Below are positions 1 through 25,710 of a stretch of 25,710 nt of DNA, piece by piece. The translations under genes and the position numbers were made by a program. This stretch comes from a virus, in IMG/VR virus record IMGVR_UViG_3300042321_000356, positions 1-25,710 of that record. The stretch is one strand, 5' to 3'. Each line of letters starts with the position of its first letter. The stretch's first letter is position 1. Below the pieces are notes generated by a model that had not been told where the DNA came from, did not search any database, and worked only from the letters and a program-made list of their open reading frames with translations.

Positions 1-362
1 TTGCCGCGCGCGGCTGCCGACCGCTCTAGCGCCTTCATGCCTTCCGCTTGGCGAAAAGCATAGCCGGGGTCTTGCTGGAATTGATCAGTACCAAAGGCTT
101 TCGCCATACTGCCGTAGCCAGCGGCGGTATTGTCACCGCCGATACCTAGTAGCCGCATAAGTTCATTTTGCGCGGTAAGGCCACCTTCACGAAATGGCGC
201 TTGCAGTTCCGTTTGCCGCTGGAACATCCGCTCCTGCGCTGCGGTCGCGTCTTGCGCCGCGCGCTCTTGCGTTGCTGCTGCTTTTTTAGCTGCTTTTCCC
301 GATATGGCGGCACCGCCAATTGCGGCTGTAGCTGTTATAGCTGCTGCTGCTGCTAGACCCAT
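1..362 (-). CDS. Phage DNA ejection / internal virion protein, N-terminal part (P22 gp7-like), cut by left edge
   Basis: The reading frame starts at ATG 362-360 and stays open for 120 codons to the window edge, so only the N-terminus is present. The protein begins with an Ala-rich apolar stretch (about residues 3-21, MGLAAAAAITATAAIGG), followed by a charged, Gln/Ala-rich helical region. It then has the motif FQQDPGYAFRQAEGMKALER, which I know from phage DNA-transfer (ejection) proteins of the gp7-like group. Such proteins are carried in the particle and help pass DNA through the envelope. The gene directly follows the sulfotransferase-GNAT gene (1 nt gap) at the end of the tail module, where P22-type phages keep ejection genes. 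The family call is inferred from motif and position; the C-terminal half is not visible. Confidence 0.72.
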   Translation of the reverse strand, partial: MGLAAAAAITATAAIGGAAISGKAAKKAAATQERAAQDATAAQERMFQRQTELQAPFREGGLTAQNELMRLLGIGGDNTAAGYGSMAKAFGTDQFQQDPGYAFRQAEGMKALERSAAARG

Positions 363-363
363 T

Positions 364-1431
364 TTACGCTTCCTTCAGTTGCAAACGGTACGCACTACCG
401 TGATCTTGCGCGCCGAGGCGCTTGTATAGCATGGAAATACGGGGGCCGGAACCCCTTTTCCCTGCCTCAAAAAACACTTCGTCAACCCCTTTATTTTTTA
501 GTTCTTTAATTGCTTCGCGTTGCAGTTTCAATCCCAGACCGGGGAACTCTGGCGACGCGAAGAATGTGGTGTTCGTAGCGGATAAAATGTCTGGGGAAGT
601 CAGCGACGGCGATATTAGCGTCATCAGATAACCAAACATACGACCATTACACCGCGCAGTCATTATCTGCATAGCGCCAACATTGTCCAGCGCGCGCATC
701 AGCGGCAAGTTTTTATTCTGCCAGTTGCCCGGTGTCTCGCCGACGCCCACAAGATGTTCGTCAAATAGCTTATCGGCATCCTGCACCCAGCTATCAAAGT
801 CTTCTGTCTGAAAAGTGATGCCTTCGGGCGGCTCGTCTACTTTCGGCGTTAGCGCCGCTATCGTCTGGTGTTTGGCAATCGACGCCAGCTTTTCCATCGC
901 TGGCGCGTATGCTGCATAGTGACGCATCATGGCTGGCATACTGATCTGGATGTTGACAGGCGCTATCTGCGCCCAATGCGCGGAGTCATGCGGCTGCTGA
1001 AGGCAATGCTCGAATACAGCAGCGCAAGTGTCTTCTTCATTCAGGCTGTCAAACGACACTGACAAGACGTTGGGCAACCGCGCCTCTATCTGGTCTAGGC
1101 TGCGGTCCAGCTTCAGCAGTACGGCGTCAAGTTTATCGCGGTCAAACTGCGTGCCGGGTATGCTCATCAGACTTTCAACAACTTCGTCGCGGGGCCGGCG
1201 TACAACCAGAACGCGGGCGTCAGGGGCAAACCGCTCTAGCAGTCTCCACCAAGGCGCGCCGGCTGTCTCCGCAGTGCCAATGTTAGGCTGCGAGAACCAT
1301 GCCTGCACATCGTCAAGGCTACGCATATGCCGTAACTCTTCGTGGCCGCACATCCATTCACCATAAGTCAGAAAACGGGACAGCCAAGCTGATCGCGATC
1401 TGGGTAATGAAAATACGACGAAGGGCGGCAT
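364..1431 (-). CDS. Sulfotransferase-like / GNAT acetyltransferase fusion protein
   Basis: This 355-aa protein appears to have two enzyme domains. Residues 1-190 look like a sulfotransferase: after a short beta strand comes a P-loop-like PAPS 5'-phosphosulfate motif (FSLPRSRSAWLSRFL, residues 7-21), and a strand plus arginines that fits the 3'-phosphate site (RVLVVRRPRDEVVESL, residues 73-88). Residues from about 200-355 resemble a GNAT acyltransferase: FPGLGLKLQREAIKELKNKG (296-315) fits the acetyl-CoA binding loop and helix, and MLYKRLGA (334-341) fits the usual end motif. The start overlaps the upstream stop as TAATG. It lies between tail genes and an ejection gene, so it may be made late and could act on a virion part or the host surface. 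Substrates cannot be read from sequence. The GNAT half is more certain than the sulfotransferase half. Confidence 0.75.
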   Translation of the reverse strand: MPPFVVFSLPRSRSAWLSRFLTYGEWMCGHEELRHMRSLDDVQAWFSQPNIGTAETAGAPWWRLLERFAPDARVLVVRRPRDEVVESLMSIPGTQFDRDKLDAVLLKLDRSLDQIEARLPNVLSVSFDSLNEEDTCAAVFEHCLQQPHDSAHWAQIAPVNIQISMPAMMRHYAAYAPAMEKLASIAKHQTIAALTPKVDEPPEGITFQTEDFDSWVQDADKLFDEHLVGVGETPGNWQNKNLPLMRALDNVGAMQIMTARCNGRMFGYLMTLISPSLTSPDILSATNTTFFASPEFPGLGLKLQREAIKELKNKGVDEVFFEAGKRGSGPRISMLYKRLGAQDHGSAYRLQLKEA

Positions 1432-1766
1432 TAGCTAACCAGACGGCCTGACGCGCGGATGTTGATGGCGGACGCCGTGCCAGCGATTGTGCTGATGAAG
1501 CCATTGTTAGGCAGCACATGACCAACCAGTTCAGGAAACGTATACGTCTCTGATGGCTGGAGCGTCTTGGTCTTAACAATCAAGTTGTCGTTACCGGCGC
1601 TGCCCGCAGCCGTCACAAGGTTGACGCTGATCGTCGCTGCGCTGACGCTGTAGTTAGTTGCGGTGAACTTGTCGATGATCGTCTGCACGCCGTTCGACGT
1701 GTACTGCGTCGTCTGGCTGTTCTCCGCTGTCTTAGCGGGAATGATGTTACTAATAGATACGGCCAT
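1431..1766 (-). CDS. Small beta-rich phage structural protein (111 aa), tail or head-tail region
   Basis: A 111-aa protein, rich in Thr, Ser, Ala and Val in alternating strand-like patterns, with no predicted membrane segment and no catalytic motif. The segment QTIIDKFTATNYSVSAATIS (residues 28-47) matches a pattern I recall from small conserved phage proteins encoded beside tail genes, in which a predicted beta-sandwich is repeated on the virion. Its start lies 1 nt after the stop of the 282-aa gene, and its stop overlaps the next ATG (TAATG), so it is translated with its neighbours. A surface or adaptor role is inferred from composition and place; no specific function is claimed. Confidence 0.65.
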   Translation of the reverse strand: MAVSISNIIPAKTAENSQTTQYTSNGVQTIIDKFTATNYSVSAATISVNLVTAAGSAGNDNLIVKTKTLQPSETYTFPELVGHVLPNNGFISTIAGTASAINIRASGRLVS

Positions 1767-1767
1767 A

Positions 1768-2616
1768 TTATGTCTCCAAAGAACTTATGTTGTCTGTCAC
1801 CGTCAAAATGATTGACGGAACGGAAGGGTGTACGGCAGACGCCGCTTCAGCTAACAAAATAACAGATGTGTCGTCCACTTCCCACATTAATTCGATGTAG
1901 TCGCCAGCGTTTAGTTGGATGACGTAATTCCATGCAGCCAAAATTTCAGCGTTATTACCTTGTATGCGGATTTGACCGGCGCTGTCAGGGACGTTAACGC
2001 CGTTCTTGCGTAACCATATCCACACCAAACCGACACCGCCCGCCGTTTTATCTAGCTGCGCGGAGAACTGCACGTTGTAGACATTTGGCCGGTCAACAAA
2101 GATGCGCGACGTTGGTGTGCCGCGGGTGACGCCTACCGACAAATCAGTGGTGTTGAACGTCATGGCGTAGGCTGTGTTGATTGCTGCCGCTGTCTGTGAT
2201 GTCGTGTCATAGAAAGAACCGTAGCGCGGCGACCGAAACTCTTTTGGTGGCGGCGACAGCGCCAGCGCCTGCAACTGCGATTGGATAACCGCGATGTCGC
2301 TTTCCGTAGCAGCCGGCGGCGTGACGCCGGTGGCCTGCGCCAGACTGTTTACCTTGGCATCCACGTCAGCCGTAGCAGAACAGCAGTCAGGGGCGCTTTC
2401 GGTTGTCTGCGCCAACGACTCCAGCATGGCGTCATAGGACGCTATCAGCGACGTAGCGTCCGGCGCTAACTCGACTTCGTCTTGGTTGGTCTGCGTAGCT
2501 GTCAACAGCGATAGGAAGAACCGATACCATTCACGGCTAATCGCGCCTGACCGTTCGTCGATCAGGGCCACACGCGGCGGCGTTAGCTGTGTAGGATTGA
2601 TCGGCGAATACGCCAT
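1768..2616 (-). CDS. Tail protein with C-terminal jelly-roll-like domain (282 aa)
   Basis: The N-terminus (LTPPRVALIDERSGAISREW, residues 11-30) is a short attachment-like motif common at the start of podovirus tail proteins, followed by WYRFFLSLL. Residues 40-120 are helical and Ala/Gln/Asp-rich, consistent with a coiled stalk. The C-terminal part (about 125-282) is beta-rich. It contains SPRYGSFYDTTSQTAAA, a segment YNVQFSAQLDKTAGGVGLVW and PSIILTVTDNISS, a set of motifs I recognise from widespread phage tail domains that fold as a C1q/TNF-like jelly roll. It follows the gp10-like gene with a TAATG overlap, the place where P22 has its tail needle gene. A tail tip or receptor-contacting role is likely but inferred. 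Confidence 0.68.
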   Translation of the reverse strand: MAYSPINPTQLTPPRVALIDERSGAISREWYRFFLSLLTATQTNQDEVELAPDATSLIASYDAMLESLAQTTESAPDCCSATADVDAKVNSLAQATGVTPPAATESDIAVIQSQLQALALSPPPKEFRSPRYGSFYDTTSQTAAAINTAYAMTFNTTDLSVGVTRGTPTSRIFVDRPNVYNVQFSAQLDKTAGGVGLVWIWLRKNGVNVPDSAGQIRIQGNNAEILAAWNYVIQLNAGDYIELMWEVDDTSVILLAEAASAVHPSVPSIILTVTDNISSLET

Positions 2617-4046
2617 TAGGCAGTCGTTCCGCTGAGCAGCAGTTCAGCGCCCATGATGTAAATCCGTACAGGGTCGGTGCCTGACACTTCGTAGACGCGG
2701 TCGCGTATCTTCATCGTCGCGCCAAGGCGGCGCCAAATGGTACGATAGCCAGAACGGCCAATACGGCCCATCGACTTCCAGTGTTCGCTGGACCATGTGT
2801 GCCCGCCGTCGTCCGACCAGCGCAGCATGGCTTGCGGATTGCTGCCTTGGCCGTTGTTCAGGCCCACGCCTGTCTCGCAGTCAAGCTGCATGGAGTGCTG
2901 GATAGTACGCGCAAGGTTGTTAGCGCCCGTCGGCAGCGCACGCCATGACCGCAGCCATTTCTGCGGTGCGCCATCGTCAGCGTATACGTTCAGGTCGAAT
3001 GAATAAATCTTGCCGTTCTGATAGTCGCCGACCACCGTAGTGGCGTTGAAGAACATCTGACTGCTGGCGCGGTGACGGTTAAACTCACCGTTAGCGAACG
3101 ACGCCCGCTCATGCCATGCGCCGGTGGCGACATCATACACCCATGTGGTGTTGGCGGTGGGGAAGTTCAGAACGTAGAAGCTGTGGCCGTCCTGCTGATA
3201 CGTGTAGCCGGTTGCGTCCGAAATGTCGGCATACTCTTGCATCTGCCATTCGATAGCGTGCGTAGACACACGCTGACCGATGTAGCCAGCGGCCCTGTAG
3301 ACGATCCCTTGACCGCGCGCGTCCTTGCCTAGCCAATAGACTTGATTGTCCATCTTGGCGATGCTGTACGGCGCCGCGCAGCCTAGTTCGTTGAACGCGC
3401 CTTGGATACGCGTCAGCGGGAAGTCGAGCAGCCCTGCGTCGTACCAGACTTCGGTCGAGTTGGTGCCGAACACCCACACTTCGCGGTGGTCAACAAATAT
3501 AGCGACCACATTGTCAGGGTTGCCTTCGGCGCTGGCAAACTCCAGCGGATCAACAGACAGGCCGTCAAGCAGCGATGTAACCCAGATTTTCTGCGTGCCG
3601 GGTTCGTTGAACGTAAAATAGCCGTCGATGTAGCCGACCGTGCCGGCGCCGGGGAAGTCAGGGTCGGTGATCTGCTGGAACACATCGGTGTTGGCGTTGT
3701 AGATGTAACCTAGCGGGTTAGCAGCTATGAATAGCTGCGTGCCGTTGTCAGCCATGCTGACAGGGCCAGTGCCGCCTACAGTGCCTTTGGCGACCGCGTT
3801 CCAGTTGCTGTCGATCTGATACAGCGTAGGGCCAGATACGGCATAGCCGTAGTCGCCATAGGTCCACAGCCCGCGGATAGGACCGATGCCAACAGTTGCT
3901 AGGGTAGTCAGCCCCGGCGCGCGCTGAAGGAACGCTGGTTCCTTGCCGCCTTCTGGGACAATCTCAGGAAATAGGTTAACCATGCGGTTGTCGGCGGCGT
4001 TGACGCTTCTAGCGACATACGCCGACCCAAGGATCGGCGTCTTCAT
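2616..4046 (-). CDS. Packaged DNA stabilisation protein, P22 gp10-like tail hub
   Basis: A 476-aa protein, close to the length of P22 gp10 (472 aa). It begins with LGSAYVARSVNAADNRMVNL (residues 6-25) followed by FPEIVPEGGKEPAFLQRAPG, the typical N-terminus of this family. Repeated Gly-Tyr-Trp blades follow (for example GPIRGLWTYGDYGYAV and DGYFTFNEPGTQKIWVTSLL), as expected for a beta-propeller. In P22, gp10 forms a hexameric ring below gp4, closes the portal channel after packaging and holds the tail needle. Here it directly follows the gp4-like gene (TAATG overlap), the same order as in P22, which supports the call. No truncation is visible. Confidence 0.88.
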   Translation of the reverse strand: MKTPILGSAYVARSVNAADNRMVNLFPEIVPEGGKEPAFLQRAPGLTTLATVGIGPIRGLWTYGDYGYAVSGPTLYQIDSNWNAVAKGTVGGTGPVSMADNGTQLFIAANPLGYIYNANTDVFQQITDPDFPGAGTVGYIDGYFTFNEPGTQKIWVTSLLDGLSVDPLEFASAEGNPDNVVAIFVDHREVWVFGTNSTEVWYDAGLLDFPLTRIQGAFNELGCAAPYSIAKMDNQVYWLGKDARGQGIVYRAAGYIGQRVSTHAIEWQMQEYADISDATGYTYQQDGHSFYVLNFPTANTTWVYDVATGAWHERASFANGEFNRHRASSQMFFNATTVVGDYQNGKIYSFDLNVYADDGAPQKWLRSWRALPTGANNLARTIQHSMQLDCETGVGLNNGQGSNPQAMLRWSDDGGHTWSSEHWKSMGRIGRSGYRTIWRRLGATMKIRDRVYEVSGTDPVRIYIMGAELLLSGTTA

Positions 4047-4756
4047 TAGTAGTTCCCAGCGTAGATGTTGAACCGCTGACGTGAAGCAATCAGGCTGTAC
4101 GGTATCGACATGATGTCATCAGGGTTGTTGATGCGCTTGATGTTACGCTTCGACGACATCGCCAAACGGCGGACTTGCGACGAAGGCTCCGTGCCGAACT
4201 CAGGGGCCATTTCGCAGGCCAAGTTATAACGGAACGCACGCAGATAGCCGGGCGGGAAATGTAGTTGCGTTGCCAGCGTCGCAGGCTGCGTCAGTTCTTC
4301 AACCGAAATGAAATGCCATGTCAGGTCCGCTGTGGGGCGCGGATAAATAAACATTTCAATGTCAGGGTACGTCATGTTGACGAAAATAACTTGCGGAAAT
4401 GTCGATGTGACGGACTTGACCGCGATACCGTTATACTGCTGCTGGTTGATAAATTTGATGCCGTAGCTGACGCCGGTGCCGGGCTGGACGAAGTACGTCG
4501 ATTCATCAAGCAGGACAGGGCGGTTGCCGACGAAGTCGCCGGAAGGCCCAAGCGTGCGCGATATTTGCCCTGCGGGCCATGTGAATATTTGGTCTTGTGT
4601 TGCAAAGACGGACAGGCGCTCTGTGTTCCAGCTATCAATCATCTGGTTCATGGCGCGCAGTGCGTCTTGCGATGTCTCAGCCGATGGAACTTCGCCTTCT
4701 GCCAGAACACCTAGAAGCCTAAGCGATCCGTTGATTATGTCCCCAGCCGTATCCAT
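4046..4756 (-). CDS. Head-tail connector, P22 gp4-like tail accessory factor
   Basis: This 236-aa protein starts with an amphipathic helix region (GDIINGSLRLLGVLAEGEVP, residues 5-24) followed by SAETSQDALRAMNQMIDSWN. That is the signature of the gp4-like adaptor family, in which GxxPSxxxxxxAL and MxDSW are well conserved. In P22, twelve gp4 copies bind the portal after packaging and carry gp10. The protein is longer than P22 gp4 (166 aa), with a beta-rich middle (residues 70-150) and a helical end containing YLRAFRYNLACEMAPEFG. That long form is common outside enterobacterial phages. It sits immediately before the gp10-like gene, matching the P22 order. Confidence 0.86.
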   Translation of the reverse strand: MDTAGDIINGSLRLLGVLAEGEVPSAETSQDALRAMNQMIDSWNTERLSVFATQDQIFTWPAGQISRTLGPSGDFVGNRPVLLDESTYFVQPGTGVSYGIKFINQQQYNGIAVKSVTSTFPQVIFVNMTYPDIEMFIYPRPTADLTWHFISVEELTQPATLATQLHFPPGYLRAFRYNLACEMAPEFGTEPSSQVRRLAMSSKRNIKRINNPDDIMSIPYSLIASRQRFNIYAGNY

Positions 4757-4759
4757 TGG

Positions 4760-4939
4760 TTAGTCTTCCTGCGTTGTGCGGCGGCGACCTTTGGCTGCCG
4801 GCATTTCGTTTACTGGCGCCTCTACAGGCGCGTTAGGATTATAGCGTTCCCAACCAAAATATTCATCAGAAATCGCTTCTTCTTCTGAAATAGCGACTTT
4901 TGCGCCGTGGACTTCGTGAACAAGATATATAGCAGCCAT
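4760..4939 (-). CDS. Small conserved-looking phage protein (59 aa), head-tail connector region
   Basis: A 59-aa frame with ATG at 4939 and stop at 4760, 3 nt before the gp4-like gene. A ribosome-binding sequence (GGAGTTTCT) lies directly upstream of the ATG. The protein starts with MAAIYLVHEVHGAKVAISEE, continues with acidic residues and a Gly-Trp pair (YFGWERYNP), and ends with a basic tail (AAKGRRRTTQED). This shape, a short beta hairpin followed by a GW and a flexible K/R-rich end, is familiar from small genes placed just before connector genes in podoviruses. Function is unknown. Coding status is supported by the ribosome-binding site, the tight fit between neighbours and the amino-acid pattern. 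Confidence 0.6.
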   Translation of the reverse strand: MAAIYLVHEVHGAKVAISEEEAISDEYFGWERYNPNAPVEAPVNEMPAAKGRRRTTQED

Positions 4940-4950
4940 AGAAACTCCGT

Positions 4951-4976
4951 AAAATGGACGGCCCGAAAGCCGTCCA
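4951..4976 (-). terminator. Terminator-like hairpin between the 104-aa and 59-aa genes
   Basis: On the minus strand an 8-bp perfect stem (TGGACGGC/GCCGTCCA, loop of 6 nt at 4963-4968) is followed by ATTTTAC. It sits 6 nt after the stop of the 104-aa gene. The T tract is short, so partial read-through is expected. It is the third such hairpin after the coat gene. Confidence 0.6.
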
Positions 4977-4981
4977 CTATA

Positions 4982-5296
4982 TTAGCTGATCGCCATGAAC
5001 TGCCACTTGGTGCCGTCCGCATAGAACAGCTTGCCACGGCCAGTAGCGTTCGTCGTAATGCCGAGCGAACCTACAGGTGCGGAAGTGGTTGTTGTGTTAG
5101 CGGTAATCGCCGTGCTGAGAATGTAAACACCTGCGTTAAGATTGGCGGCTACTTCGTCGCCTGTTGTTTCGATTGTCGAAGCAACAACGCCGCCGTTGGC
5201 GACGATAGCGCCGGTGGCGACGATAGCGCCGCTAACCGTGACGCTTTCAAACTCAGGGTCGGCGTAAGCAACGCCTACTGCTTTAGTATTGGGCAT
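4982..5296 (-). CDS. Small virion-associated protein (104 aa), possible head decoration or tail protein
   Basis: A 104-aa protein preceded by a good ribosome-binding site (AGGAGAACAATT before ATG 5296). It is poor in charge and rich in Ala, Val and Thr, with alternating patterns (SGAIVATGAIVANGGVVAS, residues 22-40) that suggest a beta-helix-like or beta-sheet body. It ends with GRGKLFYADGTKWQFM (residues 87-102), a Gly/aromatic end piece seen in many small phage structural proteins and fibre tips. It is flanked by hairpins on both sides, as is the next gene upstream, so its level is probably set below that of the coat protein. The role is inferred from position after the coat gene. Confidence 0.6.
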   Translation of the reverse strand: MPNTKAVGVAYADPEFESVTVSGAIVATGAIVANGGVVASTIETTGDEVAANLNAGVYILSTAITANTTTTSAPVGSLGITTNATGRGKLFYADGTKWQFMAIS

Positions 5297-5309
5297 AATT
5301 GTTCTCCTG

Positions 5310-5338
5310 AAAAGGATGCCCCGACCGTAGCCGGGGCA
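5310..5338 (-). terminator. Terminator-like hairpin between the 132-aa and 104-aa genes
   Basis: The minus strand reads TGCCCCGGC-TACG-GTCGGGGCA at 5338-5317 (9-bp stem with one G-T pair), followed by TCCTTTTC. The hairpin begins 6 nt after the stop of the 132-aa gene. The T tract is interrupted, so termination is probably partial. The ribosome-binding site of the next gene follows directly. Confidence 0.65.
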
Positions 5339-5344
5339 AACCTA

Positions 5345-5743
5345 TTAGCCAGCAATGCGGTACAGGTTGTACGTTGTCGCGCTGGTTTTAACAGCACGGA
5401 ACAACACGCTGCGCGATGCAACGCCTGTACCAACGCCAACCAGCGTCCAGCCTGTGCCTGCCGTGATGGTAGGAACGCCGGTGCTGGTAGCAATCAAAGC
5501 AAACTCAAACGACGAGTTAACTTTGGCGCTGCTAACGTCAGCGTCAACAACGCTAACAGCAGGAAGCGCAAGGTCAGCAGTGCTGCTTGACGTGTATACA
5601 ACTGCGCCACCAGCCAAATCGGCAGTGGTCAGCGTAACACCTGCGGTGTACGCAGTAGGGATTGCGGATACGCCCAGCGTGACTTCGCCGAGGTTGCCGT
5701 CGCCAACTTGATAACCGCCGGCGCCATTAGGTAGAATAGCCAT
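5345..5743 (-). CDS. Small virion-associated protein (132 aa), probable head decoration protein
   Basis: The protein starts MAILPNGAGGYQVGDGNLGE, a Gly-rich N-terminus that I associate with small conserved proteins encoded next to P22-type coat genes. The rest (residues 35-132) is Ala/Thr/Val/Ser-rich with strand-like alternation and almost no charge, as expected for a beta-sandwich on the virion. It is the first gene after the coat gene, separated from it by a strong terminator-like hairpin. It has its own ribosome-binding site (AAAGGA, 8 nt before ATG 5743). A decoration role is plausible by position and composition but is not shown by any known motif. Confidence 0.65.
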   Translation of the reverse strand: MAILPNGAGGYQVGDGNLGEVTLGVSAIPTAYTAGVTLTTADLAGGAVVYTSSSTADLALPAVSVVDADVSSAKVNSSFEFALIATSTGVPTITAGTGWTLVGVGTGVASRSVLFRAVKTSATTYNLYRIAG

Positions 5744-5754
5744 GATAAAAATCC

Positions 5755-5789
5755 TTTAAAAAGTTTGGCCCCCGGCGAACCGAGGGCCA
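5755..5789 (-). terminator. Intrinsic terminator after the major coat gene
   Basis: On the minus strand TGGCCCTCGG-TTCG-CCGGGGGCCA (5789-5766) forms a 10-bp stem with one wobble or mismatch and a stable TTCG loop, followed by AACTTTTTAAA. It starts 8 nt after the coat stop codon. This is the best-formed hairpin of the series and should both protect the coat mRNA 3' end and lower transcription into the next genes. Confidence 0.82.
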
Positions 5790-5797
5790 TGTTTAAA

Positions 5798-7006
5798 TTA
5801 GCCCCACATCCGGACGGCCATTTGCGGACGGATCGTGCTGTAGCCATACAGAACGTCAATACGGCAAGGCATACGGTCGTTGTTGATGTCGTACTGACGA
5901 ACAACGCGAAGCGAGATGCCGTTGTGTACCTGACGCGAAGCCATATCTACGCCTTGTGGGAGCAGAAGGTCGGCGGTTGCGAAGGTGATGGCATCCTTGT
6001 GGTAGATGAGGTTCTGCGCGTATTGCGAGTTGGATGCACCAACGAACACAACTGCTTGGCTGTTGGCAGGCAGTGCATTGACGGTAGCAAGCGCGTGACC
6101 AGCCGAGTAGATCGGTGCAACAGTGATGCTGCCTGCGCCAGAGCCGTTGAGCAAGACATCAGCCAATGCAACGAACTGGAACAACGAACCTGTGCTTTCA
6201 CGGGTCTGTGGGTTGACAGCAAAGCAACCGTTTACAGTGAACACGTCACCAGCCTTGACGGTGTCGTTAGCGCCAGCGCCAGTGATGGCGATGGTGGTTG
6301 CGCCTTCTGCCGTTACAGCAGCCGAAGTCGAACCGCCAGTTGCGTCGCGCGTACCAGTGGTGAACTGCTTGATGGACTGCGACATATTGATTTCGTCGAA
6401 ACCAAGTACGCCAGTACCCATCATGCCGTTCTTGAACTGCTTGCTGATCGTGTCGGTTGGGTTGAATAGACCCTTCATGCCTTCGACCAAACCAGCGTTT
6501 GCGGCTGGGTTGACGGTGGCATAACGTGGCGACATCACGGCAGCATTTTCGTTCAGCTTCTGCTGTGCAGCAAGAAGAACAGCCGAAGTAGCTGGCGTAG
6601 TGCCGGGCGTGCCGACAGTGTTACCGATGGTCAAGAACGAGTTTGCAACGTCAGCGTCGATGCTCGAAGCAAGCTGCGAGATACGTGGCTTCAGAACACG
6701 CTCTGCGAAATCGTCCAACTGCATGGTCAATTCAGCAGTGGTGAAGTTAACGCCGATGTGCTTCTGGTTGGCAACGGTCAGAGTTGTGAACTGCTCGTTG
6801 TCGTCCTGTACCTGAAGGGCTGCGCCATCAGTTACAAGTGCGCGGTCTGGAAGACGGATACGCAGGGTTGAACCGATCTTGGCACCTTCAACAGCAAAGC
6901 TGTCGTCGTACTGACGGTTTACGTTACGTGTAAGAACAAGGTTGTTTTCGAGAATCTCAAGCGCCTTGCGCGTGATCATGTCGATTGTTAAAATCGAGTT
7001 AGACAT
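5798..7006 (-). CDS. Major capsid (coat) protein, P22 coat family
   Basis: A 402-aa protein, slightly shorter than P22 gp5 (430 aa). The N-terminal motif LTIDMITRKALEILENNLVL (residues 6-25) and the segment GSTLRIRLPDR (46-56) are typical of the P22 coat family, an HK97-type fold with an inserted I domain. The middle part (about residues 225-320: TEGATTIAITGAGANDTVKA and following) is beta-rich and fits the I domain. The C-terminus (RIDVLYGYSTIRPQMAVRMW) is also typical. The order scaffold then coat matches P22, and the coat gene is followed by a strong terminator, fitting its need for high expression. The start has an AGGA ribosome-binding site 9 nt upstream. Confidence 0.9.
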   Translation of the reverse strand: MSNSILTIDMITRKALEILENNLVLTRNVNRQYDDSFAVEGAKIGSTLRIRLPDRALVTDGAALQVQDDNEQFTTLTVANQKHIGVNFTTAELTMQLDDFAERVLKPRISQLASSIDADVANSFLTIGNTVGTPGTTPATSAVLLAAQQKLNENAAVMSPRYATVNPAANAGLVEGMKGLFNPTDTISKQFKNGMMGTGVLGFDEINMSQSIKQFTTGTRDATGGSTSAAVTAEGATTIAITGAGANDTVKAGDVFTVNGCFAVNPQTRESTGSLFQFVALADVLLNGSGAGSITVAPIYSAGHALATVNALPANSQAVVFVGASNSQYAQNLIYHKDAITFATADLLLPQGVDMASRQVHNGISLRVVRQYDINNDRMPCRIDVLYGYSTIRPQMAVRMWG

Positions 7007-7021
7007 GGTAATAATCCTAAA

Positions 7022-7810
7022 TTATCTGTTGCGTTGTGCCTCGAACTTCTTGATCTGCCGTAGCCGTTCTGCCTCAATCCAATCTGACGTACTCATGGAC
7101 TTTACGGCCCGTGGGTCTGTCGTATCAAATGTCGGCGCACCAGAGGTGCGGGCAGTGACAGGTGCAATCGGTGCCGGGGCGTTGGATGTTTTTTTGAGCG
7201 TAGGTTCGGCTGTAAGCCGCGCCTCGATCATACCAATTTCCCTAGCTTGCAAAATGGGGTCCATACGCGAAATACGCTGGGCGTCTTTTTGGTTAAGCCC
7301 TAAGTGATAAATCACGTCGGGACCAATATCGGACGCTTGTATTGCTAGTGCCATCGCGTCGGTGATTGGAAGGTTGGGGTTGTATGCGACTTGTTCAAAG
7401 TCGTCATATTTGTCCCGCGCCGCCTCTTCACGTTCGTGATAAGACTCTAGCATTGCACGTTGCTGGCTGTCCTTTTCACGGCGTGCCAGCAGTTCTTCGG
7501 CTTTACGTTCGGCCAAAACCTCTGCGTAATCCTCATAAGTCTCAAATTGATCAGGGGTTATGTCGTGGATCGGCTGCTGCCGTGCCTGCATTTCCTCTGC
7601 TCTTTGAGCCTGTTCGCGTTCCCATTTACGCTGCTCTCTTGCGAGTCGTTTGCCTACAATGGCGTCCAAGTCTTCTTGTGTGAAGGTCTTGGGTGCTTCC
7701 TGCTCAGCAGACTGCTCTTCCGGCGTCGTGTTTTCTACAGGCTCGATTGCTGCCGTGGCTTCGAGTTCTGGCGCGGAGGCATCCGCTTCGGTAAAGACAT
7801 TATCGTCCAT
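7022..7810 (-). CDS. Scaffolding protein (head assembly)
   Basis: A 262-aa, highly charged and mostly helical protein directly upstream of the coat gene, the place of P22 gp8. It starts with an acidic stretch (residues 1-40, many E/D). A long coiled-coil-like part follows (about 45-145, with KRLAREQRKWEREQAQRAEE and AEVLAERKAEELLARREKDS). A segment NPNLPITDAMALAIQASDIG then precedes a short basic end (RLRQIKKFEAQRNR). P22-type scaffolds also bind coat protein through a basic C-terminal helix-turn-helix. Sequence similarity to P22 gp8 is not evident, so the name rests on place, composition and length (P22: 303 aa). The acidic N-terminus could also be a removable segment, but no protease gene is visible. 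Confidence 0.78.
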   Translation of the reverse strand: MDDNVFTEADASAPELEATAAIEPVENTTPEEQSAEQEAPKTFTQEDLDAIVGKRLAREQRKWEREQAQRAEEMQARQQPIHDITPDQFETYEDYAEVLAERKAEELLARREKDSQQRAMLESYHEREEAARDKYDDFEQVAYNPNLPITDAMALAIQASDIGPDVIYHLGLNQKDAQRISRMDPILQAREIGMIEARLTAEPTLKKTSNAPAPIAPVTARTSGAPTFDTTDPRAVKSMSTSDWIEAERLRQIKKFEAQRNR

Positions 7811-7830
7811 GTTTAACCCTTAGAGAGTTC

Positions 7831-7891
7831 CTGATGAGCCGCATCAGTACGGTTGGTGGCTAGACTACATCATTTGATGCAGTCTGGCAAT
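7831..7891 (-). promoter_or_regulatory. Leader of the scaffold gene with two hairpins and a repeated promoter-like element
   Basis: Between the 90-aa gene and the scaffold gene lie CTGATG-agccg-CATCAG (7831-7847) and an imperfect hairpin AGACTaCATCA/TGATGcAGTCT (7862-7885). At 7878-7891 the minus strand carries ATTGCCAGACTGCA, found again at 8223-8236. A -35-like TTGCCA is part of it, but the matching -10 (TAGTCT at 7862-7867) is weak. It may be a leader or processing structure, a weak late promoter, or both. Confidence 0.4.
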
Positions 7892-7895
7892 CTTG

Positions 7896-8168
7896 TTACG
7901 CTTCTACTTCTGGTAGTGTTTCTGGCGCAATTTTTGGGTGCTTTGCTGCATACGCAGCTATCACTTCGGCAGTGTGTATTGCGGCGCAGACAGCTTGTAC
8001 GCGTGCATCTTGGGCGCTGTAGTCATCGCCGGGGGCGACAACGTGATGGTGGAATGTAACGCTGATTTGTTCACCGTCTTCGAGAATGGCGGTCTTTGTG
8101 CGGACTTGCACTGCACCCTCCTCAAAAACTTCAATGCTATCGGCTAATACATTTTTTTCTAAGGCCAT
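7896..8168 (-). CDS. Small protein associated with the tail-fibre module (90 aa)
   Basis: The likely start is ATG 8168, 7 nt after an AGGAG ribosome-binding site; an ATG two codons earlier is too close to that site. The 90-aa product has strand-like ends and two helices: VFEEGAVQVRTKTAILEDGE (residues 14-33) is a beta-hairpin pattern that recurs in small proteins beside fibre genes of many phages and prophages. Next come HHHVVAPGDD and a C-terminal Ala-rich part (AAIHTAEVIAAYAAKHPKIA). It is encoded between the spike module and the scaffold gene and has a candidate promoter just upstream (8208-8235). A fibre-assembly or chaperone role is only an inference from neighbourhood. Confidence 0.62.
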   Translation of the reverse strand: MALEKNVLADSIEVFEEGAVQVRTKTAILEDGEQISVTFHHHVVAPGDDYSAQDARVQAVCAAIHTAEVIAAYAAKHPKIAPETLPEVEA

Positions 8169-8207
8169 TTTCATTCTCCTGTTTCCAGCCCAGCTATTTG
8201 GCTGGAT

Positions 8208-8235
8208 ATTAAATCTATGTATTGCAGTCTGGCAA
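8208..8235 (-). promoter_or_regulatory. Candidate late promoter upstream of the 90-aa, scaffold and coat genes
   Basis: On the minus strand TTGCCA (8235-8230) and TTTAAT (8213-8208) are separated by 16 bp, each matching the sigma70 consensus at 5 of 6 positions. The -35 lies inside a 14-bp element (ATTGCCAGACTGCA) that is repeated at 7878-7891. A promoter here would raise output of scaffold and coat relative to the fibre genes before them. A CCAGCC/GGCTGG dyad (8185-8205) spans the expected start point. Confidence 0.42.
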
Positions 8236-8241
8236 TATCCG

Positions 8242-9783
8242 TTAAGCGCGGACAAATTCGATTGATTGCACGAAAATATCCGCCGTCGTTGTTGCGCGGG
8301 TAAAATAAGCACCAAACAGGCTGCTAACAGCGGGTGCAACTACAGTGCCGACCAGCGTTGTTGTGTAGCTTGGTAACAAGGATACGGCGGTCAACGGGCC
8401 ACCAGCGCCGAAGCCGACAGCGTAAGAAGCGTTTAGCGTTTCAGATGACGGTGACCGAGCGGTAATGTAAACTTCATAGCTTACACCGACTTGAAGCGGA
8501 TGCAAAACGGTTGCGCTCACCTTTGGCAGCATAACAAAGAAAGGTGAGTTAGCCCCTGTCATAGTCGGTTTAATGACTATAGAGTCGCTCCCATTATATC
8601 CACATTCTTCGCCAGCGTCATTTGTGAAAAATCCTGCGTTCGGGGCTACATTTGACGCACTCAGCGTTGCGCCAGTGAGAGTGGCGACAGCGCGTTCAGT
8701 GTTGCGAAAGCCGTTATAGTTTGTGGTTGAAGGCACAACTATATCATAGTTGGCTGTATGCGTTGGGTTAAACACAAGGCTAAGATAGCTGCCTTCAATT
8801 TTTAACAGCTTTCCTTCAACCGCCGGAACACCTGTTGTCCCCGGATCATACAGTTTAACACTGCGTGCTGGGGTGTCGCCATCCAGATAAAATACGAAGT
8901 CAGTGTACTCACCTTGTCCGTCTGTACGGTTGTCTACACATACAATCGTGAACGGTGACGCAGGAACATTTGCGCCATATTGCGGGCATCCAATGTTCGT
9001 CATATCAATAGCGCCGACGGCTGGTTCACCAGCAGCCTGTTCGATATAGTTATTGTAAAGCCGCACATGGAGAGAACAGGTCTTAATGTGAGTTCCGCCA
9101 GCGTCGGCCATAACCAAAATATCGTTGTTTTCGATATGGTTTTGCGAACCGAAAGTGCCTGTGCTGATTTCAAGGATGTTATAGCTGGTAGCGTATGCAA
9201 TCCTGTTTACAACTACACGGCCAATGTCGCAGCCCTGCATCATTAAGTTAATGTCAAAACGTTGAATTTTGCAGTTTTCGATTACAAAGCCGAATACTTT
9301 ACTCATGGAAATGCCAGTGCCGACACCGTCTGAACGGGCAATCAGAGAGCAGCTACGGATGACAGGCTTCATGATAAACGGTGTAGGGCCGACTTCGGCA
9401 ATCGTTTTGGTTTCGTCGTTAAGCCGAATTGGAAAATCAGCCGAAAGACGCAGATTTTCAATGGTAACGCCGTCAATCTGTTGAGATGGAGCGGTAACAT
9501 CCTGAACCATTTGAAAAATACCGCTGCCAACAACAACGTTATTGATTATAGAGCCATCATCAAACTCGCCGCCGTTCGAGCCAAAAACGTGTTGGCCGGG
9601 GCGCAACTGAATAGGCGCAGTAACTTTATACACGCCTTCAGGCACAAACACTTCTAAGTTTGCCGCAACCGCAGCAACGAAAGCTGCCGTGCTGTCTGCA
9701 ACGCCAGTAGAGTCAGCGCCATAGTCCAGCACGTTTGCTGGAGCAGACTTAATCATCGAATATGTGGCTTTGGTCAGCGTCAT
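8242..9783 (-). CDS. Tailspike-like protein with right-handed beta-helix (pectate-lyase-3-like), 513 aa
   Basis: Residues 17-40 (ANVLDYGADSTGVADSTAAF and on) are the pectate-lyase-3-type entry motif, in which an NVLDYGA segment leads into a beta-helix. Short repeated strands follow, with Asn/Ile/Val stacks such as VIENCKIQRFDINLMMQGCD and NHIENNDILVMADAGGTHIK (about 165-230). The last ~150 residues (from about 360) look like a separate beta-sandwich, possibly carbohydrate-binding or for trimer formation, ending in IFVQSIEFVRA. It lacks the P22-like head-binding N-terminus seen in the 788-aa spike, so it probably attaches through another tail protein. Such spikes often cut capsule or O-antigen, but no catalytic residues can be assigned. 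An AAAGG ribosome-binding site precedes the start. Confidence 0.8.
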   Translation of the reverse strand: MTLTKATYSMIKSAPANVLDYGADSTGVADSTAAFVAAVAANLEVFVPEGVYKVTAPIQLRPGQHVFGSNGGEFDDGSIINNVVVGSGIFQMVQDVTAPSQQIDGVTIENLRLSADFPIRLNDETKTIAEVGPTPFIMKPVIRSCSLIARSDGVGTGISMSKVFGFVIENCKIQRFDINLMMQGCDIGRVVVNRIAYATSYNILEISTGTFGSQNHIENNDILVMADAGGTHIKTCSLHVRLYNNYIEQAAGEPAVGAIDMTNIGCPQYGANVPASPFTIVCVDNRTDGQGEYTDFVFYLDGDTPARSVKLYDPGTTGVPAVEGKLLKIEGSYLSLVFNPTHTANYDIVVPSTTNYNGFRNTERAVATLTGATLSASNVAPNAGFFTNDAGEECGYNGSDSIVIKPTMTGANSPFFVMLPKVSATVLHPLQVGVSYEVYITARSPSSETLNASYAVGFGAGGPLTAVSLLPSYTTTLVGTVVAPAVSSLFGAYFTRATTTADIFVQSIEFVRA

Positions 9784-9793
9784 GTTAAAACCT

Positions 9794-11158
9794 TTATATC
9801 GAAGTTATAGTCTGCCAAGCAGCGCCCGAATAAACACAGAGTTTTGAAAGTGTCGTGTCAAAAACAACAGTTCCAGCCGAAGGTGTAATTGCGTTCTTTT
9901 CGGTGCTAGTCATGTTTGGAAAACGCACACCCTTTGTCGTTGACTGAACGTCAAGGATAGCCGTTGCGGCGGGTGTAGTTGTGCCAATTCCAAGGTTTCC
10001 AGACAAATCAAGAGTCATGGCTGTAGTATATGAAATTGCATTTCCAGCAGTTCCAGAGCCAGCAAGTTGCCATTGGTATCCTACACCGCTGAGTACCCGA
10101 AAGCGTTGCGCGGTATCGCTAGAGATATAGGTATCATTAATAGAACCGTTATTAACAAACCATGTCTGTATGTTTCCGGGGACTGAATAGGGTTCAGAAA
10201 AAATTGTTCCTGTAGTGCCAACGGATATTGAGTTAGCAACTTTTAAGTTGCCAAGCGTGTCTAGCGTCATACCGTTCGTGTATGTGCCGGAGACTTCGGC
10301 TGCGTTGTCAGCAGTAACCAGCCATTCCCAGCCAGCGCCGCCTTGCGCCGCATCACGCGATGCACGCATAAGAGCGCCGCCAGCGGTTCCAGATCGGTTT
10401 ACTTCAAAGCCAGAATAATAGAAAGAACCTGAAAGTTCTGATGTAGCGCGAACTGTCGTGTTAGACGCGCTGGACTGAGCGTGTACGCGAGTAGCTGGCG
10501 ATGCTGTACCAACGCCGAGATTGCTGGCAGTGTCAATCGTCATGGCCGTAACAGTGTTGTTTACGCCAAAGCCCAGTGGAATGGAACTGCCTGTGGTGAT
10601 GCCTTTGGCAGTAGTGCCAATTACGAGGTTGCCCGCAGAAACAGTGACATTTCCGCCAGAGGCAAAATACATACGATATGTTGCCGCGCTACCTGCGGAA
10701 ATATACAAATCGGTACTATTGTTGGGTGACCCCATATACCAGTTTTCATAGCCTGTACGGAGAAACTGAATGTTGGGGCTAGCAGCGGCTGCAATTAGCC
10801 TTAAGTTAGACCCAACCGCGCCAGTTCCTGTAGAGGTAATATTTCCCGTAGCCGCAATGGATGATGTTTCTAAACCTGAACCAACTATACGCAGGCGCTC
10901 CGTCCCGCCTTGGCTAAACGCAATTAAGTCCGCCCCCGGCGACCACATACCTGTATTGGTGTCACCAGTAAATGTGTAAGAAGGTAACGCTGCCGTGCCT
11001 AAGCCGTTGGCTACGCTGCTAGAGCTTACAGATCGCCCCGCCGTAAGATCGGCAACCGAAACCTTGACGGTGCTACCTCCCTGCACAATCGGTAAAACTT
11101 CCGTCCCCGCTAAGGGGGTAGCAGATGCGGTTAATGCAGAAATTTTCTTGTCGGCCAT
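9794..11158 (-). CDS. Tail fibre-like protein with repeated GNLGIGT-type units (454 aa)
   Basis: The N-terminus (MADKKISALTASATPLAGTE, residues 1-20) followed by VLPIVQGGSTVKVSVADL is a short attachment piece frequent in phage fibres. The body has repeated elongated beta units of the type MTxDxxxNLGxGT: MTIDTASNLGVGTASP, MTLDTLGNLKVANS and MTLDLSGNLGIGTTTP. The C-terminus (TKGVRFPNMTSTEKNAITPS then AGTVVFDTTLSKLCVYSGAA) resembles the end piece usually found before or instead of an intramolecular chaperone. There are no enzyme motifs, so this is probably a binding or spacer fibre between the two beta-helix spikes encoded on either side. The call is by pattern; receptor unknown. Confidence 0.78.
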   Translation of the reverse strand: MADKKISALTASATPLAGTEVLPIVQGGSTVKVSVADLTAGRSVSSSSVANGLGTAALPSYTFTGDTNTGMWSPGADLIAFSQGGTERLRIVGSGLETSSIAATGNITSTGTGAVGSNLRLIAAAASPNIQFLRTGYENWYMGSPNNSTDLYISAGSAATYRMYFASGGNVTVSAGNLVIGTTAKGITTGSSIPLGFGVNNTVTAMTIDTASNLGVGTASPATRVHAQSSASNTTVRATSELSGSFYYSGFEVNRSGTAGGALMRASRDAAQGGAGWEWLVTADNAAEVSGTYTNGMTLDTLGNLKVANSISVGTTGTIFSEPYSVPGNIQTWFVNNGSINDTYISSDTAQRFRVLSGVGYQWQLAGSGTAGNAISYTTAMTLDLSGNLGIGTTTPAATAILDVQSTTKGVRFPNMTSTEKNAITPSAGTVVFDTTLSKLCVYSGAAWQTITSI

Positions 11159-11171
11159 TTATTAAAATCCT

Positions 11172-13538
11172 TTATAGATTGCCAGTACTTACCCATGTTC
11201 CGGGGGTTCCCGCTACCGTACACATCCAACCTTTAGGTTGACCAACCGCAGGTGTGCTGTTCGCAGACTGATCTCCGACATCCCATGCGCCCGTTGCGGG
11301 AGCAGCAGTAGTTTGCCATGTGAACTTATCACCTAGTCGAGTCACAATTCGTCCAACAGTAGCGCCGCCCAGAGCAGCTCCTGACACTTGTGTCGTGACA
11401 TTAATGAAGCGGTTGTCTACAAGCGGGATAGTGTGGTTTCCAGTAGTTCCCGAAATCATAAACCCAGTGTTGCAATCGCGGAACGTATTGCGTTCGTATA
11501 TATAGTTAGGTGATCGTCCGGTAGTATAATATTGGGCTGCATAGAAGCCGTAGTAGAAATTATCTATTTCGTTATCAATTATGCGGGCATTTTCAGTTTG
11601 CGATGAAATTCTAATTCCGGCGTTTTGATCGCTCACCGTTGTGTTGTCATTTCCAGTAATCCGATTTCCTTTGACAACCAAAGTGCGCGTTGAAGCCTGC
11701 ATATCTATTGCAATACCGGTAACGGCGCTACCAGACGTGCGAACAATACGATTACGAACAATGTTATGCCCTGCAATGTTTGCGTTTCCAGCATTTGGGA
11801 CCACACTAATGTCATTACCGACATTGCTCAAGAATGTGTTGTCCGCAACTTCTACAAAAGCACTGTTGGTCGTAAGCACTAAGCCTTTGCCAAGTGACCC
11901 TTGGACAGTGTTGCTGCGTATTGACGCGGAGATAACAGGAGCAGTAGTAGCATTAACAGTGATGCCGCCTGTGTTTACGTTTGTATTTTGAAAGCGCGAT
12001 ATATAATTTCCGACAACTTCTTCGTAGCCAGACTGGACAAAATAGATTCCGCCAGAAAGAGTATTGGCCGTGTCATAGCCGTTTAGATCGCAAATGTTAT
12101 TAGCAATGATAACGGGACCAGACGAAACGCCTTGCTTATAAATGCCTGTCCAGCGTGTGTTGCGGCAAACATTTCCTGACACAACGGTGCGGGGGCCGGA
12201 AACTGTGCTTGAGTTATAACCGATAACAATCCCATGCCGCCTGTTTCCGCCGGTTGCGGCCAACGCCCACGTCCCTGTTTCCGTGCAGGTTGTAGTGTCA
12301 AGCGTTACGCAAGTATTGTTGGATACCAAAATGTCGCCGTCATACCCAAGAGCGTCAATAAAAATGCCTTGGCTGTTATTAGACAGGCAGAAATTGCCGT
12401 CTATGATGTGACGTTCCGATGCTCCTGACGAGTAAAGTAAAATATCTGATGCTGAAGCTGCCGTCGAAACACCTGACGTAAACTTACCGCCATAGATACG
12501 GTTGCCACGAACTACGCTGTTTTGAACATTGCGGATGTGAACGCCGACGCCGCCGAGATCGCCCAGTTCTAGAAAGCAATCCAACACAGATAGATTGTTT
12601 ACCGCAGACGCATAAACGCAGTTTACAAAATCAGTGTCGTTTCCGTCCGCAACTTTCATGCGAAGCGCACGAAACGTATTGCTGTTACCCGCGATAAATA
12701 CATCTTTGTTCAGTGTAACTTGCTGGATAAGACTATCCCAGCCATCGCCATAAACCGTGACGCCGTTTGGTACGGTTATGTCGTCAGTAATTTTGTAATA
12801 TGTTGTTGTCGCAGGGACATATACAGCCGCCACGCCGTTGTTAACCGCAGCCTGAATAGCAGCCGTATCATCAGCCGCACCATCGCCAACAGCGCCGAAG
12901 TCCTTAACCGAGACGTACTGGGCTAATTTATTTTCGACGTTAGTAGCAACACTACCTGTAAAGGGTGGGGAATATCCGACATCTGATGCGTCTACAGCCC
13001 CTGTAGATACAGAAATAGCGGTCGTAAACTTCACTTCTCCGCCGACATGTACGCCAGACGTAAACGTCACGGTGTCGCTGTCCGTTTCAAGATAGCTGTC
13101 GCCGACATACTGGTTCACGCCGTCGATGTAGACCGTCAGCGAGTTAGTGCCGGGCGTGTAATTGATCGTCGAAAGGTTAAACACAGTCTGGCCGGCGGTG
13201 GCCGTAATGACTTCTTCCTGCACCGTGTAGTTGACGAAGTTCGAGTTGACGCCGGTAATGTTATCGTAAGTGCCAAGCAGGATGCCTGTCGCTGTTTCGA
13301 TGACAAACTTATAGACCAGACCGTCAGTCAGCCAAATCTCACCGCCCGGTACGCGTCCTGCGCTATCCAGAATGATGGGGTTGCTGTGCGGCGTAGCGCC
13401 TGACGCGCTGGTATACGTTGCCTGCGGCGTAGTTGTGCCGGCTGCATAGGTATAAATCTTGCCGCCCGACAGGATAACGCCGTTATTGTCGAAGAACTGC
13501 GCTGCGAAGCCGCCGATGGGTGAGGGGGTTACTGACAT
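11172..13538 (-). CDS. Tailspike with P22-gp9-like head-binding N-terminus and beta-helix body (788 aa)
   Basis: I take ATG 13538 as the start because a GGAG site lies 8 nt upstream and the N-terminus then reads MSVTPSPIGGFAAQFFDNNG, as in gp9-type head-binding domains. The longer frame from 13697 would overlap the 53-aa gene. Residues 1-100 form the particle-binding domain (NNGVILSGGKIYTYAAGTT, PIILDSAGRVPGGEIWL). Residues 106-180 are a second small domain (ATAGQTVFNLSTINYTPGTN). SVKDFGAVGDGAADDTAAIQ (210-229) then opens a right-handed beta-helix of pectate-lyase-3 type with many VVRGNRI/VISGNVC-like coils up to about 700. The protein probably trimerises and digests or binds host polysaccharide. 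It is the only one of the three with a head-binding domain, so it likely anchors the others. Confidence 0.85.
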   Translation of the reverse strand: MSVTPSPIGGFAAQFFDNNGVILSGGKIYTYAAGTTTPQATYTSASGATPHSNPIILDSAGRVPGGEIWLTDGLVYKFVIETATGILLGTYDNITGVNSNFVNYTVQEEVITATAGQTVFNLSTINYTPGTNSLTVYIDGVNQYVGDSYLETDSDTVTFTSGVHVGGEVKFTTAISVSTGAVDASDVGYSPPFTGSVATNVENKLAQYVSVKDFGAVGDGAADDTAAIQAAVNNGVAAVYVPATTTYYKITDDITVPNGVTVYGDGWDSLIQQVTLNKDVFIAGNSNTFRALRMKVADGNDTDFVNCVYASAVNNLSVLDCFLELGDLGGVGVHIRNVQNSVVRGNRIYGGKFTSGVSTAASASDILLYSSGASERHIIDGNFCLSNNSQGIFIDALGYDGDILVSNNTCVTLDTTTCTETGTWALAATGGNRRHGIVIGYNSSTVSGPRTVVSGNVCRNTRWTGIYKQGVSSGPVIIANNICDLNGYDTANTLSGGIYFVQSGYEEVVGNYISRFQNTNVNTGGITVNATTAPVISASIRSNTVQGSLGKGLVLTTNSAFVEVADNTFLSNVGNDISVVPNAGNANIAGHNIVRNRIVRTSGSAVTGIAIDMQASTRTLVVKGNRITGNDNTTVSDQNAGIRISSQTENARIIDNEIDNFYYGFYAAQYYTTGRSPNYIYERNTFRDCNTGFMISGTTGNHTIPLVDNRFINVTTQVSGAALGGATVGRIVTRLGDKFTWQTTAAPATGAWDVGDQSANSTPAVGQPKGWMCTVAGTPGTWVSTGNL

Positions 13539-13542
13539 CAAA

Positions 13543-13704
13543 TTACTCCAGCAGCAACAATCCGCCGTCCTCTTGGACGAGGTTGTCTCCGTTTTCAGTT
13601 TCGAGGTTGCCCTGCGCTTGATCCGGACCATAGCCAGAAAAAAACGAGATAATGCTGCCCAGACCGAGCGCAATACCGTTACGAAGGGCGCCACCAAACC
13701 CCAT
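13543..13704 (-). CDS. Short hypothetical protein before the tailspike (53 aa)
   Basis: A 53-codon frame from ATG 13704 to TAA 13543, sitting 3 nt after the 101-aa gene and 4 nt before the tailspike start. The tailspike ribosome-binding site lies within its last codons. The product starts with a Gly-rich apolar part (MGFGGALRNGIALGLGSIIS then FFSG, residues 1-24), possibly one short membrane-interacting helix. It ends with an acidic half (NLETENGDNLVQEDGGLLLL). Small proteins of this shape lie beside fibre genes in several podoviruses. Function unknown. The exact fit between neighbours argues for coding. Confidence 0.5.
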   Translation of the reverse strand: MGFGGALRNGIALGLGSIISFFSGYGPDQAQGNLETENGDNLVQEDGGLLLLE

Positions 13705-13707
13705 ATA

Positions 13708-14013
13708 TTAATTCCGGTTGATCGGCTTGGCGTACACCGTACCGTCGTTTGTCACGCGGATTGCGCTCACACGCCAAGGCGCGCCCGACGTGTTGACAGT
13801 CAGCACAAAAGGAATTGGCGTAAATGGCGGGATTGGCGTGCTGGCAGTCGTAGCGACAGCGCCGACGCCTACTTCGACGTAGCAAGCCTGATCCGACCAG
13901 ACCACAACGCCCTGCGCGCCGGGAGGCCATGTGGACGTGTTACCAGCAGTGCCGGTATACGCCACGCTGTATGCAGGATAATCAGCTTTGCTTAGTGGGT
14001 TTAAGAGTTCCAT
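13708..14013 (-). CDS. Hypothetical structural-type protein (101 aa)
   Basis: A 101-aa protein with a good start (AAGGAC 6 nt before ATG 14013). The composition is beta-rich with many Pro, Thr and Val: YVEVGVGAVATTASTPIPPF (residues 45-64), then TPIPFVLTVNTSGAPWRVSA, VTNDGTVYAKPINRN at the end. This suggests a small beta-sandwich like those forming collars or head-completion rings. It sits between a DUF5856-like gene and the tailspike module. I do not recognise the family; placement among virion genes is the only clue. Confidence 0.55.
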   Translation of the reverse strand: MELLNPLSKADYPAYSVAYTGTAGNTSTWPPGAQGVVVWSDQACYVEVGVGAVATTASTPIPPFTPIPFVLTVNTSGAPWRVSAIRVTNDGTVYAKPINRN

Positions 14014-14022
14014 AGCGCGTCC

Positions 14023-14385
14023 TTATGCGAGAAATTTCAGTTTATACAGTGTGCTGTAATACAGCCCAAAAATCTCGTCGATAATGTTTTGGATTGGGGT
14101 GCAATCCTTATCGACGACTTTATACCGCATTTCCATCAGTTCGTCTACTTGACCTTCAAGAAACTCGACAATGTTGTTGGTTTTCTTAGCTGACATGAGC
14201 GAAATAGGACCGATTAGGCCATATTTTCCTTGGTACGCTTCCGCGTATTTGTCCGCCAAATCAATGATTTCACTGTAAAACTTCCGCAACGCTTTATGCT
14301 TTGCGTAGCTGCGTGTGTTCAAATGCGTCGAGTGTGCCACGTCACGCGCAAGAAACAATGTACCTACAAAATCAGCGCAACTCAT
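14023..14385 (-). CDS. DUF5856-like helical phage protein (120 aa)
   Basis: The protein is almost entirely helical and starts MSCADFVGTLFLARDVAHST followed by HLNTRSYAKHKALRKFYSEI. The pattern A-R-D-x-A-H-x-x-H-L-x-T-x-S-Y-A-x-H-x-A-L-x-x-F-Y matches what I know as DUF5856, a family found mainly in phages. Histidines and acidic residues at helix positions (D15, H18, H21, H29, later E39, E48) are arranged as in ferritin-like four-helix bundles, so a metal-binding or Dps-like role is possible but unproven. The start overlaps the portal stop (TAATG). Length agrees with the family. Confidence 0.7.
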   Translation of the reverse strand: MSCADFVGTLFLARDVAHSTHLNTRSYAKHKALRKFYSEIIDLADKYAEAYQGKYGLIGPISLMSAKKTNNIVEFLEGQVDELMEMRYKVVDKDCTPIQNIIDEIFGLYYSTLYKLKFLA

Positions 14386-16625
14386 TACATCATTCCTTCA
14401 GGGGCTTGTTCTTGCATTGGCATTTCCATCGGCATCTCAGGCTGTTCGCCCATCTCAGGGGCTTGCTGCATCTGTTCGTCCATCTGCGGTACTTCGCGCA
14501 TTTCAGGTGAACCGCCGATCAAGTCGCCTGTATCCAGCGCGCCTGCAATCGTACCCATGACAATATCCTGAATTTGCTCAGGTGTCATGCTGTTTTGTAC
14601 AGCAGAGATACGCTTGGTTTCGGCTTCGTAAGCCTGCACTTCAGCCTTGTACCTGTCGATGGAGATTTTCTGCTGCTCTGCGCTATCTTGGATATTCTCC
14701 ATGATGTCAGAGACGCGGTTGAGTTCTTGCGACAAGGCTTCAATCTGTTGCTTGGCAGCCATGACTTCTGGTGATTGGTCGCCTTCTTCCAAGACTTTCG
14801 GGTCAAGGATTTTCTTAAACCGCTTCGCCATTTCCTGCGCTCCGGGCCAATCCATGTTCTTGATGAACAAATCGCCGGCCACAGTCCAAAGCTGCGGGTT
14901 GGATTGCAAAATCATTGACATGGCGTCGAGCGCCTCTTGACGCTTAGTCATGTAGCCGGGGCCAGTAGTGACCATAACGTCGTATGTGCCGATTGACGGG
15001 TTGTAGATTTTTTCGATCAATCCGCCATTTTGGTCACGAATTTCCTTGACAGGCTCTTGCTGCATAGGGTCCATTTTGACCATGCTGACTTCACCATCAA
15101 CGCCAATGATGCGTGCAATGCGCTGTGTGTCGTAAATCTTAGGGATAATATCGACAAGCTGGCGGGTAATGTGACGGATCGCACGGGCTAAGTTATCTAC
15201 ATAGTGGTACGTACCAACATCGCCCTGCTTTTCGCGTGCCACGATGGCTTTTGCAGACCGTTCGTTGCCTTGTTGACCCAACGATGCGTCGTACTGGCCG
15301 GTGGTGGACTTGATGTCCTCACCAGCGCCCATTTTAGCCTGTATCAGACCTGTTTGAGGTAGCGGTGGGGCTGCACGCTGCGGAAGCGGTAATACGTTCC
15401 CAGCGCCGTCTGTAACGTCTGGGTTGACTTCCAAATACGGCCAGTTGGTCGTGTTGGCAGTCTTCCACTGGTTCTCATAGCCCTCGAACTGACCGCCATA
15501 GGCAATAAAGGGTGCTTTTGGCGCCAGCGCCAGCATTTCTGCTTCTTGGCTGGTCCAGTAGTTGTACATACGCTGTGCGTCTTTGGCGTTACGCACCAGA
15601 CCAGATACGTAAATCTGGCCCTGAACCTCAAATTCGTTGCCTACGACGCGCACGACAGGTATCCAACTGCCCGGCCACTCGCGCTCGTCTAGCACGTCAT
15701 AGCCATTGGTTTTCATCCACATGACTTTTTTGCGGTCTACTTCGCGGCTGCGGACAGGCTTGCCGTACATGGCGCGCAGTTGCTTATCCATCGGCGTGTC
15801 TTTGAACGCAGTGACGTTATCTGGATACAGATTCAGCGTTTCGCGCTTGCGCTTGTAATAGAAATACTCCGCAACGCGGATAGTGTCTTCGTCCAGCCAT
15901 GCCGACATGCTTTCATCGCCGACAGCGGTTGACAGGATTGACGAAATAGGCGTTGCGTCTGGAAACTCGCGCTCATACTCGTCTTTAGTCATGTCCTGCG
16001 TGACAAAGCACCATTCAGCGTCTGCGCCGCATGGGTCTTGGATCGTAGGGTCCATGTAGACGCTAAACGAGTTGCGGACGCGCATAATCCGCACGTCTTG
16101 GTCAAAAGTCTCTTCGTTGCAGTATTCCGTAATGAGACGGATGTAACCTTCACCGTAGGTGACTTGGTTATCACAGGCTGTGTCGTAGGCTACGTCAGCG
16201 TCGGACATATACTCGATATGCCGCACGACGCCGTCGAAGATTGCTGCCACTTCAATGTCAGCGTTATCATCAACAGGTATTACCTTGCCCGCAGGGCGGT
16301 TCTGACGCTGTTCGTTCGTCACCTGACGGACGTGCTGCGGCAATTTGTTAATTGTCAAGCAGGGACGCGCGTTAATTGTCTGGCCTTGCACCGCGCCGCG
16401 GGTCGCCAACACGTCAGCAGGCCACTGCCACTGGTTGTCAGGGCTGCCGGCCATGAACCGAAGGTCGTCCAGTTCGTCTTCACGGCTGTCCGAATAGGCG
16501 GCCATCGACATCTGTAGCCGATGGCGCATAGTTGCCATTGTATCAGGGTCACCGCGAGTGTTCGCTGGATCGCTACCGCGGTCAGCTACGTCGCCTACTT
16601 TGTTAATACCTGTCGGATCAGCCAT
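14385..16625 (-). CDS. Portal protein, P22 type
   Basis: A 746-aa protein (P22 portal: 725 aa). The N-terminal third has the family pattern: SREDELDDLRFMAGSPDNQW (residues 43-62), LTINKLPQHVRQVTNEQRQN (93-112) and a hinge with VAYDTACDNQVTYGEGYIRL. A helical C-terminus follows: an approximately 60-residue coiled-coil region (about 620-680, EALSQELNRVSDIMENIQDS) that fits the P22 portal barrel, then a flexible Met/Pro/Glu/Gln-rich end (PEMREVPQMDEQMQQAPEMG). The portal is the dodecameric ring through which the terminase packs DNA. Position after terminase agrees; scaffold and coat are further downstream than in P22 because tail-fibre genes intervene. Confidence 0.9.
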   Translation of the reverse strand: MADPTGINKVGDVADRGSDPANTRGDPDTMATMRHRLQMSMAAYSDSREDELDDLRFMAGSPDNQWQWPADVLATRGAVQGQTINARPCLTINKLPQHVRQVTNEQRQNRPAGKVIPVDDNADIEVAAIFDGVVRHIEYMSDADVAYDTACDNQVTYGEGYIRLITEYCNEETFDQDVRIMRVRNSFSVYMDPTIQDPCGADAEWCFVTQDMTKDEYEREFPDATPISSILSTAVGDESMSAWLDEDTIRVAEYFYYKRKRETLNLYPDNVTAFKDTPMDKQLRAMYGKPVRSREVDRKKVMWMKTNGYDVLDEREWPGSWIPVVRVVGNEFEVQGQIYVSGLVRNAKDAQRMYNYWTSQEAEMLALAPKAPFIAYGGQFEGYENQWKTANTTNWPYLEVNPDVTDGAGNVLPLPQRAAPPLPQTGLIQAKMGAGEDIKSTTGQYDASLGQQGNERSAKAIVAREKQGDVGTYHYVDNLARAIRHITRQLVDIIPKIYDTQRIARIIGVDGEVSMVKMDPMQQEPVKEIRDQNGGLIEKIYNPSIGTYDVMVTTGPGYMTKRQEALDAMSMILQSNPQLWTVAGDLFIKNMDWPGAQEMAKRFKKILDPKVLEEGDQSPEVMAAKQQIEALSQELNRVSDIMENIQDSAEQQKISIDRYKAEVQAYEAETKRISAVQNSMTPEQIQDIVMGTIAGALDTGDLIGGSPEMREVPQMDEQMQQAPEMGEQPEMPMEMPMQEQAPEGMM

Positions 16626-16630
16626 TGTGG

Positions 16631-16771
16631 TTACTTTTTACCTTTTTTGGCGGCTTCACGCTTCACGCTATACGCGATTGCGACCGCCTGTTTGACAGGT
16701 TTTCCGGCGTTTACCTCGGCCTTGATGTTCTTGCGGAACGCGGCTTTGCTGGGCGACTTGACCAAAGGCAT
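16631..16771 (-). CDS. Very small basic protein (46 aa) of a widespread phage type
   Basis: A 46-codon frame from ATG 16771 to TAA 16631; the start is 1 nt after the previous stop and the portal start follows 5 nt later. The product MPLVKSPSKAAFRKNIKAEV continues with NAGKPVKQAVAIAYSVKREA and ends in KKGKK. The pattern MPLVKSxSKxA...NIKxE...GKPxKQAVAIAYS is one I recognise from many phages, often encoded near packaging or portal genes. It is lysine-rich (13 K in 46), so nucleic-acid binding is plausible. The molecular role is not known to me. Coding confidence is high because the family pattern and spacing agree. Confidence 0.72.
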   Translation of the reverse strand: MPLVKSPSKAAFRKNIKAEVNAGKPVKQAVAIAYSVKREAAKKGKK

Positions 16772-16772
16772 T

Positions 16773-17162
16773 TTATTTCTTCTTCGCCGGTGTTGGCTTC
16801 ATGTTCACGGTTGTGCGTGTGACCTGTACAGGTTTCTGTACAGGTTTGTAAGGTAAAATTCGCTTTTCAACCGGTTGGTTGGATTTGGCAGGTAAAGTTC
16901 GCTTTTCAGCCGGTTTGTTAGGTTTGTTAGGTAAAGTTCGCTTTTCAGCCGGCGCAATTTTAGGTAGTGTTTTAACCGCTGGGCGTCCGCCGGCTGCACT
17001 TGTTGTACCTTCACGCGCTAAAATCTTTTCGGCTGCGCGCGCACGGGCGGCGGCGGCGCCAGCGGCGCTCAAACCTAAGTCAGCGTCTGTTGCGCGGCGT
17101 CCAGAACTGTCGGTCGGACGCGACGAAATGTTTTCGCGCATAGGTGGCTTTTTGGATCGCAT
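16773..17162 (-). CDS. Basic Pro/Lys-rich protein with three 13-residue repeats (129 aa)
   Basis: Starts at ATG 17162 directly after the stop of the 52-aa gene, with AAGGG 7 nt upstream. Residues 1-60 are polar and Ala/Arg-rich (AAGAAAARARAAEKILAREG). Residues 70-110 consist of tandem units of the type P-A-E-K-R-T-L-P-x-K, encoded by a 39-bp repeat (16852-16952), and the end is PVQVTRTTVNMKPTPAKKK. The protein is strongly basic and probably disordered. No known domain is visible. Like its neighbours it may bind DNA or RNA, or be an internal virion component, but this is inferred only from charge and place. Confidence 0.6.
   Translation of the reverse strand: MRSKKPPMRENISSRPTDSSGRRATDADLGLSAAGAAAARARAAEKILAREGTTSAAGGRPAVKTLPKIAPAEKRTLPNKPNKPAEKRTLPAKSNQPVEKRILPYKPVQKPVQVTRTTVNMKPTPAKKK
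16852..16952. repeat. 39-bp tandem repeat (three copies) inside the 129-aa basic gene
   Basis: The 23-bp core GGTAAAGTTCGCTTTTCAGC-CGG (plus strand) occurs at 16852, 16891 and 16930, exactly 39 bp apart; the first copy differs at two bases (AAAATT and CAACC). The period is 13 codons, so the repeat keeps frame and encodes the PAEKRTLP units. A second small direct repeat, CTGTACAGGTTT, lies just left of it (about 16824-16847). Confidence 0.85.
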
Positions 17163-17321
17163 TTACTTACCCTTCTTAGCTGGTTTGGCTGTTTTGGCGC
17201 TTTCTTTAAAAGCCTTGGCTGTGGGGGCGCCTTTAGCGCCCGGTTTACGCATTTTCTCGCCTGATCCAGCGGCGATCCGCTCTTTCTTGGCGTGAATGTT
17301 GGCATATAGACCCTTTTTCAT
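17163..17321 (-). CDS. Very small basic protein (52 aa), KKGLYANIHAK type
   Basis: ATG 17321 overlaps the stop of the DUF6321-like gene (ATGA), and I prefer this start because the family I recall begins MKKxLxANIxAKxxRIxxGS; an in-frame ATG two codons earlier (17327) is possible. The product is MKKGLYANIHAKKERIAAGS, then GEKMRKPGAKGAPTAKAFKE and a lysine-rich end. This GSGEKMRKPGxKGAPT motif is known to me from small phage proteins next to DUF6321-like genes, and the two may work together. Function unknown. The stop at 17163 directly abuts the next ATG. Confidence 0.72.
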   Translation of the reverse strand: MKKGLYANIHAKKERIAAGSGEKMRKPGAKGAPTAKAFKESAKTAKPAKKGK

Positions 17322-17599
17322 GGGCATTTCCACCTTTTCAAACTAGCTTTGGCGCGTTCGCCGTCTTTTGCTTTGGCTGCAACAGCCCCCATGCGGGCGC
17401 AGAACGACGCTTTGCGTCCTGCGTCAGCCTTTGTCTTCGGATTCGGCGCTGGAGCCTTCAATTTGCTGCCTGTTGCAGCGTTATATTTCGCTCTACCAGC
17501 GGCAGTCAGGCCCGCACCCTTTGACACAGGCAATTTCTCGCCTCTGCCAACGGACAATGACACTGATTTTTTCTTGTCTGCCACTAGCTGCCCATCCAA
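17318..17599 (-). CDS. DUF6321-like small basic protein (93 aa)
   Basis: A 93-aa, Lys/Ala/Gly-rich protein. The middle reads GAGLTAAGRAKYNAATGSKL (residues 28-47) and the end GRKASFCARMGAVAAKAKDG followed by ERAKASLKRWKCP. The motif LTAxGRAKYNxATGSxLKxP...FCARMxxM...LxRWxC matches the domain I know as DUF6321, found in tailed phages close to terminase or portal genes. A SAP- or HMG-like nucleic-acid role has no direct support. It overlaps the end of terL by 16 bp and the start of the next gene by 4 bp, so all these are translationally coupled. Confidence 0.75.
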   Translation of the reverse strand: MDGQLVADKKKSVSLSVGRGEKLPVSKGAGLTAAGRAKYNAATGSKLKAPAPNPKTKADAGRKASFCARMGAVAAKAKDGERAKASLKRWKCP

Positions 17600-19119
17600 G
17601 ATGTAGAATATCCAGCGGGAGAATACCCGCTTGAGGAGCGTCTGTCAACGCGTCCTTGTCGTGGGTCTCTAGATGCCACAGGAAAGGCAAATGTCACCGC
17701 TATGGCGTCCGCTGCGTCAGGTGACGCTAGCCCGCGTGACTTCATATCTTTCTTGCTTTCGAGGAACAGCGTACCCTTGCTGTCCGGCTTGGTGCGCGGG
17801 CTGATGAGGTCTGTCTTCAGGAACCGATCCGACGGGATGTGCGCCGTCTTGAGCCAATCTCGCATGGAACCCCACATCTCCGCGCGCTTGTTACCCCACA
17901 TGATCTGGTTCTTGGCTTTGTTGCCGAAGTTCACGCCGCGTATCTTGTACCGCTGTTCCTTCAGTCGGTCCACGACGCCTGCGCCTAGGCCGCCTTCGTC
18001 GATGCAGACCAGCGCTGGCTTGAACTGTTCTATGGCGTCGATGACGTAGCCTGCCACTTCCATCGTGTCAGCACCGCGGTGACGCCGCAGTTCCAAGATG
18101 TCACGGCCCTGCCGTATGGCGATGACGGTAGCGTCCGCCCCGAAACGTGCTGGGTCTACCCCTATGACGATGGGCGCGCTGTCGTCCTTGATGGGCGGGC
18201 GCTTCATGGCGTCATCGACCAGATTGCTGCCGATGAACTGATCGTCGCCTTCTGATGGGAAGTTACCGTAGACTTCGACACTGGCTTGGTAGCTGTCTGG
18301 CCCATACTCGTCGATGATGCGCTGGTACAGATTTTTGTCTGTACCCTCGACATCGCGGGCGTCGATTGTGCGTGTTGTCCAGAACGCCCGCTTGCTGTGG
18401 AACGTCTCGTAGAAATAGCCTGTGTTACGCCGCGGGTTGGAGAACGCCAGATGGAAGCGGTGCGGCGTATTCTCTGTGAAGAAACCATCACTCACTGACC
18501 ATATGCTGTCAGGGATACCGCTGGCTTCGTCGAAGATCAGCATCACACCGTCGAAGTTGTGGACACCCGCGTAGGCGTCGGGGTTTTCTTCCGACCACAG
18601 CCGGCCCTCGACTGACCAGTAGCGCGTGCCTTTCTTCAGGTCACGCTCGACCAGTTCCGTTAGCCACTTGGCTGGCATGATGCGTGTGGCGGCTATCTCG
18701 AACCAGTGACTGTTAAGCGACATTGCCAGCCACTTGGTAATTTCTGCCCATGTTACGCTGCGTAGCTGCGCTTCGGAGTTTGCCGACACGATGGTGGTCG
18801 AGCCGATTCTGCTGGAGAGCATCCATATCGTAAGCCATGACACTAATGCGGACTTGCCGATTCCGCGTCCTGACGCAATCGCCAGCCGCGCCGTGTCGAA
18901 GTCAACCTTGCCGTTGTTCGCCTTGATGTGGTCACGCAAGTCACCAAGTATCTGGCGCTGCCATTTGCGCGGTCCGGGGAAATGTTCCAGCGGTGTGCCT
19001 GCTTGGCCCCACGGGAATGTGTACAGCACAAATGCTAGGGGGTCATCCTTTAGTGTGGGCGACCACAGCCGCGCCATCAATTCCATCTCGTCTTGCGCTG
19101 AATATATCGGCTGCTGCAT
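17584..19119 (-). CDS. terL: Terminase large subunit (ATPase and nuclease)
   Basis: A 511-aa protein with all expected motor elements: Walker A GRGIGKS (residues 84-90), Walker B VMLIFDE (192-198, catalytic E198), coupling motif SNP (227-229). In the nuclease part it has acidic residues D322 in IGVDPARFGADATVI, D374/E375 in LVCIDEGG, and D468/D471 in SPDAADAIAV. It cuts concatemeric DNA and drives it through the portal. The start at 19119 has an AGAGGA site 9 nt upstream although it lies 77 bp inside terS, so the two are coupled. The tail end (RVDRRSSSGYSPAGYSTSWM) is probably flexible. The class is consistent with headful-type motors, but this cannot be decided here. Confidence 0.93.
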   Translation of the reverse strand: MQQPIYSAQDEMELMARLWSPTLKDDPLAFVLYTFPWGQAGTPLEHFPGPRKWQRQILGDLRDHIKANNGKVDFDTARLAIASGRGIGKSALVSWLTIWMLSSRIGSTTIVSANSEAQLRSVTWAEITKWLAMSLNSHWFEIAATRIMPAKWLTELVERDLKKGTRYWSVEGRLWSEENPDAYAGVHNFDGVMLIFDEASGIPDSIWSVSDGFFTENTPHRFHLAFSNPRRNTGYFYETFHSKRAFWTTRTIDARDVEGTDKNLYQRIIDEYGPDSYQASVEVYGNFPSEGDDQFIGSNLVDDAMKRPPIKDDSAPIVIGVDPARFGADATVIAIRQGRDILELRRHRGADTMEVAGYVIDAIEQFKPALVCIDEGGLGAGVVDRLKEQRYKIRGVNFGNKAKNQIMWGNKRAEMWGSMRDWLKTAHIPSDRFLKTDLISPRTKPDSKGTLFLESKKDMKSRGLASPDAADAIAVTFAFPVASRDPRQGRVDRRSSSGYSPAGYSTSWMGS

Positions 19120-19540
19120 GTGTGTTATCCTCTAGCTGGGGCAGTTCAGTGTACAGCCCCTCGATGACGCGCGACTGTGCTTTTTCCAGCGCGCCTGTAA
19201 TGCTTATCTGTTGGTCGATGTTCACGTCGATCTGCTGCTTGGCTACCCAGCCGTGCTGATGCTTGAGTATCTCCAGCGCAGCCTTGCTGTCGCCATCGCG
19301 CGCCGCTTCGTACATGGTCTTAGCCGCTGTGTATTCGCCGTCGCTGCGACCTTTGATCTCAGCCATCTCGACCAGCGGGTCTGCGTCGGCCAGCACGCGG
19401 AACTGCCGCGGGGTCAATCCAGCGGCCATCGCCAGACTGTCACCCTTCAGGCCATAGCGGGCAGCTTCATAGATTGCCTCCAGCCGCGCCTCGGTGGCCT
19501 GCGTCCGCTCAGGTGTAAATGGCAGTGAGTAGAAAGTCAT
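19043..19540 (-). CDS. terS: Terminase small subunit (DNA recognition)
   Basis: The product has an N-terminal helix-turn-helix-like part: ARLEAIYEAARYGLKGDSLA, then MAAGLTPRQFRVLADADP. A helical middle follows (SDGEYTAAKTMYEAARDGDS) and then a Gln/Glu-rich C-terminus. These are the usual parts of a ring-forming terS that binds packaging sites and loads terL. I chose ATG 19540 (165 aa); GTG 19618 (191 aa) and ATG 19564 are alternatives, but their extra residues are encoded by an AT-rich stretch that looks like promoter DNA (19548-19576) and none has a clear ribosome-binding site. It is the first gene of the leftward operon and overlaps terL by 77 bp. Confidence 0.82.
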   Translation of the reverse strand: MTFYSLPFTPERTQATEARLEAIYEAARYGLKGDSLAMAAGLTPRQFRVLADADPLVEMAEIKGRSDGEYTAAKTMYEAARDGDSKAALEILKHQHGWVAKQQIDVNIDQQISITGALEKAQSRVIEGLYTELPQLEDNTHAAADIFSARRDGIDGAAVVAHTKG

Positions 19541-19547
19541 TGGGCGT

Positions 19548-19576
19548 ACTATAGTGTGTTGCATTTTAATTTGCAA
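19548..19576 (-). promoter_or_regulatory. Candidate promoter of the leftward (late) operon
   Basis: On the minus strand TTGCAA (19576-19571, 4/6) and TATAGT (19553-19548, 5/6) are separated by exactly 17 bp. The expected start point is about 19541, which falls just before ATG 19540 of terS, so the transcript would be leaderless or nearly so. The absence of a Shine-Dalgarno sequence at that ATG fits. Upstream lies a poly-T/A-rich stretch (19577-19595) that could act as an UP element. Confidence 0.45.
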
Positions 19577-19790
19577 AAAAAATAAAAATTGTTTGCGTAC
19601 CGTGCCCGTGACAGTCACGCGGCGCTCGGCCCTCTACCCCCCACCCCCCTGCTCGACGCGTTCTGGCTTTGTTCTATAGCGTAGATTTTCGGTTGGCCTT
19701 TCCCTTTTGGCTTACAACAGTGTCAGTAAAAAACATATTGGCTAGCTATGCTGCGCTGCAACATAGGCGTTCTAGGCTATGCGATTGCAT

Positions 19791-19868
19791 GTCATGACTG
19801 CGTAAATCATGACGCCATGACTGCGTGAGTCATGACCGATTGCGTGGTCATGACTGCGTGGTCATGAC
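19791..19868. repeat. Array of GTCATGAC palindromes
   Basis: Perfect GTCATGAC occurs at 19791, 19829, 19847 and 19861, with one-base variants at 19806 (ATCATGAC) and 19814 (GCCATGAC). Most units are followed by TGCGT, giving a roughly 15-bp unit CATGACTGCGTGAGT. Six dyads in 78 bp suggest cooperative binding of a dimeric protein; operator or iteron function is inferred. Confidence 0.82.
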
Positions 19869-20071
19869 AGGGAAAGTTTACAATTGTTAAACATCTAGGC
19901 GATCTAGGCAATCGATTTGGGAGTCGTTCTCTAGAAAGTTATATTTTAACCATATAGGTTAATTATATACTTTTCTCAAACTAACTTAACATTCCATAGC
20001 CTAGATAGCCTAGAATCCTCGGTGAAGCGCAGAAACCCTTGACTTTTTCCTAGGCAATTTAGGCTGTTTTC

Positions 20072-20174
20072 ATAGCCTAACTTTTGACTATTTCGCCTAA
20101 CTTTTCGCCTAACAATTTTCGCGCCAAATATCGCTTGGCAAAAATAGTCATTTTCTAGGCAAAAGTTAGGCTAT
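20072..20174. repeat. Long inverted repeat interrupted by one TAGGC element
   Basis: The left arm ATAGCCTAACTTTTGACTAT (20072 onward, to 20093 with TT) pairs with the right arm AAATAGTCA (20142-20150) plus AAAAGTTAGGCTAT (20161-20174). The right arm contains a 10-bp insertion, TTTTCTAGGC (20151-20160), that carries an extra TAGGC. TGACTATTT is present a third time at 20189-20197. Between the arms CGCCTAACTTTT is directly repeated. Confidence 0.75.
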
Positions 20175-20224
20175 CATTTTAGGCCAAATGACTATTTTTA
20201 GAGGACCTAAAATCTTTTTTTAGT

Positions 20225-20241
20225 GCAACACATTTTGTTGC
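20225..20241. promoter_or_regulatory. Small palindrome just upstream of the rightward promoter
   Basis: GCAACA-CATTT-TGTTGC, 6-bp perfect arms and a 5-bp spacer, ends one base before the TTGACA box. Such a dyad directly before -35 is a likely binding site for an activator or repressor; which one is not known. Confidence 0.4.
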
Positions 20242-20270
20242 TTGACACTATGCGAAAGAGGGTAGATAAG
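20242..20270 (+). promoter_or_regulatory. Rightward (early operon) promoter
   Basis: A perfect TTGACA (20242-20247) is followed after 17 bp by GATAAG (20265-20270, 4/6). Transcription would start near 20277, giving a leader of about 26 nt with the GGAGTGAG ribosome-binding site before ATG 20303. It faces the small-gene operon. Confidence 0.62.
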
Positions 20271-20302
20271 AGGGCATCAACAACGCAATGGAGTGAGACA
20301 CC

Positions 20303-20407
20303 ATGATACAGACAGAGTTAGACTTCAACATTCACGCAATCGCATTTGTCGCTATCGTCGCAAAAGCATTGTTGGCAATCGCCGTCTTTACAGGCGCAAT
20401 AGCATGA
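20303..20407 (+). CDS. Membrane micropeptide, first gene of early operon (34 aa)
   Basis: ATG 20303 is preceded by GGAGTGAG at about 6 nt, the best ribosome-binding site in the operon. The 34-aa product MIQTELDFNIHAIAFVAIVA then KALLAIAVFTGAIA has a short acidic N-terminus and one apolar helix (residues 11-34) broken by one Lys at 21. It most likely sits in the inner membrane. Its stop overlaps the next start (ATGA), coupling the two. I do not recognise a family. Strong signals make translation likely in spite of the small size. Confidence 0.55.
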   Translation: MIQTELDFNIHAIAFVAIVAKALLAIAVFTGAIA

Positions 20408-20619
20408 ACCGCGAATATATCATTTGGGGCAAGCCGCCGCATAGCGACGACGAAACGCTTTTAGTGTCCGAAACGGCTGGCATTGCCAGCTTGGAACAAG
20501 CGCAACGGGTTATCGCAACGCTAACAGACGTTCATGGATGCCGCGATTGCCGCGTTCATGTCTTTACGCTTGGCAACGGCGCAGACGTTATAAACGCATT
20601 TAAAGGGGCAATCGCATGA
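20404..20619 (+). CDS. Hypothetical early protein (71 aa)
   Basis: I use ATG 20404, which overlaps the stop of the micropeptide gene (ATGA); an upstream GTG at 20293 in the same frame would lie inside the ribosome-binding site and is rejected. The product starts MNREYIIWGKPPHSDDETLL and contains SLEQAQRVIATLTDVHGCRD followed by CRVHVFTLGNG, an alpha/beta pattern with a C-x-x-C pair (residues 47-50). The IIWGKPP...E.LL.....S.EQA..VI..L...G pattern resembles small phage proteins I have seen annotated only as hypothetical. Its stop overlaps the next start. Confidence 0.68.
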   Translation: MNREYIIWGKPPHSDDETLLVSETAGIASLEQAQRVIATLTDVHGCRDCRVHVFTLGNGADVINAFKGAIA

Positions 20620-20894
20620 CCGACTTCACAACAGCCACACAACAGCGCGATGCAATCAATGCCGAATTGAGCAACGCAACCGATGCGCTCAAGGCGCTCA
20701 CAAATGAGTTAGCCGGCGATGCGCCCCGGCCAATGGGCTTGACGCCCGATAGCGTCAAAGCGGACCCGCGCTGGCAAGCTGCCAAGTCCAAGGTCGATAG
20801 ACTGTTTCAAACCATGCGCCAATTCAACGGCACTTACACTAAGCAATTCAAGCGCGAATTAGCGGCGCAACACCGCGCCAACCGCTACGCTTAA
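20616..20894 (+). CDS. Hypothetical coiled-coil protein (92 aa)
   Basis: Start overlaps the previous stop (ATGA). The 92-aa product has an N-terminal helix with heptad-like spacing (QQRDAINAELSNATDALKAL, residues 9-28). A loop with Pro/Gly follows (GDAPRPMGLTPDSVKADPRW). A second helix is KVDRLFQTMRQFNGTYTKQF, and the end is basic (KRELAAQHRANRYA). This helix-loop-helix with a basic tail could be a small DNA-binding or regulatory protein, but no known domain is visible. Confidence 0.68.
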   Translation: MTDFTTATQQRDAINAELSNATDALKALTNELAGDAPRPMGLTPDSVKADPRWQAAKSKVDRLFQTMRQFNGTYTKQFKRELAAQHRANRYA

Positions 20895-20919
20895 CAACAA
20901 TCAATAGGAGTGAGAAACT

Positions 20920-21150
20920 ATGTATAGCGGACACAAAAACTGGAACCATTGGAACGTATCGCTTTGGCTTAACAATGACGAAGGCCTTTACCGCGAGATG
21001 ATACACTTCCTTGGCTATGCGCCAACCAAAGACCGCGCTGCGCGGATGATGACCGATAGCCTTAAATCAAGCGGCGCGACGCATACACGCGACGGTGCGC
21101 CATATAGCTACACAACCATTCGCGCTGCAATGCGCCACCATGAATATTGA
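20920..21150 (+). CDS. Small conserved-type phage protein with WNVSLWLNNDE motif (76 aa)
   Basis: ATG 20920 follows a clear AGGAGTGAG site. The core NWNHWNVSLWLNNDEGLYRE (residues 7-26) is a pattern I recognise from a widespread family of small phage and plasmid proteins (W-N-V-x-L-W-L-x-N-D-E-x-L-Y), in which the function is not known. The rest is helical and basic: AARMMTDSLKSSGATHTRDG, then APYSYTTIRAAMRHHEY. Early position suggests a role in taking over or supporting replication, by neighbourhood only. Confidence 0.75.
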   Translation: MYSGHKNWNHWNVSLWLNNDEGLYREMIHFLGYAPTKDRAARMMTDSLKSSGATHTRDGAPYSYTTIRAAMRHHEY

Positions 21151-21164
21151 GGGGGCAAAGTAAC

Positions 21165-21353
21165 ATGACTCACGCACGACAATGCACCGCTTGCGGCGCT
21201 GGCATGAACGAGGGCTATGTTATCAACGGCGGCTGTGAGCATTACTGCTCAGACGATTGTTTGCCCATGACAGAGGCCGAATTTGATGAGCTTTACGGCG
21301 ATGGCGAGGGTGACAGCTATTGGACCGAATGGGAAGAGGACGAGGACGAATGA
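21165..21353 (+). CDS. Small Cys4 zinc-binding-type protein with acidic tail (62 aa)
   Basis: ATG 21165 lies 5 nt after a GGGGGCAAAG stretch and fits better than TTG 21147. The product contains CTAC (residues 7-10) and CEHYCSDDC (residues 24-32), with HYC in the middle. The cysteines fit a small zinc ribbon of the type seen where C-x-x-C pairs with a later HYCSDDC. Residues 35-62 are strongly acidic and end EWEEDEDE. A zinc-bound fold that interacts with a host protein is plausible; no specific partner can be named. Its stop overlaps the next ATG. Confidence 0.68.
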   Translation: MTHARQCTACGAGMNEGYVINGGCEHYCSDDCLPMTEAEFDELYGDGEGDSYWTEWEEDEDE

Positions 21354-21439
21354 TAGCCCACATAGCAATCATCACATTCTTTTGGGGCGTTGGCGCCCTA
21401 TCAATCTACGCAATCATTAAAACAGTGAGGGAAGCATAA
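21350..21439 (+). CDS. Membrane micropeptide (29 aa)
   Basis: ATG 21350 overlaps the previous stop (ATGA). The product MIAHIAIITFFWGVGALSIY then AIIKTVREA is one transmembrane helix (residues 2-23) with a short positive C-terminus, so the C-terminal end probably faces the cytoplasm. The next gene starts one base after its stop. Overlap coupling is the main support. A lysis or superinfection role is conceivable but not supported. Confidence 0.45.
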   Translation: MIAHIAIITFFWGVGALSIYAIIKTVREA

Positions 21440-21440
21440 C

Positions 21441-21587
21441 ATGGACGAATATGAAGCCGCGCCGCTGCTGCTGCAAGCGCTAGAGGACATGGTTGAAATG
21501 GCAACGCACCATGCAATGTCAGAAGAAGACCGCCGCCAGATATTACGTAATGCACGCGAAGTAATCGCAAAAGCAAAAGGAGCATAA
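21441..21587 (+). CDS. Small helical protein (48 aa)
   Basis: The frame runs from ATG 21441 to TAA 21587 and is preceded by GAGGGAAGC (about 7 nt). The product MDEYEAAPLLLQALEDMVEM continues ATHHAMSEEDRRQILRNARE and ends VIAKAKGA. It is an amphipathic two-helix protein of acidic then basic character. The next ATG follows 1 nt after its stop. This LLxALExM...SEEDRxxILxxARxVIAKA type is familiar from phage genomes and always unassigned. Confidence 0.62.
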   Translation: MDEYEAAPLLLQALEDMVEMATHHAMSEEDRRQILRNAREVIAKAKGA

Positions 21588-21588
21588 C

Positions 21589-21822
21589 ATGACACAAGAC
21601 CGCAACTATCTCCGCATGTTGAACGACTGCGAATTGTCGCACTACGCATCGGAAAACGTCCGCACCGAATTAGAATTTATCCTGCTGGAGCGTCTGGAGC
21701 GCCTGATAGGCGTTGACGAACAACTTGACGATGCCAAGCGCGAGATTGACGAACTAAACGCACGGCTTGACCGCTGGATGGAACAAGCCAACACCTTAGC
21801 TGCGCAACTAGAGGCCAAATGA
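21589..21822 (+). CDS. Coiled-coil protein (77 aa)
   Basis: ATG 21589 is preceded by AAAGGAGC. The product is entirely helical: LSHYASENVRTELEFILLER (residues 16-35), then LERLIGVDEQLDDAKREIDE and LNARLDRWMEQANTLAAQLE. Heptads run over about residues 30-75, so a parallel dimer or an adaptor is likely. No DNA-binding motif is seen. Its stop overlaps the next small frame (ATGA). Confidence 0.7.
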   Translation: MTQDRNYLRMLNDCELSHYASENVRTELEFILLERLERLIGVDEQLDDAKREIDELNARLDRWMEQANTLAAQLEAK

Positions 21823-21878
21823 TTGCGGTAATCGCTGGAGCCGCCCTTTTCCTATTAACTTTACTACTGGAGGATTGA
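21819..21878 (+). CDS. Possible apolar micropeptide (19 aa)
   Basis: A 20-codon frame with an ATGA overlap with the coiled-coil gene: MIAVIAGAALFLLTLLLED, one short apolar helix. Its end carries the GGAG used by the next gene. It may be a real membrane micropeptide or only a spacer; only the overlap supports it. Confidence 0.3.
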   Translation: MIAVIAGAALFLLTLLLED

Positions 21879-21881
21879 CCA

Positions 21882-22082
21882 ATGAACCATTATCAAATCG
21901 CAATCATTGCACTGCTGGCTCTGGAAGCCATAACACTGTTTGTCCTATGGCGGACGCATTTGGACCGCCAGTTATGGCAAGCCATGTGGATGCGCGACAC
22001 AAGCGAATTGCTATTCTGGAAGCGCAACGGCATCCTGCGCGATCCGCTGACAGGCAAATACCGCAAGCGGGACAAAAGCTGA
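21882..22082 (+). CDS. Single-pass membrane protein (66 aa)
   Basis: ATG 21882 follows TGGAGGATTGACC (GGAGG). The product starts MNHYQIAIIALLALEAITLF then VLWRTHLDRQ: one transmembrane helix (about 5-23) and a basic cytoplasmic-type tail (WKRNGILRDPLTGKYRKRDK). The longer 182-aa frame beginning at TTG 21875 is a different frame and unlikely to begin there. The stop overlaps the next ATG (TGATG). The short TM plus basic tail is a shape used by phage proteins that bind membranes or host complexes; no family recognised. Confidence 0.6.
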   Translation: MNHYQIAIIALLALEAITLFVLWRTHLDRQLWQAMWMRDTSELLFWKRNGILRDPLTGKYRKRDKS

Positions 22083-22423
22083 TGGAATACGCCGTCCGCA
22101 AGCAAATAAAGCACCTGTGCGGCTATATCAGCGACAGAAGCGCAGTGTTGCAGCACATCAACCGCGAACACAACCTACGCCTGACGCTGCGCGACATAGA
22201 GGATATAGACGAAGCCACATCGCGCCACCGCGCACGGCGGACAGACCTAGCCGCCATGATACCATCGCCGCTGATTGTGACGCACAAGCACAAGGGGCAC
22301 GACCCGCTGGCCTTGGCGCTGTTCAAATACCATGCAGCGCGGTCCTATGGGCCTGAGCAAGCCTATTGGCTGGATAGGATGAACGACCGCAAGCCCAAGC
22401 CGACAACTACAATCGAACTGTAA
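22082..22423 (+). CDS. Hypothetical helical basic protein (113 aa), possible DNA-binding
   Basis: I use ATG 22082, which overlaps the previous stop (TGATG). The 113-aa product begins MEYAVRKQIKHLCGYISDRS and continues AVLQHINREHNLRLTLRDIE. This helix-turn-helix-like N-terminus is followed by an Arg-rich stretch (EATSRHRARRTDLAAMIPSP), a His/Lys segment (VTHKHKGHDPLA) and a helix ending in ARSYGPEQAYWLDRMND. The N-terminal 45 residues could bind DNA; this is only a pattern call. It is one of the longer proteins of the operon. Confidence 0.65.
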   Translation: MEYAVRKQIKHLCGYISDRSAVLQHINREHNLRLTLRDIEDIDEATSRHRARRTDLAAMIPSPLIVTHKHKGHDPLALALFKYHAARSYGPEQAYWLDRMNDRKPKPTTTIEL

Positions 22424-22434
22424 AGGACAGACAC

Positions 22435-22584
22435 ATGATTAAACCACAGCAAGCCGCCCCTATGGGCCGGAACCACCGTGTATCATCCGACAGCGCATGG
22501 CCGCTGCGCGGACTAGACGGCAAGACATTCGCGGAACGCCGCGCAGAACGCGAAAAGGAGCAAAGCAAATGCCTAGACCAATGA
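22435..22584 (+). CDS. Small polar protein (49 aa)
   Basis: The frame from ATG 22435 to TGA 22584 is preceded by AAAGGACAG at a proper distance. The product MIKPQQAAPMGRNHRVSSDS continues AWPLRGLDGKTFAERRAERE and ends KEQSKCLDQ. It is polar, probably disordered at the N-terminus with a basic helix at the end. The next gene starts 16 bp before its stop, in another frame. No family is recognised. Confidence 0.48.
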   Translation: MIKPQQAAPMGRNHRVSSDSAWPLRGLDGKTFAERRAEREKEQSKCLDQ

Positions 22585-22754
22585 TTTACCCAATGGGAAC
22601 GCTAGAAGTAGGCGAGAGCGCCACCATGCCAGCCACCAAGAAGGGTGATGCCAAGCGCATTAGTCGCAACGTGTCACAATACGGCATCCGTAAGGGCAGA
22701 GCCTTCAAGTGCCGCACTGTGGGCGGCGTAACCTTCATAACTAGATGGATGTAA
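22569..22754 (+). CDS. Small basic protein (61 aa)
   Basis: Start ATG 22569 (with AAAGGAG upstream) is preferred to an upstream ATG at 22497 in the same frame. The product MPRPMIYPMGTLEVGESATM continues PATKKGDAKRISRNVSQYGI and ends GRAFKCRTVGGVTFITRWM. The pattern (YPxxxLEVGES...Y.......GRxFxxRxxxGGxxxxR) is that of small nucleic-acid-binding-like proteins common in phage and plasmid genomes, with an N-terminal strand, a short helix and a C-terminal hairpin. Function remains unassigned. Confidence 0.68.
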   Translation: MPRPMIYPMGTLEVGESATMPATKKGDAKRISRNVSQYGIRKGRAFKCRTVGGVTFITRWM

Positions 22755-22758
22755 GCAA

Positions 22759-23025
22759 ATGAAAGCCACAGAACGCCAAGTGACACCTGAAACGCTTGCT
22801 AAGTTAGGTATGCCGTATGCCCTTGTCTGCGAATATCGCGGCGGACACGACGCGCGCAAGTTTACGCTGTTTGACGGATTTAATACGCAGCATGAAGCCG
22901 AAAGCGAAGGCCGACGGATTGAAGCAGCTAAACCCTTCGCAGACGGCAACGGCGGGAAGCGCGGCTATGCCGATTTGAAATGGCGTGTGGAAGTGCTGCA
23001 CGACACAGAGGGGCAGAGCAAATGA
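22759..23025 (+). CDS. Hypothetical protein (88 aa)
   Basis: ATG 22759 lies 4 nt after the previous stop with weak ribosome-binding sequence, so coupling is likely. The 88-aa product has an alpha/beta look: ETLAKLGMPYALVCEYRGGH (residues 11-30), then DARKFTLFDGFNTQHEAESE and a C-terminal strand (DLKWRVEVLHD). Possibly a small ligand-free scaffold or an inhibitor-type fold; nothing specific can be named. Its stop overlaps the next ATG (ATGA). Confidence 0.65.
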   Translation: MKATERQVTPETLAKLGMPYALVCEYRGGHDARKFTLFDGFNTQHEAESEGRRIEAAKPFADGNGGKRGYADLKWRVEVLHDTEGQSK

Positions 23026-23414
23026 CCAATATAAGCGAATGGGGCGCAGTCATGCGTTTAGCCAGACGCGCTGCGCTGTTGGCTGGCGAAGAACAGCGCC
23101 GCCTTGGTCGTGTGACGGAGCAAGAGGATAGCAGCATCATGCTGTATACCGACGACCCGACAACGGCAGGGCTGTTCGCCCGCAATTCCGACATGGCTGC
23201 AATGTGCAAGACCAGCGGCATTGAAGGCGTGTGCATCGTCATGGGCGACAAGTTTCCGCCAGCAGCGCATGAAGCCGAGCGCCCCGACCCTGAACTGCCG
23301 CGCGTTGCTGCGATGTGGTTCCCCGCCAATGGCGACAAATGCCCCCGCTGCCGCCTGTTCAGGCGCACGACAGGCGAAATATGCAACCCATGCGAAAGGA
23401 AATTAGCAGCATGA
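23022..23414 (+). CDS. Hypothetical protein with C-terminal Cys4 zinc ribbon (130 aa)
   Basis: The start is ATG 23022, which overlaps the previous stop (ATGA); the in-frame ATG at 22980 would extend back into the previous gene. Residues 1-40 are helical and basic (SEWGAVMRLARRAALLAGEE). The middle is mixed and the C-terminus contains CPRC (108-111) and CNPC (122-125), a C-x-x-C-x10-C-x-x-C zinc ribbon. Such ribbons are frequent in phage proteins that touch nucleic acid or RNA polymerase. This is one of two zinc-type proteins in the operon. Its stop overlaps the next start. Confidence 0.68.
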   Translation: MTNISEWGAVMRLARRAALLAGEEQRRLGRVTEQEDSSIMLYTDDPTTAGLFARNSDMAAMCKTSGIEGVCIVMGDKFPPAAHEAERPDPELPRVAAMWFPANGDKCPRCRLFRRTTGEICNPCERKLAA

Positions 23415-23611
23415 CAGACGACGACGATGAGGACGACGAATTGGCACTGCCCGACCGATACATCGAACGCGCAGGCGAAACCTTAGCCTACCGCTTGATG
23501 GAATATCTGGAATTTCTGGGCGTGATAGGCAAGGACCATGTGTCTTACTTGCGCTATCCGCCCATTGAATTGATCGAAGACGCAGAAAAAGCATTAAAGG
23601 ATGAGATATGA
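23411..23611 (+). CDS. Very acidic small protein (66 aa)
   Basis: ATG 23411 overlaps the previous stop (ATGA); a longer frame starting at 23315 would overlap further and is not preferred. The product starts MTDDDDEDDELALPDRYIER, nine acidic residues in the first eleven, followed by helices (AYRLMEYLEFLGVIGKDHVS) and an acidic end (ELIEDAEKALKDEI). The charge resembles DNA-mimic type inhibitors that block DNA-binding host enzymes, but this is inference from composition alone. Next ATG overlaps its stop. Confidence 0.6.
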   Translation: MTDDDDEDDELALPDRYIERAGETLAYRLMEYLEFLGVIGKDHVSYLRYPPIELIEDAEKALKDEI

Positions 23612-23997
23612 CAGACGACAAGAAGCAGGAACGCGAAGTTAGGCATGGATGTGAAGAACCCGCACTAGCCGAACAATTTATTGATTTCATTGATGAGACA
23701 GACTGGGAACTGTCGGCATGGGTTCGTGAGAACGCTGACGTAATCCTAGCCGCCCTCCGCCAACCCCGGACCGATGCGCTCAAGGTGGCGCGGGAGGCCA
23801 GAGGTCACATTATCACAGCGGCAACTGGTGCAAAAAATGCACAGGTTCAGCGTTATCGGAATACCGATATTGAAGCTGACCCGCTGGTAGAGGTAATGAA
23901 ACAGGCTGGGTGGGCCGATGCTGTCATCGAAAGTTGTGCGCCATCATTGAGCGCCGCACTGGATGCGCGTGGGCTGGAGATACGGGAAAAGAAATAA
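23608..23997 (+). CDS. Hypothetical protein, last gene of the early operon (129 aa)
   Basis: Start overlaps the previous stop (ATGA). The 129-aa product is mainly helical and acidic: LAEQFIDFIDETDWELSAWV (residues 21-40), then RENADVILAALRQPRTDALK, a middle with ARGHIITAATGAKNAQVQRY and an end with DARGLEIREKK. The piece ALKVAREA...II.AATG resembles small phage proteins of unknown role. It stops 4-6 bases before the hairpin at 24002, which closes the operon. Confidence 0.63.
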   Translation: MTDDKKQEREVRHGCEEPALAEQFIDFIDETDWELSAWVRENADVILAALRQPRTDALKVAREARGHIITAATGAKNAQVQRYRNTDIEADPLVEVMKQAGWADAVIESCAPSLSAALDARGLEIREKK

Positions 23998-24034
23998 TAA
24001 AAAGCCCCCTGCGGAGTGAGGACGCAGGGGGCTT
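23990..24034 (-). terminator. Intrinsic terminator between convergent operons
   Basis: AAGCCCCCTGCG (24002-24013) and CGCAGGGGGCTT (24023-24034) form a perfect 12-bp stem with a 9-nt loop. Read on the minus strand it is followed by TTTATTATTTC, so it is a strong terminator for leftward transcripts. On the plus strand only TT follows, so it will stop rightward transcripts less well, although the stem may still protect their 3' end. Confidence 0.88.
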
Positions 24035-24092
24035 AAAAAGGTCAGCGGAGCATCACCGACCCTATCCATATATCATTGCAACCAAATGGTTG

Positions 24093-25710
24093 TCAATTCT
24101 TGCCTATCGACGGCATGATGCTCGACTTAGGCAAGTCTTCCGCCAAGCGGCGCAAGTCTGATTTGTTCCCTTTTTTCACGTCTGGCGCGACAAAGATATG
24201 TTTCTTGGTCACATATTCAGTCGAACCGATCCGGCCCATGTCAACCCAGCCAGCTTCTTTGAGCGCATGAAGCAGCGCCGCCTGTGGTATCTTGACGCCA
24301 GCAGGGACGTTAATCGCCAGCGCGTCACAGATGCGGTGGAAAGGCCCACCAATGACACCATTGGCAAACACACCAGCCCTTTCGCGCATCATGTCCACAA
24401 GATAGCTTTCCGCAACGCTCATGCCATGCTCGACCATGTTTAGCTTCCATTCGGTCACTGGCGGCGCAGCCGCAGGGTTGAACGCCGACACGTCACGTTG
24501 ATGCAGCCAAGCGGCGCACTTCTCATAGCCGCCGCTTTCATACCAGCCCCACAGCTTTTTGGCTGCGGTCGGCGTCATACGCGGCGCGCGCGTCCACACG
24601 CAGAACCAGCGGCGGTCTTGCGTCGGCAGCGTGATAGGCAGCGGATCGTTCGTGTAGGCAATCACCATCAGGCGGTTGACCAAATCATAGGGGTGCATAC
24701 CCTTGCGGTTGACCGACAGCGTCTCAGGCGGCGCAGCGATGAGCGGCTTTAGCTTGTTAGCCATCGCCCGGCGTTCGCGTGCCTCTGGCTCCTTCAACTC
24801 GTTCAAGATGACAACTTCAGCCTCAAGCGCATAACCCCACTGGCTGTCCAACCCGCCAGCCTCAATGACTGACCTGTTGCGCCAATGCTTGCCGCCAAGC
24901 GCCCACAGGAACGGCTGGAACATACTGTCCTTACCAGCGCCTTCATCGCCGCCAATCAGGATGGCATGGTTAATCTTGACGCTAGGGTGCTGTATCTTGA
25001 ACGCCATAGCGTCAAGGATGTGGTCTAACTCGACATCATCCGCCACCAGACTGCGGCAATGCTCTAGCCAAGGCTCAACGTCATGGTCTGCAATCTTGTC
25101 GCTGCCCGACACATCAGGCCGTCCGTCTGTCCAGCGATTGCCGTAGACAAGCCCGTCACGCGTCACCAGCACGTCATCGCCAGCGGCGAACGTCACAGCC
25201 GACAGCGCAGGGGCGCCGCGATCCTGACGGCGCTCATCAAAATAGATGGACGCCTGCACGCGGTTTGTCTTCTTGTGGATGGAACGGCAGTCAACGTGAC
25301 GGAACAACGCGTTAAAGACGTTGCGGGCTATCTCCTGACGCGTCACCATGTCGAAATAGCTATCGTCGGACTGGATGTATGCGAAACGCTCGAACCATTC
25401 AGATTGTTCCAGCCGTCCTGCTTCTTTTTTCTCGACCTCACGCACACGCGCTGCGGCCTCATCGGGGAAGGCTTCGGTCGGCGCGATTTTCTCATACATC
25501 GACGCCAGACGCTCTGCGATTAGTTCATCACGCAAGCCCGGCGTTACCTTCGGGCCACCTTCATTGGCTACCCAATCAAGAAAGGTGCGGCTGTCTAAGT
25601 CTTGGCAATGCCCATGATAGCAGCAGAACGAGCGGTCGAGCGGCTTGTAGCGCGCCTCGACCATGCCGTCGCTGTGTTGCTCATGGTTAGGGCAGACGAT
25701 GCCGCACCAG
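24093..25710 (-). CDS. Replicative primase-helicase, DUF5906-type SF3-like ATPase (C-terminal part), cut by right edge
   Basis: The frame is open from the right edge and carries 15 more residues before the first internal ATG (25664), so the N-terminus is outside. It begins WCGIVCPNHEQHSDG and then RSFCCYHGHC, a C/H-rich zinc-binding motif typical of the link between a Prim-Pol domain and the helicase. Counting from ATG 25664, Walker A is GGDEGAGKDS (238-247), Walker B VVILNE (284-289), motif C VIAYTND (334-340), and an arginine pair after the D in TQDRRWFCVW. The C-terminal 150 residues are helical with a small winged-type end (IPQAALLHALKEAGWVDMGR). It should unwind DNA and start replication. 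It faces the early operon and ends at the shared terminator. Confidence 0.85.
   Translation of the reverse strand, partial: WCGIVCPNHEQHSDGMVEARYKPLDRSFCCYHGHCQDLDSRTFLDWVANEGGPKVTPGLRDELIAERLASMYEKIAPTEAFPDEAAARVREVEKKEAGRLEQSEWFERFAYIQSDDSYFDMVTRQEIARNVFNALFRHVDCRSIHKKTNRVQASIYFDERRQDRGAPALSAVTFAAGDDVLVTRDGLVYGNRWTDGRPDVSGSDKIADHDVEPWLEHCRSLVADDVELDHILDAMAFKIQHPSVKINHAILIGGDEGAGKDSMFQPFLWALGGKHWRNRSVIEAGGLDSQWGYALEAEVVILNELKEPEARERRAMANKLKPLIAAPPETLSVNRKGMHPYDLVNRLMVIAYTNDPLPITLPTQDRRWFCVWTRAPRMTPTAAKKLWGWYESGGYEKCAAWLHQRDVSAFNPAAAPPVTEWKLNMVEHGMSVAESYLVDMMRERAGVFANGVIGGPFHRICDALAINVPAGVKIPQAALLHALKEAGWVDMGRIGSTEYVTKKHIFVAPDVKKGNKSDLRRLAEDLPKSSIMPSIGKN

Follow-up and report, generated by a model that had tools for sequence, protein, structure and literature searches.

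The window, the whole 25,710-nucleotide stretch of viral DNA analysed here (IMG/VR record IMGVR_UViG_3300042321_000356, positions 1 to 25,710), has the layout of a P22-type podovirus and encodes a 355-aa protein in which a predicted sulfotransferase-fold domain is joined to a predicted GNAT-fold domain. The frame is a real gene, far beyond chance, and we consider it probable that both halves are active transferase domains, a judgement that covers no particular target.

The fusion gene lies among late virion genes

A preliminary description of the window had placed one fused protein of these two kinds among late virion genes, and the gene order bears this out. The fusion gene and its neighbours are as follows:

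3..362, minus strand: DNA-ejection protein, next gene downstream, cut by the window end (phrog_598, E 2.9e-19)
364..1431 with the stop counted in, minus strand: two-domain fusion gene, 355 aa (translation, homologues, dN/dS)
1431..1766, minus strand: 111-aa protein, upstream of the fusion (one-base stop/start overlap, TAATG)
1768..2616, minus strand: 282-aa protein without PHROG match
2616..4046, minus strand: P22 gp10-like head closure protein Hc3 (phrog_578, E 2e-132)

Upstream of the fusion lie the Hc3/gp10-like gene and the Ad3/gp4-like, major head protein, scaffold, portal and terminase genes, and downstream lies the ejection gene. The stop of the fusion and the ATG of the ejection gene are one base apart, which together with the TAATG overlap puts the fusion gene within one tight operon. 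Two pectate-lyase/beta-helix-like genes of the window, likely tailspikes (8242-9783 and 11172-13697, minus strand), sit between the scaffold and portal genes rather than closing the tail module.

The opposite (plus) strand across 364-1431 has stop codons throughout. Among 37 complete fusion homologues with 90-100% identity to the window gene, we found no internal stop, and the median dN/dS of the window gene against them was 0.09 (0.10 for the N half and 0.06 for the C half). These results place the frame far beyond chance and show that purifying selection acts on both halves. The motifs named in the preliminary description were found at their residues, FSLPRSRSAWLSRFL at 7-21, RVLVVRRPRDEVVESL at 73-88 and MLYKRLGA at 334-341.

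The fusion is widespread in metagenomic viral DNA

Profile-guided pattern scans of IMG/VR found stretches encoding N-half relatives, 306 in one scan and 391 in another; the two overlap, and 80 loci were kept from each for examination. Both halves stood in one frame in 196 of the fetched locus frames, a count of frames and not of distinct viruses, as contigs were in some cases retrieved repeatedly. Where a frame held a single half, this was explained by contig-end cuts, known stand-alone relatives, the locus L144 or an extra GNAT in L185, which has a second, stand-alone GNAT besides its fusion. A single frame holds both halves in homologues down to ~50% identity, and we rejected a misreading of two genes as one, since among these metagenome loci only L144 has an uncut N half alone. 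This natural sulfotransferase-only version (L144:3986-4573) lacks the GNAT half, has Ser12 changed to Cys, and is directly followed by the ejection gene. Long stop-to-stop frames in L090, L093, L097 and L099 had hinted at a triple fusion, which was also rejected, because the upstream stretches resemble noncoding open frame.

The full fusion was not found among 50,697 isolate phage records, a set from which records near the window were possibly left out, and querying with a stand-alone relative gave no match. In GTDB, four genomes carried the fusion or part of it, namely three metagenome bins and the isolate Azospirillum rugosum, whose genome carries the full fusion. The N and C halves diverge in a correlated way (Mantel r 0.81, p 0.0001), a pattern that fits an old fusion inherited as one unit; shared phage ancestry also adds to r.

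The N-terminal half is predicted to have a sulfotransferase fold

For conservation analysis we used an alignment of 28 fusions, comprising the window protein itself and members 49-92% identical to it. The features of the N-terminal half are as follows:

847..1431, minus strand: sulfotransferase-fold domain, residues 1-195 (Pfam, AlphaFold, PDB fold matches)
1384..1404, minus strand: candidate 5'-PAPS loop PRSRSAW, residues 10-16 (conserved; Arg11 the candidate essential cation)
1342..1350, minus strand: CGH, residues 28-30, with His30 as candidate catalytic base (invariant 28/28; role from position)
1171..1197, minus strand: candidate 3'-phosphate-binding motif, Arg79 to Ser87 (both invariant; inside the Sulfotransfer_3 match)

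Pfam Sulfotransfer_3 was matched by 18 of the 28 family members (best E 2.8e-7) and Sulfotransfer_4 by 8; the window protein itself matched Sulfotransfer_3 over residues 63-116 with E 5e-4 and 20.8 bits, below the gathering cut-off of 27 bits. AlphaFold modelled residues 1-195 alone with a pLDDT of 92, and the whole protein, from the 28-sequence input, with a mean pLDDT of 88. The first 13 PDB fold matches of residues 1-195 were human TPST1 and TPST2 and a tick TPST (E 2e-5 to 4.5e-4), and the first 18 were all PAPS sulfotransferases, the TPSTs followed by others. Taken together, the profile matches and the model indicate a sulfotransferase fold, in agreement with the domain type first proposed. 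The TM-scores against the TPSTs were modest, at 0.50-0.56 by query length, so that the comparison places the domain in the superfamily and does not assign tyrosine specificity. A phmmer match to a designed helix bundle came from a short repeated helix and was disregarded.

Three residues are described as essential in sulfotransferases, a positively charged one in the first of two PAPS motifs, a Ser in the second, and a His or Glu that lies between the motifs and acts as the base (PMC6637879). Arg11, Ser87 and His30 fit this rule. All three were invariant in 28/28 fusions and were still kept after two stand-alone phage relatives (~28% identity) were added; Ser12, Trp16 and Arg79 were kept in these relatives as well. 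Within the loop, Pro10, Arg11, Ser12, Arg13 and Trp16 were invariant in 28/28 fusions. We infer His30 as the base in preference to the invariant Glu55 from its position between the two PAPS motifs. Arg13 stands at the place of a Gly in many sulfotransferases, which counts against catalysis.

The preliminary description had named assignment to another P-loop family, for example a kinase, as the result that would speak against a sulfotransferase. Stand-alone relatives are annotated as 'nucleotide triphosphate hydrolase', phrog_10855 is labelled hydrolase, and gluconokinase, shikimate kinase and NRK1 occur among the weaker fold matches. However, the loop LPRSRSAW has no Walker A GK[ST], the first kinase (shikimate kinase) appeared only at fold rank 19 behind the PAPS sulfotransferases, the only consistent profile matches were the sulfotransferase Pfam models, and one of the stand-alone relatives is itself above the Sulfotransfer_4 cut-off. 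We therefore ruled out a kinase or generic NTP hydrolase on the loop sequence and the fold ranking, and regard another P-loop enzyme as highly improbable.

The C-terminal half is predicted to have a GNAT fold

The features of the C-terminal half, which had also been described as a GNAT domain, are as follows:

367..822, minus strand: GNAT domain, residues 204-355 (phrog_1249, E 1.6e-5; GNAT PDB folds)
517..540, minus strand: candidate acetyl-CoA loop GLGLKLQR, residues 298-305 (G298 and G300 invariant)
409..432, minus strand: MLYKRLGA, residues 334-341, GNAT motif-B-like with Tyr336 (Y336 in 26/28; R338 and G340 invariant)

The phrog_1249 acetyltransferase profile was matched by 21/28 members, Pfam Acetyltransf_1 was above its cut-off in the fusion of the Azospirillum rugosum prophage (L135), and the leading PDB fold matches of the full-length model were GNATs. 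These matches indicate that residues 204-355 fold as a GNAT. Gln304 and Arg305 of the loop were nearly invariant in the 28 fusions. In the acetyl-CoA loop pattern Arg/Gln-x-x-Gly-x-Gly/Ala, the first place is here taken by Pro297 and the sixth by Lys, and the Pro at the first place makes acetyl transfer less certain than the fold.

It had also been suggested that only one half might be active, and L144, whose slot holds just the N half, gives this some natural support. The sulfotransferase half would then be the sole enzyme and the GNAT half a structural, docking or dimerising module. The degenerate acetyl-CoA loop and the additional stand-alone GNAT of L185 point the same way, but by dN/dS the C half is under stronger constraint than the N half, and its GxG and Tyr336 are kept. 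We regard a non-enzymatic GNAT half as unlikely.

The gene position is kept across divergent phages

In most of ~40 divergent loci, the fusion directly precedes the phrog_598-type ejection protein or an analogous gene, and it keeps this slot even between backbones with structural proteins just 30-40% alike. In pairwise comparisons the fusion was more alike than Hc3 in 153/171 locus pairs and more alike than the ejection protein in 158/171. A freely mobile cassette was not supported overall, as the identities of the fusion and Hc3 correlated across 19 loci (Spearman 0.85). Single decoupled cases were found, with Hc3 at 67% and the fusion at 92% in L037, and Hc3 at 90% and the fusion at 67% in L085.

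The nearest isolate phage is DSL-LC05, whose portal is 70% identical to that of the window. The fusion profiles had no match in the DSL-LC05 genome or in MW202483. In DSL-LC05 the slot between the homologue of the 111-aa protein and the ejection protein is occupied by a small protein assigned to tail-fibre families, indicating that the fusion gene is accessory. This slot gene (L046:16317-16790, minus strand) has a short-tail-fibre family match and by eye resembles a cupin-type small enzyme fold. DSL-LC05 also has a tailspike gene at the same place as the tailspike-like pair of the window. Between the fusion and the ejection gene, two loci carry a gene of the aspartyl/asparaginyl beta-hydroxylase family PF05118 (L110:7035-7580 and L142:5029-5574), and the L185 slot, read by eye, has an aspartyl/asparaginyl hydroxylase-like gene too. 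The PF05118-family genes beside the fusion suggest that the slot may collect protein-modifying enzymes.

The fixed position could also suit a protein in which neither half is catalytic and which helps to assemble or scaffold the tail/ejection machine, as suggested for T7 gp13. T7 gp13 is a probable scaffold protein according to Pfam, and a cobavirus GNAT at this place has been likened to it (PMC6775973). On the other hand, conservation is highest at the residues that catalysis would require, the fusion members match phrog_1249 and not the phrog_308 of gp13, one contig (L107) has a phrog_308 gene besides the fusion, and the nearest isolate phage does without the fusion gene. A purely scaffolding role is thus very unlikely, and an identity of the fusion with T7 gp13 was rejected because the profile families differ and L107 carries both. 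The gp13 homologue of that contig lies at L107:1721-2137.

Proposed function and target

With both halves active, the protein would be a compact PAPS-dependent sulfotransferase, with a predicted fold nearest to the TPSTs, joined to an acetyl-CoA-dependent GNAT. It would presumably be a late enzyme translated from the tail/ejection operon, would rely on the host for PAPS and acetyl-CoA, and would modify one substrate or two linked ones. The fusion itself, its conserved motifs, selection and gene order are observed and the two folds predicted, while catalysis, the two cofactors and late expression are inferred. The Azospirillum rugosum genome encodes APS kinase and can thus make PAPS. A search of 16 virus records, fragments among them, found no APS kinase. 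A phage would take its PAPS from the host.

As to the target, our guesses are spread. It is possibly a virion tail or ejection protein made alongside the fusion and just as possibly a host protein; a glycan or small molecule is guessed to be a little less probable. The lean to a protein comes from the nearest folds, which are protein sulfotransferases, and from the virion-protein neighbours, and is a weak argument. The sugar target first proposed was not supported, the nearest folds being those of protein-tyrosine sulfotransferases, though this is weak evidence for a protein. The full reading, a phage protein sulfotransferase with linked acetylation that sulfates tyrosines of a phage ejection or tail protein or of a host protein, is rather doubtful.

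Such a sulfotransferase-GNAT fusion was not found in the open-licence literature. Both domain kinds are already known in phages, whereas their joined, conserved form is apparently undescribed, and to our knowledge no phage enzyme has been established to sulfate proteins. The family is widespread, its candidate catalytic residues are intact, its gene keeps one position and a second modifying domain is attached, which opens the question of its function to direct assay. If a protein is modified, sulfation would be added to the chemistry by which phages alter virions or hosts.

Comparison with known systems

TPST1/TPST2 and Xanthomonas RaxST resemble the predicted fold of residues 1-195 and share the Arg in the first PAPS motif, the Ser in the second and the His/Glu base between them (PMC6637879). 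The N half is much shorter than these, with 195 residues against ~270-330 in the matched chains and a modest TM-score, and only in the fusion is a GNAT joined. The stand-alone proteins of phrog_10855 and phrog_38824 (Abidjanvirus, Sanovirus) are homologues of the N half with ~28% identity and the same Arg/His/Ser, but they are not fused, and in siphovirus genomes their genes lie amid those for nucleotide and DNA metabolism. In Stenotrophomonas phage Bhz60 (L048, 2195-5558), a stand-alone sulfotransferase-like gene lies ~2 kb from a gene annotated as cysteine dioxygenase, which may point to a link with sulfur chemistry. Sulfotransfer_3 proteins of unclear function were reported from OM43 phages and cyanophage S-SRM01 (PMC10580990); unlike the window protein, no GNAT fusion is reported for them.

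For the C half, the closest counterpart is the Zobellviridae GNAT of phrog_1249 (Vibrio phages 1.209.O and 1.015.O), a homologue with ~30% identity. Like the fusion it lies between head-completion and ejection genes, but it has 151 aa and no sulfotransferase half. T7 gp13 (phrog_308, PF11090) occupies a comparable place just before the internal virion (ejection) proteins and belongs to another profile family. Rac, a GNAT of phiKMV-like phages, is encoded next to structural genes and was reported to trigger cleavage of the host RNA polymerase alpha subunit (PMC7552054); it resembles the fusion in its place but is not fused. T7 gp13, in virion morphogenesis, and Rac, in host modification, are thus precedents for the position of the fusion, neither being of the same family.
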